Source: Candidatus Saccharimonadota bacterium (GTDB taxonomy: Bacteria > Patescibacteriota > Saccharimonadia > Saccharimonadales > Saccharimonadaceae). From it: a stretch of 64,000 bases of DNA. Every line of letters begins with the position of its first letter. Within the stretch, counting starts at the first letter, position 1. The notes beneath the pieces are model-generated. The model was given only the letters and a program-made list of their open reading frames with translations, was not told where the DNA came from and did not search any database. Shown here piece by piece: positions 1 to 64,000 of this stretch. The stretch spans positions 1 to 64,000 of the forward strand of contig JAFUBT010000009.1 of the NCBI GenBank assembly GCA_017460065.1, written 5' to 3'. The position numbers were made by a program, and so were the translations under genes.

Positions 1-68
1 GCTCAGCTGGTTAGAGCGCGTCACTGATAATGACGAGGTCTGTGGTTCAAGTCCACATATCCCCACCA
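1..68 (+). tRNA. tRNA-Ile (GAT), 5' end cut by window edge
   Basis: The anticodon stem carries the loop CTGATAA, giving anticodon GAT (Ile). A T-arm with loop TTCAAGT follows, then acceptor strand TATCCCC at 58-64, discriminator A65 and an encoded CCA at 66-68. The first few bases lie before the window. A palindromic repeat starts two bases after the CCA. Confidence 0.95.
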
Positions 69-69
69 C

Positions 70-173
70 AGCCTTACTAGAATTCGCCATATCGGCGATT
101 TTTCTTTTGTCGCTCGCCCGTAAGGCGCGCTCCAACGAAGAAATCACCAATCTGACGAATTCTAGCCAAGGCT
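70..173 (+). repeat. tRNA-trailing palindrome, copy T1
   Basis: An imperfect inverted repeat of about 104 nt. The left arm starts AGCCTTACTAGAATTCG and the right arm ends CGAATTCTAGCCAAGGCT, so the ends pair almost fully. The left arm holds a small terminator-like hairpin (CGCC-ATAT-GGCG, then a T run). The centre is CTCGCCCGTAAGGCGCGCT, followed by GAAGAAATCACC. Related sequences follow tRNA-Leu (54885-54993) and tRNA-Val (56282-56392). It probably ends the tRNA transcript; any further role is unknown. Confidence 0.75.
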
Positions 174-210
174 GTCTATCCATCCATCTGAACGATTTTA
201 GCGAACAATG

Positions 211-280
211 TCGGCTCGCCCGTAAGGCGCGCTCCAACGAAGAACTCATCACCGATCTGACTAATTCTAGCTAAGGCTGT
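211..280 (+). repeat. Tandem duplicate of the right half of T1
   Basis: The right half of copy T1 (central motif, GAAGAA stretch and the AATTCTAGC-AAGGCTGT end) is repeated here with a few substitutions and a 3-nt insertion. The left arm is not repeated, so this half cannot fold alone as T1 does, but it could pair with the T1 left arm instead. The stretch 281-393 shows nothing further. Confidence 0.7.
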
Positions 281-393
281 TTTGTCGTTGCTCGGTCAAT
301 TGTTTTGTTGCTATGTGGTCATGCTCTAATAAATAGCACGTGGGGTATGATTGGGCTTCGGTCCAATCTACTCCACCATTTTTTGTGTCGCGG

Positions 394-399
394 TATAAT
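394..399 (+). promoter_or_regulatory. -10 box of the gene at 422
   Basis: A perfect TATAAT lies 22 nt before the start codon, leaving room for a leader with an AGGAGA ribosome site. No good -35 box is visible. Confidence 0.55.
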
Positions 400-421
400 G
401 AGGGCAGGAAGGAGAGATGTC

Positions 422-670
422 ATGGATAAAGATAAAATTATCGCGACGATTAAGGAAAAAGTGAATTTGCCGGAAGGTGTGGCAGAGAAAGTGGGGGAGT
501 TGCTAGACGGAAAATCGTTGGTGGGGCACGTCAATAAGGATGAGTTGGTGAAAAATTTGACTGAGAAATTGAAGATTGACGAGCAGAAAGCGAACGAGAT
601 CTATAATGCGATTGCCGAGGCTTTTTCGAGCGGGGTAGTCGATAAGGTCAGAGCTTTCTTCAAAAAATAA
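422..670 (+). CDS. Small helical protein of unknown function
   Basis: This is an 82-residue, charged, probably all-helical protein without membrane segments or cysteines. The start MDKDKIIATIKEKVNL is chosen because AAGGAGAGA lies 6-13 nt upstream and a TATAAT lies at 394-399; a longer upstream reading has no ribosome site. Repeated LPEGVAEKVGELL-like helices and an acidic/basic pattern suggest a small helical bundle. It stands alone between tRNA-Ile and a terminator, so it is monocistronic. I do not recognise the family and assign no function. Confidence 0.7.
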   Translation: MDKDKIIATIKEKVNLPEGVAEKVGELLDGKSLVGHVNKDELVKNLTEKLKIDEQKANEIYNAIAEAFSSGVVDKVRAFFKK

Positions 671-727
671 CAGAGGTCGAGCGCAGGAGAGCGCGTAGGA
701 GCGCTTTTGGGCGAAAAGTTGGCCTTG

Positions 728-764
728 GATACCTCCGAAAACGGCAAGTTCGGAGGTATTTTTG
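728..764 (+). terminator. Rho-independent terminator
   Basis: ATACCTCCGAA and TTCGGAGGTAT pair perfectly around a short loop and are followed by a T run. It ends the gene at 422. Confidence 0.85.
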
Positions 765-816
765 GGTGCTTGAGGCCTTGTTCGCATATTATGACATATT
801 TTTAAGCAAAAACGAC

Positions 817-853
817 TTGACAAAATGTAAGCATTATGCTAATATTAGCATAA
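817..853 (+). promoter_or_regulatory. Strong promoter with palindromic operator, KGG gene
   Basis: TTGACA at 817-822 and TAATAT at 840-845 are separated by exactly 17 nt, close to a perfect housekeeping promoter. The -10 box sits inside the perfect 20-bp palindrome TTATGCTAATATTAGCATAA (834-853). A dimeric repressor bound there would block the polymerase, so stress-regulated expression of the next gene is likely. The regulator is not identified. Confidence 0.75.
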
Positions 854-930
854 GCACCTGGAAAGGGGCGACTCTTGTTGAGTTGCGGCTTAAAAGGGTG
901 GTTGTGTTTATTAAATAATAGGTGGGCAGA

Positions 931-1146
931 ATGGAAGATAAGATGGCTGGAACGAAAGCTGGCGGTCGGAAAGCTGCCGCAACGAATAAAAGCAAATATG
1001 GCAAAGATTTCTATGCGGAAATCGGTCGCAAAGGTGGCCGTAATGGTCACACCGGTGGATTTGCTGCCAACCCAGAACTAGCGAAGCTCGCTGGTGCTAA
1101 GGGTGGCCGTATCTCCAAGCGCGGCAAAGCCAAAAAGAATGCTTAA
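931..1146 (+). CDS. KGG-repeat stress-type protein
   Basis: About 71 very basic, glycine-rich residues. The motif YAEIGRKGGRNG is repeated in weaker form as LAGAKGGRIS, matching the KGG (GsiB-like, PF10685) repeat family of hydrophilic stress and desiccation proteins. There are no cysteines or membrane segments. The start is uncertain: ATG 931, ATG 943 or GTG 922 are in frame, and a weak GGTGGG precedes 931. The gene has its own strong promoter with a palindromic operator and a terminator, so it is a separately controlled single gene. Cytosolic location is inferred from composition. Confidence 0.8.
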   Translation: MEDKMAGTKAGGRKAAATNKSKYGKDFYAEIGRKGGRNGHTGGFAANPELAKLAGAKGGRISKRGKAKKNA

Positions 1147-1163
1147 TAGCTAAATAATCTCAG

Positions 1164-1194
1164 AAAAATACCCCGTCGTTGCGGGGTATTTTTA
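1164..1194. terminator. Bidirectional terminator
   Basis: AAAATACCCCG and CGGGGTATTTTT form a stem with A and T tracts on both sides. It serves the KGG gene on the plus strand and the peptidase gene ending at 1192 on the minus strand. Confidence 0.85.
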
Positions 1195-1632
1195 GTAGTC
1201 TGGGCGTCCGGGGCTGGGCCAGCTACGGAAGCAAAGGGGGCAGTGATAGTTGCCGTGGTCGTCCTGGTGGCCGGTAATGTTGCAATTGGGGCAGAGCGAG
1301 GCGGCGTAGAGGTAGTTGCGGTAGCTATCGAGATGATCTTGGGCGTAATCTTCGTCCCAGGCAATATGGTATTTGGGGCAGAGTTGTTTGGCGCGTTCCC
1401 AGGCAAGGGATTCGAGCTGGAGTAGCTCAATATCTGAATGAAAGTCGTCCCGGCCGACGAGATAATGGCCGAGTTCGTGCAGCAGGATGAGTGGGGTAGT
1501 TTGCGCGGTGTAATGAATGGTCTGGGGCGGGCGGAAAAGGTCGCGCTGGGCGAGTATAAATTGAACGGTCGGATAGTCGTGACGAAGTTTAGCGACGAGC
1601 GAGTTGAGCTTTGGCATAGAAATAAGATCCAT
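1192..1632 (-). CDS. IrrE/ImmA-like zinc metallopeptidase with zinc ribbon
   Basis: This 146-residue protein carries LLHELGHYL around residues 49-57, a zinc-peptidase HExxH site. About 20 residues later LESLAWERA offers a glutamate as third ligand, as in M78 (ImmA/IrrE) peptidases. The C-terminus has CPNC...CPLC, a small zinc ribbon not usual in ImmA. Such proteins typically cleave repressors in stress or mobile-element responses; no partner repressor is seen next to it. It overlaps the end of the upstream ROK gene by 44 nt (29 nt if the internal Met at 1617 is used), so translation is probably coupled. Confidence 0.7.
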   Translation of the reverse strand: MDLISMPKLNSLVAKLRHDYPTVQFILAQRDLFRPPQTIHYTAQTTPLILLHELGHYLVGRDDFHSDIELLQLESLAWERAKQLCPKYHIAWDEDYAQDHLDSYRNYLYAASLCPNCNITGHQDDHGNYHCPLCFRSWPSPGRPDY

Positions 1633-2392
1633 AGATTACCGAGTAGCTGCCGTATTTTGCGACCAAGAGGCGGGGACGTTTAACAGAGACGGGAAGCTCG
1701 TGGTCGAGGGCCCGACGTAGGTTGACGCGATAGTGATTGAGCATGAGGCCGAGCGGCCCACCGAAGATAATGCGAGCGGGTTTGATGGTGCTAGTAATAG
1801 GAACGAGACCGAGCAAGATACGCTCGACGATATCTTGCCAGGCAGTGGGGTCGGTGATGTCGTTGACGAGCTTGCCGTATGTTCGGTTGATGGCGCTGGC
1901 GGCGGCGAGGTCTTCCCACTCGGATTTTTGGCCGTGGTGGACATACTCGTAATGGCCAGGTTCGAAATCGCGGTAGCGTTGGATGAGCCGGCCATCTTCG
2001 ACGATGCCACCCCCAATGCCAGTCGAAAAAGTCAGATAGAGGCTGCGGCCGGTGCAGTGGCGCGCTTCGGCCAGAGTGGCAAGATTGGCGTCGTTTTCAA
2101 TAAAAACTGGTTTAGCGAAGTCTTGCTGGAGGAGCGTGGCGAGGTCGAAATCCTGCCAAGACAGATTGCCGAGGTAGGTAGCTTTATTGCGTTTGACAAT
2201 GCCGGGCATCGCTACAGAGATGGCTTTGACTTTGGTGGGGACGAAGTTGACTTGAATTTGGCGCTTGAGGGTGGCGTAAAATTTATCTTGGTCATCGATG
2301 GTGGGAAATTTGATAGCATGGAGAATTTTGCCGTCGGCGCTGAGGAGGGCGAGCAGGGTTTTGGTACCACCGATGTCGATACATAGAAACAT
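1589..2392 (-). CDS. ROK family protein (sugar kinase-like), no zinc motif
   Basis: These 267 residues have the ROK/glucokinase fold. The phosphate-binding DIGGTKT is at residues 6-12, FENDANLA follows in the middle, and FSTGIGGGIV makes the second phosphate loop. The expected GHxxx...CxCGxxGCxE zinc segment is replaced by GHYEYVHHGQKSEWEDLAA, so the cysteines are gone although the histidine is kept. Sugar or N-acetylhexosamine kinase activity is plausible but the substrate cannot be read. It is shorter than typical ROK proteins (about 300). A TATTAT sits 6 nt before the ATG, predicting a leaderless message shared with the downstream peptidase. Confidence 0.8.
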   Translation of the reverse strand: MFLCIDIGGTKTLLALLSADGKILHAIKFPTIDDQDKFYATLKRQIQVNFVPTKVKAISVAMPGIVKRNKATYLGNLSWQDFDLATLLQQDFAKPVFIENDANLATLAEARHCTGRSLYLTFSTGIGGGIVEDGRLIQRYRDFEPGHYEYVHHGQKSEWEDLAAASAINRTYGKLVNDITDPTAWQDIVERILLGLVPITSTIKPARIIFGGPLGLMLNHYRVNLRRALDHELPVSVKRPRLLVAKYGSYSVIYGSYFYAKAQLARR

Positions 2393-2398
2393 GTCTAG

Positions 2399-2404
2399 AT
2401 AATA
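2399..2404 (-). promoter_or_regulatory. Leaderless promoter of the ROK gene
   Basis: On the minus strand an extended box TGc-TATTAT ends exactly 6 nt before the ATG at 2392, so transcription should start at the start codon. Confidence 0.6.
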
Positions 2405-2458
2405 GCATGTTTTGCAACAGAGATGACGCTTATGCTTGGGTTATGGGGCGAACAGTGG

Positions 2459-2464
2459 TATAAT
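2459..2464 (+). promoter_or_regulatory. -10 box of the MPKTG surface protein
   Basis: TATAAT, with a weak TTGGGT 17 nt upstream. The leader of about 20 nt holds AGGGAGA before the ATG at 2493. Confidence 0.6.
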
Positions 2465-2492
2465 TTAGGCAAATTTTCTAGGGAGAAGATAG

Positions 2493-3044
2493 ATGGATAC
2501 GAACATGAAATATAAGCGTTGGGGGTGGGGCGCGGTTATCGGCCTGATTGCCGTAATTTTGATTGCTGGTTTGGTTGTAGCCTTGACGATGAGTAAGCGG
2601 CCCAAGACGGCCGAGACCGAGTTGGCTAACGATGGTACAAACCAGAGTATTGTAGCGGTTGAAGACGATAGCAGCAATGAAACAGCCAAGAGCGCCGACG
2701 AGCAGAAGCAGGGTGAGGATGCAGCGCAGTCGACCGAAAGCGAGAAAAACGAAGATAACACGACCAAACAGAGCGCCAACGAGGCCGAAAACTCCCATAA
2801 TAGTTCGGCTAACCAGGATAAGAAAACCGCTGGCGCGACCGAGCAGGATAAGAGTAATAAAAACAGCACCACGCAAAACAACAGCCAGGCTGCTGGTGCA
2901 GCAAATAATGGCACCACGACAAATGCTAGCGAAATGCCAAAGACTGGCCCAGTTGATGCGACGATTGCAATTTTGGGCGCAGCAGTGTCAGCGTATTTGT
3001 TGAGCCTGAACGCAGTTTGGGCAAAAGAGCGCGCCGCTAAGTAG
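2493..3044 (+). CDS. Sortase-substrate-like surface protein (MPKTG)
   Basis: 183 residues with three parts. Residues 8-32 form an uncleaved signal or TM segment. Residues 35-145 are a low-complexity stalk rich in N, E, K, S, T and A. The C-terminus has MPKTGP at 148-153, a hydrophobic stretch and a basic tail (KERAAK). This is the layout of an LPXTG cell-wall anchor with M in place of L. A sortase is encoded at 41820-42998 and a canonical LPKTG protein at 23000. The stalk probably spans the wall; no adhesive domain is visible. AGGGAGA lies just before the start. Confidence 0.75.
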   Translation: MDTNMKYKRWGWGAVIGLIAVILIAGLVVALTMSKRPKTAETELANDGTNQSIVAVEDDSSNETAKSADEQKQGEDAAQSTESEKNEDNTTKQSANEAENSHNSSANQDKKTAGATEQDKSNKNSTTQNNSQAAGAANNGTTTNASEMPKTGPVDATIAILGAAVSAYLLSLNAVWAKERAAK

Positions 3045-3080
3045 GCTAACCCTTTACGAAACAGGAGTTTTAAGATAAAA

Positions 3081-3112
3081 TAGTGAGCAGTGGGGGATGC
3101 TCACTGTTTTTT
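3081..3112 (+). terminator. Rho-independent terminator
   Basis: CAGTGAGCA-type hairpin: AGTGAGCA pairs with TGCTCACT across a G-rich loop, followed by a T6 run. It separates the surface protein gene from rpsA. Confidence 0.75.
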
Positions 3113-3177
3113 GTAGGCAGGTGTTTGGTGCGTTACGAAGGACAATGAGCATTCCCAACGAAAGGAAAATATAATCA

Positions 3178-4245
3178 ATGGCTACAAAAGCTAAACTTAG
3201 CATGGATGAATTGCTTGCATCAGAGGAGCTGCATCCAGTAGTATTGGGGGACACGATTGACGGCGTGGTAATGTCCGTTAAAAAACACGAGATTCTGATT
3301 GACCTCGGCGCTCGCGGGGTTGGTTTGGTGCCACGACGCGAGGTGGCCTTTGGTCGCCAGCTCAAAGAGGGCGACGAAGTGTCAGCTTCGGTAATTGATA
3401 CCGAAATGGAAGATGGCATGGTGTTGCTTTCGCTGCGCAAAGCCGTTAAGGAAAAGGGTTGGGATGAAATCATGGCCAAGCTTGAGGCCGGTGAGATTAT
3501 CGAGGTGCAACCGTTCGACGCGAACCGCGGTGGTTTGTTGGTAGAGTACGAAGGCATTCGTGGTTTCTTACCAGTGTCACAACTTTCGGCCGAGCATTAC
3601 CCACGAGTCGGCGGTTCGGACAAGGACGAGATTTTGCAACGTCTCAACACCTTGGTTGGCCAGGCAATCCGCGTGCGGATTTTGGACGCTGACCGCAAGA
3701 CGAATAAGTTGATTCTTTCTGAGAAAGAAGCCATCAAGGACGGTTTGGCAGAACGCTTTGCGCAGTTGTCGGTTGGCGACGTCGTTAAGGGCGTAGTGAC
3801 TGGCGTGGTGGACTTCGGTATCTTCGTGAACGTTGATGGTATTGAGGGTCTGGTGCACATTTCTGAGATTTCTTGGGAGCGCGTCAATAGTCCGTCAGAT
3901 TACGTAAAGGTCGGCGAAAGCGTTGAGGCGAAGATTATTGCAATTGACAAAGACCGCCTCAGCTTGTCGATGAAGCAGTTGCAGGAAGATCCGTGGCTTT
4001 CGGAAATCGCCGATTTCAAGAAAGGCGATAAGGTGGAAGGTACGATTACGCGGATTACGCCGTTTGGTGCTTTCGTGCAGATTTCGCCAGCGGTTGAAGC
4101 ACTGGTCCACGTTTCTGAATTGGGTGAGGGCAGCGATGTTGACCCAGAGAAAATCTTCACTCTGAATGAACGGAAAGCTTTCAAGATTCTCGATATTGAT
4201 AAAGAGGGTCGGAAGATTTCGTTGAGTTTTACTGACCGAAAGTAA
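3178..4245 (+). CDS. rpsA: Ribosomal protein S1
   Basis: 355 residues holding four S1 RNA-binding domains, beginning near residues 22, 102, 197 and 282. The typical motifs GVVTGVVDFGIFVNVDGIEG and LVHISEIS mark domain 3, and ITPFGAFVQIS marks domain 4. S1 helps the 30S subunit load mRNA. The four-domain form is shorter than the six-domain E. coli protein, as in many Gram-positive bacteria. This matters here because many genes in the window look leaderless, a class of mRNA that depends less on S1. AAAGG precedes the start; a long palindromic terminator follows. Confidence 0.95.
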   Translation: MATKAKLSMDELLASEELHPVVLGDTIDGVVMSVKKHEILIDLGARGVGLVPRREVAFGRQLKEGDEVSASVIDTEMEDGMVLLSLRKAVKEKGWDEIMAKLEAGEIIEVQPFDANRGGLLVEYEGIRGFLPVSQLSAEHYPRVGGSDKDEILQRLNTLVGQAIRVRILDADRKTNKLILSEKEAIKDGLAERFAQLSVGDVVKGVVTGVVDFGIFVNVDGIEGLVHISEISWERVNSPSDYVKVGESVEAKIIAIDKDRLSLSMKQLQEDPWLSEIADFKKGDKVEGTITRITPFGAFVQISPAVEALVHVSELGEGSDVDPEKIFTLNERKAFKILDIDKEGRKISLSFTDRK

Positions 4246-4250
4246 ACAAT

Positions 4251-4359
4251 AAAATACCCTCGCATAGGACACGGCGTCACTTTGGCCCGTCGTCACGGGC
4301 AAAGCGCGCCTTGAACTCGGCACGTTGCCTCCGTTACGTCCTATGGCGAGGGTATTTTT
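4251..4359 (+). repeat. Y-shaped palindromic repeat, copy A (also terminator)
   Basis: The outer arms 4251-4270 and 4338-4358 pair over about 20 bp (one bulged G) and end in a T run, so the element can terminate rpsA. Inside are two side arms. One is CTTTGGCCCGT/ACGGGCAAAG, flanked by GGCG and CGCC. The other is GGCA/TGCC, flanked by AAC and GTT. The core with CCTTGAACTCG and CTCCGTTACGTC is shared with copies at 4388, 10297 and 24832. Confidence 0.75.
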
Positions 4360-4387
4360 GTTGCCCCAATGGGGTGGCGGCCGTCTG

Positions 4388-4410
4388 GAACTCGCCAGCA
4401 GGCTCCGTTA
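4388..4410 (+). repeat. Palindromic repeat family, partial copy D
   Basis: A fragment holding only the second side arm (GAACTCGCC...GGCTCCGTTA). Its 23 bases are identical to the reverse complement of 24864-24886 in copy B, 20 kb away. The outer arms and first side arm are missing, so this looks like a decayed copy next to copy A. Confidence 0.7.
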
Positions 4411-4466
4411 TGTTCTGCAAAGAGCTTATTTTGCTGTCGTCATTGGCGATTATCGGGGTTTCGTGG

Positions 4467-4472
4467 TATAAT
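4467..4472 (+). promoter_or_regulatory. -10 box of infB
   Basis: TATAAT with a TTGGCG 18 nt upstream at 4443-4448. The predicted leader of about 50 nt carries AAGGAG before the GTG start. Confidence 0.6.
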
Positions 4473-4525
4473 TAGGGGAGTATTTTGGGGTGAATTTTTT
4501 ATTACTTATGCGAAAGGAGCTGGAA

Positions 4526-6298
4526 GTGGAAGAAAAAGTAATACAAATTTCTGGCTCGATTACCGTAGACGAGCTGGCGAACGCTTTGGGTGTGTCGGTG
4601 ACGCACTTGATTGGCGAGCTATTCAAGAACGGGATTATGGCAACGATTAATCAGCGTTTGGACGCTGAGACTGCGCAGATTATGACCGAAGAGCTGGGGT
4701 TTAAGAATGTGCGCTTTGTGAAGAAGGAGAATTCCGTCAAAATTCCTGGCGTTAAGCGAGAGTTGTCCAAGGATGCAAAGTTGCGACCACCGGTGGTGGC
4801 CGTGATGGGGCATGTTGACCATGGCAAGACGACCCTGCTGGATAACTTGTTGAAGAAGAAAACCGTTGACGATGAGGCGGGCGGCATTACGCAGCATATT
4901 TCGGCCTACCAGATGGAATATAAGGATCGTAAAATTACCTTTCTTGATACGCCGGGGCACGAGGCCTTTGCGGCGATTCGGCAGCACGGTGCGATGCTGA
5001 CTGATATCGTGGTGATTGTGGTGGCGGCAGATGACGGGGTGAAGCCGCAGACGGCCGAGGCAATTAAGTTCGCCGAAGCAGCAAATGCCAAGATTATTGT
5101 GGCGATTAATAAGATTGACCGCGAGGGGGCGAATATTGAACGCACCAAGGCGCAGTTGGCCTCTGAGTTTAATTTGAACCCCGAAGAGTGGGGCGGCGAT
5201 ACGGTGATGGTGCCGATTTCGGCGAAGACGGGCGAGAATCTGAATAAATTGCTCGACATGATTTTATTAACGGCAGACATAGATGAGTTGAAGGCCGACA
5301 CGAAGATTCCGGCTGAGGGATTGGTGATTGAGAGCCATATGGAGACCGGAAAGGGCTCGGTGGTGAATCTGTTGGTGACTGGGGGCGAACTGAAGGTGGG
5401 CGAGTTTATTGTGGCGGGTAAGACTTACGCCAAGGTGCGCACGATGTTGGATTGGAAAAATAAACCCAAGGGTAAGGCTTTACCGTCAACGCCGGTGGTT
5501 GTGACTGGTTTTAAGGAGTTGCCAAATTTCGGTGATAAGTTTGAAGAAGTAGAGGACGAAAAAACCGCGCGCAAGTTGGCTTTACTGAATGCACAAGCTG
5601 AGAGCGATAGCAGTGCTAGTGCAAACGTGACCGCTACGGATATGTTACGGATGATGAATGTGGCGGATAACACGAAGACCTTTAATGTGATTGTGAAGGG
5701 TGACGTACAGGGGTCGGTGACCTCAGTGGTCGATTCTTTGCGGTTGATTGACACGCAGGGTGAGATTACCTTGAATATTGTTTCAACTGGAGTGGGGGCA
5801 GTTTCGGAGAACGATGTTTATATGGCCTCGGGTGGCAAGACGGTTATTTACGGTTTTAACGTGACGGTGCCGAATGCGATTGCTAAGATGGCAGAGCGTA
5901 ATGGGGTGCCTGTACGAGTATTCCGCGTTATCTACGAGTTGTTGGACGATGCAAAGCACGATATGGAGGAAATGCTTGACGCCGAGGTGGTCGAAGAGGA
6001 TACCGGTGAACTTGAGGTGAAGGGTGTGTTTCGGACCGATAAAACTGAGATTATTGCGGGTGGGCAAGTCACGAAGGGGCGGGTGTCGCCCGGGATGCTG
6101 TGCCGTTTTTATCGTAAGAAGGAACTGCTCGGCGATGGTGAGGTAGTCAACGTGCAAGAGGGGAAGGTGGACGTGGCGTCTTTGGCCGAGAGCGAAATTG
6201 GCGGCTTATCTTTTAAGACGAGCAAGAAGATTCAGCTTGAATTGGGGGACCGGATAGAGTTCTTTATTCGTGAGTACAAGAAAAAGAAAATTCTATAA
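4526..6298 (+). CDS. infB: Translation initiation factor IF-2
   Basis: 590 residues from GTG 4526, chosen because AAGGAG lies 6 nt upstream and the protein then begins MEEKVIQISGSITVDELA, the usual IF-2 N-domain. Two in-frame starts further up (4490, 4508) lack a ribosome site. The GTPase domain has GHVDHGKT at 95-102, then DTPGHEAF and NKID; domains II, III and the fMet-tRNA-binding C-domain follow. It places fMet-tRNA on the 30S subunit. It is short compared with E. coli (890) but normal for compact genomes. fmt and def, which make and remove the formyl group, lie 0.5-2 kb away. Confidence 0.96.
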   Translation: MEEKVIQISGSITVDELANALGVSVTHLIGELFKNGIMATINQRLDAETAQIMTEELGFKNVRFVKKENSVKIPGVKRELSKDAKLRPPVVAVMGHVDHGKTTLLDNLLKKKTVDDEAGGITQHISAYQMEYKDRKITFLDTPGHEAFAAIRQHGAMLTDIVVIVVAADDGVKPQTAEAIKFAEAANAKIIVAINKIDREGANIERTKAQLASEFNLNPEEWGGDTVMVPISAKTGENLNKLLDMILLTADIDELKADTKIPAEGLVIESHMETGKGSVVNLLVTGGELKVGEFIVAGKTYAKVRTMLDWKNKPKGKALPSTPVVVTGFKELPNFGDKFEEVEDEKTARKLALLNAQAESDSSASANVTATDMLRMMNVADNTKTFNVIVKGDVQGSVTSVVDSLRLIDTQGEITLNIVSTGVGAVSENDVYMASGGKTVIYGFNVTVPNAIAKMAERNGVPVRVFRVIYELLDDAKHDMEEMLDAEVVEEDTGELEVKGVFRTDKTEIIAGGQVTKGRVSPGMLCRFYRKKELLGDGEVVNVQEGKVDVASLAESEIGGLSFKTSKKIQLELGDRIEFFIREYKKKKIL

Positions 6299-6345
6299 GG
6301 CTTAAGCTTTTTGTGCTAAAATTAGGGGCAAAGAGGAGATATAAT

Positions 6346-6762
6346 ATGCAAAAGTTTGGGGATGATTTCCTGGAAAGTGTAGGACTCTCCGCTTTGCCAG
6401 AGGCGCAAAGGGCGGGTTTTTTGGAATACGCACAGGATCAATTCGAAATGCGAATTGGCAAGAAGATGAGCGAAGGTATGACGAATGACCAGCTTGATGA
6501 GTTTAGCCGGATTGCCGAAAACGATGAAGCGACGATTCAAGCGCAGCTGGCGCAGGCTGGCGATTATAAGAATAGCCAGATTTATCAGTCATTACTAAAT
6601 AACGGGGGCGTGGACGGCAGCAAGGAGATTTTGAACGATTTTGTGACGGCCACGTGGCTAAACAAGAATTGCCCAAATTATGCGCAGATTTTGGAGACGG
6701 TTTTGCAAGATTTGCAGGCTGAAATACGGAGTCAAAAGGACGCGATTTTGGCGGCAGTCTAA
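6346..6762 (+). CDS. Small helical protein, DUF5663-like
   Basis: 138 residues from ATG 6346, which has GAGGAGAT 5 nt upstream. The protein starts MQKFGDDFLESVGLSALPEA and is predicted all-helical and acidic, with no membrane segment or cysteine cluster near the start. The pattern of two short helices after a GL-LPE motif, then RIGKKMSEGMTNDQLDEF, resembles the DUF5663 family of Patescibacteria. That match is from memory and not searched. It follows infB by 47 nt and ends at a bidirectional terminator, so it may be cotranscribed with infB. Function unknown. Confidence 0.6.
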   Translation: MQKFGDDFLESVGLSALPEAQRAGFLEYAQDQFEMRIGKKMSEGMTNDQLDEFSRIAENDEATIQAQLAQAGDYKNSQIYQSLLNNGGVDGSKEILNDFVTATWLNKNCPNYAQILETVLQDLQAEIRSQKDAILAAV

Positions 6763-6774
6763 GCGGCGATACGC

Positions 6775-6806
6775 AAAAAAACGCTCCAATCAAGGAGCGT
6801 TTTTTA
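6775..6806. terminator. Bidirectional terminator
   Basis: AAAAAACGCTCC and GGAGCGTTTTTT form a symmetrical hairpin between the convergent genes ending at 6762 and 6804. Confidence 0.85.
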
Positions 6807-7679
6807 GTGTTTGAAACCGTTGAGGAAGCTTTTGGCGTCCATTTCTTTGGAATTAGCGGGTAAGAGACGGTCGATTACAAGGTATTGCTGGTCGGCGCAG
6901 AGCTGGTCTAGCTCAGTTTGCGCAACAGGGGCAGCATGAGCGGCGGTAATAGTGCAGGGTGTGCCAAGTAAAATAGTTTTGGATTTCGGAAAACCTGCGT
7001 AGGCGCGGACCTCGTCTGCGAGCCGTTGGGCGGCTTTCTGGGCAAATTTTAGCTCAGATAGATCCTTCTCAAGTTTTGTCGTAAAAGTGGCTTCCGTGTC
7101 GTCTTGTGGCTTCTCAGGAGCGTTTTTTGCGAGGACTCCAGGTAAAATATCAATTAGCAACTGAGCGCCAAGCTGAGCGAGCGATTCGTAGAGCGCTTGC
7201 TTGGTGGCGTCTGCGGGGATGGGGAGGCTTTTTTGTGCCAAAATGGGGCCAGCGTCCATTTGGGCGGTGAGGCGCATAATGGAAACACCGGTGGTGTCGT
7301 CGTGATTGAGGAGTGCGGTTTCGATGGGGGTAGTACCGCGGTATCGTGGTAAGAGCGAGGGGTGGACATTGACGATGCCGCAGGGGAAAGAATCGATGAT
7401 GTCTTGTGGGATGATTTTGCCGAAAGCGGCCAAGACGCCAAGGTCGGCTTGGTATTGCCGGGTGATGGCGGGAATTTCTCGAGCGGAAGCAACATAATGA
7501 ATAGGAATTTGCAGAGCAGCGGCGCGTTGTGCGATGACGAAAGGCTTGCGAAGTCGGGCTGCGGGCAGAACGAGGGCACAGATGTCGTAATGTCGGGCGA
7601 TTAGGGCGTCAAAAATTGGTGTTTGGGCCTTGATACCTTGGGCGAGCTGCTCGTTGCCGAAAAAGATTATTTTACTCAT
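6804..7679 (-). CDS. fmt: Methionyl-tRNA formyltransferase
   Basis: 291 residues. It transfers a formyl group from 10-formyl-THF to Met-tRNA(fMet). The N-terminal Rossmann-like domain begins MSKIIFFGNEQLAQG. The catalytic region NVHPSLLPRYRGTTPIETAL (near residues 104-123) and GVSIMRLTAQMDAGPIL are clear. The C-terminal OB-like domain is short. It overlaps the end of def by 8 nt, so the two are translationally coupled in the order priA-def-fmt, a classic bacterial arrangement. Confidence 0.95.
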   Translation of the reverse strand: MSKIIFFGNEQLAQGIKAQTPIFDALIARHYDICALVLPAARLRKPFVIAQRAAALQIPIHYVASAREIPAITRQYQADLGVLAAFGKIIPQDIIDSFPCGIVNVHPSLLPRYRGTTPIETALLNHDDTTGVSIMRLTAQMDAGPILAQKSLPIPADATKQALYESLAQLGAQLLIDILPGVLAKNAPEKPQDDTEATFTTKLEKDLSELKFAQKAAQRLADEVRAYAGFPKSKTILLGTPCTITAAHAAPVAQTELDQLCADQQYLVIDRLLPANSKEMDAKSFLNGFKH

Positions 7680-8277
7680 CGTCGCTGTCTTCGTCGGGCC
7701 AGAGGGTTTTGTTGTCTTTGATGTATTTATCGTAGTCGAGTGGGACGAGGTCGCCCTTGTCGTCTAGTTTATAGAAGGCGTCGCATTGGTCTTTGATGTG
7801 ATCGATAAAAAGAACGCCGTCGAGATGGTCGATTTCGTGCAAAATAGTGCGAGCGAGAAAGTCGGTCGGCTTGAGGCGGACTTCGGTGCCGTCTTCGAGC
7901 ACGGCTTTGATGCGTGCTTTGGCGGGGCGGGGAACTTTGCCGTAGATGGTTGGTACGGAAAGACAACCCTCGTAGTCGTAGAGAGTTTTGCCTTCGGTCT
8001 TGATGACTTCGGGGTTAATGAGGGCAATGAAATTCGCGTTGTCTTTATTGCTCATGTCTTCACGCACGACGATAATCCGGCGATTGTAGCCAAGCTGTGG
8101 GGCGGCCATAGCGGCGGATAGCTCGAATTCGTGTTCTTGCTCCCAGTCGATGCAAGACTGAACCATCTCGGCGATAATGCGGTGTACTTCGTCGTCGATT
8201 TGGCTAATCTTGGTCGACTTTTTGCGTAGTCGCGGATCGGGCGTAGTAATAACTGGTTTTTTGGCAACTTGTGACAT
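7672..8277 (-). CDS. def: Peptide deformylase
   Basis: 201 residues. It removes the formyl group from new proteins. All three metal-site motifs are present in order: MAAPQLGYN (motif 1), EGCLSVP with the cysteine ligand (motif 2), and HEIDHLDG with the two histidines and catalytic glutamate (motif 3). An acidic tail (DEDSDDE) closes the protein. A TAAAAT box lies 11 nt before the ATG in the 50-nt gap from priA, so def may have its own promoter as well as read-through. Confidence 0.95.
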   Translation of the reverse strand: MSQVAKKPVITTPDPRLRKKSTKISQIDDEVHRIIAEMVQSCIDWEQEHEFELSAAMAAPQLGYNRRIIVVREDMSNKDNANFIALINPEVIKTEGKTLYDYEGCLSVPTIYGKVPRPAKARIKAVLEDGTEVRLKPTDFLARTILHEIDHLDGVLFIDHIKDQCDAFYKLDDKGDLVPLDYDKYIKDNKTLWPDEDSDDE

Positions 8278-8327
8278 ACTTGGCTAATATTTTAACATCT
8301 TATGGGGGCAAAAGCTATTGCTTACGC

Positions 8328-10262
8328 TTAAAGGAGCGAGATAGGGTCGAGTTCGTAATGGAGTTGCGGACTAGGCGGGATGGCGTCGAAGAGGGTAAGG
8401 AGCTGACGACGCGACTTAGCTTTCACGATAATTTCCCAAGTATAGCCAGTATGACTGCGTTCGTGGAAAGCGGGCATGGGTGGCGTAACGGATATAGCGC
8501 GGGAGTCTTGATCCTTGATAAAATGAATAATTTTTTTATGCAATTTGCGGGAGTTTTGGACGGCGGTCGATTCGGTTTTGTAGGTCAAGGAAAGTTTGAG
8601 CAAAAAACTGTAGGGGGGTAGACCGGCTTTGTTGCGCTTCTGCAATAAATATTTATAAAAGTTGGCGTAGTCGGCTGCTAGGGCATAGTTAATTATGGGG
8701 TGGTCGGGCTGATAGGTCTGAACAATAATTTGGCTGTCTTGATGACCACGTTTGGCGCGGCCGATCACTTGGGTGAGTAATTGGAATGTTCGTTCTTCCG
8801 ACGAAAAGTCTGGCAGGGCGAGTTGAGCGTCTGCTTGGACGATGCCGAGCGTGCTGAGGTGCGGGAAATCAAAACCTTTGGCAATCATTTGGGTGCCGAT
8901 GATGATATCGATTTTGCCGGCGTGCACTTGGTGATATAGCTTGTCGAGTCGCTGGTCGGAGTCGGTGTCGGCGTCAAAACGGGCAATACGGGCGTTGGGG
9001 AAGAGTTTAGTAAGTTCATGCTCGAGATATTTGGTGCCAAAACCTTTGTGATGAATGCTGGGATTGGCGCAGTCCGGACAGGCGGTAGCAACAGATTCGT
9101 GATGGCCGCAATTGTGGCAGCGCATTTGGTAGTTGTCGACATGCAGGACGAGCGGCAGGAAACAATTCGGACATAAAGCTTGCCAGCCGCAGTGGTCGCA
9201 GATTGTGAGTGGGGCGGTACCACGGCGATTATGGAAAATCATAGTCTGAGTATGACTTGTTAGCGAATGCTTAATGGCGTCGAGCAGCTGGTTGCTTAAG
9301 AGTCGATTGCGGGCAAAATTAGCGTGGTTCTTAGAGTCGACGATGAGCGAATTGCTGGTCTTGTGGGCGGGCAGGGCGAGTTGGTTGAGTTCGATAATTG
9401 CATTGTGACGTTGGCAGAGGTAATAATCGGCAACAAGGGGGGTGGCGGAGCCTAAAATGGTTTTAGCGAGTGTGGAGGCGAGTCGCAGAGCAGAATATTT
9501 GGGGTTCTGATCTTGCTGATAGGCGGGCTCATGGGCCTCGTCAATGATAACAAGTCCGAGTTGCCGAACGGGCATAAAAAGCGCCGAGCGGGGGCCAATA
9601 ATTATTTGAGGCTGGTCAGCTAGAAGGGCGCGTTGCCAGTTTTGGTGGCGAATAGATTCGCTTTGACCAGAATGGACGAGCAGAATTTGGTCAAAATGGG
9701 CGCGAAAATTGCGTACGATTTGCGAGGTAAGGGCGATTTCGGGTACGAGAATAATGACGGATTTTCCCTGTCGGAGTTGCTGCTTGGCGAGCTCGATATA
9801 GATATTAGTCTTGCCGCTGCCGGTAATGCCGTGCAGCAAGATGGTATTGGCGGTGCTGTGGTTGATGGCAGTGATGGCGCGGCGTTGTGCTTGGTTGAGA
9901 GGGTTATCTTGTGCCGCTGGCACGCTGGGAAGTTGCTCACTACTAGCGCGGCGTTGTTTAGTGATGCCGCGCGGTAAGATTGCTTGAACGACACTGGACA
10001 TTGGACAGCGATAATAATCGGCGAGCCACAAGAGGGCTTTTTGCAGATGTTTCGGGAGGGGGGTTTGGTAAATGGCGCGCAGGATAGCTTTGGTGGCGAA
10101 GTTTGGTTGAGGGCAGCGCTTGATGACAACACCGACAGTAACTTGTTTGCCGAAGGGTATTTCGACGATTTGACCAGGTCGAAATTGGTCGGCAGATTCG
10201 TAGGTGAGAAGACTTTCGTGGCGATTGAAGGTTTTGGCGGGGGCGACCAGATAGTAGTACAT
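8328..10262 (-). CDS. priA: Primosomal protein N' (replication restart helicase)
   Basis: 644 residues. PriA restarts stalled forks and loads the replicative helicase. An N-terminal 3'-DNA-binding domain begins MYYYLVAPAKTF. The helicase core has Walker A HGITGSGKT and the Walker B box DEAH. A zinc module with CDHC, CPNC, CHNC and CPDC pairs sits in the second helicase lobe, followed by GTQMIAKGFDFP and the QVIGRAKRG motif. The box TAAGAT lies 6 nt before the ATG, predicting a leaderless priA-def-fmt transcript. Confidence 0.95.
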   Translation of the reverse strand: MYYYLVAPAKTFNRHESLLTYESADQFRPGQIVEIPFGKQVTVGVVIKRCPQPNFATKAILRAIYQTPLPKHLQKALLWLADYYRCPMSSVVQAILPRGITKQRRASSEQLPSVPAAQDNPLNQAQRRAITAINHSTANTILLHGITGSGKTNIYIELAKQQLRQGKSVIILVPEIALTSQIVRNFRAHFDQILLVHSGQSESIRHQNWQRALLADQPQIIIGPRSALFMPVRQLGLVIIDEAHEPAYQQDQNPKYSALRLASTLAKTILGSATPLVADYYLCQRHNAIIELNQLALPAHKTSNSLIVDSKNHANFARNRLLSNQLLDAIKHSLTSHTQTMIFHNRRGTAPLTICDHCGWQALCPNCFLPLVLHVDNYQMRCHNCGHHESVATACPDCANPSIHHKGFGTKYLEHELTKLFPNARIARFDADTDSDQRLDKLYHQVHAGKIDIIIGTQMIAKGFDFPHLSTLGIVQADAQLALPDFSSEERTFQLLTQVIGRAKRGHQDSQIIVQTYQPDHPIINYALAADYANFYKYLLQKRNKAGLPPYSFLLKLSLTYKTESTAVQNSRKLHKKIIHFIKDQDSRAISVTPPMPAFHERSHTGYTWEIIVKAKSRRQLLTLFDAIPPSPQLHYELDPISLL

Positions 10263-10268
10263 AGGTAT

Positions 10269-10274
10269 ATCTTA
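10269..10274 (-). promoter_or_regulatory. Leaderless promoter of priA
   Basis: On the minus strand TGc-TAAGAT ends 6 nt before the ATG at 10262. Confidence 0.55.
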
Positions 10275-10296
10275 GCATGATGATTGGGTGTTGTGA

Positions 10297-10414
10297 CTCT
10301 AAGGAAGAGAGCGTTGTTCTGAAAACCGCCAATGTTAGCCCGCCGTCGCGGGTATCATTGGCTATACTCGTCGTAACTGCGTACGTTTTCAGAACAACGC
10401 TCTCTTCCTAAGAG
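10297..10414 (+). repeat. Y-shaped palindromic repeat, copy C
   Basis: The 30-nt outer arms 10297-10326 and 10385-10414 are complementary with one mismatch. The inner first arm is GCCAATG-tta-CCCGC-cgtc-GCGGG-tat-CATTGGC. The second arm is weaker but keeps ACTCG and CGTACGT at the family positions. It lies between the divergent priA and the HTH gene. There is no T run, so it is not a simple terminator. Confidence 0.75.
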
Positions 10415-10453
10415 CATCGCGCCAAAATGTCGTCTGAGAGCAAAACTTTAATG

Positions 10454-10482
10454 TTGTGAAAAATACAAAAATCGCATAAAAT
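10454..10482 (+). promoter_or_regulatory. Promoter of the HTH-recJ operon
   Basis: TTGTGA at 10454-10459 and TAAAAT at 10477-10482 with 17 nt spacing. AAGGAGG follows just before the ATG at 10503. Confidence 0.7.
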
Positions 10483-10502
10483 AAAGATAAGTAAGGAGGC
10501 TA

Positions 10503-10805
10503 ATGTTAGACGTTTTCGTGACGAGTCGGGTTCGTAGGAAAATCATTATCGTGTTTGCGAAGTATCCAGACTTTAAGACCCATGTGCGTGGATTGTCGAA
10601 ATTGATTAAAGAAGATCCTGGTAACATCCAGCGTGAGTTAAAGCGTTTGGCGAAGGGTGGTTTTCTGATTGTGACAAAGAAGGGGAATACGAGTATTTAT
10701 CAGACGAATAAGCAATTTCCCATCTTAAAAGAGCTGCAGAGCATTGTGATAAAAAGCTCGCAGGCGTCGGCGAGTAAGAGCCAGCCGAACAAGACCATCG
10801 GATGA
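10503..10805 (+). CDS. Winged-helix DNA-binding protein
   Basis: 100 residues with an ArsR/MarR-like winged helix. Segments VRGLSKLIKEDPGNIQRELK (helix-turn-helix) and LAKGGFLIVTKKGNTSIYQT (wing) are easily seen. It resembles the HTH modules that precede small nucleotidyltransferases. AAGGAGG stands 3 nt from the ATG and the gene has a good promoter. Its stop overlaps the recJ start (ATGA), so it is the first gene of a two-gene operon and may regulate it. No ligand-binding or metal-binding residues are evident. Confidence 0.75.
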   Translation: MLDVFVTSRVRRKIIIVFAKYPDFKTHVRGLSKLIKEDPGNIQRELKRLAKGGFLIVTKKGNTSIYQTNKQFPILKELQSIVIKSSQASASKSQPNKTIG

Positions 10806-12409
10806 CGGATATTTTTCGTAGATTGCTCGCAAGGCGTGGGCTGGATGAGGATTTTTTGCGACCAAAATACGAAGATTTATTTGACCCATTTTTGATGCAG
10901 GGGATGCGGGCCGCCGTAAGGCGCATTGAGAAGGCGCGCGACCAAGGGGAGCGAGTGGTGGTTTTTGGCGACTATGACGCAGACGGCGTGACGGCGAGCG
11001 TAGTGATGTATGAGGCTTTGCGAAGCTTTGGCTGTGAGGATGTGGAGGTAATTTTGCCTGACCGTTTCGTGGATGGCTACGGCTTGGGCGAATCGGCGGA
11101 GGCGAAGGTTCTGGCGGCAGGTGCAACTTTAGTGGTAACTGTAGACAATGGTTCGGGCTCTGAGGCGGTGATTGCAAGACTAAAACAAGAGGGAATTGAA
11201 ACTATCGTGACAGATCACCATCAGATTCCGCAGCTGCCACAGTCAGCGGTGGCAGTCATAAACCCGCAACGAGCAGATGAGCGGTACGGCAAAAAGATGG
11301 CGGGGGTGGGAGTGGCTTTTTGTGTCGCGCGCGCGTTGAATGCGACACAGAACGGCGGTGAATGTGATGGACAAGAAAAGTGGCTACTAGATTTAGTGGT
11401 GATTGGTACGATTTGTGATTCGATGGTGCTGAGGGACGAGAACCGGATTTTATCTTACTTCGGCATGCTAGTGTTGTCCAAAACGCGTCGTGTGGGGCTG
11501 AAAGAATTGGCCAAAACGGCTGGCGTGCAACTGGCGAGTTTGGACACGCATGTCATTGGCTTTCAGCTAGGACCACGGATCAATGCAGCGGGGCGACTCA
11601 AAAGTGCAGAGTTGGCTTTGCGGCTATTGATGGCTAAACATCGTGACGAGGCCTTTTTGTTGGCGCAAGAACTCGAAGCGCTTAACCAGGAACGGCGACG
11701 GATGCAGGATGTGGCCGCTCAAGAGATCGCGGAGCAATATCGGTCCGAAGAGCGTGTTCTTGTTATGCAGGGAGCGTGGCATGAAGGTGTGGTCGGCATC
11801 ATTGCGGGTCAGGCGGTCGAAAAATACCACAAGCCGGCCTTCGCACTGACTGAAGTAGGCGGTGGCGTTGTGAAAGGGAGCGGGCGGAGTTTTGGCGAGT
11901 TTTCCTTGGCGCAGGCGCTGGAGCATTGTCGGGACTGCTTAATAGGTGGCGGTGGACATGCTTTGGCGTGTGGGATAACCTTGCGCACAGAGGCGGTGGA
12001 TGATTTGCGACACGAACTAAACGAGTATTATGATTCTTTAGGCCTGAAGGCGCAAGAAAAATACTTGGTGCGGCCAACGGATTTAGAGCTCGACAATCTC
12101 AAGGGTATAGATTTGACCTTGTACGACGAGATTAGCCAGTTGGCGCCCTTTGGCGAGGGTAACGAGGAGCCTCTGTTTGAAATAAGAGTACGAGTGGTGG
12201 GGCGACGTTTATTAAAAGAGCGCCATCTGGCCTTGACGGTGGCGGATGACTGCGGTAATGAAATGAAGATGATGGCGTTTTATGCGCCAGAGGAATGGCT
12301 GGCGGTGCGAGCAGGCGACGAGTTGGGTTTGCAGTTTAGTTTGACGAAGAATGAGTGGCGAGGCGTGACAAAGATTGAGGCGACGATAACAGACTTGAAA
12401 CAGATTTAA
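10802..12409 (+). CDS. recJ: Single-strand-specific 5'-3' exonuclease RecJ
   Basis: 535 residues of the DHH phosphoesterase family. Motif GDYDADGVTAS (around residue 60) and TDHHQIP carry the metal ligands; the middle motif reads VTVDNGSGS. The DHHA1 part has GVVGIIAGQ and the glycine-rich GGGGHALACG, followed by an OB-type domain. RecJ resects DNA for RecFOR recombination and mismatch repair; recO lies at 34488. The ATGA overlap couples it to the HTH gene. Confidence 0.93.
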   Translation: MTDIFRRLLARRGLDEDFLRPKYEDLFDPFLMQGMRAAVRRIEKARDQGERVVVFGDYDADGVTASVVMYEALRSFGCEDVEVILPDRFVDGYGLGESAEAKVLAAGATLVVTVDNGSGSEAVIARLKQEGIETIVTDHHQIPQLPQSAVAVINPQRADERYGKKMAGVGVAFCVARALNATQNGGECDGQEKWLLDLVVIGTICDSMVLRDENRILSYFGMLVLSKTRRVGLKELAKTAGVQLASLDTHVIGFQLGPRINAAGRLKSAELALRLLMAKHRDEAFLLAQELEALNQERRRMQDVAAQEIAEQYRSEERVLVMQGAWHEGVVGIIAGQAVEKYHKPAFALTEVGGGVVKGSGRSFGEFSLAQALEHCRDCLIGGGGHALACGITLRTEAVDDLRHELNEYYDSLGLKAQEKYLVRPTDLELDNLKGIDLTLYDEISQLAPFGEGNEEPLFEIRVRVVGRRLLKERHLALTVADDCGNEMKMMAFYAPEEWLAVRAGDELGLQFSLTKNEWRGVTKIEATITDLKQI

Positions 12410-12432
12410 AAATGTGATAAAATTCTCGCAGT

Positions 12433-12651
12433 ATGGCAATCAAAGTAACCAGGAAAGACCAGAACGAGGCGAACGAAAACATTATCCGACGCTTCAACCG
12501 TAAGGTTCTTCAGAGTGGTGTGATGGCAACCGCAAAGGAAGGTATGCGCTTCTCCAAGCCAATTTCCAAGCGCGACCGTCGCACGAAGGCAATCCTTCGC
12601 GAAAAACGCAAGGCCGAAAAAGCCGAACGCATGAAGTTAGGTCTAAAATAA
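12433..12651 (+). CDS. rpsU: Ribosomal protein bS21
   Basis: 72 very basic residues. NENIIRRFNRKVLQSGVM matches the core of bS21, followed by the usual Lys/Arg-rich helix (KRDRRTKAILREKRKAEKAE). bS21 sits near the mRNA exit and anti-SD of the 30S subunit. No Shine-Dalgarno sequence is present. A TAAAAT at 12418-12423 lies only 9 nt before the ATG, so the message is leaderless or nearly so. A terminator follows directly. Confidence 0.85.
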   Translation: MAIKVTRKDQNEANENIIRRFNRKVLQSGVMATAKEGMRFSKPISKRDRRTKAILREKRKAEKAERMKLGLK

Positions 12652-12678
12652 AAATTACCCCAGTTTTGGGGTATTTTT
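12652..12678 (+). terminator. Rho-independent terminator after rpsU
   Basis: TACCCCA and TGGGGTA pair and a T5 run follows. Confidence 0.8.
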
Positions 12679-12707
12679 CACGCAGCAAAGACACAAAAAG
12701 GAGCAAA

Positions 12708-13268
12708 ATGATTATATTATTTGGAGCAGCTGGGAGTGGGAAGAGTTTGCAGGGGCGAAAATTGTCCGAGGACTATGGCTGGCGTTGGTTGTCGGTTGGT
12801 CAGCTACTGCGCGAGAAGCAAGACCAGATTTTGGTGCAGCAGATGCGCGCAGGCGGGCTGGTAGACGATGAATATGTCGTCAAGATGATGCACGAGGCGA
12901 TTATGGAGGCCGAACAAGCTGAGGTGGAGGCGGTGCTAGATGGTTATCCGCGCGACGAATGGCAAGCGCAATGGCTAGTGGAGCATGGCGATAGTGCGAA
13001 GATAGATGGCGCGATTATTTTGCAGGTGTCCGAAGAAGAGTTATGGCGACGCCTAGAAGAGCGCGGTCGCGAAGACGACACGAAAGAGGCGATTGAGCGA
13101 CGGTGGGAGATTTTTCGAGCGACTATTGCGAAGATGCAGCAGATTTTAGAAGGTGCTGGTGTGAAGTTTGCGGAAATTAATGGTGAAGGAACAGTCGAAG
13201 AGGTGGCGGAACGTATTCGAGCAGCGTTACACGGGTGGGGCGTGGTGCAGAAAAGAGAGGAGGAATAA
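12708..13268 (+). CDS. adk: Adenylate kinase-like nucleotide kinase
   Basis: 186 residues from ATG 12708, which has AAGGAG 4 nt upstream. The P-loop FGAAGSGKS is at 4-12 and starts the protein as expected for Adk. DGYPRDEWQAQWL corresponds to the usual DGFPR motif that binds AMP. The lid is short and has no zinc cysteines. It interconverts AMP, ATP and ADP. It precedes map by 4 nt, recalling the adk-map-infA order of many ribosomal operons. Sequence divergence leaves room for another NMP kinase. Confidence 0.8.
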   Translation: MIILFGAAGSGKSLQGRKLSEDYGWRWLSVGQLLREKQDQILVQQMRAGGLVDDEYVVKMMHEAIMEAEQAEVEAVLDGYPRDEWQAQWLVEHGDSAKIDGAIILQVSEEELWRRLEERGREDDTKEAIERRWEIFRATIAKMQQILEGAGVKFAEINGEGTVEEVAERIRAALHGWGVVQKREEE

Positions 13269-13272
13269 CCCG

Positions 13273-14016
13273 ATGGATGAGAAGAAGATTGCGGCAATGC
13301 GGGCGGGCGGCAAGATTATGGCGCAGATTTTTGCAGAGTTGAAGGAATATACGCAGCCGGGAATGACTGGTAAAGAAATTGATGCTTGGGTGGCGAAGAA
13401 AATTACCGATTACGGTTGCGGTATTGCGTACTATGAGCCGGAAGTAGATTTTCCGGGGGCGATTTGCATTTCGGTGAACGATGAGTTAATTCATGGCACG
13501 CCGAAAGATATTCCCTTTGAGGAAGGCGATAAGATTAGCTATGATTTGGTCATCAAGTACCAGGGTTATTACGTTGATTCGGCGTTCACAATGGTGTTGG
13601 GGAAGCCGACGGCGGCCCAGAAGCATCTGTTGAGTTTTACGGAATCGGCGCTTTACGAGGGGATTGCGCAGGTTAAGCCGGGGGCGAAATTGGGCGATAT
13701 AGGCTTTGCGGTACAAAAGACCCTCGAGAAGGGCAGATTGGGCGTGATAAAGAATTATGTTGGCCATGGGATTGGTGAGAGTATGCACATGCCGCCGGAA
13801 GTGCCAAATTACGGCAAGAAAGGGCACGGCTATGCTTTGGAGCCGGGTGATACGATTTGTATTGAGCCGATGTCGAGCCTAGGGAAACCTGACACCGTAG
13901 TGGTTGAGGGCGATGATGGTTGGACGGTCTGTCTGAAAGACGGCTCATTGGGCTGCCATTTTGAGCATACGATTTTGGTAACAGAGGATGGTTACGAAAT
14001 CTTGACGCAAGCATAA
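13273..14016 (+). CDS. map: Methionine aminopeptidase type I
   Basis: 247 residues from ATG 13273, with AGGAGG about 10 nt upstream. It removes the initiator methionine after deformylation. The five metal ligands are in place: Asp in ISYDLVIK, Asp in YYVDSAF, His in GHGIGESMH, Glu in IEPMSS and Glu in FEHTILV. The pairing with adk suggests one operon. def and fmt in the same window complete the N-terminal processing path. Confidence 0.95.
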   Translation: MDEKKIAAMRAGGKIMAQIFAELKEYTQPGMTGKEIDAWVAKKITDYGCGIAYYEPEVDFPGAICISVNDELIHGTPKDIPFEEGDKISYDLVIKYQGYYVDSAFTMVLGKPTAAQKHLLSFTESALYEGIAQVKPGAKLGDIGFAVQKTLEKGRLGVIKNYVGHGIGESMHMPPEVPNYGKKGHGYALEPGDTICIEPMSSLGKPDTVVVEGDDGWTVCLKDGSLGCHFEHTILVTEDGYEILTQA

Positions 14017-14028
14017 GTAGTTATATGC

Positions 14029-14034
14029 TACAAT
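14029..14034 (+). promoter_or_regulatory. Leaderless promoter of ftsA
   Basis: Extended box TGc-TACAAT ends 6 nt before the ATG at 14041. Confidence 0.6.
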
Positions 14035-14040
14035 ATGCTT

Positions 14041-15273
14041 ATGGAAGAAAAAACTCGCTTTGTGGTGGGCATAGATATTGGAACTAATTTTGTACGCGCA
14101 GCGATTGGTGAGATGACGCATGATGGTATCCGAGTGGTTGGCTATGGGGAGGCGCCATCGGATGGGGTGCGCCGGGGGATTATTAATGATATTAGCGCAC
14201 CATGCGCGGCGATTGACCACGCCTTGGCAGCGGCTGAGAAGATGAGTGGGCTGCAGGTGTCGGATGCAGCAGTGAGCATCAACGGAGTCAACACAACTAG
14301 CACGAAAGTTGATGGAATGATTGCGGTTGGCGTGGCTGATCACGAGATAGACGAGGAAGACTTGATTCGGATTATTGAAACCTCAGTAGCGGGCAAGGTA
14401 CCGGAGACGCGGCAGATTCTGAAAAATATGCCCTACGAGTATATCCTTGATGGGCAAGGCGGGATTCGTGAGCCGATTGGCATGAAGGGCGCGCGTCTTG
14501 AAATGCGAGCAAATGTCATCTCGACGATGAAATTAGACTTCGACAACGTTGTGAAAGCCTGTGCGACGGCAAATCTGGTGCCATCAGTCATTGAGCCGTC
14601 AGTTATTGCGGCGTCGCGAGCGGTTTTGACGGGACAGCAGAAAGAAAACGGTGTAGCGGTGATTGATATGGGTGGCGCTACGACGAGTATTGCGATTTAC
14701 GATGAAGGCGAGTTGCAGTATGTTGGTGTTTGCCCCTACGGTAGCAATGACATTACGAATGATCTAGCAGCTTATTTGAAGACCGTGCCAGATGTAGCTG
14801 AAGAAATTAAGCTGCGCTTTGCGTCTTGCCAATTTGGTGAAAATAGCAAGGACGTAAAGATTAAGCGGGGTCGGGATGAGCTGAACTTTTCGCGACAGGA
14901 TGTCGATGAAGTGATTGAGTCGCGGCTGGAAGAGATTTTCGAAATGATGCGTAAGCATCTGGTACATGCGGGCTATGACCGACGTTTGCCGGAGGGAATT
15001 ATCTTGACTGGTGGTGGCGCCAAGCTGAAAGATATTGATAAATATGTCCGCACGCAGATGGAGCTGGCGGTGCGAATCGGTGTGCCAGAGCGGATTTCTG
15101 GGGTGAGCGAAGATGTCAAGAAGCCAGAGTTCGCAACGGTGATTGGCCTAATGTTTGCTGATAATGAGGCGGGTTTGCGGGATGAATTCAGCAATAATGC
15201 CAAAATTTCTAAAAAGAAGCAGGCCAAGAAGAGCGGTGGTGCAGTAGCACGTTTCTTTAAGCTGTTCAAATAA
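14041..15273 (+). CDS. ftsA: Cell division protein FtsA
   Basis: 410 residues of the actin fold. It tethers FtsZ to the membrane. GIDIGTNFVRAAIG is the phosphate 1 loop, GVAVIDMGGATTSIAIY the phosphate 2 loop and ILTGGGAKL the adenosine motif. The end GGAVARFFKLFK is an amphipathic membrane-targeting helix. ATG 14041 is preferred over ATG 14035 because the -10 box then lies exactly 6 nt away and no ribosome site exists for either. ftsZ follows. Confidence 0.95.
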   Translation: MEEKTRFVVGIDIGTNFVRAAIGEMTHDGIRVVGYGEAPSDGVRRGIINDISAPCAAIDHALAAAEKMSGLQVSDAAVSINGVNTTSTKVDGMIAVGVADHEIDEEDLIRIIETSVAGKVPETRQILKNMPYEYILDGQGGIREPIGMKGARLEMRANVISTMKLDFDNVVKACATANLVPSVIEPSVIAASRAVLTGQQKENGVAVIDMGGATTSIAIYDEGELQYVGVCPYGSNDITNDLAAYLKTVPDVAEEIKLRFASCQFGENSKDVKIKRGRDELNFSRQDVDEVIESRLEEIFEMMRKHLVHAGYDRRLPEGIILTGGGAKLKDIDKYVRTQMELAVRIGVPERISGVSEDVKKPEFATVIGLMFADNEAGLRDEFSNNAKISKKKQAKKSGGAVARFFKLFK

Positions 15274-15349
15274 TTTATCAGTCGTCTAGTCAAAAGATGG
15301 GATTGCTGTTATTATTATAGATAGAATTGAAAAAGTGAGGAGTTGATAC

Positions 15350-16573
15350 ATGCCCGAAATCAAGCCTAGCGAAGTAGAGAGTACAGCTAGTATTAAAGTA
15401 ATTGGGGTTGGTGGTGCCGGTGGATCGGCCGTGAATCGCATGCGCGAGGCTGGTTTAGTGGGCGTAGAGTTTATTGCAATGAATACGGATGCGCAAGCTC
15501 TGCATAGTTCAAAGGCAGACCGCAAAGTTTACCTAGGCAAAGACACTACGAATGGCTTGGGCGCTGGCGCAGATCCAACGATTGGCGAGAAAGCCGCTGA
15601 AGAGAGCCGCGATGAGATAAAGAATGCCCTAGAAGGTGCGGATATGGCCTTTGTAACCTTTGGTGCCGGTGGCGGGACCGGTTCGGGCGCGGGTTACATT
15701 GTGGCTGAAGAGGCGCGTAAGCAAGATATACTAACGGTTGGCGTAGTAACAAAACCTTTTACTTTTGAGGGCGCCAAACGCAAAGCGAACGCCGATTGGG
15801 CAATTGATCATTTTGCGCGCAATGTGGACGCGTTGATTACAATCCCAAATGATCGTTTGTTGCAAACGATTGATTCGCGAACGCCGCTCGTTGAGACCTT
15901 TAAGATTGCAGATGACGTGTTGCGCCAAGGTGTGCAGGGGATATCTGAATTGATTACCGACGAAAATGCCATGATTAATCTGGACTTTGCCGACGTGAAG
16001 ACCATTATGAAAGATGCTGGGTCGGCTTTGATGGGCATTGGGCGTGCTTCGGGCGAAAATCGGGCAACGATTGCCGCTCAGCAGGCAATTGAATCGCCGC
16101 TGATTGAGGTGTCGATTGACGGTGCGCGCGGTGTATTGTTCTCGGTGACCGGTGGCTACGACGTGACGATGGCTGAGATGGAAGAAGCAGCTGCGCTGAT
16201 TACGGCTAGCGTCAGTCCTGATGCAAATATCATTTGGGGTGCCAGCATCCGCCCAGAACTGGAAGATGAGATTATCGTCACGGTCGTGGCGACGGGTTTT
16301 GACTCGGAATATTACCGCGATGATCCGCGGGCAAAGGAAGTATTCGAGAAAGAAACCGCGAAGCAGACAGAGGAAGCACCTGAGGCAACGACGGGCGAAG
16401 CTACGAATGGTCGCGATACGGCTGCTGCGGAAGCGATGCAGTCTGAGAGTAAGCCGGCAGATTTTGCTGATGCGACCACGACTAATATGTGGGACTCGAT
16501 TCGGACGGATAGCGTGAGCGAAGACAACGATATTCCGGCAATTTTGCGCCGACGCAAGAAGAACAAAAACTAG
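15350..16573 (+). CDS. ftsZ: Cell division GTPase FtsZ
   Basis: 407 residues. It forms the division ring. [13 protein letters not shown] begins the GTPase domain and [12 protein letters not shown] is the tubulin signature. A spacer of about 50 residues leads to [16 protein letters not shown], the conserved C-terminal peptide that binds FtsA. GAGGAG lies 6 nt before the ATG, and the 76-nt gap has TATTAT/TAGAAT-like boxes, so ftsZ can be transcribed on its own. Confidence 0.97.
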
Positions 16574-16587
16574 AGAGGACAACTCAC

Positions 16588-17052
16588 ATGAGTGGCTTGA
16601 AAATTGGTGAAAGTAAAGTAATCGAAAGCCGCGAAACGCAAGACGGGACGATGATTCGTCGCCGTCGCGTTTCTCTGGACGGAAAATACCGCTTTACGAC
16701 TTACGAGCGGATTGAGCGTCCCGGCATGATGGTGCGCAAACGTAGTGGTAGCAAAGAGGCCTTTGACCGCGAAAAGTTGGCCAACGCCGTGCGTAATAGC
16801 GTGGGCAAGTATTTTGAAAGTGATTTGGATGTGCAGAATGTGGTTTCGAAGGTAGAGGACGCAATTTACGCACTTGGTAAAGACGAGATCCAGTCAAAAG
16901 TGATTGGCGAGAAGATTTTGGAGGTGCTATCGGAGACGAACGATATGGCCTATGTACGTTTCGTCAGTGTGTTTCGAGAATTCAAGACGCTTGATGAGTT
17001 AGAGCAAAGTATTGCTGAACAGCGGGCGCGAATGTTGGCGCGGAAAAAATAA
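16588..17052 (+). CDS. nrdR: NrdR-type regulator lacking zinc ligands
   Basis: 154 residues aligning end to end with NrdR, repressor of ribonucleotide reductase genes. SKVIESRETQDGTMIRRRR and RFTTYERIE match the zinc-ribbon domain. The ATP-cone (about 48-140) is intact, with VRKRSGSKEAFDREKLANAV and NDMAYVRFVSVFREF. All four zinc cysteines are gone: the start reads MSGLKIGESK where MKCPFCG is expected, and VSLDGKYRF replaces the second CxxC. The basic DNA-contacting stretch is kept. It follows ftsZ by 14 nt with a ribosome site. Confidence 0.85.
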   Translation: MSGLKIGESKVIESRETQDGTMIRRRRVSLDGKYRFTTYERIERPGMMVRKRSGSKEAFDREKLANAVRNSVGKYFESDLDVQNVVSKVEDAIYALGKDEIQSKVIGEKILEVLSETNDMAYVRFVSVFREFKTLDELEQSIAEQRARMLARKK

Positions 17053-17065
17053 GGAGAGATTAACG

Positions 17066-17332
17066 ATGCGGGTGGTAATTATTTGGCGAGAAAATGCAGA
17101 TTATTCGCGAGCAGTGACGGAATGGTTGCGCGATATCGAGCGGCGAGTAGGACGACAGCCGGAAAGCCTCAGCCCAGACGAGCCGAGTGGCGAAAGTTTG
17201 GCGCGGGCTTATGACGTAGTAGAGTACCCATCGATCCTGGCCTTTAGCGACGATGGTAAATTGCTGCAAATGTGGCGCGGGCAAATGTTACCAAAAATTG
17301 ATGACGTGGCGTATTATTTGTTGGAAGCCTAG
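17066..17332 (+). CDS. Thioredoxin-fold protein without active cysteines
   Basis: 88 residues from ATG 17066, with AAGGAGAGA upstream. The order MRVVIIWRENADYS, helix, then YDVVEYPSILAFSDDGKLL fits a thioredoxin or glutaredoxin fold with the cis-proline in YPS. The protein has no cysteine at all, so it cannot act as a redox enzyme and may be a binding module. It follows nrdR by 13 nt and is probably the last gene of the ftsZ-nrdR unit. Function unknown. Confidence 0.6.
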   Translation: MRVVIIWRENADYSRAVTEWLRDIERRVGRQPESLSPDEPSGESLARAYDVVEYPSILAFSDDGKLLQMWRGQMLPKIDDVAYYLLEA

Positions 17333-17356
17333 TGGCGATTATTGCTACGCGAAATA

Positions 17357-17387
17357 AAAATGTGCGCAGCTTTGCGGACATTTTTTG
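17357..17387 (+). terminator. Rho-independent terminator
   Basis: AAAATGTGCGCA and TGCGGACATTTTTT form a hairpin with a T run, ending the ftsZ-nrdR unit just before the T-box promoter. Confidence 0.7.
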
Positions 17388-17405
17388 TTTTTTGAATAAA
17401 TATGC

Positions 17406-17411
17406 TATAAT
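17406..17411 (+). promoter_or_regulatory. -10 box of the ileS T-box transcript
   Basis: Extended box TGc-TATAAT; transcription should start near 17418, giving a leader of about 250 nt. Confidence 0.7.
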
Positions 17412-17417
17412 GCAAGC

Positions 17418-17650
17418 ATAAAGCGTTTGAGCGGCTATCAACCGCGAGCTGGCAAAAGAACAGTTTTATTTAAATTGCGAGGTCTCTACTCTACAAAATA
17501 GAAAGAGCAGGGAGGATAAAACCCAGTAGAATTGCTCGTGAATCTGCGTAAAAGATAATTGAGTGCCAAGACTTTGAGGGAAAGTTTTGGAAGTTGGATG
17601 GTACCGCTCAGAAAGAGTTCCAATGCAAATTGGAATTTTTTTGTTCATGA
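17418..17650 (+). promoter_or_regulatory. T-box riboswitch (Ile), apparently ultrashort Stem I
   Basis: The T-box sequence GGATGGTACCGC (17597-17608) is clear. Its TGGT can pair with the ACCA end of tRNA-Ile, whose discriminator is A in the gene at 1-68. A terminator (TTCCAAT/ATTGGAA then T8) follows at 17616-17643. Near the 5' end GCGG-CTATCAA-CCGC (17431-17445) is a small hairpin whose loop shows ATC, an isoleucine codon. That matches the ultrashort Stem I class described for actinobacterial ileS, here combined with a terminator. Stems II and III were not resolved by eye. Confidence 0.8.
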
Positions 17651-17668
17651 CAGAAAGGAGCTGTGGGC

Positions 17669-20560
17669 ATGAAATATAAATATGGTGTACGACGTCGAGC
17701 GAGCGAGTACGAAAAAGCATTGATTGAATACTGGAAGAAGCATCAGACATTTGAAAAGTCGGTGGCGGAGCGATCGGTAGACGACGCTTACGTGTTTTAT
17801 GATGGCCCACCATTTATTACGGGTAATCCGCATCATGGCACTTTGCTGTCTTCGATCGTGAAGGATGCAGTGCCGCGTTTTTGGACGATGCGCGGCAAGC
17901 GGGTTGAACGCCGTTGGGGGTGGGACTGTCACGGTCTACCGGCGGAGAATTTCGTCGAAAAGCAATTAGGCATCACGGATAGGCGCGAAATTGGCACAAA
18001 GTGGCCACTCGAAACTTATATCACGAAGGCGCGCGAATCAATGGTGGCAAATTCGGAGACCTGGGAGTCGACGATCGATCGGATTGGTCGTTGGGTTGAT
18101 TTTAAGGGCGCATATCGTACGATGGACAAAGATTTTATGGAGTCGGTATGGTGGGCGTTTAAGACTTTGTATGATAAAGGTAAAATTTACGAGGGCGAAA
18201 AGGTCCTGATGTACGACACGAAGTTTGCTACGCCAGTCTCGAAGGCTGAAGTAACGATGGACAATGATGCATATCAGACAGTGACAGACCCGAGTGCCTA
18301 CGTGAAGTTTAAGTTGCAAGACCGCGATGAATATTTACTAGCTTGGACGACGACGCCATGGACTTTGCCGGCTAACTTGATGTTGGCAGTAAATGCGGAT
18401 TTGACCTATGGTCTATATGAGGTGAATGGGGATAAATTAATTGTGGCAACAAAAATGGCGCTAGCGCTGTTTGGTGAGCATGTGGTGGCGCAGAAGAAAT
18501 ATAGTGGTCAAGATTTGGCCGGGTTAGCCTATCGGCCATTATTTGATGCGCAAGACTTGAACGATGCGGCTGAACAGAGTAAAAACTGCTACAAAGTACA
18601 GCTGGCTGACTTCGTGAGCGACGAAGATGGTACGGGTATTGTGCATATTGCGCCGGCTTATGGTGAAGATGACTATGCGCTGGGCAAGCAGGCTGGCGTA
18701 CCGGTGCGACATACGATTGACGATAATGGCTATTACGTCCCGGAATGGGCCGAGAAACTGCATGCAGTGGGCGTGCGCGAGACGGACGAAAATGGTATTG
18801 AAGTTTGGGCGGCGAATAAGTTTATCGCAAAATGCCTAGAAGCGCGTGGCGACATCTGGAAGATAGAGTATATTAAGCATGAATATCCGTTTAATCCACG
18901 TAGTAAGCAACGTATTATGTATCGGGCGTTCCCTAGCTGGTTCTTCGATGTTGAGGGCAGCAAGGATTTGATGCTAGAGAAGAATGAAGACATCAATTGG
19001 TTCCCGGCGCACTTGAAGCACGGGCGTTTCGCCAAGAACATTGAGCAGGCACCAGACTGGAATTTGTCGCGTGATCGCTTCTGGGCGACGGCCATGCCGG
19101 TCTGGAAGGGAGATAAAGGCTCCATCAAGGTGGTGGGCTCCTACGACGAACTTTACGAGTTGTCTGGCGTGCGGTTGGAAGATTATCACCGACCATGGGT
19201 GGATGAGATTGAGTTTGAGATTGACGGCGAGCACTTCAAACGCGTTGATAAGGTTCTGGACTGTTGGTTTGAGTCTGGATCGATGCCATTTGCGCAGCTA
19301 CATTATCCCTTTGAGAATAAACAGAAATTTGAACGAAACTATCCAGCGGATTTTATTGTAGAGTATGTTGGCCAAGTACGGGCTTGGTTTTACTATGTGC
19401 ATGTGGTAAATACAGCTTTGTTCGGCGAATGTGCGTATAAGAATGTGATTACGACTGGGACTTTAGCGGGAAATGATGGACGTAAGATGAGTAAGTCTTT
19501 GGGCAATTATACGGACCCGAATGAACTGATGGATAAATATTCGGCAGACGCTCTGCGTTTCCAGCTGTTGTCGAGTCCGGTGCTGGCGGGGGAGGACTTC
19601 GCCTTAATCGATAAGGACGTTTCCGACACGGCGCGTAAGCTGACGATGATTTGGAATGTCTATGATTTCTTCACGATGTACGCCAGTGTGGATGGCTGGG
19701 AATATGAAGGCAATAAACTGAAAGCGCCAAAGGACTTAGAGAACGAACTTGATAAATGGGTTGTCAGTCGACTGTATCAGCTACGTAATGAAATAACGCA
19801 GAATATGGAAGATTATAATTTGCCGGCGGCTCTGGCGGGAGTGTTGCCGTTTGTGGACGATTTGTCGAACTGGTTTGTGCGACGGAGCCGGCGACGTTTT
19901 TGGAAATCGGAGTCGACGGCCGACAAAAATGAGGCTTACGAGACGTTGCATTTTGTGTTGAGTTATCTGGCTTTGCTATTGGCGCCGTTTACGCCGTTCT
20001 TGGCGGAGGAACTTTGGCAGAATATGATGGGCGGTGAAAGTGTTCACCTGCTGAATTGGCCGGCTGCGGGCAAGGTGGATACGACCGTACTGGAGAGAAT
20101 GGCGAGTTGCCGGGCGATAATCACGGAAGGCCTGGCGCAGCGCATGGTGCGCGATGATGGCTTTGGCCAGATAAAGGTGCGTCAGCCTTTGGCGCAACTA
20201 AGCTATGCGGGCGAGAAACTGGACGGATTCTACGAGCAAATTATTGCTGAAGAGGTAAACGTTAAAAAAGTGGCACACGCAAAAGAATTAGTGCTCGACA
20301 AGCGATTAACGAATGAGTTGCGCGATGAGGGTTTTGTGCGTGAGTTGATTCGTTTTGTACAGGCGGCACGCAAGAAAGCCGGTTTGAACGTAGATGATCG
20401 CATCAAGTTATCGTTGAGCTGCGCGGTGCCAAACGCATATGAGCAGATGCTGAAGGACGAGGTACTGGCCTTGGAATTGGACAGTAGCGCAAACTATGCT
20501 TACGACGAGATTGTAAAGTTGAATGGCGAGAATGTGACGATTTCGCTCGAAAAAGCGTAA
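17669..20560 (+). CDS. ileS: Isoleucyl-tRNA synthetase, eukaryote-like type
   Basis: 963 residues from ATG 17669, 8 nt after AAGGAG. Class I synthetase: the HIGH-type motif is PHHGT at 54-58 and KMSKS is intact in GRKMSKSLGNY. The editing domain lies between WTTTPWTLPAN and the second half of the catalytic core. The DRIGRWVDFKGAYRTMDKDF stretch and the absence of a C-terminal zinc ribbon fit the type 2 (eukaryote-like) IleRS also found in Actinobacteria. Expression should respond to uncharged tRNA-Ile through the T-box leader. Confidence 0.95.
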   Translation: MKYKYGVRRRASEYEKALIEYWKKHQTFEKSVAERSVDDAYVFYDGPPFITGNPHHGTLLSSIVKDAVPRFWTMRGKRVERRWGWDCHGLPAENFVEKQLGITDRREIGTKWPLETYITKARESMVANSETWESTIDRIGRWVDFKGAYRTMDKDFMESVWWAFKTLYDKGKIYEGEKVLMYDTKFATPVSKAEVTMDNDAYQTVTDPSAYVKFKLQDRDEYLLAWTTTPWTLPANLMLAVNADLTYGLYEVNGDKLIVATKMALALFGEHVVAQKKYSGQDLAGLAYRPLFDAQDLNDAAEQSKNCYKVQLADFVSDEDGTGIVHIAPAYGEDDYALGKQAGVPVRHTIDDNGYYVPEWAEKLHAVGVRETDENGIEVWAANKFIAKCLEARGDIWKIEYIKHEYPFNPRSKQRIMYRAFPSWFFDVEGSKDLMLEKNEDINWFPAHLKHGRFAKNIEQAPDWNLSRDRFWATAMPVWKGDKGSIKVVGSYDELYELSGVRLEDYHRPWVDEIEFEIDGEHFKRVDKVLDCWFESGSMPFAQLHYPFENKQKFERNYPADFIVEYVGQVRAWFYYVHVVNTALFGECAYKNVITTGTLAGNDGRKMSKSLGNYTDPNELMDKYSADALRFQLLSSPVLAGEDFALIDKDVSDTARKLTMIWNVYDFFTMYASVDGWEYEGNKLKAPKDLENELDKWVVSRLYQLRNEITQNMEDYNLPAALAGVLPFVDDLSNWFVRRSRRRFWKSESTADKNEAYETLHFVLSYLALLLAPFTPFLAEELWQNMMGGESVHLLNWPAAGKVDTTVLERMASCRAIITEGLAQRMVRDDGFGQIKVRQPLAQLSYAGEKLDGFYEQIIAEEVNVKKVAHAKELVLDKRLTNELRDEGFVRELIRFVQAARKKAGLNVDDRIKLSLSCAVPNAYEQMLKDEVLALELDSSANYAYDEIVKLNGENVTISLEKA

Positions 20561-20685
20561 TATACCATATTTGCTATAAGTTTGTGTGGCTCGCAAGTGG
20601 CGGGTGGTAATATTTTGGCGAAAATGCAAGAGTAGTGCGACCACTGTTAAAATTGACATTTTGGCAGAAATTGGCGTGATTGCAC

Positions 20686-20714
20686 TTGACAAAAAAGCAT
20701 AAGCGTGATAGTAT
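20686..20714 (+). promoter_or_regulatory. Strong promoter of the 65-residue orphan
   Basis: TTGACA (20686-20691) and TAGTAT (20709-20714) are spaced by 17 nt. The transcript has a leader of nearly 100 nt with A/C-rich tracts at 20738-20765 and 20788-20801. Confidence 0.7.
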
Positions 20715-20815
20715 GAGGACAGTTGGATAAGCAAACAGCAAACACCAACAAACAAAAACAAAAAATCACTTCCGCTGGGTATCAGGAATAAAAACAAACA
20801 CGAAAGGAAAAATAA

Positions 20816-21013
20816 ATGGAAACATTCAAAATACCTGGGCTTGGCGATAGTGACTTAGAATATGAGGATTTTAGTCCAAGTGAAGCGCAACTAACGATGG
20901 AACTTGTGCCAAAACGTGAAACATCGACTTCAGTAGAGGAGCTGAAGGAGAAACAGCGTCAATTGAGCCCAATCCTTGGTAAAAAGGCGAATATTTTCGC
21001 AAGGTTTCGATAA
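20816..21013 (+). CDS. 65-residue protein of unknown function
   Basis: A small acidic-then-basic protein, METFKIPGLGDSDLEYEDF... ending in KKANIFARFR. It has no membrane segment or cysteine. The coding claim rests on context: AAAGGA before the ATG, a near-consensus promoter, a long A/C-rich leader and its own terminator. The middle EELKEKQRQL is probably helical. The strong signals suggest high expression. I do not recognise the family. Confidence 0.65.
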   Translation: METFKIPGLGDSDLEYEDFSPSEAQLTMELVPKRETSTSVEELKEKQRQLSPILGKKANIFARFR

Positions 21014-21041
21014 GGAGATTGATTATAAGGTAGAACGTGAA

Positions 21042-21075
21042 CAAACTACCCCATGATATCTGGGGTAGTTTTTTG
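21042..21075 (+). terminator. Rho-independent terminator
   Basis: AAACTACCCCA and TGGGGTAGTTTTTT pair across a short loop, ending the 65-residue gene. Confidence 0.85.
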
Positions 21076-21092
21076 GTGCCGGCGTGCAGGGC

Positions 21093-21122
21093 TTGACTTT
21101 TTGAAAATGCTAGTGTTATTAT
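21093..21122 (+). promoter_or_regulatory. Promoter of the proline-rich membrane protein
   Basis: TTGACT at 21093-21098 and TATTAT at 21117-21122, spacing 18 nt. Confidence 0.6.
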
Positions 21123-21164
21123 CTATAGCAAAATAGGTCAAAATAAAAATATAAAGGAAAAATT

Positions 21165-22961
21165 ATGACTGAAGGATCAGGAATCGGAAGCGAACGAGAA
21201 GCCTTTTTTGGCGGAGCGGAAGACCCAAACGCTCGAGAGGCGGCAGGGATTTCGGAAGAGATTGTTCAGGGTGGTGATGCGACGCTGGGTGAGAGTTTTG
21301 CGCCGCAGGTCGAGATGAAAAGAAAAATGGGTAAGCGCGAGCTCCAAGCACTGGGTGCGGGCGCACTACTGACGGCAACCGTGTTGGGTGGTGCCGTTTT
21401 TACGGCGAACCACGGCGAGAACGCAGAAGCGGCAATGAGCGACCGCGCCGTCGAACAGACCGTTGATGACGGCGAGGCGATAGTCGAAGATGAAGCTGGC
21501 GCGAGCGAAGCGGGTCTTGATGCCGAGACGTCGGTCGACAACGAAAGTAGCCTCGGCCAGGCCGAACAGGAAACAGTGGCGAACTTTTTGAACGCAGACT
21601 TCCGCGCAGAGGCGCGAGACGTCGAGAATGGTTTGACTGGCGACTTTGAAAGCTATGACGTTGAGGGCGGCTGGGGCGACCAGGACAAGACTGACCCGTA
21701 CGCCGAGGCCTATGTGAAGGACGTGCTCTATAATCTCTTCGGGATTACCAAGGAGAGCGATGCGACTGATTTGCAAGTCAAACAAGCGTTGTATTATATC
21801 GATACGCATCAGGCTTTGAGTGCCGGGCAAACGGCGATTGATGCGCACATTGATGGATTTGATGGCTTGACGCCAGATGAGGCTGAGCAAAAGATCCTTG
21901 CTATGAATACGGCTGAGCGCGAAGATTTACAGGACCAGTTGGCTTTGTTCTATGCGGAGGCTGATTTGTCGCGCGAAGATATTGGCGGCGAAGTGGCGAT
22001 TAATATGGGTATTGGCCGCACTGCTGAGGGCGAATATTACGCAACACGGTCTGAACACGAAATGCCACAAGGTACAACCGTGTATCGTCTAGTGAGGACG
22101 GTCGACGAAGAAGGGCATTCGACCTTCTATACTTCCGTACGTAAGACGCCGTGCGCGAACCACCAAAATGAGGCATTGCAGTTTAAGATTGTGGAAGAGC
22201 ACGTGGTGGACCAGAGTACGGAGCGTCACGAGACGCCAGATACGCCAGTGCATGTGACGCCAGAAGTTCCTGCTGTGCCAGTGACGCCAGATGCGCCAGC
22301 ACCGGAGAACCCAGATACGCCGACGCCGGAAACTCCTGATACGCCAGACACTCCGACGCCGGAAACCCCAGAAACTCCGGAAACGCCGGACCCTGAGCCT
22401 GATACTCCGACTCCGGAGCCTGAACCAGAACCAGAACCGACTCCAGAACCAGAACCAGAGCCGACGCCAACTCCTGAGCCTGAGCCGGAGCCATCGGACG
22501 CCAAGACGCCATTCGAGCAAGAGAAGGTGGACCAAGGCGGCACTGGCCACATAACGCCACTGGACGTTGATGAGAGCGCGGTAGAGAAGGAATACAACCC
22601 TGAAACGCAGATGAACCCAGAGGCTTCGAATCCGGTAGAATATAGCAGCGACGGTTCGGAGCAAGTTGGTGCCGATACGGACGCAACACGTTATGCAGAG
22701 CGGCAGGAGGTTATTCAGGCGGCTGACGACAGTTATGCGATGGATCGCATCTCGGACGAGACGCCAGATTACAGTGCTGGCGAAGCAGCGCAAGCTGAAG
22801 CGAACCAGAGCTTTGAAGAAAGCGGCAGTGCTGCGGCCGTGCAAGATACTTTGAATACGATTCAGGAGAACGGCGGGCAGACCGTAGCGGGTGAGAACGG
22901 TGGTCCAACCGCAGAGCAAAGTAATTTAGCCGAAAACTTCGACGAACTCTTCGGTAGGTAA
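21165..22961 (+). CDS. Membrane-anchored surface protein with proline-rich stalk
   Basis: 598 residues. A cytosolic tail (1-58) is followed by a TM segment (about 61-81), so most of the protein is outside. An acidic region and a helical domain (about 150-275) lead to a small domain containing YTSVRKTPCANHQNE. A stalk at about 350-440 is built of PDTPTPETP and PEPEPEP repeats. The rest is acidic and low complexity. There is no sorting signal, so the N-terminal TM is the only anchor. Pro/Glu stalks usually span the wall, so a host-contact role is possible but not shown. AAAGGA precedes the start. Confidence 0.75.
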   Translation: MTEGSGIGSEREAFFGGAEDPNAREAAGISEEIVQGGDATLGESFAPQVEMKRKMGKRELQALGAGALLTATVLGGAVFTANHGENAEAAMSDRAVEQTVDDGEAIVEDEAGASEAGLDAETSVDNESSLGQAEQETVANFLNADFRAEARDVENGLTGDFESYDVEGGWGDQDKTDPYAEAYVKDVLYNLFGITKESDATDLQVKQALYYIDTHQALSAGQTAIDAHIDGFDGLTPDEAEQKILAMNTAEREDLQDQLALFYAEADLSREDIGGEVAINMGIGRTAEGEYYATRSEHEMPQGTTVYRLVRTVDEEGHSTFYTSVRKTPCANHQNEALQFKIVEEHVVDQSTERHETPDTPVHVTPEVPAVPVTPDAPAPENPDTPTPETPDTPDTPTPETPETPETPDPEPDTPTPEPEPEPEPTPEPEPEPTPTPEPEPEPSDAKTPFEQEKVDQGGTGHITPLDVDESAVEKEYNPETQMNPEASNPVEYSSDGSEQVGADTDATRYAERQEVIQAADDSYAMDRISDETPDYSAGEAAQAEANQSFEESGSAAAVQDTLNTIQENGGQTVAGENGGPTAEQSNLAENFDELFGR

Positions 22962-22999
22962 GGGCTAACAATTAATTTGGTTCCAAAAAAGGAGTAAAA

Positions 23000-24337
23000 A
23001 TGCAAACAAAAACAGACACAAAATTTAAAAAATGGCCATTAGCGGTCGGAGCGGTAGCGGCGGTGTTCGCGTCAGCTTTGGTGCCGTCGGCATCGACGAT
23101 GGCCTGGGGCCCCGAGCGGACGACCTTTACGATGGAGAATCCGGCCGACTATGTGACCTTTAACTCGATTACGAACAATAACATTTTGGGCGACGAGCGC
23201 AACTTCGTGCGGGTGGTTGAGGCTGATACGGGCAACGCTTACGCCGATGAGGTGAAAGTTGTCCCTGGTAAAGAGTACGAAGTCTATGTGTTTTATCACA
23301 ACAACGCCAAGTCTAGGCTGAACGCCTCTGGTGTAGGTATTGCGACGGGCGTGGTAGTTTCGTCGAAGTATCCAAGTTCTATTAATGCGAATAACAAGGG
23401 TAAAGTAAGTGCTTTGATTTCGTCGCCAGTGGCGAACCCGACGCAAGTTTGGGATGAAGCTTACTTTACGACCGATTCACCAGTTGATGTGGCTTTGCGC
23501 TACGTGCCTGGTTCGGCGCATATTTGGAATGACAATTTTGCGACGAACGGCGCAACGTTGTCTGACAATTTGTTTGGTGACGGAATTTTGATTGGCGTGA
23601 ACAAGTTGGACGGTAATTTGCCTGGCTGTTCGGAATATTCTGGCCACATTATTTATCGGGTGCGGGCCGAGCAGGTTGGCGCAAAGGTAACCAAGACGGT
23701 TTCGAAAGATGGCGAAAACTTCTTTGATCGTGTTTTGGCAGCGCCTGGTGATATCTTAACCTACCGGGTTGAGTTTATTAATAGTGGTACAACTACTTTG
23801 ACGGATGTGACTTTCCACGATAAGTTGCCGGAAGGCGTAACTTTGGTAGAGGGGACGACCGTCGTGAAGGACAGCGTTGGTAACGAGCAGAAGCTAAGTG
23901 ACTTGATTGGCCAGAATGGCTACAATCTGGGCAACTTTGGCCAAGGTGTCAGTGCAACGATTACTTATCAGGTAAAGGTGAATGACGATATTGTGAAGGA
24001 CGCGGCTTGTGGCACGCATAGCTATTCTAACCGGATTTATGTCGATCATACAGATGGCGAAATCAGCGACGGAGCAACTTTTGAGGTGCAGAAAACTGGC
24101 TGTACGACCGATGACGGTTGTGAAGCCGGCGACCCGAATTGTACGCCAGCTGAATTGCCAAAGACTGGCCCGGCTGAAATTGCTTTAGCGGTGACTGCTA
24201 CGATTGCGGTAGTGGTTGGCGGTACTTACTGGTATCACAGTCAGAAGGCTCTGGAGGAGGCACAAATGGCGGCTGGTGCGGCACCGAAGAAGAATGTCGC
24301 GGACAAGAAGACCGTCGATAAGAACGACAAAAAATAG
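23000..24337 (+). CDS. LPXTG-anchored surface protein with DUF11-like domain
   Basis: 445 residues. The signal peptide (1-35) ends near ASTMA. A beta-rich domain follows (about 37-225), then a DUF11-like immunoglobulin-type repeat (about 230-370) starting AKVTKTVSKDGENFF and containing APGDILTYRVEFINSGTTTL. The C-terminus has LPKTGP at 386-391, a TM segment and a lysine-rich tail, a textbook sortase signal. It is the likely main substrate of the sortase at 41820. GGAG lies 6 nt before the ATG and it follows the proline-rich protein by 38 nt, probably in one operon. Confidence 0.85.
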   Translation: MQTKTDTKFKKWPLAVGAVAAVFASALVPSASTMAWGPERTTFTMENPADYVTFNSITNNNILGDERNFVRVVEADTGNAYADEVKVVPGKEYEVYVFYHNNAKSRLNASGVGIATGVVVSSKYPSSINANNKGKVSALISSPVANPTQVWDEAYFTTDSPVDVALRYVPGSAHIWNDNFATNGATLSDNLFGDGILIGVNKLDGNLPGCSEYSGHIIYRVRAEQVGAKVTKTVSKDGENFFDRVLAAPGDILTYRVEFINSGTTTLTDVTFHDKLPEGVTLVEGTTVVKDSVGNEQKLSDLIGQNGYNLGNFGQGVSATITYQVKVNDDIVKDAACGTHSYSNRIYVDHTDGEISDGATFEVQKTGCTTDDGCEAGDPNCTPAELPKTGPAEIALAVTATIAVVVGGTYWYHSQKALEEAQMAAGAAPKKNVADKKTVDKNDKK

Positions 24338-24359
24338 TTCTTAAGCATTAACTCCTTAC

Positions 24360-24392
24360 AAAAGACTCCGTGCGGGCATAGCGGAGTCTTTT
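24360..24392 (+). terminator. Rho-independent terminator
   Basis: AAAAGACTCCG and CGGAGTCTTTT pair, closing the surface-protein operon. Confidence 0.8.
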
Positions 24393-24479
24393 GCTATGTC
24401 GGGTTGCCGTCTAAAGTGATAAGGCTTGATTATTAGGGGATTTTTTGGTAAAATAGCGCAAGACTAACAAAGGAAAGTT

Positions 24480-24791
24480 ATGAAGAAAGCAGTCGTAAAG
24501 ATCGGCGGCAAGCAGTACATTGTGGCCGAGAAAGAGACCCTCCGTGTGGACCTCCTCCCGGAAGGCACAAAAGCTCTCGCTTTGGACGCTCTGCTCGTAA
24601 TTGATGGTGATAAGACTACGGTCGGCGAACCAACAGTTAAAGGAGTCAAGGTCAAGGCGAAGGCGATAGAAGCAAAGGTCGCCGGTGAAAAGCTCCGTGT
24701 GATTCGCTACAAGGCCAAGAAGCGCGTCCACAAAGAAATCGGACACCGCCAGAAGTATTCGGTCATTGAGATTGAGTCGATTGGTAAATAG
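24480..24791 (+). CDS. rplU: Ribosomal protein bL21
   Basis: 103 residues. AVVKIGGKQYIVAEKETLRV is the typical L21 start and KKRVHKEIGHRQKYSVIEI the conserved rRNA-binding end. It has its own TAAAAT promoter box and AAAGGA. In most bacteria rplU and rpmA (L27) are adjacent; here rpmA lies 4 kb away on the other strand, at 28592-28870. Confidence 0.95.
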   Translation: MKKAVVKIGGKQYIVAEKETLRVDLLPEGTKALALDALLVIDGDKTTVGEPTVKGVKVKAKAIEAKVAGEKLRVIRYKAKKRVHKEIGHRQKYSVIEIESIGK

Positions 24792-24793
24792 AC

Positions 24794-24822
24794 GAAAATA
24801 CACCCTTCTGGGTGTATTTTTC
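24794..24822 (+). terminator. Rho-independent terminator after rplU
   Basis: AAAATACACCC and GGGTGTATTTTT pair around TTCT. Confidence 0.85.
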
Positions 24823-24831
24823 TTGGTTAAG

Positions 24832-24959
24832 GTTGGCCACGCAAACAGCCCTGGCAGCAGACGTAACGGAGCCTGCTGGCGAGTTCAAGGCGGCTGCCGC
24901 CCGTAAAGACGGGCCGGCAGAACGCCGTGTCTGTCGTCGGGGCTGTTTACGTGGCCAGC
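24832..24959 (-). repeat. Y-shaped palindromic repeat, copy B
   Basis: Read on the minus strand it parallels copy A: outer arms 24832-24862 and 24929-24959, first side arm CTGCCGGCCCGT/ACGGGCGGCAG flanked by GGCG and CGCC, second side arm GCC/GGC flanked by AAC and GTT. It shares GACACGGCGT, CCTTGAACTCG and CTCCGTTACGTC with copy A. It stands between the rplU terminator and the rseP promoter with no T run of its own. Confidence 0.75.
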
Positions 24960-25036
24960 TCCTATAGAAAAAGAACTTAGTGGCGAGGTTTGTCGGCCTG
25001 ACGCAAAAAGCATAAACAAAAACCGGTCGAGCGTGC

Positions 25037-25042
25037 TATTAT
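25037..25042 (+). promoter_or_regulatory. Leaderless promoter of the rseP-like gene
   Basis: TGc-TATTAT ends 8 nt before the ATG at 25051. Confidence 0.5.
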
Positions 25043-25050
25043 GGATAGTA

Positions 25051-26265
25051 ATGAGTGTAGTGTTTGGGATAATAGTTGGGATATTAATGTTGATGTTTCT
25101 CGTGACGGCGCACGAGTTTGGCCATTTTTTGATGGCTCGGCGCAATGGCGTGAAAGTGGAGGAGTTCGGAATTGGCTTCCCGCCGCGGGCAGTAGCTTGG
25201 CGCAAGGTGGATGGTAAATGGCGGCGCCTCAGCAAGAAAGAGTGGGAGCACCCAGTAGGGTCGGGCTTGATTATTTCGTTAAACTGGCTGCCGATTGGCG
25301 GGTTCTGCCAGATGTACGGCGAAAGTGATGCGGATAACCGGCGGGGGAGCTTTGGTAAAGCGAGTTTTTGGCAGAAGACGAAGATACTGTTTGGTGGTGT
25401 TGCGATGAACTGGTTGGTGGCGTTTTTGATTTTTACGGTGTTGGCTTTTATGGGGATGCCACATTTTCTAGAAAATCAGTTTAAGATTGACGCCGATACG
25501 CAGGTTATAGCGACTTCGCCGGTAACGATTAGTTCGGTGGTGGATGACAGCCCAGCGCAGCGAGCGGCGTTGGCGGTGGATGATGAGATTATGGAAGCAC
25601 GGACGGCTGACGGTGATGACCATACGATAATTAAGACAACGGCAGATTTGCTAGATTTTGATACGGAGCATGCAGGCCAGGAGATTTATTTGACCGTAAA
25701 GCGAGGCGATATGATAGTGACAGCGCCAGTGCGGCTGAACGAGGCGGGAGAGCAGTATGTTTTGGGCGCGGGTATCTCTGGTTCGGCAAATTACCGGAGT
25801 ACATGGAGCGCGCCGATTGTGGGCTTGGGCACGACTCTACAGCTGACGGGAGAGACTTTTAAGGGGCTGGGGACGATGCTATGGAATCTCATAGACGGCA
25901 TGGCAAAACAGATTAGCGGCAACGAAGAGGCACGACAACAAGGAGCGGCGGAGATTAAGCAGGCGGGCGATTCGGTAAGTGGGCCAGTAGGGATTATTGG
26001 TATTTTATTCCCGGCATTTACGGCGAGCGGCCCGCGAAACTTGTTCTTCTTGGTGGCGTTGATTTCGGTGTCGTTGGCCTGTATGAATGTATTGCCAATA
26101 CCAGCTTTGGATGGCGGGCGATGGTTAATGATTTCGATTGCGCGACTGCGCAAACAGCGCTTAACGAAAGAGGCAGAGGAGAAGATTGTGGGGCGGTCAT
26201 TTATGGTGATTTTGGCCCTAGCGTTGATTGTGACGGTGTTGGATATCTTCCGACTGATAGGTTAG
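25051..26265 (+). CDS. rseP: RseP-like site-2 membrane protease (M50)
   Basis: 404 residues from ATG 25051; an in-frame GTG at 25033 overlaps the promoter. The zinc site HEFGH (21-25) is in the first TM and the third ligand is in ALDGGRW near the C-terminus. A PDZ-like domain occupies about 145-240. Four hydrophobic segments are visible. Such proteases cleave membrane proteins, for example anti-sigma factors or signal-peptide remnants, inside the bilayer. The CPBP protease gene follows 4 nt later, so two intramembrane proteases form one unit. Confidence 0.88.
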   Translation: MSVVFGIIVGILMLMFLVTAHEFGHFLMARRNGVKVEEFGIGFPPRAVAWRKVDGKWRRLSKKEWEHPVGSGLIISLNWLPIGGFCQMYGESDADNRRGSFGKASFWQKTKILFGGVAMNWLVAFLIFTVLAFMGMPHFLENQFKIDADTQVIATSPVTISSVVDDSPAQRAALAVDDEIMEARTADGDDHTIIKTTADLLDFDTEHAGQEIYLTVKRGDMIVTAPVRLNEAGEQYVLGAGISGSANYRSTWSAPIVGLGTTLQLTGETFKGLGTMLWNLIDGMAKQISGNEEARQQGAAEIKQAGDSVSGPVGIIGILFPAFTASGPRNLFFLVALISVSLACMNVLPIPALDGGRWLMISIARLRKQRLTKEAEEKIVGRSFMVILALALIVTVLDIFRLIG

Positions 26266-26269
26266 AGAA

Positions 26270-27046
26270 GTGGATAAAAAGGTGGCTGTAACAGATAAGA
26301 AGAATGTGAAAAAGCGTGAAAAAATTGAACACAAAAATTGTTCATATGCTATTTTAGTTACAGTTTGGGTGGCGGTAGCTTTGTTCGCTTGTATGTTTTT
26401 GGCGAGTGGTTTTTTGACGCTAACTAAAGATATTATTCCTTATGACAAAATGAATGCAGCCTTGCTGGAACTGATGGTGAGTGCGGTAGTTTATGCGACG
26501 GCAGTGCTAGTGACAGTCTTTGGGCCTTGGTTAATATTACGAAAGTGGGCGCAGGCAAAAACGAACCGCGAAGAGATGGGCTTAAGGTCTTGGCCGACTT
26601 GGACGGATATCTTATTGGCGGTCGCAGGCTATGTAGTATCTTTGGTAGCAGGGATGTTTTTGCTATTTGTGGGAGCGGCGTTATTGCCGGGGGCAAATTG
26701 GGAGCAGGCACAAGATGTAGGCTTTCATGGCGTCTACGCAACGAGTGACTTGTTGATGGCTTTTGTGGCCTTGGTGGTGGTGGCACCGATTTGTGAAGAG
26801 CTAATTTTTCGAGGCTGGATGTACGGTAAATTACGGGCGCGCTTGGCAGCTTTGCCAGCGATTTTGCTAGTGTCGTTATTGTTTGCGGCGGTACATATGC
26901 AATTGAATGTGGGGGTAGTGGTATTCTGTATGAGCGTCGTGAACTGTTTGATTCGGGAGCTGACCGGGACGATTTACGGGGGGATTTTCGTACATATGTT
27001 GCGCAATGCAGTAGCCTTCTATGCGCTCTTTGTGATGGGGGTGTAG
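26270..27046 (+). CDS. CPBP-family intramembrane protease
   Basis: 258 residues, several TM segments. The ABI/CPBP motifs are in order: CEELIFRGWMYGKLR (motif 1, EExxxR), FAAVHMQLN (motif 2) and HMLRNAVAF (motif 3). In bacteria such proteins process membrane substrates or support bacteriocin immunity. The start is GTG 26270, right after the rseP-like stop, with a weak GAGAAG. The N-terminal 25 residues are lysine-rich and cytosolic. Confidence 0.85.
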   Translation: MDKKVAVTDKKNVKKREKIEHKNCSYAILVTVWVAVALFACMFLASGFLTLTKDIIPYDKMNAALLELMVSAVVYATAVLVTVFGPWLILRKWAQAKTNREEMGLRSWPTWTDILLAVAGYVVSLVAGMFLLFVGAALLPGANWEQAQDVGFHGVYATSDLLMAFVALVVVAPICEELIFRGWMYGKLRARLAALPAILLVSLLFAAVHMQLNVGVVVFCMSVVNCLIRELTGTIYGGIFVHMLRNAVAFYALFVMGV

Positions 27047-27061
27047 TATACTGGTAAAGAG

Positions 27062-27931
27062 ATGCCAGAACTGCCAGAAGTAGAGACGATTCGACGGGGG
27101 TTAGAGGAGAAAATCTTACATAAACGCGTGATGCGCGTGGTAATTTTGTGCGACAAGAGTTGGCGGGGTTTGGGTAAGGAGCTAGTAGAGGGGCAGCAAA
27201 TTGTGCGTCTGGAAAGACGCGGAAAAGCCTTACTGATGAGGCTAGAAAATAAGCTGTGGATGATGGCGCATTTGCGCATGACGGGGCAGATGGTTTACGT
27301 GGGAGCAGAGCGCTTTGCGGCGGGGCACCCTGATAGCGGCTTTTTGGATGAGATGCCGGGGCGACATACGCGCATTTATTTTGAATTCGACGACGGGACG
27401 CATCTGTATTTTAATGATCAGCGCAAGTTTGGCTTTATTAAGGTACTGGATGAGCTGGGGCTGCAATCGGATACGTTTTTGAGCAGCTTAGCACCCGAGC
27501 CATGGGATATGAGCGAGGATGAGTTTTGGGCGCGGTTACAGCGACACAAAAAGGCCATAATTAAGGCGGTGATTTTGGATCAAAAAATGATTGCTGGGGT
27601 GGGGAATATCTATGCGGACGAGGCCTGTTTTGCGGCGGGGCTCTACCCGGGGACGCGAGTGGCGGCGGTATCGCGCGAAACGGCGGACTTGCTATTGCGG
27701 GGGCTGCGCGAGGTGATGCAGCGTTCAATTGATAGCGGTGGTTCGACTATGAAGGACTATGTGCGAGCGGACGGCACAAAGGGGAGTTATTTAGAAAAAT
27801 TTGCGCAGGTATTCCGGCGCGAGGGGGAATTGTGCCGACGGTGCGGTAACGAGATTCTGAAGACGCGCGTAGCGGGGCGAGGCACGCACTATTGCCCGCA
27901 TTGTCAGCCAAAGGGTAGAAGCGATGCTTAA
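27062..27931 (+). CDS. mutM: Formamidopyrimidine-DNA glycosylase
   Basis: 289 residues. It excises 8-oxoguanine. The start PELPEVETIRRGL gives the catalytic Pro and Glu, HLRMTGQM and NDQRKFGF follow, and the C-terminal zinc finger CRRCG...CPHC is complete. A TATACT box at 27047-27052 lies 9 nt before the ATG, giving a very short leader, although read-through from the proteases is likely. It overlaps the next gene by 8 nt. Confidence 0.95.
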   Translation: MPELPEVETIRRGLEEKILHKRVMRVVILCDKSWRGLGKELVEGQQIVRLERRGKALLMRLENKLWMMAHLRMTGQMVYVGAERFAAGHPDSGFLDEMPGRHTRIYFEFDDGTHLYFNDQRKFGFIKVLDELGLQSDTFLSSLAPEPWDMSEDEFWARLQRHKKAIIKAVILDQKMIAGVGNIYADEACFAAGLYPGTRVAAVSRETADLLLRGLREVMQRSIDSGGSTMKDYVRADGTKGSYLEKFAQVFRREGELCRRCGNEILKTRVAGRGTHYCPHCQPKGRSDA

Positions 27932-28550
27932 AATTTTCTACGGTACGGAACGGGCGCAAGCGCAAGCGGCGGTACGGCATATTTTAGGCGATCAATACGA
28001 GGTGATTGAGGCGGACGGACTGACAGCGGCGGATTTGCCAACGGTTTTCATGGGGACGTCTTTGTTTGGCGAAGAACGGAAGATCTTGCTTAAGGGGCTC
28101 GACCAGAACAAGGAGTGCTGGCAAGAACTTCCGAAGTACACTGAGACGCCGCATCAGGTGATTGTCTGGAATGAGAAGGCGCCGGATAAAAGAACGGAAC
28201 CAGGAAAAAGTTTGGCGGCTGATAAGCGCGTAGAATTGAAGGCTTTTGAACGCGTAGCAACGAAAGACGAGCGTTTTGCGGCCTTTAATTTGTATGACGA
28301 CGTGTTACGGGGGCGGTTGAAGCAGGCGATGGCAAATTGCGCGGCCTTAGAGCAAGATGCGAGTCGCGATCCGTATTCGACTTTGGGGGCATTGAGCTCG
28401 AAGGCCTTTACGGCGTTGGAGCGAGGGGATAGGCGGGCGCCGGCCATTCTGAAGATTTTGGCGCAGGTCGATACCGAAATGAAGTCGACCGGAATAGATG
28501 GGTGGACTCTCTTGCGGAAGGCTTTAGCGCAAATGGCGGCGGTGAAATAA
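27924..28550 (+). CDS. Divergent DNA polymerase III delta subunit (HolA-like)
   Basis: 208 residues, shorter than the usual 330. The start LKIFYGTERAQAQAAV and the segment MGTSLFGEERKILLKGL resemble the N-terminal domain of HolA, the clamp-loader wrench. The end EMKSTGIDGWTLLRKALAQM resembles the HolA C-terminal helix pair. No Walker A is present, as in HolA. The AAA-like middle is reduced. It is coupled to mutM by overlap. The match is from pattern memory only, so the assignment is tentative. Confidence 0.55.
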   Translation: MLKIFYGTERAQAQAAVRHILGDQYEVIEADGLTAADLPTVFMGTSLFGEERKILLKGLDQNKECWQELPKYTETPHQVIVWNEKAPDKRTEPGKSLAADKRVELKAFERVATKDERFAAFNLYDDVLRGRLKQAMANCAALEQDASRDPYSTLGALSSKAFTALERGDRRAPAILKILAQVDTEMKSTGIDGWTLLRKALAQMAAVK

Positions 28551-28583
28551 AAAAATACCCCACGGTGTGGTGGGGATTTTTTG
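28550..28583. terminator. Bidirectional terminator
   Basis: AATACCCCAC and GTGGGGATTTTTT pair between the convergent holA-like and rpmA genes. Confidence 0.8.
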
Positions 28584-28591
28584 TGACAAAC

Positions 28592-28870
28592 TTAGGCGGC
28601 GTGCACTTCGACGCGAGTGCGAGGAAAACTTTTGCCAGAGAAGTGAGTCTTCTTGGTTTTGACGAAGACGACCTTGCCGTCAATGGCGGCATGAATCGTG
28701 TAATTGCGACTCATGAAAGTGCCCTGGCCAGGGATTTTCGTGGCGCCGGTTTGACGAACGAGGACTTCGCCGGTCTTCACTTGCTGACCACCAAAACGCT
28801 TAACGCCAAGTCGTTGGCCGGCATTGTTGTGTAGGTTTTTGCTGGTACCGCCAGCTTTGACATGCGACAT
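28592..28870 (-). CDS. rpmA: Ribosomal protein bL27
   Basis: 92 residues. SHVKAGGTSKN and GQRLGVKRFGGQQVKTGEVLVRQ are the L27 signature; its N-terminus reaches the peptidyl-transferase centre. There is no cleavable extension of the Firmicutes kind. The start lies 1 nt after the stop of the methyltransferase gene, with AAGGAAG inside that gene's end. rpmA is therefore cotranscribed with a methyltransferase and not with rplU. Confidence 0.93.
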   Translation of the reverse strand: MSHVKAGGTSKNLHNNAGQRLGVKRFGGQQVKTGEVLVRQTGATKIPGQGTFMSRNYTIHAAIDGKVVFVKTKKTHFSGKSFPRTRVEVHAA

Positions 28871-28871
28871 A

Positions 28872-30002
28872 TTATTTCTTCCTTAATACTATTATTTGAC
28901 GAGCAACAATCTGATTCTCCCGGTAATACAAGAGCTCAGAAAAACTCGCATAACGATACTTCTTGGCATTATACCCGAGATTCTTGATTTCGTCAAGGAT
29001 ATCTAAACCTTGGTAACTGCCGTCGGGGCGCTTCCAGGCCGGAATAGCTAATGCGAGTGTGGTGCCGTGAGGGATTTGCTGGCCAATATTACGCAGAAAA
29101 GCAAAAAGAAGGGTTTTGGTGGATTGTTGGAGTTCTTTCAGCTTAATGCTGCTTGGTGGCGATGAGAGAGGCTGGCCGAGGTAAATTTCGCTGGCGATGT
29201 AGTTGGGGATAGGTCGCCAGTGGTGCTTGGTGGCATCGCCGACCTCAAGCTGGACAGCGGGAGATTGTGACTTGGTATGAAAATAGCTTTGCGTAGCAAG
29301 CCACTCGAGGTTGCGGCGGGAGTAATCGATCATTTTGTCGGCTAAGTCGCTGCCGTAGACGGCGTAGCCCATGAGGGCGGCCTCTTGTAAAACAACGCCT
29401 GTGCCGCAGAATGGGTCCAGGACGAGGCCGGATTTTTGGCCGGCAGTAGCGAGGTTAATGAGGATTTGGGCGAGTTTGGGTGGTAGCATGCCGACGAAAG
29501 CATCACGGGCGGGGCGGGCTTGGTCACGTTTGGCGTAGGCGGTGATATTTTGGCTGCCGATTGAAGTGGCGTAAAGGTTGCGGTATTTGATAATTTCGAG
29601 GTGATTGAGTTTTTCGCCGAGCTGGTTGTGGTGAGCAGTAGCGGAAGAAAGGGCGGCGGTTTTTTGGTTGGGGATAAGGCGGACATTGCGACCGTGGCGC
29701 TTAAGGAGGTTTTTGTGTTTCAGGGCAAGCGCCCAGGTGCTGGCAGGGGTAGCGTGGGGAGAATAATCAGAGAAACCAAGGGTGATTTTGCCTGGCGGGA
29801 GTGTAGCGAGAAAGTCTGCTGGCTTTTGGTCGAGGATGCGCGCAGCCTTAATGCTGCCGCCAAGGCGATCGAGCGAGAGTCGAGGGGCCTCGACGGTGGC
29901 GAGTTGCTCGGAGAGCACGGCGACTTGTTGGCTACCGAAGAGTGATTCGAGCTCGGCGAGGGAGATTTTTGCTTCGCGCCCCAAGACTAAGAGATATTTC
30001 AT
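28872..30002 (-). CDS. THUMP/Trm11-like RNA methyltransferase
   Basis: 376 residues. An N-terminal RNA-binding part begins MKYLLVLGREAKISLAELES, as in Trm-G10/Trm11 proteins. The SAM domain follows RDAFVGMLPPKLAQILINLA and DPFCGTGVVLQEAALMGY (SAM loop). The expected catalytic D-PPY motif is replaced by ASEIYLGQPL, so the activity may be altered. tRNA guanine-N2 methylation is the family role; here it is inferred. A TATAAT 7 nt before the ATG predicts a leaderless message shared with rpmA. Confidence 0.75.
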   Translation of the reverse strand: MKYLLVLGREAKISLAELESLFGSQQVAVLSEQLATVEAPRLSLDRLGGSIKAARILDQKPADFLATLPPGKITLGFSDYSPHATPASTWALALKHKNLLKRHGRNVRLIPNQKTAALSSATAHHNQLGEKLNHLEIIKYRNLYATSIGSQNITAYAKRDQARPARDAFVGMLPPKLAQILINLATAGQKSGLVLDPFCGTGVVLQEAALMGYAVYGSDLADKMIDYSRRNLEWLATQSYFHTKSQSPAVQLEVGDATKHHWRPIPNYIASEIYLGQPLSSPPSSIKLKELQQSTKTLLFAFLRNIGQQIPHGTTLALAIPAWKRPDGSYQGLDILDEIKNLGYNAKKYRYASFSELLYYRENQIVARQIIVLRKK

Positions 30003-30009
30003 TCGCTTA

Positions 30010-30015
30010 ATTATA
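30010..30015 (-). promoter_or_regulatory. Leaderless promoter of the methyltransferase
   Basis: Minus-strand TATAAT ends 7 nt before the ATG at 30002 and is back to back with the promoter at 30031. Confidence 0.6.
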
Positions 30016-30030
30016 TCATGCCGGTCGTGC

Positions 30031-30036
30031 TATAAT
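30031..30036 (+). promoter_or_regulatory. Leaderless promoter of the flippase-like gene
   Basis: Extended TGc-TATAAT ends 6 nt before the ATG at 30043. Confidence 0.65.
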
Positions 30037-30042
30037 CTATGC

Positions 30043-31185
30043 ATGCTGAAAAAAATCTTAAGTGTCATAACCCTGATATTAGTAGTCTTTATTGCCTGGA
30101 AAGCCTTTGCTTCGAGTGCGGGCGTCGCTGTGACGGAGGAATTATCTGCAAATTATCCGTTTGCGACGCAGTTCACGACGGAAGTCGAGGGCGAGAAATA
30201 CCTCACTTTCTTGGGCGCAACAATTTATGCGTTGAAAAATATCAATATCTGGATTTTGCTCTTGCTGATTCCAGAACAAATTTTGATGTATTATGCGGCG
30301 GGGCAGATTTACTTTGCTTTTCTGCAGCAGCGCAAAGGATTCAAGTTGTCGCAGGCCAAGTTGACGCGTATCTCGCTGGAGATCAACTTTGTGAACCATG
30401 CTTTGCCGAGTGGCGGAGCCAGTGGTTTGGCTTATTTGATTTGGCGACTGAAGGATTTGGACGTGACGGCAGGGCAGATTAGCTTTATCCATGTGCTACG
30501 GTACGGAATCTGTGCTTTGGCGAACACCGTGCAGACCTTTATTGCCATCGTAATTGTGCTGCTGACCGGCGCAGCGGCGGTGAGCGGCTATTGGGCTCTG
30601 TGGCTGGCGGCGGCAATTGCTCTGGGGATTCAGGCGCTAATTGTGCTGGCTTGGGCGATTGTGCGCAAGCAGAAACGGGTAGATTGGCTGTCCGAAAAGG
30701 CAACATCTTTCGTGAATAAGGTGGTAAATGCAGTTACGCGAGGGCGGAAGCGGAAGTACTTGAAAGAAAGTACGGTGGCGGACTTCTTTAATGATTTGCG
30801 CCAAGATTATTTGATGCTGATGCGTAATAAGAAGATGTTGTGGCGACCAGTTGTATGGGGGGCATTCTACTCATTTTTGGAACTAGCAACCTATTGGGTG
30901 GTGGCGAGTGCTTTAGGACATCCGGAAGTGCTGCCACAAATCATGATTGCAGAAGGCGTTGCGAGTGTGGTTGGGACGGTCATGGTCACGCCTGGTGGTA
31001 TGGGCGGCTATGAGGCAGCGATGGTAACGGTAATGGTGGCAACCGGCGTTGATCTTTCGACCGCAACGATTACGGTGGTCGTAACGCGCGTCTTTGTGTT
31101 AGTGGGGACGATTTTGAGCGGCTATGGTTTCTATCAGCATTCTTTAATGAGCCGGAAAGATAAGTTTAAAGTAGCCAAAAAATAA
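30043..31185 (+). CDS. LPG synthase/flippase-type membrane protein (UPF0104)
   Basis: 380 residues with about eight TM segments. NFVNHALPSGGASGLAYLIW and VTPGGMGGYEAAMV are the two PSGG/PGGxG motifs of the AglD/MprF transmembrane family. In MprF that domain flips aminoacylated lipids; the synthase domain is absent here, so only a lipid-handling role can be suggested. ATG 30043 is chosen because the -10 box lies exactly 6 nt upstream and the first residues MLKKILSVITLIL start a TM helix. Its stop overlaps the xseA start by one base. Confidence 0.7.
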   Translation: MLKKILSVITLILVVFIAWKAFASSAGVAVTEELSANYPFATQFTTEVEGEKYLTFLGATIYALKNINIWILLLLIPEQILMYYAAGQIYFAFLQQRKGFKLSQAKLTRISLEINFVNHALPSGGASGLAYLIWRLKDLDVTAGQISFIHVLRYGICALANTVQTFIAIVIVLLTGAAAVSGYWALWLAAAIALGIQALIVLAWAIVRKQKRVDWLSEKATSFVNKVVNAVTRGRKRKYLKESTVADFFNDLRQDYLMLMRNKKMLWRPVVWGAFYSFLELATYWVVASALGHPEVLPQIMIAEGVASVVGTVMVTPGGMGGYEAAMVTVMVATGVDLSTATITVVVTRVFVLVGTILSGYGFYQHSLMSRKDKFKVAKK

Positions 31186-32279
31186 TGCCAGCGGAGCAGG
31201 TTTACAGCGTTAGCGATTTCCAGGCGGTCTGCAACCAGATTCTTGAGACGGCCTTTACGGGCGTGATTGTCGAAGGTGAGGTGGCAAGCTTTAAGGTTAA
31301 TCAGGGAAAGTATGTCTTCTTTGACCTGAAGGACGATCAGTCGAGCGTACCGTGCTTTATGATGAAATATGCTTTGCGTTTCCCGCTGGAAGACGGGATG
31401 AAGGTGCGGGTGCGAGCTTTGCCGAAGCTGACGAATTGGGGCAAGTTTTCGTTGACCGTGCAAGCAATTATGCCAGTGGGGGAGGGGAGTCTCAAAAAGA
31501 GCTTTGAATTACTTAAAAAGAAGTTGGCCGCCGAAGGCCTGTTTGCGACCGAGAAAAAGCGTCCGCTTCCGGTGCAGATTGCTAGAATTGGGGTGATTTC
31601 GAGTACGCAGGCGGCGGGTTATGCGGATTTTTGCAAAATTTTGAATGAACGATGGGGCGGCCTGAAGATATTGACGGCGCACACGCAGGTGCAGGGCATG
31701 GTGGCGGCGGACCAAATCATTCGTGTGTTGAATTATTTTAATGAGCGGGGCGAAGTTGATGTAATTGCGATTATCCGGGGTGGTGGCAGTGCGGACGATT
31801 TGGCGGTGTTTAATGACGAAGCTTTGGTGCGTGCAGTGGCGGCATCGAAAATCCCGGTGATTACGGGAATTGGGCATGAAGTAGACGAAAGTCTGTGTGA
31901 TTTGGCGGCGGATGTAGTGGCGTCAACGCCAAGTAATGCGGCGCAGATGCTGACGAAAGACAAGCGGCAGATTATGCAGGAAATACAGAATGATTTAACC
32001 AGAACAAAAAATTTGTTCAATACAAAGATTGATGAGTTGATGGCGCAAAACAGAGGCGAATTGGACAAAATTGCTCGTGAAATTGTTGTAAGAATTACAA
32101 CAGTAGAATCGGAGCTGCAATCTTTTGTGCGGACTTTGGAAGAACTTAACCCAGAACGCGTACTGGAGCGTGGCTATGCTTTGCTGAAGGGTAAGTTGGC
32201 GGCGGGCGTGGAAATTGAGATTATCACGGAGAGGCAGCAAGCCTTAGCGCAAATTAAAACCGTAAAGGAGCGGAAATAA
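31185..32279 (+). CDS. xseA: Exodeoxyribonuclease VII large subunit
   Basis: 364 residues. The N-terminal OB domain (FTGVIVEGEVASFKVNQGKY) is followed by the catalytic core with RIGVISSTQAAGYADF, IAIIRGGGSADDLAVFND and GIGHEVDESLCDLAAD. A coiled coil leads to the short C-terminal segment ERVLERGYALLKG. With XseB it degrades single-stranded DNA. xseB follows 2 nt later. It is somewhat shorter than E. coli (456), with a reduced coiled coil. Confidence 0.93.
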   Translation: MPAEQVYSVSDFQAVCNQILETAFTGVIVEGEVASFKVNQGKYVFFDLKDDQSSVPCFMMKYALRFPLEDGMKVRVRALPKLTNWGKFSLTVQAIMPVGEGSLKKSFELLKKKLAAEGLFATEKKRPLPVQIARIGVISSTQAAGYADFCKILNERWGGLKILTAHTQVQGMVAADQIIRVLNYFNERGEVDVIAIIRGGGSADDLAVFNDEALVRAVAASKIPVITGIGHEVDESLCDLAADVVASTPSNAAQMLTKDKRQIMQEIQNDLTRTKNLFNTKIDELMAQNRGELDKIAREIVVRITTVESELQSFVRTLEELNPERVLERGYALLKGKLAAGVEIEIITERQQALAQIKTVKERK

Positions 32280-32281
32280 CG

Positions 32282-32473
32282 ATGGCAAAAACAATTAGTC
32301 AGAAAATTGCCGATCTAAAAGAGGGCGTAGACTGGTTTTACTCGGAAGATTTTCGGTTAGAAGACGCAACTGAGAAATATAAGTCTCTGCGCGCATTAGC
32401 GCAAGAGATTGAGCAGGATTTGGCTGAATTGAAAAACGATATCGAGGTAGTATCCGAGGATTTTAGCAAATAA
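32282..32473 (+). CDS. xseB: Exodeoxyribonuclease VII small subunit
   Basis: 63 residues forming two helices: ISQKIADLKEGVDWFYSEDF and LEDATEKYKSLRALAQEIEQ. The FxLEDATEKYK pattern is typical of XseB, and it directly follows xseA. Confidence 0.88.
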   Translation: MAKTISQKIADLKEGVDWFYSEDFRLEDATEKYKSLRALAQEIEQDLAELKNDIEVVSEDFSK

Positions 32474-32498
32474 TCTTGCGAAAAAGCTTGCGCTAAAA

Positions 32499-32504
32499 TA
32501 TACT
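32499..32504 (+). promoter_or_regulatory. Leaderless promoter of the gene at 32511
   Basis: TATACT ends 6 nt before the ATG at 32511; an overlapping TAAAAT lies 5 nt further up. Confidence 0.5.
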
Positions 32505-32510
32505 TTTGAT

Positions 32511-33380
32511 ATGGATCAGAATTCGATGGGCGGTTTTTCGCCAGCGCAAGGCCAAGAGCCGACGCCAAATCAGGCAAATAGTTACCACAACGGTTTTGGG
32601 GGCGGTACGATACCGACTGCGCCGATGGGGCAGCCCCAAATGCAGCCGCAACCGCAACCGGTAGGACTTGGTCAGATGCCAGCGCCCAATAGTGGTATAG
32701 CACCAGCGCCTGTTCCACCAATGCCAGAGCCGAAGTCGAAAAACACCTTGATTGAGACGATTATTTTGGTAGTGGTTTGTATTATTGCGGCCGTGGCGAT
32801 TGTGTTTGCGGTTTACTTCTATATGCAATGGAATGATCTAAATACGAATTTTACCGCCGAAAAAGACCGTGCAGTAGCCGAGGCGCAACGTGAGCAGCGC
32901 GAAGTTGATGATGCGAATTTGCAAGAGACGCTGAAGCGAGAAACCGTACAATTTACCGGACCGGATGATTTTGGGCGGGTAAATTTCTATTATCCGAAAA
33001 TCTGGAGTGTCTATGAGGCACAAGATGGCACACGTAACAGCGATTACCGAGCGTATTTTGCGCCGGCGCCAGTTAATTCATTGGACGATGAGGCGTCGCG
33101 CTATGCGGTGCGATTCGAAATTCTGAACCAATCTTACGACGATGTAGCTTCACAGTACGCCTCGATGGTGCGCGAGGGGGTTTTAACAACGCAGCCTTTT
33201 ACGGCCGACAACGGTAAAATTACTGGCACACGCTACGAGGGGAATTTGACCGAAGCAATTCACGGCATTTTGGTGATTGCTAAAGTGAATGACAAGACTT
33301 TACTGCTGCAGACTGACTCGTCCGAAGTGTATACGGAAGATTTTAATAAAATATTGAGTAGCCTACGGCGCGGTAATTAG
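32511..33380 (+). CDS. Single-TM protein with globular ectodomain, unknown
   Basis: 289 residues. The cytosolic N-terminus (1-75) is rich in P, Q, G and M (MQPQPQPVG, APAPVPPMPEP). The TM is about 80-104 and a short coiled coil follows (to about 140). The rest is an extracytoplasmic domain with VNFYYPKIWSVYEAQDG and a C-terminal VNDKTLLLQTDSSEVYTEDF, reminiscent of PsbP-like or lipoprotein folds. The function is unknown. It lies between xseB and a histidine kinase gene, and both neighbours appear to be transcribed separately. Confidence 0.65.
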   Translation: MDQNSMGGFSPAQGQEPTPNQANSYHNGFGGGTIPTAPMGQPQMQPQPQPVGLGQMPAPNSGIAPAPVPPMPEPKSKNTLIETIILVVVCIIAAVAIVFAVYFYMQWNDLNTNFTAEKDRAVAEAQREQREVDDANLQETLKRETVQFTGPDDFGRVNFYYPKIWSVYEAQDGTRNSDYRAYFAPAPVNSLDDEASRYAVRFEILNQSYDDVASQYASMVREGVLTTQPFTADNGKITGTRYEGNLTEAIHGILVIAKVNDKTLLLQTDSSEVYTEDFNKILSSLRRGN

Positions 33381-33417
33381 ATAGCGCTGCTGCTTTGCGT
33401 CGCGCCCCTGGCTGGTG

Positions 33418-33423
33418 TAGAAT
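33418..33423 (+). promoter_or_regulatory. Leaderless promoter of the kinase-regulator operon
   Basis: TAGAAT ends 6 nt before the ATG at 33430. Confidence 0.5.
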
Positions 33424-33429
33424 ATGGCC

Positions 33430-34131
33430 ATGGAGAGTGAGGTTTTTAGTGCGAATTCTGGCACGGTGGTGGTGGCCCATGAGCTAAAAGCGCCCTTGAG
33501 CCTCATGCGGCAATTGGCCTTATCTTTGGAGCTTGAGCAAAATCCCGCAGAGGTGCAACAAATTAGCCAGCGCATAGTGGCGACTAGCGATCGGGCAATC
33601 CGGCAAGTCAATGATTTATTGAAGGTGGCACGTTTGGATGATGCTTTGTTTGAGATGGAGCCGGTGAACCCGCGGGCGGTATGCGATGATGTAGTGGGTG
33701 AGCTGTGGCGGTTGTTTAGTTTTAACCGACGAGAGTTACAGATTGACTACCGCAACAAGCGGCGGTTGGTGGTGGGGAATCGGCAGCTGCTGTACTCGGT
33801 GATTTATAATTTTTGCTTGAACGCGATGAATTACGGGGGTGAAGAACTGCCAAGTATCGTGTCGGTGCGCGATAAATACGGCACGAAAGTGCGGATTGCG
33901 GTGCGGGATTTTGGGCCGGCCATCCCAACGAAGATTTGGCGAGAAATCAAGAACGGCTATGTGGAACAGCCGGTTGATATCGCGATGCGTCCTGGTTCGT
34001 CTGGGTTGGGGTTGTATATAGCGGCAAAATTCGCTAACTACATGCAGGGCGATTTTGGGCTAATTCGCCATCGTGATGGAACGAGTTTTTATATTGATTT
34101 GCCGATAAGTGGACAATTGAGCCTAGTGTAA
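33430..34131 (+). CDS. Soluble histidine kinase without sensor domain
   Basis: 233 residues. The H-box VVAHELKAPLSLMRQL puts the phospho-acceptor at His17, almost at the N-terminus. The ATPase domain has the N-box YNFCLNAMNYG, DFGPAIP and GSSGLGLYIAAKFANYM. No membrane segment or PAS/GAF domain exists, and the frame does not extend upstream. Input must therefore come from a partner or from the dimerisation helices. The response regulator follows after 1 nt. Confidence 0.87.
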   Translation: MESEVFSANSGTVVVAHELKAPLSLMRQLALSLELEQNPAEVQQISQRIVATSDRAIRQVNDLLKVARLDDALFEMEPVNPRAVCDDVVGELWRLFSFNRRELQIDYRNKRRLVVGNRQLLYSVIYNFCLNAMNYGGEELPSIVSVRDKYGTKVRIAVRDFGPAIPTKIWREIKNGYVEQPVDIAMRPGSSGLGLYIAAKFANYMQGDFGLIRHRDGTSFYIDLPISGQLSLV

Positions 34132-34132
34132 G

Positions 34133-34507
34133 ATGATTGCAATCATAGAAGACGATAGGGGCTGGGAAGATTATTACCGGCAATTGCTAGCGGACTATGA
34201 TTTGCGGTGCTTTCACGATGGTTTGGCGGCGGTGCGCTGGATGGACGAGACGTTGCCGGATGTGATTATCCTGGACATCCTGTTGACGGGGCCGACGGGT
34301 TTTGCGGTGTTAAACGAGCTGCAAAGCTACCCCGAATTGGCAAGAGTGCCCGTGATTGTGGTAAGTAGCGTGCAACTATCGCCTCAGGAGCTCGTAAAAT
34401 ACGGCGTAGTGGCTGTTTATGATAAAAGTGAGATGATGCCGGCTGAGTTGCAAAAAAGCGTCCAGGCGGCCTTAGAAGGGGCGAGAGATGGTAAAAAAGC
34501 TGCGTGA
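34133..34507 (+). CDS. Single-domain response regulator
   Basis: 124 residues, receiver domain only. The acidic pair is Asp7-Asp8 (IIEDDRG), the phosphorylation site Asp48 (IILDIL), with VVSSVQ as switch serine and Lys98 (YDKSE). There is no DNA-binding output, as in CheY or Spo0F, so it must signal by protein contact. It follows the kinase by 1 nt and overlaps recO by 20 nt. Confidence 0.88.
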   Translation: MIAIIEDDRGWEDYYRQLLADYDLRCFHDGLAAVRWMDETLPDVIILDILLTGPTGFAVLNELQSYPELARVPVIVVSSVQLSPQELVKYGVVAVYDKSEMMPAELQKSVQAALEGARDGKKAA

Positions 34508-35192
34508 TCAGCGTGTGCGGGCGATTGTCTTACGACGAACGAACTATGGTGAGGCGGACCGGATTTTGCAACTTCTGACGCCGGAGGGAAAGAAGAGCGT
34601 GATTGCGCGAGGCGTACGCAAAGAAAAGTCGAAGCTAGCTGGTGGCATAGAGTTGTTCTCGTTGTCGGATGTGGTAATACATGAGGGGCGCAGCGAGTTG
34701 GGGCTATTGACTAGCGCGCGCCTGATTGAGCATTATGCGGCCTTAGTGTCAGATATTGATCTGATTGAACGGGCGGGGGTGATGCTAAAAGAGGCAGACC
34801 GACGAGCCGAACAGGTGGATTCGCCGGAGTTTTTTGATTTATTACGACAAGCGTTGCGGGCGATGCAGGCGCACGCAGGGGAGAAAGGCGCATGGCGGGA
34901 GCTGTTGCGAGTATGGTGGGTTTTGAATTTGGCGCGGGTGAGCGGCGAGGAAGCGAATTTGCGCTTTGACAATGCAGGGCGAAAATTGGCGGCGGACAAA
35001 ATGTATGTTTGGGATGCCGAAAGCGTGGCCTTGGCGGAGCAGCCAGCTGGTCAAGTGGGCGCAGATCATATTAAGATGATGCGATTGATGGTGTCGGCGC
35101 CAGTAGAGGTGGTCTTGCGGGTGCGGGGTGCTGACCAATTGGTTGATGAGCTAAGCTATATCGCAAAGTGCATCGAGCGGGCAACCCGTTAA
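34488..35192 (+). CDS. recO: DNA repair protein RecO
   Basis: 234 residues. The N-terminal OB fold carries RAIVLRRTNYGEADRILQLL and KSVIARGVRKEKSKLAGGIE, typical of RecO, followed by an all-helical domain. The usual zinc cysteines are absent. RecO loads RecA with RecR. It starts inside the response regulator gene, so it is in the same operon, but a functional link is not implied. Confidence 0.9.
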   Translation: MVKKLRDQRVRAIVLRRTNYGEADRILQLLTPEGKKSVIARGVRKEKSKLAGGIELFSLSDVVIHEGRSELGLLTSARLIEHYAALVSDIDLIERAGVMLKEADRRAEQVDSPEFFDLLRQALRAMQAHAGEKGAWRELLRVWWVLNLARVSGEEANLRFDNAGRKLAADKMYVWDAESVALAEQPAGQVGADHIKMMRLMVSAPVEVVLRVRGADQLVDELSYIAKCIERATR

Positions 35193-35197
35193 TATGG

Positions 35198-35203
35198 TAT
35201 AAT
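35198..35203 (+). promoter_or_regulatory. Leaderless promoter of glyS
   Basis: TGg-TATAAT ends 6 nt before the ATG at 35210. Confidence 0.65.
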
Positions 35204-35209
35204 TTTGGC

Positions 35210-36532
35210 ATGGTGAAAATGGAAGATATTGTCAGTTTGTGCAAGAGGCGGGGATTTATTTGGCAAGGTAGTGACGTTTACGGTGGTATGGCCGGAACTT
35301 GGGATTTTGGTCCTTTGGGCGTAGCTTTGAAGCGTAAAATGATGGATGCTTGGTGGAAGTATTGGGTAGAAGACCGCGACGACATATATGGCGTAGATGC
35401 AGCGATTTTGATGAATCCACGAACCTGGGTGGCCTCTGGGCACACGGCGACTTTTGCTGATCCGCTGGTTGAATGCGGCAACTGTCACGGGCGGTTTCGC
35501 GCCGACAAGATTGCGGAGGGGATTTCTGAGAGCATCACGACAGAAGAATTTCGAGCCTTGCAGGTAAAATGTCCAACTTGCGGGAAAGTCGACTGGGGGG
35601 AGATTCGGAAATTTAACATGATGTTCCAGACGCACGTGGGGCCGGTAGACGACGATAGCTCAATTACTTATTTGCGACCAGAGACGGCGCAGGGGATTTT
35701 TACGAACTACAAGAACGTAGTGGATACGATTTACCCGGACTTGCCGTTTGGTCTCGCGCAGCAAGGGAAGGCCTTCCGGAATGAAATTTCGCCGCGTGAT
35801 TTCATTTTGCGTGATCGCGAGTGTTCGCAGATGGAGATTGAGTACTTCGTAGCGCCAGACACTTGGGAAGCGGAATTTGAGAAACTCTTGCGGCAGCAGC
35901 ACGAGTTTTTGGGTGATGCGATGGGATTGGATATGGCGCGCGTACATGATCGCGAAGTCGAGGAGTCGGACCGGGCGCATTACTCGAAACGCACCGTAGA
36001 TATTGAATTTGATTATCCCAATGGCCGCGAAGAGTTAATGGGGCTGGCTTATCGTACGGATTTTGATTTGTTGAACATCCAGCGCGAGAGTGGTAAGAAC
36101 ATGGAGTACATCATGAAAGGCGGTGGCGGTCGCTTTGTGCCGCACGTGATTGAGCCGTCGATTGGCGTGGAGCGCTTGTTCTTGGCAATTTTGGCCTCAG
36201 CCTATACCGAAGATAAAGTGAATGGCGAAAAGCGCGTGGTGCTGCGTCTAGCAGAGCATTTGGCGCCTTACCGTTTCTGTGTGTCACCACTCTTGAAAAA
36301 TAAGCCGGAATTAGTGACAAAGGCGCAGGAAGTTTACGCACAGCTCCGGCAGAAATATGGCAATGTAACCTGGGACGATTCGGGAAATATCGGCAAACGC
36401 TACCGCAAGCAAGACGAAATTGGTACACCGAAGTGCGTAGTGGTGGACTTTGACACCATTGAAGACGATACGGTGACGGTGCGCGATCGTGACACGACCG
36501 AACAGCAACGTGTGAAGATTACGGAATTGTAG
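35210..36532 (+). CDS. glyS: Glycyl-tRNA synthetase, dimeric alpha2 type
   Basis: 440 residues from ATG 35210. Class II enzyme of the single-chain alpha2 kind. GSDVYGGMAGTWDFGPLG begins the catalytic domain, CGNC and CPTC form a zinc-binding insert, MFQTHVGP and YLRPETAQGIF are motif 2 region, and EPSIGVERLFLAILASAY is motif 3. The C-terminal anticodon domain ends the protein. A -10 box exactly 6 nt upstream supports the start. uppS follows after 5 nt. Confidence 0.96.
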   Translation: MVKMEDIVSLCKRRGFIWQGSDVYGGMAGTWDFGPLGVALKRKMMDAWWKYWVEDRDDIYGVDAAILMNPRTWVASGHTATFADPLVECGNCHGRFRADKIAEGISESITTEEFRALQVKCPTCGKVDWGEIRKFNMMFQTHVGPVDDDSSITYLRPETAQGIFTNYKNVVDTIYPDLPFGLAQQGKAFRNEISPRDFILRDRECSQMEIEYFVAPDTWEAEFEKLLRQQHEFLGDAMGLDMARVHDREVEESDRAHYSKRTVDIEFDYPNGREELMGLAYRTDFDLLNIQRESGKNMEYIMKGGGGRFVPHVIEPSIGVERLFLAILASAYTEDKVNGEKRVVLRLAEHLAPYRFCVSPLLKNKPELVTKAQEVYAQLRQKYGNVTWDDSGNIGKRYRKQDEIGTPKCVVVDFDTIEDDTVTVRDRDTTEQQRVKITEL

Positions 36533-36537
36533 GCACT

Positions 36538-37245
36538 ATGGACTATAGCGAATTAAAAATTCCCCGCCACGTAGCACTTATCGTGGACGGGAATGGTCGT
36601 TGGGCGAAAGAGCGAGGAATGTCGCGACTGCGCGGCCATGATGCGGGCTTCGAGAACCTAATGACGTTGAGCAAATATATTTTGTCGAAGGGTATTGAAG
36701 TATTGAGCCTTTATGTCTTTTCGACAGAGAATTTCAAACGCGAGAAGGCTGAAGTGGCGCATTTGATGGAGCTGTTCGTATTGATGTATCGCTCGAAGTT
36801 GCGCGAGTTTCAGGAGAACAATATTCGGGTGGTGTTTTCGGGGCGCGATGAACCTCTGCCGGCGGCCGTGATAAAGGCGCGAGATCGGCTGGTAGCTGAA
36901 ACGGCGAACAACACTGGTGGCACGATTAATTTTTGCTTGAACTATGGTGGACGGGCAGAGATTTTGGATGCTGTTAAAAAAATTGTGGCGAGTGGTGAGG
37001 AGGTGCGCGATTGGCAGGAGGCGGATTTTGCCCACTACCTCTATCAGGATTTGCCGGATGTCGATTTGATGATTCGCACGAGCGGCGAGCTGCGCCTGAG
37101 CAATTTCTTGCTGTGGCAGAATTCTTATGCGGAGTTTTATTTTCCTAAGACGAAGTTCCCAGATTTTCACGAAGCGGACTTTGACCAAGCGGTGCTGGAG
37201 TACACAAAGCGCGACCGCCGCTTTGGTGGAATCAACAAAAAATAA
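36538..37245 (+). CDS. uppS: Undecaprenyl diphosphate synthase
   Basis: 235 residues. HVALIVDGNGRWAKERGMSR holds the catalytic Asp and the diphosphate-binding Arg. YVFSTENFKR and DLMIRTSGELRLSNFLLWQ are the other conserved blocks. It makes the C55 lipid carrier used by MraY, whose gene is at 63367. It shares the glyS transcript. Confidence 0.95.
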   Translation: MDYSELKIPRHVALIVDGNGRWAKERGMSRLRGHDAGFENLMTLSKYILSKGIEVLSLYVFSTENFKREKAEVAHLMELFVLMYRSKLREFQENNIRVVFSGRDEPLPAAVIKARDRLVAETANNTGGTINFCLNYGGRAEILDAVKKIVASGEEVRDWQEADFAHYLYQDLPDVDLMIRTSGELRLSNFLLWQNSYAEFYFPKTKFPDFHEADFDQAVLEYTKRDRRFGGINKK

Positions 37246-37276
37246 AGCCCTTGGCTTGTGCGGGGCTTATTTTTTG
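37237..37276. terminator. Bidirectional terminator
   Basis: AATAAAGCCC and GGGCTTATTTTTT pair between uppS and the convergent RelA/SpoT gene. Confidence 0.75.
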
Positions 37277-38784
37277 CGTTTGCGGCGCTTGGTGGAGGTT
37301 TTTGTCTTGTCGGGGGACTTGTTGGCGTTGGCGGAAGAAGTGGTAATTTTAAAATCTGGCAGAATGGCATGGAGCTGGCTGAGGAGTTTGTGGCGAGCGT
37401 GGCGACTGGAAATTTTGTCGAGCCAGCCGGGGTTGGGTTTGGAGTTTTTGGTGGTGAGGATTTCGACGACGTCGCCCTGTTGGAGCTTGGTCTTGAGGTC
37501 GACCATTTTGCCGTTGACGATGGCGCCGGTGCATTGTGCGCCAATTTCGCTGTGGAGCCGATAGGCAAAATCGAGTGGCATGGAGCCTTTGGGGAGGTCG
37601 ATGATGTCGCCCTTGGGGGTGTAGACGAAGATTTTGTCGGCGAAAAGGTTGAGCTTGAGCTTCTTTTGGTCGATTTTTTCGCCAGCGGTAAGCTTGGCGG
37701 CGGATTCTTGCAGTTCCTTAATCCAGAGGAGGTTGGCGGGTAGTTTGCTGACTCGACCTTCGGTGTAAGCAGAGGTGAGCTTTTGCTCGTTGTAGAAAAA
37801 GGTAGCGGCTAGACCGCGTTCAGCGTAATCGTGCATTTCGCGTGTACGAATTTGGAACTCAACAATCTGTTTGTCGTTAGTAATGACAGTGGTGTGCAGC
37901 GACTGGTAGCCGTTTTGCTTGGGCATGGCGATATAATCTTTGACGCGGCCATCCATGGGATGGAAGAGCGAATGAATGATACCCAATACGAGATAGCAGG
38001 TTGTAGTGTCTTCGACAATAAAGCGCAGGGCGATAATGTCGTAGATACGGTCGATGTTTTGGTCGTATTTGGCGAGTTTTTTATGTAGTGAGTAGATAGA
38101 TTTGACGCGGCCGTCACATTTGTACTTGATGTGCTCGTGTTTGAGCGCTTGCTCGACGGCATTTTGCGCGGCTTGGAGCTTTTTGTTGGCTTTTTTGAGG
38201 CGTTCAGCGGTGAGTTTTTCGAGTTCTTCGTAGCGGCGAGGGTCGACGTACTTAAAGCTGGTTTCTTCGATTTCGACCCGGACGCGCCCCATCTGGAGCC
38301 GGTCGGCTAAGGGCGCAAATACTTCAAGTGATTCGCGGGCGATTTTCTTTTGTTTGTCGGGCGGGAGGGCGCCGAGTGTACGGAGATTGTGAAGGCGATC
38401 GGCCAGCTTGATGATTAAAACACGAATGTCTTGGCCGGTAGCGATTAAGAGTTTGAGCAGATTATCGCCGGTTTGAGGCAAGTATTCGTCGAGATCTTTC
38501 ATACCTTTGCGGGCTTTGCCGAGCTTAGTGACGCCGTTGACGAGGAAGGCGACGTCTTTGCCAAATTGGGCTTCGATGTCTTTGAGGGTAAGGGCGGTAT
38601 CCTCGACGGTGTCGTGTAAGATGCCGGCGATAACGGTATCTTCGTCCATGTTCCATTCCTGGAGGATTTTCATGACGGCAAGCGGGTGCGTGATATATGG
38701 TTCGCCGGTTTTGCGGAGTTGGCCGTCATGAGCCTGGGTGGCAAGGTCGATGGCTTGTTTGACGCGAGGGGAAGCTTTAGTCAT
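37267..38784 (-). CDS. RelA/SpoT (p)ppGpp synthetase-hydrolase, short form
   Basis: 505 residues. The HD hydrolase motif ILHDTVEDT and LADRLHNLRTL are intact, as are the synthetase motifs DYIAMPKQNGYQSLHTTV and EFQIRTREMHDYAERG. The TGS domain (VYTPKGDIIDLPKG) is present. The helical and C-terminal ACT/RRM domains that bind the ribosome are missing; the protein ends soon after TGS with a lysine-rich tail. So it should hydrolyse and make alarmone but lack part of its normal control. Confidence 0.92.
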   Translation of the reverse strand: MTKASPRVKQAIDLATQAHDGQLRKTGEPYITHPLAVMKILQEWNMDEDTVIAGILHDTVEDTALTLKDIEAQFGKDVAFLVNGVTKLGKARKGMKDLDEYLPQTGDNLLKLLIATGQDIRVLIIKLADRLHNLRTLGALPPDKQKKIARESLEVFAPLADRLQMGRVRVEIEETSFKYVDPRRYEELEKLTAERLKKANKKLQAAQNAVEQALKHEHIKYKCDGRVKSIYSLHKKLAKYDQNIDRIYDIIALRFIVEDTTTCYLVLGIIHSLFHPMDGRVKDYIAMPKQNGYQSLHTTVITNDKQIVEFQIRTREMHDYAERGLAATFFYNEQKLTSAYTEGRVSKLPANLLWIKELQESAAKLTAGEKIDQKKLKLNLFADKIFVYTPKGDIIDLPKGSMPLDFAYRLHSEIGAQCTGAIVNGKMVDLKTKLQQGDVVEILTTKNSKPNPGWLDKISSRHARHKLLSQLHAILPDFKITTSSANANKSPDKTKTSTKRRKRKK

Positions 38785-38792
38785 ATATTACT

Positions 38793-38798
38793 ATTATA
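38793..38798 (-). promoter_or_regulatory. Leaderless promoter of the RelA/SpoT gene
   Basis: Minus-strand TATAAT ends 8 nt before the ATG at 38784. The divergent xth promoter starts 12 nt away. Confidence 0.5.
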
Positions 38799-38809
38799 GC
38801 AGCGTAGTA

Positions 38810-38815
38810 TATAAT
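38810..38815 (+). promoter_or_regulatory. Leaderless promoter of xth
   Basis: TATAAT ends 6 nt before the ATG at 38822. Confidence 0.6.
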
Positions 38816-38821
38816 ATTAAG

Positions 38822-39616
38822 ATGAAGATATATTCTTGGAACGTAAATGGCTTGCGAGCAGTGCTGCGCAAAGGAGCGTTGCAGGATTTTGTAGAAAAAT
38901 ATGCACCGGATGTGCTATGTCTGCAAGAGACGAAGGCGCAACAGGGGCAGGCTGAGGTGGATTTTGCGGATTATGAAGAATTATGGAACTCGGCGGAACG
39001 AGCAGGGTATTCTGGCACGGCCATTTTTACAAAGGTAAAGCCAGTGGCGGTGCATTATGATTTTCCGGCGGAAATTGTAGCGCAGATTGATGGCTGGGCA
39101 GATCAATTTGGCGATGCACGCAAAGAAGGGCGCTGTCTGACGGCGGAATTTGCGGATTTTTACTTGGTAAATGTGTACGTGCCGAATGAAAAGGATGATT
39201 TGGGGCGGCTAAAATACCGTGAGCTGGTGTGGGATAAGGCTTTGTTGGCTTATATGAAGCAGCTTGACGCAACGAAGCCGGTATTGGTGTGCGGAGATTT
39301 CAATGTGGCGCACGAAGAGATTGACCTAGCGCGGCCAAAGCAAAACCAAGGGCATGCTGGTTTCACAGCAGAGGGGCGTCAGGGGATGACGAATTATTTA
39401 CAGAATGGCTTTATCGATACTTTTCGGGTCCTACATCCGAATGACGTACGCTATAGCTGGTGGTCTTATCGGGGCGCAGCACGTGCGAACAATGTGGGGT
39501 GGCGGATTGATTACTTTTTGGCGTCGGAGCGCCTCTGCGGACGGATTGTGCGGGCAGAGATTTGCGACGAAGTAATGGGCTCGGATCATTGCCCGATTTT
39601 ACTGGAGTTGACTTAG
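38822..39616 (+). CDS. xth: Exodeoxyribonuclease III / AP endonuclease
   Basis: 264 residues. MKIYSWNVNGLRAVLRKG starts the fold, CLQETKAQ has the metal Glu, YVPNEKDD and CGDFNVAHEEIDLA the active-site Asp and Asn, and SDHCPILLEL the catalytic His. It acts on abasic sites made by glycosylases such as MutM. The -10 spacing supports this start. Its stop overlaps the next start (TAGTG). Confidence 0.95.
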   Translation: MKIYSWNVNGLRAVLRKGALQDFVEKYAPDVLCLQETKAQQGQAEVDFADYEELWNSAERAGYSGTAIFTKVKPVAVHYDFPAEIVAQIDGWADQFGDARKEGRCLTAEFADFYLVNVYVPNEKDDLGRLKYRELVWDKALLAYMKQLDATKPVLVCGDFNVAHEEIDLARPKQNQGHAGFTAEGRQGMTNYLQNGFIDTFRVLHPNDVRYSWWSYRGAARANNVGWRIDYFLASERLCGRIVRAEICDEVMGSDHCPILLELT

Positions 39617-40422
39617 TGGCGGATTTTGATTATTGGCGAAAGCAGGGGGCGAAGCCGCTTTTTCCAGAGGTTGATAGTATGCGACCTGAGCAGCGACGCT
39701 TGGCGGGGAAGATTTTAGTAATTGGCGGTAACAAAGGGGCGTTTTTTGCGGTAGCGCAAGTGGCGCGTGTGGCGCACGAGATTGGGGTGGGCGAGTGCCG
39801 GATTTTGCTGCCAGATTCGTTGAAAAATACCATACCGACTAGTGGGGATGTGTATTTTGCCGAGGCGGAAACGTCGGGTGCTTTTGGGCAAAAATCTTTG
39901 GCCGAAATGCGGCGACAAGCGGCATGGGCTGATGCCGTTGTGTTGGTGGGGGACGTGGGGCGAAATGGCGAGACTTCGGTAGTCTTGGTGGAATTTCTGG
40001 CGGATTTAGATAAACCAGTGTATCTGGCGCGGGATGCGGTTGATGTGGTGATGAGTGATGCGATGAATTGGGCGCTGCGCGAACAGTCTACGGTCATGTT
40101 ACTAACGATGCCGCAACTACAGAAATTATTACGGGCGTTATATTATCCGAAAGTTGTGACCTTATCGATGCCAACTAACCAGTTGGTCGAATTGCTGCAC
40201 AAGTTTACGTTGAGCTACGCGATGGTCGTAACGACGTTGCACAACGAACAGCTGCTGGTGGCGGAGAGGGGCGAAGTAGTGTCGATGCCGCTCGGCGAAA
40301 GTTATTTGACGCCAATTAGTCTATTCGACGGGAGTTTGGTATTGAAGTTTGCTGCGCTGAGTTTATGGAACCCGAGTTGTCGGGATTTGCAAGTCGTGGC
40401 ACGCAGTTGGTTGATGAAATAA
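39616..40422 (+). CDS. YjeF/NnrD-like ribokinase-fold protein
   Basis: 268 residues starting at GTG 39616, which overlaps the xth stop by one base. RLAGKILVIGGNKGAFFAVA followed by ARVAHEIGVGECRILLPDSL resembles the start of the NAD(P)H-hydrate dehydratase domain (NnrD). VLVGDVGRNGETS could be part of the nucleotide site. The usual GTGD catalytic motif near the C-terminus is not evident, so it may be a relative with another role. Cotranscribed with xth. Confidence 0.5.
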   Translation: MADFDYWRKQGAKPLFPEVDSMRPEQRRLAGKILVIGGNKGAFFAVAQVARVAHEIGVGECRILLPDSLKNTIPTSGDVYFAEAETSGAFGQKSLAEMRRQAAWADAVVLVGDVGRNGETSVVLVEFLADLDKPVYLARDAVDVVMSDAMNWALREQSTVMLLTMPQLQKLLRALYYPKVVTLSMPTNQLVELLHKFTLSYAMVVTTLHNEQLLVAERGEVVSMPLGESYLTPISLFDGSLVLKFAALSLWNPSCRDLQVVARSWLMK

Positions 40423-40451
40423 AAACCGCCCCCTTGATAGGAGCGGTTTGA
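40421..40451. terminator. Bidirectional terminator
   Basis: AAAACCGC and GCGGTTT pair between two convergent genes (ends 40422 and 40460). Confidence 0.65.
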
Positions 40452-40459
40452 GGAGGATG

Positions 40460-41482
40460 TTAGTCGCGCTGGGAATGATTGAGCGCGTAGACGCGTTGAT
40501 AGTCTACGGTGACGCTAGCGAGGCTAAAGATGGCTGCCATTAGCATAACAATGAGGCTGAGGCGCGATAAGCCGTTGACCCAAGTGGGAATGGTAATGTA
40601 GGCTGCAGTTAATCCCAACCAAGCACTAAGCAATAGCATGCGGATTTTGTCGACGAAGCTGGCGCCAATGCCGGCGGGGAGTTTGGCGTAGAAGAGGCAA
40701 AACCAGGCCAGAAACAGTAGATCGCGTCCGAGGACGCAAGCGAGTGCAACGCGATAGACGAAGATCCAGTTAGCCGGCATGGCGATGTTAGCGCCGAGAC
40801 CAGTTATCATCACGAAAGTGATGGCCGTGGGATAAAAAATTAATTTATCTCCAAAGGGGTCGAGAGCCTTGCCGAGTTTGGTGCTCTGGCTAAGCTTGCG
40901 GGCTAACATGCCGTCTAGAGCGTCCGTGAGGATGGCACAGATCAATAGTATCGTGGCAACGAGGCTACTGTTAGCGTCAAAAGATTGGACGAAATAGATA
41001 TGCGGTACCAGCAATGCTGCGGCAATGCGTAAGATTGAAACAGTGTTTGGCGCGCCGATGTTGCGGCGGAGGCCATGGCGTGGTAAATCGTCGAGCCAGC
41101 GATGATCCTGCCAATCTAGGGCGAGAATAGCCGTCTTGAGCGCGCAATACGTGCAAGTGCCGGCCAATAGGTAGAGTGTCAGGATAGCAATGCTACCGCT
41201 GACGACGTTTTCGGCGATGAAAGATAGTCCAATGGGTGGCATAGCGATGCCAACAACAACGACGCGCCAGATATTTACCGTTTTGCTGGCGCTTAGGTCA
41301 GCAAGCAAGTCAATCTTGGCGCGAGAGTAGCGAGCGACGATGGTGGTTATTTCGCTGAGTGCGATAATAATCCAAAGATAGCCGCCCGATACAGTGTGCG
41401 GTGTAGCAAACCAGAGTAGACACAGAAACAAGTAGGCGGTCGAGAGACCAATCTCGTCTGTGAAAATGCTGCGGTTTTTCAT
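40460..41482 (-). CDS. CDP-alcohol phosphatidyltransferase family protein
   Basis: 340 residues with about eight TM segments. The family motif is complete: DALDGMLARK, then GKALDPFGDKL, i.e. DxxDGxxAR...GxxxDxxxD. Enzymes of this family make phospholipid head groups (PgsA, cardiolipin or inositol-phosphate types); the substrate cannot be told. It is longer than PgsA (about 190), with an extra N-terminal membrane half. AGGAGG lies before the ATG and a TGc-TATAAT about 50 nt upstream, so this gene has a normal leader. Confidence 0.8.
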   Translation of the reverse strand: MKNRSIFTDEIGLSTAYLFLCLLWFATPHTVSGGYLWIIIALSEITTIVARYSRAKIDLLADLSASKTVNIWRVVVVGIAMPPIGLSFIAENVVSGSIAILTLYLLAGTCTYCALKTAILALDWQDHRWLDDLPRHGLRRNIGAPNTVSILRIAAALLVPHIYFVQSFDANSSLVATILLICAILTDALDGMLARKLSQSTKLGKALDPFGDKLIFYPTAITFVMITGLGANIAMPANWIFVYRVALACVLGRDLLFLAWFCLFYAKLPAGIGASFVDKIRMLLLSAWLGLTAAYITIPTWVNGLSRLSLIVMLMAAIFSLASVTVDYQRVYALNHSQRD

Positions 41483-41611
41483 GTTGATTCCTCCTTTTAA
41501 AGTACGAGACGAGTAGTCTTAAAGTATCCTTTTATTATAGCACGAAAAAGTGATAAAGTCAATAATAACAGGGGTGGAAGCGGGCTTCGCGTTCCCCCCC
41601 CATGTGTAATA

Positions 41612-41640
41612 TAAAATATAGCCCGGTGGGGCTATCTTTT
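41612..41640 (-). terminator. Terminator of tRNA-Leu (CAA)
   Basis: On the minus strand GATAGCCCC and GGGCTAT pair, followed by ATTTTAT. Unlike the plus-strand tRNAs, no long palindrome follows this tRNA. Confidence 0.65.
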
Positions 41641-41645
41641 GAAGC

Positions 41646-41732
41646 TGGTGGGCGAGGAGGGACTTGAACCCTCACGGCATTGCTGCCAACAGATTTTGAG
41701 TCTGTCGTGTATACCAATTTCACCACTCGCCC
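41646..41732 (-). tRNA. tRNA-Leu (CAA)
   Basis: On the minus strand the acceptor GGGCGAG pairs with CTCGCCC, and the encoded CCA is at 41646-41648. The anticodon loop CTCAAAA gives anticodon CAA. The long variable arm (GGCAGCAATGCCG) is typical of Leu. Confidence 0.95.
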
Positions 41733-41806
41733 GATTGGCCGGCGCGTCTGATGCGTATCAGATGTGCTAAGACAGACTTATTCTATCATGAAAATAGCGA
41801 TTGTGC

Positions 41807-41812
41807 TAGAAT
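41807..41812 (+). promoter_or_regulatory. Leaderless promoter of the sortase gene
   Basis: TGc-TAGAAT ends 7 nt before the ATG at 41820. Confidence 0.55.
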
Positions 41813-41819
41813 AAGAGCA

Positions 41820-42998
41820 ATGGATAATAACGATGGTGGGATGAGTAGTGCGAGCCGTCAGCAGCGTACAGCGACGGAGTTGGCGCGCAAAAAGGTGCTT
41901 GAGGCCTACCAGGGGCGGGCGCAGGATTATCGGGTGCCTACGGAGACTTCGCCGGCGCCGCAAGTGAAGCAAGAAGATTGGAAGAAATACCATTCGGCGT
42001 GGCAGGATTATTATCAGAAGTATTATGGCGAGTATTACGGCAAAGCGGCGCGTGAATATGTCGCACGTGAGCGTTTGCGCATGGAACGGCAGATGCAAGA
42101 CAAGAAACGGCGCGAGCAGGAAATGACGCTAACCGCTCCGCAGGCGCCAGCGAACTTGGCGGCGCAAACGGAGAGTACCGAATCGAAACAGCTGCAGCAG
42201 GACTTTAAGTCACGGATTCAGGCGAAAGCCCGCAAGCGCGCCAAAGAAGTACGCAAATCCAAACATTTTATTCCTCTGACGATTGGGTTAATTGTACTGG
42301 TGTTTAGCCTATTATTGCAGTATAACCAAGTGATCGCGGCGAATATCATTGCTTATATTTCGCCGGGTAATAGCGAAGTGACCGAGATTACCGAGATAGA
42401 CCCAACGGTAGTGGTGGCAGTGCACGAGACGCCAACTCTAATGATCCCAAAACTGAACATTGAAGTGCCGATTAGCTTTGGTTCGCAGACCGATGTAAAT
42501 TCGATGAACGTAGCAATGGCGAATGGGGTGGCGAATTTCTCGATTCGAGGGGCTTCAGCGAAACCGGGGCAGATTGGAAATTTCGTAGTGTCTGGTCATT
42601 CGGCGGGAAACGTGTACGGAGCGAGCGACTATAAGTTTATCTTCTCCGGCTTGACGCGAATGGCAGAGGGGGACAAACTATACGTTGACTATGAGGGGGT
42701 GCGTTACACTTATCGCGTACAGGGCACGAAAGTGGTTGAACCAACCGACGTGCAGTCGCTAGTGAACATCGCGAACGATAATGAGGGAGTGCCGATGATT
42801 ACTTTGATTACTTGTACACCCTTGGGCACGTCGCGTTACCGCTTGCTGGTGTATGGCGAACAGATCAGTCCAAGCTACGAGAACGCGACTACTTCAGCGC
42901 CAACAGATGACGATGCGAGCGCTACGGAAATATCAATGCCAGCCAATCAGGATACGCCCTTTGAGGCGTTTTGGAAATGGTTAACCGGTCAAAATTAA
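41820..42998 (+). CDS. Sortase with long cytosolic tail
   Basis: 392 residues from ATG 41820. A charged Y/Q/K/R-rich cytosolic tail (1-147) is much longer than in usual sortases. The TM is about 150-176. The sortase domain starts near 205 (TPTLMIPKLNIEVPI). Catalytic His260 is in VSGHSAG, Cys332 in LITCTPLGTSRYRLLV, and Arg339 or Arg341 completes the triad. It should link LPXTG proteins to the wall; candidates are at 23000 (LPKTG) and 2493 (MPKTG). The class cannot be fixed by eye. It ends 12 nt from the convergent PEGA gene. Confidence 0.9.
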   Translation: MDNNDGGMSSASRQQRTATELARKKVLEAYQGRAQDYRVPTETSPAPQVKQEDWKKYHSAWQDYYQKYYGEYYGKAAREYVARERLRMERQMQDKKRREQEMTLTAPQAPANLAAQTESTESKQLQQDFKSRIQAKARKRAKEVRKSKHFIPLTIGLIVLVFSLLLQYNQVIAANIIAYISPGNSEVTEITEIDPTVVVAVHETPTLMIPKLNIEVPISFGSQTDVNSMNVAMANGVANFSIRGASAKPGQIGNFVVSGHSAGNVYGASDYKFIFSGLTRMAEGDKLYVDYEGVRYTYRVQGTKVVEPTDVQSLVNIANDNEGVPMITLITCTPLGTSRYRLLVYGEQISPSYENATTSAPTDDDASATEISMPANQDTPFEAFWKWLTGQN

Positions 42999-43010
42999 TA
43001 ATTGCAGAAA

Positions 43011-44585
43011 TTAAATAGTTAACTTGAGACGCTTGAGCGAGTAGACGTAAGTGGGGGCGCTGGCTGCTTCGTCGGTGGTTGCCTCGTCGGTGGCGTCTGG
43101 CGCTGTCTGTTCGTTCTGTTCGAAGAAGTAGAGCCACTCATTGTTGTTGGTGATAACAACGTGATCGGCTTTTTGAGCGTGGTTGATAATTTCGCGGCGG
43201 TTGTTGCCATCGAAGTCGCGGACAATAATTTTGTCGCCAGTGCTTTCCCAGAGCAGATAATTGTCGAGCCATTTGACGGTGGTACTAGTATCGAGTTCGA
43301 GGTCAAAATAGTCTTCGGTTTCGAGGTCGACAGTGGCGACGTCTTTGCCGGACCAGAAGGCGGCAATGCGGCTGCTGCCGTTGACGCTGACTGAGCTGGG
43401 GGTATAGCCGAGTTTTTCGTGCGTGATGACGCGTTTGAGAGTGGGGCTGTCGGTTTTTTGATAGCTGGGGTATTTGCCGGATACGACATAGATATTGTCG
43501 TTGAGCGCATATGCGAGCCATTCGTCGCCCCAGTAGGTGCCCATCGTAAAGACGATGTGGTCATCGTCTTTGAGCTCAAGGAACTGAACGGCGCCGTCTT
43601 CGCCGTCTTTATAAGTGTAAATGGCGCGCGGACTTGACTCTACGGCATCGTCTGCAGTGGTTTCGGCATCTGGTGTTTCAGTGGTCGATGCGTCGTCGTT
43701 CGCTGAAGTGGTGGCGGCTTTGGCGAGGTAGGCAACAGTATTGCCGTTCTGCGCAAAAGCTTCAACGCCTTGTGCGATGACAGTGGTGGGGTTTTTAGCG
43801 TCGTTGAGATCGAGGAGATAGAGTTTGTCACCTTCGAGGGCCCATAACTTAGAATCAGAACCGCTAAGGGCGTAGACTTGATTAAAGGCGAGATTGAATT
43901 TGCTGGTAAGGTTGATGGTTTTAGCAGCGTCATTAAGATCGAAGAGATACCAGTCGGTACGGTCTTCGTGTAGCCAACGCATGACGACTTTGTTGTTGTT
44001 GCTATTCCATGATTCGACTGCAAAAGCGCCTTGGCGGGCTTGTTCTGGAGTGACCTGGAGGGCCTGTGTGAGGCTGAGTTTTTTGTGGCTGGTCTCGCTG
44101 CCTTGGAGGCTAATGTAGTGAATGTTGGTATTGTCGGTCTCGGCTGTGAGTAAATGTTTATTATCGTTTGAGTAGGAAATTAATCGCAATGGCCTAAAGC
44201 TGTCGGTGGTGGTAATCTCCTGGTTGATGGGGAAGAGACGAACCCATTCGATGCGTGTGAGCAGGCCGGCACTGAGGTTGATGTGCTTTTGCCAGGTATC
44301 AAAGCCGGATTTGCTGACCTTAATATCGTGTTCGCCGCTGTTGATCATTTTGTTGACTTCGGTGAGCGACAGTAGTTGATTGCCGTCAATCTCGACGGTA
44401 GCACGACTGGGTTGTGAGGTAACTTGCAGAAGACCGGATTGTTCGAGCTTGCCTTTTTCATTAAAAGAGAAGCCCATGGCGATAAGCATCAGCACGGCAA
44501 CGATAGCCACGACGGCGATGCCCATGAAGATGTTGGTAGCGATAATGCGAGCGGAGCGAATCTTTTTCTTTCTTTGTTTGTCCAT
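43011..44585 (-). CDS. PEGA-domain membrane protein with propeller-like ectodomain
   Basis: 524 residues. Basic N-terminus, TM at about 15-39, then a PEGA domain (about 51-115) with QVTSQPSRATVEIDGNQLL and HDIKVSKSGFDTW. The remaining 400 residues contain repeated strands such as WLHEDRTDWYLFDLND and SKLWALEGDKLYLLDLND, suggesting a TolB/WD40-like beta propeller outside the cell. An acidic T/A/D-rich linker lies near 300-325. The function is unknown; surface or wall contact is plausible. A TATAAT lies 12 nt before the ATG, leaving a very short leader. Confidence 0.75.
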   Translation of the reverse strand: MDKQRKKKIRSARIIATNIFMGIAVVAIVAVLMLIAMGFSFNEKGKLEQSGLLQVTSQPSRATVEIDGNQLLSLTEVNKMINSGEHDIKVSKSGFDTWQKHINLSAGLLTRIEWVRLFPINQEITTTDSFRPLRLISYSNDNKHLLTAETDNTNIHYISLQGSETSHKKLSLTQALQVTPEQARQGAFAVESWNSNNNKVVMRWLHEDRTDWYLFDLNDAAKTINLTSKFNLAFNQVYALSGSDSKLWALEGDKLYLLDLNDAKNPTTVIAQGVEAFAQNGNTVAYLAKAATTSANDDASTTETPDAETTADDAVESSPRAIYTYKDGEDGAVQFLELKDDDHIVFTMGTYWGDEWLAYALNDNIYVVSGKYPSYQKTDSPTLKRVITHEKLGYTPSSVSVNGSSRIAAFWSGKDVATVDLETEDYFDLELDTSTTVKWLDNYLLWESTGDKIIVRDFDGNNRREIINHAQKADHVVITNNNEWLYFFEQNEQTAPDATDEATTDEAASAPTYVYSLKRLKLTI

Positions 44586-44729
44586 AAGTTATTAATAATT
44601 ATAGCATTATTGTTCAGGAAAATGTTTATGTTTAAATGCAGAAAAAGTTTGAATAAAAATTTTAAAATGCTTATTGATTTCTCTGAGCTTGTGTTTTAAG
44701 ATAACATTAGCAGGATAAAGCGAGGTAAA

Positions 44730-45812
44730 ATGGACGGAGTTAAGAGAATTTCGAGAAAAGGTGCGACAACGAACCATGCGAGTTCGATGGACCATCGCCG
44801 TCTGCAAAAGTCATCGACCTTAAACCGTCGTTTTGTGCGACGTCCAGTAGCGAAGGCTCAAACAGCTACTAAGGCTGCTCAGTCTGGACAAACCAAGAAG
44901 CAGACGCAGCGACAGGCGAGTAAAGCAGGTAGTGCACGTGCGATAGTAACAACTCCGCAAGTCACAAGGAAGGGTGGTTTGATTCAGCGGACAAAGCGGG
45001 TGCAGTTGAATCGCGTACAAGCGACAGGCGTACAGACGAAATCGACGCAAGCCATGCGACAGAAGACGCAAACCATGAAAAGCAAAACGACGGCTGGTGG
45101 ACAAAAAGGACAAGCTCGACAGATGCAGAACGCGAAACAAGTAAGCCAACAGCAGGATGTGGGGGTGCAGGATCATAAGTTACTAAAAGTAACGCGAGCA
45201 CGGATGAGCGCGCGGCAGGCGGCAGCACCGGTGCCGATTTCGTCGCAAGAAATGAAGGATCGTGCAATTCAGCAAGCCCTGCAACGTATGCAGAGCGCCG
45301 AAAAGACCAAGGCTGATTTTGGCCAGCCCAAAGAAAAGAAACTGCATTTTTGGCAGAAAAAGAGTTTTGTGGCGGCAGCCAGTATGGCAATTATCTCGAT
45401 TGCTTTGTTGGGGTATTTGGTGAGCTTAAACTTGCCGGATTTATCGGTACGTGTTGCAGCAATGCAAGCGGGTATCGCAAACGCATATCCGAGTTATGTG
45501 CCGAGTAATTATCGTCTGGATGGCCTCGTGAAGGAAGAGAACGGTCGTATTACCATGAACTTCCGCAATGATATCGGCAAAAACTTTACGCTGACCGAAG
45601 AGAAATCTAGTTGGGATTCAGCAGCGGTGCTGGCGAATTACGTGAAGAAAAACTGGGGCGATGACTATTCGATTGCGAAAGGTCAAGGTTTGACGATTTA
45701 TGTGTCGAACTCGAAGGCTGTCTGGGTGAATGGTGGTGTATTGTATATAGTTGACGGTGAAGCTGCAGAGCTTAATTCGAGTGATTTGCACGATATTGCC
45801 GTCAGCCTATAA
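44730..45812 (+). CDS. Membrane protein with polybasic tail and DUF4367-like domain
   Basis: 360 residues. Residues 1-208 are cytosolic, disordered and extremely rich in K, R, Q, T and A, with almost no acidic residues before about 140. The TM is about 213-232. The ectodomain (233-360) has YPSYVPSNYRLDGLV and NAKAVWVNGG-type strands, matching DUF4367. The polycation could bind nucleic acid or acidic membrane on the inner face. GAGG lies 5 nt before the start. Pgi follows after 21 nt. Confidence 0.65.
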   Translation: MDGVKRISRKGATTNHASSMDHRRLQKSSTLNRRFVRRPVAKAQTATKAAQSGQTKKQTQRQASKAGSARAIVTTPQVTRKGGLIQRTKRVQLNRVQATGVQTKSTQAMRQKTQTMKSKTTAGGQKGQARQMQNAKQVSQQQDVGVQDHKLLKVTRARMSARQAAAPVPISSQEMKDRAIQQALQRMQSAEKTKADFGQPKEKKLHFWQKKSFVAAASMAIISIALLGYLVSLNLPDLSVRVAAMQAGIANAYPSYVPSNYRLDGLVKEENGRITMNFRNDIGKNFTLTEEKSSWDSAAVLANYVKKNWGDDYSIAKGQGLTIYVSNSKAVWVNGGVLYIVDGEAAELNSSDLHDIAVSL

Positions 45813-45833
45813 GCCTAAAAGAACGGAGGAAAA

Positions 45834-47096
45834 ATGATTGATTTCAAGTGTAATCTTGGGAAATTTGTTGATACTTCGGAATATGACGCAAAATTAGCTG
45901 AGGCGCGTAACTATGTCGCCAGAGCGCAACAGGATGCATTTGGTGGCTGGGTGAATCTGCCTATACGCTACGACCGTGAAGAATTTGCGCGGATTAAGCA
46001 AGCGGCGGCTCGGATTCAGGCCGATTCAAAATACTTGGTATGTATTGGTATTGGCGGTAGTTATTTGGGGCATCGGGCGGTGATTGAGGCTTTAGGCGGC
46101 GAACGAGGTAAGACGAAGATTTTGTATGCAGGCAATTCACTTAGCGCGCGCGCGTTGGGGGCGGTCTTAGCGGAAATTGGCGAGGATGATTTTTCGGTCA
46201 ACGTGATTTCAAAATCTGGTACGACAACTGAACCGGCCGTGGCTTTTCGGGTGCTGAAGCAAAAACTGATTGCTAAGTACGGCGAAGAGGGGGCGGTAAA
46301 GCGGATTTATGCCACAACCGATGCCGTGAAGGGCGCATTGCACGACGAGGCACAGGCGAAAGGCTATGAGTGCTTTGTAGTGCCAGATAATATAGGCGGA
46401 AGATATTCGGTTTTGACGGCGGTGGGCTTGTTGGCGATTGCCGCGGCCGGTTTTGATATTGATGCGTTAATGGATGGCGCAGAAGAGGAGCGCGCGGCGG
46501 TAATTTCGGATGGCGGCAAAGCGGCGGAGTATGCGGCGTTGCGCAACGTGTTGTTGGCGCAAGATTATAATATTGAGATTATGGCGAACTTTGAGCCACA
46601 GTTTGCGCAGTTTAACGAGTGGTGGAAACAATTATTTGGTGAGAGCGAGGGTAAGGATGGGCGGGGAATTTACCCGGCGAGCGTGGTCAATTCAACGGAC
46701 CTGCATTCGATGGGGCAATATATTCAGGAGGGGCGGCGAAACCTATTCGAAACTTTCGTTGAGATTGCGGCGGATTATGCTGCTCTACAAGTACCGCAAT
46801 CGCACGATGACTTGGATGGCCTGAGTTATCTGGAAGGCAAGGAGCTGGACTACATAAATAAGACAGCGAATGCAGCGACACGAGAGGCGCATTTGGCGGG
46901 CGGTGTGCCGGTGTTAGAAATTGTCATGCCGGAGCTTAGCGAGCGTGCCATGGGTGGATTGATTTACTTTTTTGAAATGAGTTGTGCCTTGAGTGCCTAT
47001 GCGCTAGGGGTAAACCCGTTTGACCAGCCGGGAGTTGAAGCGTACAAAAGACGGATGTTCGAATTGCTTGGCAAGCCGGGTTACGAGCAGGTTTAG
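45834..47096 (+). CDS. pgi: Glucose-6-phosphate isomerase
   Basis: 420 residues. CIGIGGSYLGHRAVIEAL and SKSGTTTEPAVAFRVLKQKL are the sugar-phosphate loops and QYIQEGRRNLFETF holds the conserved active-site block. It interconverts glucose-6-P and fructose-6-P. GGAGGAAAA precedes the ATG. With eno next door it is one of only two central-carbon enzymes in the window. Confidence 0.95.
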   Translation: MIDFKCNLGKFVDTSEYDAKLAEARNYVARAQQDAFGGWVNLPIRYDREEFARIKQAAARIQADSKYLVCIGIGGSYLGHRAVIEALGGERGKTKILYAGNSLSARALGAVLAEIGEDDFSVNVISKSGTTTEPAVAFRVLKQKLIAKYGEEGAVKRIYATTDAVKGALHDEAQAKGYECFVVPDNIGGRYSVLTAVGLLAIAAAGFDIDALMDGAEEERAAVISDGGKAAEYAALRNVLLAQDYNIEIMANFEPQFAQFNEWWKQLFGESEGKDGRGIYPASVVNSTDLHSMGQYIQEGRRNLFETFVEIAADYAALQVPQSHDDLDGLSYLEGKELDYINKTANAATREAHLAGGVPVLEIVMPELSERAMGGLIYFFEMSCALSAYALGVNPFDQPGVEAYKRRMFELLGKPGYEQV

Positions 47097-47103
47097 GGGG
47101 TAA

Positions 47104-48402
<1,299 letters not shown>

Positions 48403-48558
48403 TGAATGCCTCTTTCTCCCTTAATGCCTCACAATTCGAAAGTTTCTTATCTGCTAACTATTATAGCATAAGCAAAATTGATATATTTTGTATGTTTTTG
48501 CAAGAAACTATGTTATATTTTTAAGCAGAAGCATTTTTTGAAGGAGGAGAATTTTCCC

Positions 48559-48885
48559 ATGGCCACAAAGACCGCCGCGAAAAAAACCACAACTAGCCGT
48601 AAGACTGCCGCGAAAAAGACCACTGCACGCAAGAATGCTAGTCGCATGCCAATGTATTTGACGAAAGAGAAATACCCAAATGAGCACCAGGTCACTGGTA
48701 AATACAAGTTCTTTTATTGCTTGTTTGCTTTGACGACGATTATCTTTGCCGTTTTGGCAGTGTGGCTGTTTGTTTTTTCGAGCGAAATCTTGAATAAGTA
48801 TGAATCGATTGAGGCTTGTGCTCGTACGCATGGTGCCACTTGCGAAGTCCGCATTAACGACGACAGTGTAAACGTGGAGGAATAA
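48559..48885 (+). CDS. Histone-H1-like tail fused to a membrane segment
   Basis: 108 residues from ATG 48559, which has AAGGAGGAGA 8 nt upstream. Residues 2-29 repeat KTAAKKTT-type units, as in bacterial histone-H1-like or AKKT-rich proteins. Residues about 58-80 (FALTTIIFAVLAVWLFVF) form one TM. A short ectodomain has two cysteines (EACARTHGATCEV) that could form a disulfide. A DNA-binding tail tied to the membrane is one reading; ribosome or lipid binding is another. The next gene starts 8 nt later, so they form an operon. Confidence 0.65.
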   Translation: MATKTAAKKTTTSRKTAAKKTTARKNASRMPMYLTKEKYPNEHQVTGKYKFFYCLFALTTIIFAVLAVWLFVFSSEILNKYESIEACARTHGATCEVRINDDSVNVEE

Positions 48886-48893
48886 TACTTAGG

Positions 48894-50987
48894 ATGGGCG
48901 ACGAAGATTTTGGCTTGGGCGGAACGGCGGATGCCGCCGCCCAGCCAAAGCCAGTCGAGATGTCGACGGATGAAGAGGCGCGGGCTGAAGAGGCGTTCGT
49001 AGATGACGCCGAAGACAAGGTGTTTAATCCTTTCGTAGAAGAGGAGGAGATACCGCAAACTGAAGAAGCTATTTTAACTGAAGCGGATATGGAGATTCCG
49101 GGGGCAGTCGGGTCCGGTAAGCTGGAAACGATTGTACCAAATAATCCAATTAATAACGAAGAGACTCTCGGTCGGGAGCGGAATGTTGATATGGGTGCTA
49201 CAAAGTTAGAGGATTTGCAGTCCGATATTGATATTCGACCAGATCAGCAGGAGGAAGGAATGGCTGCTAAGGGTGAGTCAATAAAAGTAAATATAAGAAA
49301 GAGGGAGGCTATGCAACCAGAACAGGGCGCAGACAAAACAGAGGCAAACCGAGATTTGTCGGCAGAGATGGATAATCTGCTTAATGGAGATAACAACGAT
49401 ATTACGGCTGATGAGGTCGAAGGGCCTACGTCTTGGGTTGATGTTGTAAAAAATACAACACCAAAGACAAAACCAGCAGCTAAAGAGACTTCTGTGACAG
49501 CGCAGCCGAATACGCCAGCTCCTACTGGCGATTTGGCCAACGGGGCCAAAGAAGACCCCGCAAATTTAGAGCAGACTAGCGAAGCCGCTGAGGTGCAGCC
49601 GAAGAAGAAAAAGAAAACTGGTTTAGTGTTAGCGATTGTATTTGTAATACTACTGTTGTGTGGCGGCGTAGCGGCGATTTTGTATTATAACTGGCATGAA
49701 TCGAAGGACAAGATGTTCAGCGATGCAATGTCGAAGCTGCTGCTGGTTGATAACGCAGACGGTAAGCTCACGAGCACGGCGAATGGCTTGGGCTTGCATA
49801 GCTTGAAGGGTGTGACCAATATCGGCTACAAAGATGTCGCCGAGTACTCAGAGGACGATTATTACCCGGCAAAAGTTGGCAGTAATGCGAATTTCGAGCT
49901 TAGTATTAATGGTTTAAACGCTGCTGCCAAGATTACCACGGCCGAACGATATAATGATGATTCCGAGACGAGTAATGACGTCGAGGCAAGTTATATTGAG
50001 GGCGGGAAGGTGTATTTGCGGCTCAATAAGTTGGACGCGTCGGGAATCCTGAATGCTGTAACGGGTATAGGTGTTACGGCGGAAGAGGAAACGGAAGACG
50101 GTGTGGCTGCAGTAGAAACAGAATACGATACCTTTAAGAAGCAATACGAAGCAGTTGCCGAAAATGCCGTAATCGGGCAGTGGATTGAAATTTCGGATGA
50201 AGCCCTAAAGGAAACGCTGGGTGATATTTATCAGAACGACTACATTAGCTGCGTAACGAATAACTTTGAGAAAGCGAGCGCTGAGGTTAAGCAGAAAATG
50301 CTTGATGCTTATCGCGAAAATAGTTTCCTCAGCGTAAGCGACCGGGTGGATAATCTAAACGGCGCCAAAAGTGGGCTGGCTTACTATGAAGCGATAATTG
50401 ATAAGGAAAAGGCGAAAGCGTTTGCAAAGGCCGTTGAAGATATTGATGTGGCGCAGGACATTGAAAAGTGTTTTGAGAGTGCCGAAGAACAAGATTCGAC
50501 TGAAGCGACAAATGATGCTGCTGGTTTGGAATCCGTCGAAGATGAGATAGGCAGTTTGGATGAGACGATTACGACGGAATTAGACATGGACTGGGCCGAT
50601 AAGGTACACGTGTATCTTGGGATTAAGCCTTGGACGCACGAATTAAGTCATGTCGTGATGACGGGCGAAAATGATACACGGAGTCTCACGGCTAACTTTG
50701 ACTTGGGCTATGAGGCCGTGACGGTAGCGGCACCAAGTGACGCCAAGACCATTAAGGGGATCTTTGAGACGATATTTGAAGAGCAGAAGAAACTAGCTTT
50801 GGATAATCCAGAGTTTTATGTCCAGATGATTTGCGAGGGCGATACTTCTGAAAGTTGTCCGACCGAGGCTCAGGCTGAATTAACTGAACTCGAAACGGCT
50901 AGCTTTGATGAGTATTGGGCTGCGTTCCAAGACAGTTTGACTAGTAAGAGTACCGTAGCAGAAGAAGAGGTAGTTTTGGCCGAGTAG
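48894..50987 (+). CDS. Large single-TM surface protein, unknown
   Basis: 697 residues. The N-terminal 236 are cytosolic, acidic and disordered. A KKKKK stop precedes the TM at about 243-264. The ectodomain of over 400 residues begins WHESKDKMFSDAMSKLLLVD and looks mainly helical with strand pairs. Cysteine pairs (ISCVTNN, IEKCFES; ICEGDTSESCPT) may form disulfides. GGAGG lies 12 nt upstream, at the end of the H1-like gene, so the two are cotranslated. I know no family name for it; the overall design recurs in the window (20-60 kDa ectodomain on one TM). Confidence 0.65.
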   Translation: MGDEDFGLGGTADAAAQPKPVEMSTDEEARAEEAFVDDAEDKVFNPFVEEEEIPQTEEAILTEADMEIPGAVGSGKLETIVPNNPINNEETLGRERNVDMGATKLEDLQSDIDIRPDQQEEGMAAKGESIKVNIRKREAMQPEQGADKTEANRDLSAEMDNLLNGDNNDITADEVEGPTSWVDVVKNTTPKTKPAAKETSVTAQPNTPAPTGDLANGAKEDPANLEQTSEAAEVQPKKKKKTGLVLAIVFVILLLCGGVAAILYYNWHESKDKMFSDAMSKLLLVDNADGKLTSTANGLGLHSLKGVTNIGYKDVAEYSEDDYYPAKVGSNANFELSINGLNAAAKITTAERYNDDSETSNDVEASYIEGGKVYLRLNKLDASGILNAVTGIGVTAEEETEDGVAAVETEYDTFKKQYEAVAENAVIGQWIEISDEALKETLGDIYQNDYISCVTNNFEKASAEVKQKMLDAYRENSFLSVSDRVDNLNGAKSGLAYYEAIIDKEKAKAFAKAVEDIDVAQDIEKCFESAEEQDSTEATNDAAGLESVEDEIGSLDETITTELDMDWADKVHVYLGIKPWTHELSHVVMTGENDTRSLTANFDLGYEAVTVAAPSDAKTIKGIFETIFEEQKKLALDNPEFYVQMICEGDTSESCPTEAQAELTELETASFDEYWAAFQDSLTSKSTVAEEEVVLAE

Positions 50988-51004
50988 CCTAGCTTGAAGT
51001 CTAA

Positions 51005-51037
51005 CTCAAAATACCCGCCACTGAGGTGGGTATTTTG
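51005..51037 (+). terminator. Rho-independent terminator
   Basis: AAAATACCCGCC and GGTGGGTATTTT pair around ACTGA. Confidence 0.8.
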
Positions 51038-51058
51038 ATGCGGTATAATAAGATAAGC

Positions 51059-52345
51059 ATGAAGATAACGATGACGGAGCGCCAGAAAGAGCATCTTAAA
51101 GAACTGCCGGCCGAACCGGGGGTGTATTTCCATAAAAACCGCGCAGGGGAAGTGATTTATGTTGGCAAAGCGGCCATTCTGAAGAATCGGGTGCGACAGT
51201 ATTTTCAGTCGCCAGAACGAAAAGATGCAAAGACGCGGGCGTTGGTGGCAGAGATTGATTATACTGATTGGATAGTAGTGGACACCGAAATGGATGCTTT
51301 GTTCCTCGAGAGTGAAATGATTAAGCGTTATATGCCCAAGTGGAATATTTTGTTGCGCGATGATAAGACGGTCAGCTATGTACGCATCGATATGAAATCT
51401 GAGATACCTTACGTCTCAATGACGCGAAACCCAGATGATGATGGAGCGGAATATTTCGGGCCGTATTATGGTAAAACGGCAATTACGCGGGCTTTGCGAA
51501 TTTTGCGCAAGATATTTCCTTATTACGACCGACCGTATACTGGCCGTAAGACCTTGAATACGGATTTAGGCTTGACACCGGGGATTGAGGTCGGCAAAGT
51601 GACGCCAAAAGAGTATAAAGCGAGCTTACGGAGGTTGATTAGCTACCTGAAGGGTAACCGCAAGAAGTTGATTCGGGAAATTGAAAAACAGATGTATGAG
51701 GCCGCCGCTGTGGGTGATTATGAGCAGGCGGTAGTACTGCGCAACCAGTTTTTTGGCTTGAAGGGGATCAATACGAAGATTGTTTTCTCGGATAAGGAAT
51801 TTCTGGACATTTCGAGCGATCAAGCGTTGCAGGAGTTGCAGGAGGTGCTGAACCTAGCAAAAGTGCCAGTGCGCATTGAAGGCTTTGATATTAGCCATCA
51901 GTCCGGAATGAATGCGACTGGTTCGATGGTATGTTTTATTAATGGTGTAGCGGATCGGACAAAATATCGGCGTTTTAAGTTGCGAAAGCAGCAGAACAAT
52001 GACACTGAGAGTATGCGTGAAGTAGTGACGCGACGTTTGCGCCATCTGAAAGACTGGGGACGACCGGACTTGATTGTGCTGGATGGCTCGGTGGGACAGT
52101 TGTCTGCGGTGTATCCTGAATTGTCGGCGGAGGGCATTGCGGTGATTGGGCGCGACAAGAGTGGCGACCATGGAAGAAATGCGCGCGTGCGGATTGTAGT
52201 ACCGTGCGACGATGGACAATACGAGATGTTAGAACTGGCCAAAGATGGGCATTTAGCAAAACTAATTGCACGGATTGATGATGAGAGCCATCGCTTTGCA
52301 ATCCAATACCATATTTTACTAAAACGGAAAAATGCCCTAAAATAA
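51059..52345 (+). CDS. uvrC: Short UvrC-type excinuclease
   Basis: 428 residues. The GIY-YIG nuclease is at the N-terminus (PGVYFHKNRAGEVIYVGKA), a UVR region in the middle (EAAAVGDYEQAVVLRNQFF) and the RNase-H-like nuclease at the C-terminus (EGFDISHQSG, PDLIVLDGSVGQLSAV). The C-terminal helix-hairpin-helix pair is missing and the four cysteines of the iron-sulfur site are absent (YDRPYTGRKTLN region). TATAAT at 51044-51049 lies 9 nt before the ATG, a very short leader. Confidence 0.88.
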   Translation: MKITMTERQKEHLKELPAEPGVYFHKNRAGEVIYVGKAAILKNRVRQYFQSPERKDAKTRALVAEIDYTDWIVVDTEMDALFLESEMIKRYMPKWNILLRDDKTVSYVRIDMKSEIPYVSMTRNPDDDGAEYFGPYYGKTAITRALRILRKIFPYYDRPYTGRKTLNTDLGLTPGIEVGKVTPKEYKASLRRLISYLKGNRKKLIREIEKQMYEAAAVGDYEQAVVLRNQFFGLKGINTKIVFSDKEFLDISSDQALQELQEVLNLAKVPVRIEGFDISHQSGMNATGSMVCFINGVADRTKYRRFKLRKQQNNDTESMREVVTRRLRHLKDWGRPDLIVLDGSVGQLSAVYPELSAEGIAVIGRDKSGDHGRNARVRIVVPCDDGQYEMLELAKDGHLAKLIARIDDESHRFAIQYHILLKRKNALK

Positions 52346-52353
52346 GGATAAGT

Positions 52354-52731
52354 ATGATAAAGCGACAGATCCTAACATTTCTACTGCGCTGGCTGTTGTC
52401 GAGCATTGCAATGTATATTTGTATTGTTTGCTTTGCGGAATTTAAAGAGGGTCATGAGTACTTGCAGAATTCGTGGCAGTACTATGCAATGGCCGGCTTG
52501 GTGTTTGCGTTGATTAACAGTTTCGTGCGACCAATTGTGACGATTTTTGCCTTGCCGGTGCTTTTTATTACGCTAGGAATTTTCACCATTATTATTAATG
52601 CGGCAATGGTGGCGTTAACGATATGGATTATGCCAAATGTAACGATCAGCTTTTGGGGGGCAGTGGGTGGCTGCATAGTAATCTCGATATTCAATTACCT
52701 TGTCAATTTAGTGTTGCCTGATGTAAAATAG
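52354..52731 (+). CDS. YvlD/phage-holin-4-like membrane protein
   Basis: 125 residues with four TM segments. SFVRPIVTIFALPVLFITLG and NAAMVALTIWIMPNVTISFW are typical of the Phage_holin_4_2 (YvlD) family. Despite the name it is a common chromosomal membrane protein and no phage genes are near. AAGGA lies 5 nt before the start, inside the short gap after uvrC. Confidence 0.8.
   Translation: MIKRQILTFLLRWLLSSIAMYICIVCFAEFKEGHEYLQNSWQYYAMAGLVFALINSFVRPIVTIFALPVLFITLGIFTIIINAAMVALTIWIMPNVTISFWGAVGGCIVISIFNYLVNLVLPDVK
52724..52729 (+). promoter_or_regulatory. Leaderless promoter of secG
   Basis: TAAAAT ends 6 nt before the ATG at 52736, within the end of the preceding gene. Confidence 0.5.
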
Positions 52732-52735
52732 GACT

Positions 52736-52957
52736 ATGAATGTAGGCGTGTTTTTAAATATCACAGTTTTCACTTCGGCGGTGCTATTGATTTTGTTAGT
52801 TTTACTGCAGCAGCGTGGGGCGTCTTTGGGCGCCGGTTTTGGCGGTTCGGGCGAGTTGAATACTGAGCGCCGTGGGCTCGAAAAATCTTTGTACGACACG
52901 ACGATTGTTGTGGCGGTGATTTTCGTGCTGTCGATTTTATCAATTCTAATTATCTAA
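52736..52957 (+). CDS. secG: Protein-export subunit SecG
   Basis: 73 residues with two TM helices. LLVLLQQRGASLGAGFGGSG is the conserved SecG loop. It assists SecYE in export. The peptide-binding protein gene follows after 3 nt. Confidence 0.92.
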   Translation: MNVGVFLNITVFTSAVLLILLVLLQQRGASLGAGFGGSGELNTERRGLEKSLYDTTIVVAVIFVLSILSILII

Positions 52958-52960
52958 TTA

Positions 52961-54748
52961 ATGAAACAGCAGTCGAAAAGAGTGGGCGCAAGTGCAGCTA
53001 AGGGGCAAGATAAGGATTTTTTGACGCGCGCTAATGAGTTGGGTGAGAAGGCGGGCGATCATTTTTCGACACTGTTTATTCGGCGACTAAAAAATGTCCG
53101 GGAAGTGCGGCTTTGGGTGGTCGAGTGGGCTTTGCTGGTGGCGGTAGTGTTTTTACTGACCATTGTGCAAATATTCTGGTATGCTTCATCTTACGAAACA
53201 ACGGCTTTTGCCGAAGGTGGTGATTATACCGAGGCGAGCCTGGGCGAGGTTAAGACCATGAATCCGCTCTATGCTAGTACAAATTCCGAGAAAACGATTG
53301 CACGACTGCTGTTTGCGAACTTGGTGTCGCCAGATGAGTCTGGCCATAGCGGTATGGAGCTGGCGAAGAGCGTACGCATGGATGAGACGGGGAAGAACTG
53401 GACGGTGACCTTGCGCGATAATCTAAAATGGTCGGACGGCGAGCCGATTACGGCGGAAGATATAATTTATACCATTTCTTTAATTGACGACACGACGGCC
53501 AATACGACGATTTTGGCGGATTTTTCACGTATTAAACTCGAGAAAGTGGACGACTTAACGGTGATATTTCATTTACCGTCGGTTTATAATGACTTCGTTG
53601 ATAGCCTAGAATTCCCCTTGGTGCCGGCGCATATTCTGAAGGATGTCAGCCCGGCTCTAGTATACGAACACAGTTTTTCGAGTGAGCCAGTGGGGTCGGG
53701 GCCATTTTGCTATAAAGCGATACAGACCGGTGGTGGAAATAATCGCTACCTGCAGATGATCTACCTGAAACGAAATGATTTGTATTTTGGTGGTAAGACG
53801 AAGCTGGCGAGCTTTAATTTGCGCACTTATGATGACGCAGCAAAGATAGTAGACGCACTGAATGACGGAATAATTAGTGCAACAGCAGAAAGTTTGCCGG
53901 CAGAGTCGGTGCGTACCAGGAACCATCGTGTAACGCTCACGAACGGGGGACTGTATGCCTTTATGAACACCAAGAGTGACATCTTGAAATCGACCGTTGT
54001 ACGGCAAGCGATTCAGCGAGGCGTAGATATGGCGAAATTGCGTGAAGGGCTAGACGCAATGCGTTACTTGGATTACCCATTTATTGAGAGCCAAGAGCCG
54101 GAGCTGCATTATCCAGAATTGCCGAGTTACAGTGTGGATGAAGCCAAGAAGTTGTTGGGTGAGAGCAAGTTGTATTATGACGAGAGTGGCCAGCTGTATG
54201 GTGAGGATGGCGTAACGGCCAATTTGTCTTTAGCGGTACGTAAGCGCCAGCCGGCACAGGGGATTGCTGAGGCTTTTGCTAAGCAACTTGAGGAGCTTGG
54301 CTTTGAGGTGTCGCTGAAAGTGTTTGACGATACGGCGCCTAATATGGATTTCTTTGCGACAGTATTGCGACCGCGCGATTACGATATCTTGTTCTACGAG
54401 GTTGACTTGGGTGTGAGTGCAGATGCATTCGTGTATTATAGTTCGACGCAGATGAGTGGGGCGGGGTGGAATTTTAGTAATTATAGTAATGCGCTGGTGG
54501 ACGATGCCTTGCTGACGGCGCGGACGACACTAGACGACGAATTGCGTAGCCTGAAGTTGAACGCGTTCTTGCAACGATGGGTAAATGAGGTGCCGGCGAT
54601 TGGTATTTATCAGTCGGCGATGGATTATTACTATCAAGATAATTTGCAAATTTATGCTGATAATGCGCGATTTACGGACGCCTTGGACCGTTTTCGGGAC
54701 GTGAAATACTGGGCAAGTAGCCGCAGCGAAGTGAAGCAAACGCCGTAG
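52961..54748 (+). CDS. Membrane-anchored peptide-binding protein (SBP_bac_5)
   Basis: 595 residues of the OppA/DppA family. DNLKWSDGEPITAEDIIYT and VGSGPFCYK mark the family, with a C-terminal lobe from about 320. Instead of a lipobox there is a 50-residue cytosolic part and a TM at about 51-74, so the protein is TM-anchored. No ABC permease genes are nearby. A peptide uptake role fits an organism without amino-acid biosynthesis, but this is inference. It probably shares the secG transcript. Confidence 0.85.
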   Translation: MKQQSKRVGASAAKGQDKDFLTRANELGEKAGDHFSTLFIRRLKNVREVRLWVVEWALLVAVVFLLTIVQIFWYASSYETTAFAEGGDYTEASLGEVKTMNPLYASTNSEKTIARLLFANLVSPDESGHSGMELAKSVRMDETGKNWTVTLRDNLKWSDGEPITAEDIIYTISLIDDTTANTTILADFSRIKLEKVDDLTVIFHLPSVYNDFVDSLEFPLVPAHILKDVSPALVYEHSFSSEPVGSGPFCYKAIQTGGGNNRYLQMIYLKRNDLYFGGKTKLASFNLRTYDDAAKIVDALNDGIISATAESLPAESVRTRNHRVTLTNGGLYAFMNTKSDILKSTVVRQAIQRGVDMAKLREGLDAMRYLDYPFIESQEPELHYPELPSYSVDEAKKLLGESKLYYDESGQLYGEDGVTANLSLAVRKRQPAQGIAEAFAKQLEELGFEVSLKVFDDTAPNMDFFATVLRPRDYDILFYEVDLGVSADAFVYYSSTQMSGAGWNFSNYSNALVDDALLTARTTLDDELRSLKLNAFLQRWVNEVPAIGIYQSAMDYYYQDNLQIYADNARFTDALDRFRDVKYWASSRSEVKQTP

Positions 54749-54793
54749 GCGTGATTTACAAATATATCCAGATATGGTAGCATAAGGGCAGTT

Positions 54794-54884
54794 GCGCCCG
54801 TGGTGGAATTGGTAGACACGCTAGCTTGAGGTGCTAGTGGCCACTTGTACGGCTGTGCTAGTTCAAATCTAGTCGGGCGCACCA
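54794..54884 (+). tRNA. tRNA-Leu (GAG)
   Basis: Acceptor GCGCCCG pairs with CGGGCGC, followed by ACCA. The anticodon loop TTGAGGT gives GAG. The long variable arm (GTGGCCACTTGTACGGCTGT) is typical of Leu. Confidence 0.95.
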
Positions 54885-54993
54885 AAATTCACAGCTGGAA
54901 TCGCCTATCTGGGCGATTTTTTCTTCTTGTTCGCCGGCTAGGCGCGCTGCGAATAAAGAAATCTCCCACCTAGGCGATCCCCACTGCGAATTT
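54885..54993 (+). repeat. tRNA-trailing palindrome, copy T2
   Basis: Starts right after the CCA. Left arm AAATTCACAGCTGGAATCGCC pairs with the right end GGCGATCCCCACTGCGAATTT, with further pairing inward. The left arm contains CGCC-tatct-GGCG then T6, a small terminator. The centre GGCTAGGCGCGCTGCG and AAAGAAATC match T1 and T3. Confidence 0.75.
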
Positions 54994-55080
54994 AAGAGGA
55001 AAACACCGATTTCTCAGTTTTTATTTCTTTGGATAACTTTTTTGTGGTAAAATTTAAGCATAAGTATAAGCGAGGGTGTG

Positions 55081-55971
55081 ATGAGAAAAATATTTGCAGC
55101 CGGATTGGTAGTTATGGTGGCTTGTTGCGTGGCTCCGATGTTGGCTGGGGGAGTGTTCGCAGAGTCGGAAGCGAATAGTGAATTTGAATACGACAGTTAT
55201 CTAAATTTTGGGCAGTTGTCTGAATTAGGCGGTAGTTATACCGATAGTTTCAAGGTGCGCAATAACGGCGAAACGGAATTGAAACTGGAGCTGAGTATCG
55301 AGCCGAGTCGCTTAGACGGCGTGAGAGATGAAAATAAGTTAGCATCTGATTGGTTGGCCTTCGTAGGCGGCGCCGTAAGGCAGACCGTACCGGCGCAGGA
55401 GGAGAAAGATATTCGGCTGCGGGCGACATTGCCAGCGGATGCGGCGGCCGGTAGCCAATATGCGACGGTAAAAATACTTATAAACGGCGAGATAGAGCAT
55501 TATGTTGACGTGCGTCTAGATGTGATGGGCGACGATTTACGTTATAACGGGACATTGCGGCATGCGGGCGTGAGCGCGGTGAATTTTGGTAAAGAAATCA
55601 AGGCGACGGTGGTTGCAGAGAACCAGGGTACGGGTGGATTCCAGCTTAAAAATTTTGTTCAGTACAAAAAAGGCCTGAACGGCGCTGCTGAGTGGACGAC
55701 CTTGGTGGATGAGACTGCAGAAGTCGCGCCTGGCGCTGAGGAGCGTTTGGGAGACGATAAGAGCTATGAATTGGGCTATGGCATCTTCAGTGTGGAGCAG
55801 AAGATTAGTTACGTGAACGCCGATGGTGAATTAATTGAACAGACGAGGGCGCAGACTGTCGTTAATTGCCCACTCTGGTTAGCTCTGGTTGTTGCTGGCG
55901 TGATTGTGGGGGCTGTGGCTATTGTTATTGCACTAAAACGTCGCAGGGGAAAGCTTGCCGCAAGCGCCTAG
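55081..55971 (+). CDS. Surface protein with signal peptide and C-terminal TM
   Basis: 296 residues. The signal peptide ends near GGVFA (27). The ectodomain contains Ig-like strands (SFKVRNNGETELKLELSIEP; QYATVKILINGEIEHYVDV; TVVAENQGTGGFQL), like DUF916/WxL-operon proteins. A C-terminal TM (about 264-285) and the tail KRRRGK anchor it. There is no LPXTG. GAGGG lies 4 nt before ATG 55081. It probably binds another surface component; partner unknown. Confidence 0.7.
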   Translation: MRKIFAAGLVVMVACCVAPMLAGGVFAESEANSEFEYDSYLNFGQLSELGGSYTDSFKVRNNGETELKLELSIEPSRLDGVRDENKLASDWLAFVGGAVRQTVPAQEEKDIRLRATLPADAAAGSQYATVKILINGEIEHYVDVRLDVMGDDLRYNGTLRHAGVSAVNFGKEIKATVVAENQGTGGFQLKNFVQYKKGLNGAAEWTTLVDETAEVAPGAEERLGDDKSYELGYGIFSVEQKISYVNADGELIEQTRAQTVVNCPLWLALVVAGVIVGAVAIVIALKRRRGKLAASA

Positions 55972-55984
55972 GTTAGATTGAATA

Positions 55985-56014
55985 AAAAATTACCCGTTGT
56001 AGGGTAATTTTTTG
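55985..56014. terminator. Bidirectional terminator
   Basis: AAAAAATTACCC and GGGTAATTTTTT pair between the surface protein and tRNA-Lys, and serve both strands. Confidence 0.85.
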
Positions 56015-56024
56015 ATTCCAATTT

Positions 56025-56101
56025 TGGTGAGTCCGGTGAGACTTGAACTCACGACACCCTGCTTAAAAGGCAGGTGCTCTAACCAGCTGAGCTACGGACC
56101 C
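56025..56101 (-). tRNA. tRNA-Lys (TTT)
   Basis: On the minus strand acceptor GGGTCCG pairs with CGGACTC (one G-T), anticodon loop CTTTTAA gives TTT, T-loop TTCAAGT, and CCA is encoded at 56025-56027. Confidence 0.95.
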
Positions 56102-56207
56102 AATTTATTTGGCTAACATCTGATATTATACGCCCTTTTAAGAGAAAAGCAAGCTTTGGGCTTTTGCTTGCACAAAACAGGGGAAAGTGGTAAGATGGTG
56201 GAGTTAT

Positions 56208-56284
56208 GGGCGGTTAGCTCAGTTGGCTAGAGCGCGTCTTTGACGTAGACGAGGTCAGAGGTTCAAATCCTCTACCGCCCACCA
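56208..56284 (+). tRNA. tRNA-Val (GAC)
   Basis: Acceptor GGGCGGT pairs with ACCGCCC, anticodon loop TTGACGT gives GAC, T-loop TTCAAAT, and CCA is encoded at the end. Confidence 0.95.
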
Positions 56285-56392
56285 CTTTAGGGTCCTAATC
56301 GCCGATTTTGGCGTTTTTTCATGATTCGCTCGGTCGTAAACCGCGCTTCACATGAAGAAAACACCAAACTCGACGATGGGAATACCAGGTGG
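56282..56392 (+). repeat. tRNA-trailing palindrome, copy T3
   Basis: The left arm starts within the CCA (CCACTTTAGGGTCCTAATCG) and pairs with the right end CGATGGGAATACCAGGTGG. CGCC-gatttt-GGCG plus T6 forms an inner terminator. The centre TTCGCTCGGTCGTAAACCGCG, GAAGAAAACACCAA and CGACGA align closely with T1. Confidence 0.75.
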
Positions 56393-56437
56393 ACAAGCAT
56401 TAAGCTCGGAGATGGGGCTACCCAGAGGTAGGAAATT

Positions 56438-56443
56438 TATATT
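56438..56443 (+). promoter_or_regulatory. Leaderless promoter of typA
   Basis: TATATT ends 6 nt before the ATG at 56450. Confidence 0.5.
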
Positions 56444-56449
56444 GACAAT

Positions 56450-58270
56450 ATGAGAGACAAGAGCAAGATACGTAATGTGGCGATTATCGCGCACGTGGAT
56501 CACGGTAAAACCACTCTAGTGGATGCTTTGTTGAAGCAAAGTAATACTTTTCGTGAGAACCAGGCGGAGATGGGGCAGAGTCTGATTATGGATTCGGGCG
56601 ATCAGGAGCACGAGCGCGGTATCACGATTACCGCTAAGCAGACGGCGGTGTTCTATGAAGGCTATAAGATCAATATTATTGATACGCCAGGGCATGCGGA
56701 CTTCTCTGGTGAAGTAGAACGGACGCTTAATATGGCGGATGGTGTGCTGTTGATTGTTGACGCGCAAGAGGGGCCGATGCCGCAAACTAAATTCGTGCTG
56801 CAAAAGGCGCTTGAAATGTCTTTGCGGCCAATTGTGGTAATTAACAAGATAGATAAACCGGCGGCGCGTTTGGGAGAGGTAGAAGATGAGGTGGCGGATT
56901 TATTCTTGGAGTTGGCGACTAACGAAGAGCAGCTGAAATATCCAGTATATTATGCAATTGCGCGGGACGGTAGGGCTGGTAGTACGCCAGAGTTGGATGC
57001 GGATTTGCACGTAATTTTTGACGCAATTATTCATGAAATTCCGGAGCCGCAGGTGGAGGTTGATGCTTCGCGCGGGGCGCAGCTGTTGGTGGCGGCCTTG
57101 GCAGCGGATAGTTATCTGGGGAAGTATGCGATTGGGCGCATTTTCCGGGGAAAATTGAAGAAGAATGAAGCCGTTACAATTATGAAGACGAATGGTTCTA
57201 CGGTGCGAGCGAAGATTGATGGCATTTATACTTATCGAGGTTTGGGGCGTGAAGAGGCGCAGGAGGCAATTGCTGGAGACATCGTGGCTTTGGCAGGCCT
57301 AGGCCCGGCAAACATTGGCGACACCGTGGCGACGGGTGACCAGCCAGAGGCTTTGCCGACGATTGAGCTGGAGGCGCCAACGCTGAGTATTTATATTGGG
57401 CCAAATACCTCGCCGCTTAAGGGAAGAGAAGGCGAGTTTACGACTTCGCGACAGATTGGCGATCGACTCAAACATGAGTTAGAAACAAATATTTCGTTAC
57501 GCCTGGAGCCGCAGGGCTTGGGTTATAAAGTGTCTGGACGGGGCGAATTGCATTTGTCGGTACTAATCGAGACGATGCGGCGCGAGGGTTACGAGCTCGA
57601 AGTTGGCCGCCCAGAAGTGGTCTATAAACATGAAGACGGTGTAGAGATGGAGCCAGTTGAGGAGCTGAGCATTGAGGTGGCGCCAGAATATGTGGGCGCA
57701 GTATCGCAGGAGTTAGGCGTGCGCAAAGCGGAGCTGCTAGAACAAGAAATGATTTCAACGGGAGCGACGCGTTTTCGTTACAAGATTACCACTGCGGCAT
57801 TAATCGGTTTGCGGAATAATTTAATGACTGGTACAAAGGGCACGGTGATTATGAATACCTTACCGAAGGGCTACCAGCCGGTTAGCGCGCATTATCGCCA
57901 AGAGCGCAACGGTGCCTTGGTCGCGTCGGAGGCGGGTCAGAGTACGGCTTATGCTTTGGACGCAGCGCAAGCGAGAGGAGTTCTGTATATCCCGCCGCAA
58001 GTTGATGTGTATCAGGGGATGATTGTGGGATTGTCGAAAAAGGACGAGTTAGACATAAATGTTTGCCGCGAGAAGCAACTGACGAATATGCGGACGCATG
58101 CCTCGGACGGGGCAATTCAGCTGACGCCGCACACGCAGCTGTCGTTGGAGCAGTGTTTGGATTTCTTGATGGACGATGAGCTACTTGAGGTGACGCCGCA
58201 GAATTTGCGTTTGCGCAAAAAGGAATTGAACCCTGTGATGCGTAAACGGCAACGCAACCACCAGGCTTGA
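56450..58270 (+). CDS. typA: Ribosome-associated GTPase TypA/BipA
   Basis: 606 residues. AHVDHGKTTLVDALL is G1, GITITAKQTA G2, DTPGHADF G3 and NKIDKP G4. EF-G-like domains II, III and V follow with IYIGPNTSPLKGREGEF and the BipA-specific C-terminal domain. It helps assemble and run ribosomes under stress. No ribosome site precedes the ATG, in line with a leaderless message. Confidence 0.96.
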   Translation: MRDKSKIRNVAIIAHVDHGKTTLVDALLKQSNTFRENQAEMGQSLIMDSGDQEHERGITITAKQTAVFYEGYKINIIDTPGHADFSGEVERTLNMADGVLLIVDAQEGPMPQTKFVLQKALEMSLRPIVVINKIDKPAARLGEVEDEVADLFLELATNEEQLKYPVYYAIARDGRAGSTPELDADLHVIFDAIIHEIPEPQVEVDASRGAQLLVAALAADSYLGKYAIGRIFRGKLKKNEAVTIMKTNGSTVRAKIDGIYTYRGLGREEAQEAIAGDIVALAGLGPANIGDTVATGDQPEALPTIELEAPTLSIYIGPNTSPLKGREGEFTTSRQIGDRLKHELETNISLRLEPQGLGYKVSGRGELHLSVLIETMRREGYELEVGRPEVVYKHEDGVEMEPVEELSIEVAPEYVGAVSQELGVRKAELLEQEMISTGATRFRYKITTAALIGLRNNLMTGTKGTVIMNTLPKGYQPVSAHYRQERNGALVASEAGQSTAYALDAAQARGVLYIPPQVDVYQGMIVGLSKKDELDINVCREKQLTNMRTHASDGAIQLTPHTQLSLEQCLDFLMDDELLEVTPQNLRLRKKELNPVMRKRQRNHQA

Positions 58271-58333
58271 ACGTGACGAGGGGCGAATGCCGCTAGAGCT
58301 GTTTGGTATAATAAAACCAGCAAAGGAGGCCTG

Positions 58334-59221
58334 ATGGCGAAAGCAAAAGTTTATTATTCGAAGGTAATAAGCCCAGAGAGTCTGATAGCGGCATACGAGG
58401 CCCTGGGTGTAGAGTTAACGGGAAAAATTGGTGTAAAAGTCTCGACTGGCGAGCGTGGCTCGAAGGGGTATTTAAAGGCGGACTTGATTGGGCCGTTCGT
58501 GCAGAAACTGAAAGCCACGATTATTGAATGTAATACAGCGTATCCTGGCGCGCGGACTGAGGCGACAGAACATCTCGCCGTGGCAAAAGAGCATGGTTTT
58601 ACGGATTTTGCCGAGGTGGATATCATGGACGCCGAAGGCGAGAAAGAGATCCCCGTTAAGAACGGTAAGCATCTGAAATACGACATTATCGGTACGCATT
58701 TGGATAATTATGATGCGATTGTAAACCTTGCGCATGGTAAGGGGCATGCAATGGGCGGCTTTGGCGCGGTCTTAAAGAACCAATCGATTGGTATTGCTTC
58801 GCGACACGGTAAAGCTTATATTCACAGCTGTGGAAAGACGAAAAGCCCGCGATTGTGTTGGACTTTGCCCTACAAACAAGAGCATTTTATTGAGTCGATG
58901 GCCGAGGCGGCAAAAGCAGTGGCGGACTATCTAAGCGACAATGGCAAGCCGATTGTCTATATGACAGTGATGAATGCGTTGTCGGTGGATTGCGACTGTG
59001 ATGCAAACCAGGGTGAACCAGTGATGGGGGATTTGGGGATTATTGCCTCTCTGGACCCCGTAGCGAATGACCAGGCGTTTATTGATATGATATGGGCTTC
59101 CAAAGAACCAGGTGCAGGGCAGCTGCGCGAACGCATAGATCGACAAGTAGGGCGGCATATTTTGCCATATGCGGAGGAAATCGGCCTTGGTACGCGCGAT
59201 TACGAGCTGATTGAGCTGTAG
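58334..59221 (+). CDS. DUF362 family protein
   Basis: 295 residues. KVSTGERGSKGYLKADLIGP, AYPGARTEATEHLAVAKEHG and DCDCDANQGEPVMGDLGII are DUF362 hallmarks. The usual C-terminal ferredoxin is absent; the cysteines in CDCD and SCGKTKS could bind a metal. The family role is unclear (suggested electron transfer or lipid-linked steps). TGg-TATAAT and AAAGGAGG precede the ATG, so it has a normal leader. Confidence 0.8.
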   Translation: MAKAKVYYSKVISPESLIAAYEALGVELTGKIGVKVSTGERGSKGYLKADLIGPFVQKLKATIIECNTAYPGARTEATEHLAVAKEHGFTDFAEVDIMDAEGEKEIPVKNGKHLKYDIIGTHLDNYDAIVNLAHGKGHAMGGFGAVLKNQSIGIASRHGKAYIHSCGKTKSPRLCWTLPYKQEHFIESMAEAAKAVADYLSDNGKPIVYMTVMNALSVDCDCDANQGEPVMGDLGIIASLDPVANDQAFIDMIWASKEPGAGQLRERIDRQVGRHILPYAEEIGLGTRDYELIEL

Positions 59222-59227
59222 AGCAGT

Positions 59228-59263
59228 AGAAAGTACCCCCTATAAAACAGGGGTACTTTTTTG
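59228..59263 (+). terminator. Rho-independent terminator
   Basis: AAAGTACCCC and GGGGTACTTTTTT pair, closing the DUF362 gene. Confidence 0.8.
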
Positions 59264-59540
59264 TTTTTAAAATATTCTTATGTTTTTGCAAGGGGGAGTA
59301 GAGTGCAAATTATGAAATGATATATTGTTTTGTCAATAGAAAATAGGTCAGTTTTTGTTCGTAAATTATAAAATATAAAATGATTCTGCGCAAGTGTGGA
59401 AAACGGTGGGAAAAATAAAAATCTGTTCGGGTTTGTATCTGTTGTGGGCTGTATTTTTACACAAAATGTGGAAAAATTTGCCAAAAATGGGTCTTGCAAA
59501 GTTGAAAAAACTTGCTTAAACTAGGGGCAAGTGGAAAACA
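59264..59540 (+). promoter_or_regulatory. AT-rich spacer with DnaA-like and GTGG boxes
   Basis: A gene-free, AT-rich stretch. TGTGGAAAA at 59395-59403 and 59467-59475 and TTTTACACA at 59455-59463 fit the DnaA-box consensus TTWTNCACA (two on the minus strand). Two GTGG units at 59396 and 59406 are exactly 10 nt apart, as in MraZ operators. A possible promoter is TTGAAA (59492-59497) with TAAACT about 19 nt later. Which of these is functional cannot be told. Confidence 0.35.
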
Positions 59541-59570
59541 TAAAACAAACACCACTAACAAAAACAAAAA
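59541..59570 (+). promoter_or_regulatory. A/C-rich leader tract
   Basis: A G-free run of A, C and T containing AAAACAAACACCA and AACAAAAACAAAAA. Nearly the same tract is at 20738-20765 in the leader of the 65-residue gene. AAAACAAACAC also occurs at 20791 and 60882 just before ribosome sites. Confidence 0.5.
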
Positions 59571-59605
59571 GATCGACAAGGACGATTGGTTGAGAAAAAC
59601 ATAAA

Positions 59606-59674
59606 ATGACTACTGAAGCGAATGTTAAATGCCAGTCGACTGATTTTCAAATTGTTACACTACGGAAACGATAA
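59606..59674 (+). CDS. Possible 22-residue leader ORF
   Basis: MTTEANVKCQSTDFQIVTLRKR, in the long leader before rsmH. No strong ribosome site is present (AAGGA lies 20 nt up), so translation is doubtful. It is listed because two further short ORFs with good ribosome sites lie downstream in the same cluster. Confidence 0.25.
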   Translation: MTTEANVKCQSTDFQIVTLRKR

Positions 59675-59714
59675 CGGTCGGTATTTTTGTAGTACATTAA
59701 CAAAGTTCGAGTCC

Positions 59715-59772
59715 GGTCACCTAGGAGTTTCGGGCGCGTTAGGAATACGCGAAACAGAAATCAATAGGTACC
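59715..59772 (+). other. Structured RNA element in the rsmH leader
   Basis: GGTCACCTA (59715-59723) can pair with TAGGTACC (59765-59772), enclosing the hairpin GTTTCG...GCGT/ACGC-GAAAC. A related ACCTAGG...TAGGT hairpin occurs near 61005-61030. There is no T run. It could be a cis-regulatory RNA. The rest of 59773-59948 shows no feature except CA-rich sequence and the next -10 box. Confidence 0.4.
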
Positions 59773-59948
59773 TTGCATAAAACACACCTCCCAAACATAT
59801 AACTCACCTCATACAGATTAAGTCTCTCAACACTATAGGACGAGTCGGCTATATGCTGGCAAACTATAGAATCTTAAGATGTATACAAGAAATAAACAGC
59901 AAAAAACACAAACACCTGAAATTTCTAGATGTTCGGATTCGAACAAGA

Positions 59949-59954
59949 TATAAT
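59949..59954 (+). promoter_or_regulatory. Leaderless promoter of rsmH
   Basis: TATAAT ends 6 nt before the ATG at 59961, so rsmH can be made from its own leaderless message besides any long transcript from upstream. Confidence 0.65.
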
Positions 59955-59960
59955 GAAGAA

Positions 59961-60836
59961 ATGAATGAAGTTCATATTCCAGTATTATTATCGAATGTTG
60001 TGAAGTATCTTAGGCCGAGTGCAGGCGAAACATATTTGGACCTGACGGCTGGATACGGTGGGCATGCAGATAAAATTTTGGAAGTAACGCGGAACTATAA
60101 AGGAGCGGTCTTGAATGACCGTGATCAGAATGCGATTAATTTCTTGAAGGCGAAGTACCAAGAGGAGAAGCCGAAGTTAATCCATGCTGATTTTTACAGT
60201 ACGGCGCTACGACTTGTGGAGAGTAATGAAAAATTCGATATGATTCTGGCGGACTTTGGCGTTTCTTCACCGCAATTAGACCGTGCGGAGCGTGGTTTTT
60301 CGTTTGCGCAGGTAGCGCGATTGGATATGCGCATGGACGAATCGCAAGATTTGGACGCTTGGCAAATCGTGAACAAGTGGAGCGAGCGAAAGCTGGTAGA
60401 GATTTTTGTAAAATATGGCGAAGAACGGAAGGGGCGAGCCGAGTTATTGGCGCGCGAAATCTGCTGGCATCGACCAATCGAGACGACAACGGAGTTGGCT
60501 GAGCTAATTAAGGCGAAGTCTCCCCATACGCACACGCATCCAGCGACCAAGATTTTTCAGGCGATTCGGATTGCTGTTAATGACGAGCTGCACGAAATCG
60601 CGCAGACGTTGGCTTTATTGCCGAAACTTTTGGCGCCAGGTGGTCGAGTGGCGATTATCTCCTTCCATAGTTTGGAAGATCGTCTTGTAAAGGATTTTTT
60701 CAAGCAAGAAAGCTCAAAGGGCTTAGAATCAAGCCTGAAAATCCTGACCAAAAAACCAATAATTGCGGACAATAACGAAATCGTTAACAACCCACGCTCG
60801 AGGAGCGCGAAGTTGCGGGTGGCAGAGAGAATTTAA
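59961..60836 (+). CDS. rsmH: 16S rRNA m4C1402 methyltransferase RsmH
   Basis: 291 residues from ATG 59961, where the protein starts MNEVHIPVLLSNVVKYL as RsmH should; a 36-residue upstream extension is not family-like. The SAM site is YLDLTAGYGGHADKIL, then DMILADFGVSSPQLD, ARLDMRMDES, RIAVNDELHEI and IISFHSLEDRLVKDFF. It is the usual first gene after mraZ in the division-wall cluster; mraZ is not present here. Confidence 0.95.
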   Translation: MNEVHIPVLLSNVVKYLRPSAGETYLDLTAGYGGHADKILEVTRNYKGAVLNDRDQNAINFLKAKYQEEKPKLIHADFYSTALRLVESNEKFDMILADFGVSSPQLDRAERGFSFAQVARLDMRMDESQDLDAWQIVNKWSERKLVEIFVKYGEERKGRAELLAREICWHRPIETTTELAELIKAKSPHTHTHPATKIFQAIRIAVNDELHEIAQTLALLPKLLAPGGRVAIISFHSLEDRLVKDFFKQESSKGLESSLKILTKKPIIADNNEIVNNPRSRSAKLRVAERI

Positions 60837-60845
60837 AGTCTGATG

Positions 60846-60877
60846 GTTGCCCGGAACGTTGAGGCTCAGCGGGCAAT
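60846..60877 (+). other. Hairpin after rsmH
   Basis: TTGCCCG and CGGGCAA pair across a 16-nt loop with no T run. It may be an RNA-stability or processing element between rsmH and the next cistron. Confidence 0.45.
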
Positions 60878-60910
60878 CGTAAAAACAAACACAAAAAAGG
60901 AGAGAGCCAA

Positions 60911-60973
60911 ATGGCCAAAATCCAAGTAACCAACAAATCTCGTGCACAAAAAGTTGCCGTTATTTTTCGCTAA
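60911..60973 (+). CDS. 20-residue ORF with strong ribosome site
   Basis: MAKIQVTNKSRAQKVAVIFR. AAGGAGAGAG stands 4-8 nt before the ATG and the A/C tract AAAACAAACAC just before that, so initiation should be efficient. The peptide is very basic. It might be a leader peptide or a small division-cluster protein; no family is known to me. A spacer with ACCTAGG...TAGGT follows. Confidence 0.4.
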   Translation: MAKIQVTNKSRAQKVAVIFR

Positions 60974-61071
60974 GACTTAATCTATACATGCCCCGTTTGA
61001 CCTAGGGGTACCATATAGGTGAAGTTTTTGAGGGAAGTGTAAAATTTTGACCTTCTTTGGAGAGGAGCTGG

Positions 61072-61122
61072 ATGGTCTTGACCCGCCATTCAGCTGCCGC
61101 CAAAGCTAAAAAACAAACATAA
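61072..61122 (+). CDS. 16-residue ORF with ribosome site
   Basis: MVLTRHSAAAKAKKQT, with GAGAGGAG 4 nt before the ATG, ending 23 nt before ftsL. It could couple ribosomes into ftsL, which has only a weak ribosome site. It is basic, like the 20-residue ORF upstream. Confidence 0.4.
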   Translation: MVLTRHSAAAKAKKQT

Positions 61123-61145
61123 AAACAAGTGGAATTATATTAAGA

Positions 61146-61508
61146 ATGTCAGCATATTATGAAACCGCACGGCGAGCGGGTATCAACGCTTCGGCTATGA
61201 CCTGGGCGCCGAACCGCAACTCGGTGCGTCACAATGCGAAGATAAGTTTGGGCCCAGCGGCGCGTCTGATAATTTTTGGCGTACTGGTAGTGATGATTGG
61301 GCTGTTTTCGGTCGCTCAGAGCGCCAGTGTAACGAATTACGATATGGCGATAGCAGCCGTTGACGGTGAAATTACGAATTTGGAGGCGCAGCGAGATGCC
61401 CTAGCGGTAGAGAACGCCAAAATAACCGCTGCGGCCGCATCGGAAGAACAGAATGACGCCGCTAAGAGTATGGTAGTAGCGACGGCGACTGACTTTGTGG
61501 CGGATTAA
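61146..61508 (+). CDS. ftsL: FtsL-like division protein
   Basis: 120 residues: cytosolic 1-38, TM at about 39-59, then a helical coiled-coil part (NYDMAIAAVDGEITNLEAQR). Sequence identity in FtsL is always low, so the call rests on topology and on the position between rsmH and ftsI. It would stabilise the FtsI/FtsW complex with FtsB. The start has only a weak AAG before it. Confidence 0.7.
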   Translation: MSAYYETARRAGINASAMTWAPNRNSVRHNAKISLGPAARLIIFGVLVVMIGLFSVAQSASVTNYDMAIAAVDGEITNLEAQRDALAVENAKITAAAASEEQNDAAKSMVVATATDFVAD

Positions 61509-61538
61509 CTTAATACCGTTCTTGAGTTTTTATGTTTT

Positions 61539-61562
61539 ACAGCCCCAGACGGGGCTGTTTTT
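61539..61562 (+). terminator. Rho-independent terminator after ftsL
   Basis: ACAGCCCC and GGGGCTGTTTTT pair around AGAC. It separates ftsL from ftsI, which restarts from its own promoter. Confidence 0.8.
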
Positions 61563-61578
61563 GTGGTGATGAATCTGT

Positions 61579-61584
61579 TAAAAT
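61579..61584 (+). promoter_or_regulatory. Leaderless promoter of ftsI
   Basis: TAAAAT ends 6 nt before the ATG at 61591. Confidence 0.55.
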
Positions 61585-61590
61585 GTCCTT

Positions 61591-63339
61591 ATGTTTAAAG
61601 TCGCAACACGTTACGCCTGCTTGAGGGTTTTGCCGTTGATTTTACTAGTGGCAGTGGCGGTGCGATTGTTTGATGTGCAGGTCGTACATCACAGCGAGTA
61701 CAAGGCAAAGGCGGCAGAGACCAGGATTAAGCAATACGAGTTGATTGCTAAGCGGGGTGAAGTTTATATGATGGATGGCGACGAGGATGTAGTGCCGGTC
61801 GTAATTAACGAGCGAACGTGGACGATTTTTGTCGACCCGAGTTATGTGGCGAATAAAGATGTCGTGCAGCAAAAACTCGGTGAGATTTTGGGCGATCAGA
61901 TGCTTGTGGGCTGGGATAAAGTTTGGGACAACATGCGACTGCAGTATATCGAAATTGCGCATAATGTTGATTACAATACCGTGACGGCCGTAAAAGCGGC
62001 TAATTTGCGCGGGGTGGGGCAGAAAGAGACCTCGCGACGCGTGTATCCATCGGGCGAGTTGGCGAGCCAAGTGTTGGGCTTCGTGAACGCCGAAGGGGTC
62101 GGTACAGGCATTGAAGGCTCGCTCAACGAACGTCTAGCGGGAAAGAACGGTACGCTGAAGACCGTAACTGATGTGAACCAGATACCGCTTTCGATTGGCG
62201 ACGATAACATCGAGATACCGGCTGAGGACGGCGAGAATATCGTGCTCACAATCGACGAAAATGTTCAGCGTAAAGTAGAAAATATTCTGAAAAATGCAAT
62301 GGCACAAAAAAGCGGCATTTCGAAAGCCAGTGCGCTGGTGTTGAACCCGAACAATGGACATATTATGGCAATGGCGAATTATCCGACATATAATCCTGAA
62401 GAATATTGGAAAGTGAGTGACGCAAGTTTATTCACGAATCGAACGACAGAGAGTACCTATGAGCCGGCTAGCGTTTGTAAGACTTTCACTTATGCTGCGG
62501 CAATTAATGAGGGCGTCTTAGAGCCGACGGATACCTATTTTAACACTGGAACGACAACAGTGGACGATCGCCAAATACAGAATGCGAACGGGTCCGTGAA
62601 GCACTACGGCAATATAACTTTTTCGGAGGCCTTGGACTATTCGCTGAACACTGGCAGTGTAGAAGCTTTGCGGCGAATTGGCGGCGGGGTGATTTCTAAG
62701 CAGGCGCGGACGACGTTGTATAACTATTTGACGAAGAATTTTAACCTGGGGCAAAAAACTGGCGTAGAGCTTTATGAAGAAGCGGGACGGATTATTAGCC
62801 CCGAAGAGCAGGAGGGGAATGCGGTGCGTTATGCCAACATGACCTTTGGGCAGGGGATGAATTTGACGATGGTGCAGGTGGCAGCGGGCTTTGCAGCAAT
62901 CATTAACAATGGCGATTATTATCAGCCGACGATTGTGGCGGGCGTGGTCAATGATGAAGGGGAGTTTGTGCCAAAAGAAAAAGAAGAACCCAAGTATAAA
63001 CACGCCATTGGCGAGGTGACTAGCCAAACGATGCGCGACATGTTGGTGAGCGTGCGCAAAGTAAACGGTGGTGCGGGGGACTTGCCGGGCTATAGTGTGG
63101 GCGTTAAAACCGGTACGGCAGAAACTTATGATGCGAGTGGCGTCTATACGTCCGATCGAACAATTGCAGGGGCGCTAGGCTTTGGTAGCAGTAAATCGAC
63201 TGGATCGGCGCCAGAGTATGTAGTCTTGGTACGCTTGGATGGCGGTACGTTATTGTGGGGTAGTTATGATGCGGTGCCAATTTTTACGGAGATTAGTAAC
63301 TATATGTTGCAGTATCTACGGATGCGGCCGAGTGAATAA
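61591..63339 (+). CDS. ftsI: Penicillin-binding protein, FtsI type
   Basis: 582 residues. An N-terminal TM (about 9-26), then a dimerisation domain and the transpeptidase domain. The three active motifs are YEPASVCKTF (SxxK), YSLNTGS (SxN) and VGVKTGTAET (KTG). It cross-links septal peptidoglycan. The gene lies between ftsL and mraY. The C-terminus has no PASTA domain. Confidence 0.93.
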   Translation: MFKVATRYACLRVLPLILLVAVAVRLFDVQVVHHSEYKAKAAETRIKQYELIAKRGEVYMMDGDEDVVPVVINERTWTIFVDPSYVANKDVVQQKLGEILGDQMLVGWDKVWDNMRLQYIEIAHNVDYNTVTAVKAANLRGVGQKETSRRVYPSGELASQVLGFVNAEGVGTGIEGSLNERLAGKNGTLKTVTDVNQIPLSIGDDNIEIPAEDGENIVLTIDENVQRKVENILKNAMAQKSGISKASALVLNPNNGHIMAMANYPTYNPEEYWKVSDASLFTNRTTESTYEPASVCKTFTYAAAINEGVLEPTDTYFNTGTTTVDDRQIQNANGSVKHYGNITFSEALDYSLNTGSVEALRRIGGGVISKQARTTLYNYLTKNFNLGQKTGVELYEEAGRIISPEEQEGNAVRYANMTFGQGMNLTMVQVAAGFAAIINNGDYYQPTIVAGVVNDEGEFVPKEKEEPKYKHAIGEVTSQTMRDMLVSVRKVNGGAGDLPGYSVGVKTGTAETYDASGVYTSDRTIAGALGFGSSKSTGSAPEYVVLVRLDGGTLLWGSYDAVPIFTEISNYMLQYLRMRPSE

Positions 63340-63354
63340 GCTTAAGTGATGTAG

Positions 63355-63360
63355 TATAAT
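63355..63360 (+). promoter_or_regulatory. Leaderless promoter of mraY
   Basis: TATAAT ends 6 nt before the ATG at 63367. Confidence 0.65.
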
Positions 63361-63366
63361 TAGCGT

Positions 63367-64000
63367 ATGTTTGCAGATATTAATAATAATATTGGTTACG
63401 AGTTAGTACTGGCTTTAGGTGCTTTTTTACTAGCGATGTTTATTACGCCAATTTATACGAATTTTGCCTATAAGCATAAGTTATGGAAAAAGCAGAAAAG
63501 CGTCGCGATTACGGGCGAAAAGCTCCAGTACATGAACAAGGCGCACGCCGATAAGATTAAGCGCCATTTCCCGACTATGGCGGGCGTGATTATGTTGATT
63601 GCAGTGACGGTAGTGACGCTGGTGTGTTGTTTGAATCGTGGCCAGACCTGGTTGCCGCTAGCAGCCTTTGTGGGCGGTGGGGTAATTGGCTTTTTGGACG
63701 ATTTGTTGAACTTATATGGCAAGAATGCAGTGGCTGGTTTGCGGGCGCCGGTAAAGTTTGCGATGATTTCGGCTTTGGGGCTATTTTTGGGCTGGTTCTT
63801 CGCCTATAAGTTGGGGTGGACGGCGATTAATGTGCCTTTTGTTGGCTCCTTTGATATTGGTATGGTGGCAATGATTTTGTTGTTTGCTTTTGCCGTAGTG
63901 GCCACCGGCAATGCAGTTAATATCACGGATGGCATGGATGGTCTGGCGGGTGGCTTGGCGATGTTGGCTTATGGCTCGTACGGCGTGATTGCTTTGTTGC
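63367..64000 (+). CDS. mraY: MraY (phospho-MurNAc-pentapeptide transferase), 3' cut
   Basis: The first 211 residues, open to the window end. It starts MFADINNNIGYELVLALG and has five or more TM segments. GFLDDLLNLYGKN holds the Asp pair and TGNAVNITDGMDGLAGGLA the conserved NxTDGxDGL motif of MraY. It links UDP-MurNAc-pentapeptide to undecaprenyl phosphate to make lipid I, using the carrier from UppS (36538). Confidence 0.93.
   Translation, partial: MFADINNNIGYELVLALGAFLLAMFITPIYTNFAYKHKLWKKQKSVAITGEKLQYMNKAHADKIKRHFPTMAGVIMLIAVTVVTLVCCLNRGQTWLPLAAFVGGGVIGFLDDLLNLYGKNAVAGLRAPVKFAMISALGLFLGWFFAYKLGWTAINVPFVGSFDIGMVAMILLFAFAVVATGNAVNITDGMDGLAGGLAMLAYGSYGVIALL

Follow-up and report, generated by a model that had tools for sequence, protein, structure and literature searches.

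NrdR is a bacterial regulator that matches the production of DNA building blocks to supply. It represses the genes of ribonucleotide reductase (RNR) and combines a zinc-ribbon with an ATP-cone; the zinc site is taken to be part of its DNA-binding ability. Saccharibacteria are tiny, host-dependent bacteria. The ATP-cone of NrdR senses ATP and dATP, setting the oligomeric state of the protein (PMC9110341, PMC12176259). In S. coelicolor NrdR, paired Zn-ribbons sit on two boxes; arginines contact the DNA backbone, while D15 and R17 lie close to the bases (PMC9110341). In Streptomyces, the zinc region was found to be crucial for NrdR to bind DNA, and E. coli NrdR binds better when zinc is added (PMC4898720). 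A related situation is found in the zinc-independent (C-) ribosomal protein paralogues of mycobacteria and E. coli (bL31B), in which a Cys-free version keeps the job of the protein. The mycobacterial alternative ribosomal proteins are tied to zinc limitation (PMC5912738, PMC7363858). In the open-access literature, we found no paper pairing NrdR with Saccharibacteria or Patescibacteria.

The open reading frame at positions 16588–17052 (forward strand) of the window, by which we mean the whole 64-kb stretch of DNA analysed here, encodes a 154-aa homologue of NrdR along its full length, without a single cysteine in the protein. Apart from the cysteines, homology to the NrdR N-terminal domain is evident in Pfam (PF22811, Zn_ribbon_NrdR, 43.4 bits, cut-off 27.2), and the ATP-cone is matched as well (PF03477, 62.2 bits, cut-off 25.8). 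Solved NrdR structures are matched at E-values of 5e-23 to 9e-20. The score of 110.8 bits against TIGR00244 lies below the curated equivalog threshold of 124.65, which none of the same-genus genomes exceeds. The original prediction of a full-length NrdR that lacks all four zinc ligands is correct.

Major differences from ordinary NrdR are concentrated in the former Zn-ribbon DNA-binding domain (aa 1–46). No CxxC pair is present, and both zinc knuckles are replaced and partly shortened. Alignments place the segment MSGLKIGES (aa 1–9, 16588–16614) at the first knuckle, where MSGLKIGESKV stands for the MxCxxCxxxDTKV of four-Cys relatives and is two residues shorter. The clade consensus of this replacement is approximately IG[DE]S, with I6, G7 and S9 invariant in the Cys-free alignment. 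The second knuckle is replaced by VSLDGKYR (aa 28–35, 16669–16692). Here RRRRVSLDGKYRF stands for RRRRxCxxCxxRF at equal length, with S and G at the two Cys positions. The DG turn of this segment is kept across the clade, and the segment is one residue shorter in many relatives.

The remaining features match those of characterised NrdRs, such as the S. coelicolor (7p37) and E. coli (9fxk) proteins and the TIGR00244 family: full-length homology, the ATP-cone, the RRRR and RFTTYE motifs and the DNA-contact positions. The S. coelicolor contact set of R12, D15, R17, R26–29 and R37 corresponds to K10, E13, R15, R24–R27 and R35. The first three lie in the segment KVIESR (aa 10–15, 16615–16632), in which E13 and R15 are invariant in the Cys-free alignment. 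The RRRR motif (aa 24–27, 16657–16668), which contains the arginines that bind the DNA backbone (PMC9110341), is likewise invariant. The changes at two contact positions are conservative, and E at the D15 position is common to four-Cys relatives across the order. In the ATP-cone (aa 47–134, 16726–16989), the nucleotide-site residues V49, K51, E57 and K63, equivalent to S. coelicolor V48, K50, E56 and K62, are conserved (roles in PMC12176259). In the genus, residue 129, equivalent to S. coelicolor Y128, is F; across the wider Cys-free clade, either F or Y stands there. The Y128A mutant of S. coelicolor NrdR binds two dATP per cone (PMC12176259), and nucleotide preference might differ through the change at residue 129.

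A sequencing error, a wrong start codon or pseudogene decay could in principle produce a zinc-ribbon protein without cysteines. The low TIGR00244 score is the one observation in favour of this explanation, which we regard as hardly conceivable, as a single sequence type recurs in dozens of independent assemblies. NrdR is matched in 35 of the 37 same-genus genomes, and all four ligands are absent from each of the 36 NrdR reading frames read from same-genus loci. These 36 share a near-identical N-terminus of the approximate form IGESKVIESRE.QDGTMIRRRRVSLDGK.RFTTYERIE. A scan of named public genomes of Saccharibacteria from the gut, rumen and environment, a few of them already sampled, yielded 57 loci (L130–L186), none of which encodes a Cys in the first 50 residues. 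A misplaced start codon is ruled out by the open frame of 179 aa, whose codons upstream of the ATG contain no CxxC. Within the genus, pN/pS comes to 0.031 in the N-domain against 0.195 in the ATP-cone; as pS is almost saturated, only the contrast between the two domains is usable. Purifying selection acts more strongly on the Cys-free DNA-binding domain than on the ATP-cone.

No second, canonical NrdR was found in the 652-kb genome, where the copy at 16588–17052 is the only one. G010 carries two copies, both Cys-free. The sole copy at 16588–17052 differs from the C- ribosomal paralogues, which are extra copies, and other zinc-type proteins in the window keep their cysteines. Genome-wide zinc avoidance is not supported, as CxxC pairs are retained by the PriA-like (8331–10271, reverse strand), Fpg-like (27047–27928, forward) and aminoacyl-tRNA synthetase-like (35150–36529, forward) proteins of the window. 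The NrdD of the same genome also keeps its CGF...CPSCG motif. A search for the Top1 zinc ribbon in this genome gave no match and is uninformative. In one member of the genus, G026 (96% complete), no NrdR was found, although good NrdR boxes remain at both its nrdD promoter and its small glycyl-radical gene; the missing NrdR is probably an assembly gap.

The distribution of the loss was surveyed with a Cys-free profile in 393 genomes of the order Saccharimonadales. E-values range from about 1e-52 to 1e-80 in the family of the window, with the exception of G417, and are about 1e-51 or weaker in other families. To read Cys status directly, 29 N-termini at the boundary were inspected: 11 are four-Cys sequences from within the family (L250–L259, L261), 12 are Cys-free and 6 are four-Cys sequences from other families. 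Given the four-Cys copies within the family, the profile score alone is insufficient proof of Cys status, and most family NrdRs with higher scores were classed by score rather than read singly. The Cys-free g29 lineage differs in its first segment, which reads DETKV or EETKV. No partial, two-Cys NrdR occurs among the 140 sequences classified. Both CxxC pairs are kept in 20 of 20 other Patescibacteria lineages. Among the N-termini read, the comparison suggested in the original prediction places the loss in one clade. That prediction had also allowed that intact relatives might expose this copy as a sequencing or decay artefact; the intact ones lie outside the clade, and every clade copy examined has lost all four cysteines.

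We computed a tree from the part of the protein downstream of the knuckles, the ATP-cone, using 79 Cys-free and 55 four-Cys rows. It contains one change of state: the Cys-free rows form one side of a branch that lies among four-Cys rows of the same family. The SH-aLRT value of 80 on this branch is modest support, coming from few columns in a tree with many unresolved forks. Cysteine loss in a single event, in an ancestor inside one Saccharimonadales family, appears the most likely origin from these sequences.

Several other observations were made in the survey. No NrdR was found in G417 (same family, genus g62), where the sole match (E 9.7e-7, profile positions 45–134) lies in a 751-aa open frame and is presumably the ATP-cone of an RNR; NrdR may truly have been lost there. 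Two Nomurabacteria-labelled contigs (L137, JAITKW010000064; L140, JAIRRY010000003) carry a Cys-free nrdR in the order ftsA-ftsZ-nrdR and are probably mislabelled bins of this Saccharibacteria family. Most genomes from the order's other families also encode a divergent second NrdR-like protein (L058–L071). This protein contains two CxxC (MVCxYCG...VxNSR...WRRRxCxxC...FTTxE), its remainder resembles an ATP-cone only weakly, and it has no match in the genus of the window.

An AlphaFold2 model built with 22 aligned Cys-free sequences has a mean pLDDT of 87.6 and a pTM of 0.67. As the original prediction had proposed to check, the predicted structure has an NrdR fold, with three N-terminal strands (residues 9–16, 22–29 and 35–41; pLDDT 71–89 for this part) and the ATP-cone. 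The best structural matches of the model are NrdR chains over their full length (Z 13.2–15.2). The overall rmsd is high (6–10 Å), presumably reflecting a different angle between the domains. Most of the structural comparison consists of ATP-cone matches, and the N-domain is tested by only a few NrdR rows. The model is compatible with an NrdR fold for the Cys-free protein; AlphaFold2 tends to give the family fold with or without ligands, and probably would do so for a destabilised protein too, so the model speaks for compatibility and is no proof of metal-free stability.

It is conceivable that the N-domain has swapped its ligands and binds a metal through non-cysteine side chains, for example the acidic residues D/E8, D19 and D31. 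These vary little or not at all across the Cys-free clade, and D/E8 and D31 sit in the two knuckle-replacing segments. However, no His or Cys is conserved, and the position before R35 is variously H, Y, N, K, F or R. Shortening of the knuckles also speaks against a metal site, as does the DETKV or EETKV that stands in place of the first segment in g29. We therefore consider a swapped metal site improbable and favour an N-domain that folds without zinc.

The RNR genes of these bacteria have changed as well. In four-Cys relatives, nrdR lies between ftsZ and the class II RNR gene nrdJ. In the genus of the window, nrdJ is absent except in G002 and G013, and a class III nrdD is found elsewhere in the genome; in nearly all members of this genus (g1), the ancestral class II gene beside nrdR has been replaced as RNR by the class III gene. 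Three relatives (G072, G077, G084) have matches to both nrdJ and nrdD. Only one of 41 genomes, from outside the genus, gave a match to a class I small subunit. The switch to a class III RNR is ruled out as the cause of the Cys loss by G002, G013 and 12 other genomes, in which the Cys-free NrdR occurs together with a class II nrdJ.

Conserved palindromes of the NrdR-box type are located upstream of nrdD. In nearly all genus loci read, a proximal pair is spaced 33 bp start to start, and in most genus loci a further box lies about 75 bp upstream of this pair. The candidate boxes of the own-genome nrdD lie at C7:126553, 126630 and 126663; a test for boxes before nrd genes in this genome had been proposed in the original prediction. 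Here the first proximal box fills the 17 bases between the hexamers TTGCAA and TACCAT, an arrangement that would suit repression by blocking RNA polymerase. A consensus promoter scan of the same genome did not pick the nrdD promoter with these hexamers.

We trained a box matrix on the genus nrdD promoters and applied it to promoters that played no part in training. These were the two class II promoters of the genus, 24 promoters from other Cys-free genomes (12 of class II, 12 of class III) and, from four-Cys relatives, those of nrdR-nrdJ. Each of the 26 Cys-free RNR promoters in this test group had a pair score between 14 and 48, whereas 302 other sequence windows of the loci reached 4.6 at most. 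RNR promoters from many genera carry boxes that are almost perfect palindromes. In some promoters, including L219, L223, L227 and L233, the best pair contains only one strong box; more boxes lie nearby in several. Box pairs in the Cys-free lineage are mostly 32–33 bp apart before RNR genes. An altered box spacing as a result of the Cys loss was rejected, as the four-Cys relatives also have 32–34 bp start to start. The corresponding gap between boxes is 16–17 bp, inside the range of 15–17 bp that allowed repression in an E. coli reporter (PMC12051234). An isolated NrdR-box-like 16-mer, ACGACATATATGGCGT, at positions 35379–35394 of the window lies inside the aminoacyl-tRNA synthetase-like coding region and is probably a chance occurrence.

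The target sites bear on whether the protein has lost DNA binding and now performs only nucleotide sensing and oligomerisation, with the boxes being relics or used by something else. All four zinc ligands are gone, and the integrity of the zinc region is reported to matter (PMC4898720). Against such a loss, constraint on the protein is strongest in the N-domain, whose contact positions are conserved. Near-perfect palindromic boxes persist at RNR promoters in many genera, with no other NrdR found in the genome to use them. A loss of DNA binding thus seems very unlikely. The original prediction had offered two alternatives, a fold held another way or nucleotide sensing only; the near-invariant domain, the contact positions and the RNR boxes favour the former and speak against the latter.

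The gene order around nrdR is largely ancestral. ftsA (14035–15273, forward; named from sequence and gene order) is followed by ftsZ (15350–16573, forward), the ancestral neighbour, and the ATG of nrdR lies 15 bases past the ftsZ stop codon. Downstream of nrdR lies a 106-codon open reading frame (17012–17332, forward; real start probably ATG 17066), which is thioredoxin-like by eye only and has no Pfam match. The conserved cluster ends with the isoleucyl-tRNA synthetase gene ileS (17663–20560, forward; named from sequence). Many four-Cys relatives across Saccharimonadales have the order ftsA-ftsZ-nrdR-nrdJ-(small ORF)-ileS. In Cys-free loci, nrdJ is gone from between nrdR and the small ORF. 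The order ftsA-ftsZ-nrdR(-nrdJ) is ancestral, so that the adjacency of nrdR and ftsZ was inherited and left behind by the loss of nrdJ.

The place of nrdR right after ftsZ had led to the proposal of a possible new link between dNTP state and cell division, in which the Cys-free NrdR would have acquired a division role with ftsZ. The two genes probably share one transcript, with no promoter-like site found between them. The proposal is not supported: four-Cys relatives have the same neighbour, and the boxes are found at RNR genes. In the genus loci tested, no box lies near either ftsZ or nrdR, and matrix scores there remain within background. We judge a division role to be highly implausible. 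The neighbourhood is that of the four-Cys Saccharibacteria nrdR, and box pairs precede the RNR genes here too; unlike in those relatives, however, nrdR is not beside an RNR gene, and the boxes found before the ancestral nrdR-nrdJ operon are absent at the genus nrdR locus. Four-Cys family members with nrdR apart from nrdJ (group E2) are also without boxes at this site, indicating that box loss is not tied to Cys loss.

A pattern search in ten genomes found few strong box pairs besides those of nrdD and nrdJ, and a recurrent second pair that precedes a small glycyl-radical gene. In most class III genomes studied here, this gene encodes a protein of about 145–155 aa that repeats the NrdD segment FERLRRITGYLVGTLxRWNDxKKAEE and matches positions 531–562 of PF13597 (30.6 bits). 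In the own genome it lies on the reverse strand of contig C8 (G000:C8, L210:1861–2295), immediately preceded by a box pair with 33-bp spacing (C8:78334/78367); the protein is also present in relatives (L211–L214, L293–L296, L298–L300). GrcA (YfiD) is a comparable case: this small protein repeats the glycyl-radical segment found at the C-terminus of a large enzyme of the same type. While GrcA serves pyruvate formate-lyase, the segment here is that of a class III RNR, and the gene carries NrdR boxes. The YfiD study names spare parts of pyruvate formate-lyase as the only validated ones and allows that others may exist (PMC8683613).

In four relatives (G067, G068, G069, G071; truncated NrdD at L240, L241, L242, L297), NrdD stops just before the glycyl-radical segment, and short tails, dissimilar and with Cys, follow in its place, a difference from the GrcA case. 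The small protein is intact in all four and has its own box-like pair upstream. As NrdD ends before the segment, the radical glycine would need to be supplied in trans. The simplest reading of these sequences is that the small protein is a YfiD-like spare part for NrdD and, in some species, the sole carrier of the radical glycine; the four relatives could also be said to have a split class III RNR.

Judged by descent and target sites, the protein encoded at 16588–17052 is an NrdR, and very probably it works like one. It falls outside the definition of NrdR by a two-CxxC Zn-ribbon and is best named a Cys-free variant rather than an ordinary NrdR. Of the features in the published mechanism of NrdR, the protein keeps all but the zinc site, and on this basis we infer zinc-free folding and DNA binding. 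In the mechanism we propose, both CxxC knuckles would have been swapped in one ancestral event for the IG[DE]S segment and a tight D-G turn, which would form tight turns closing the strand ends at the places of the knuckles. The three-stranded N-domain would be held by ordinary packing, independently of zinc. Adenine nucleotides would still be sensed via the ATP-cone, and paired N-domains would still form and bind the same paired 16-bp boxes before RNR operons. The targets in the own genome would be the class III nrdD operon and the small gene for the separate glycyl-radical segment, both repressed when dATP is high.

We consider it likely that the protein is an orthologous, zinc-independent NrdR that still binds its boxes and represses RNR genes. 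Orthology, the clade-wide loss with its single origin on the tree, purifying selection, the contact positions and the box pairs at RNR promoters are observed, while the metal-free state, the box binding and the direction of regulation are the parts that we infer. For the larger picture, we lean towards a lineage whose sole NrdR has a metal-free, still sequence-specific N-domain and whose regulon, in these anaerobes, is a class III RNR with a separately encoded, trans-supplied glycyl-radical segment, in some members the only copy.

A sole NrdR that lacks the four ligands and retains its target sites would constitute a natural experiment for the metal being dispensable, and four-Cys members of the same family are near enough to serve as a reference in studies of structure and binding. 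Annotation cut-offs score the whole Cys-free group too low. The small-protein finding may be of more weight than the NrdR result: if confirmed, an NrdR-linked glycyl-radical gene would represent a new RNR architecture.
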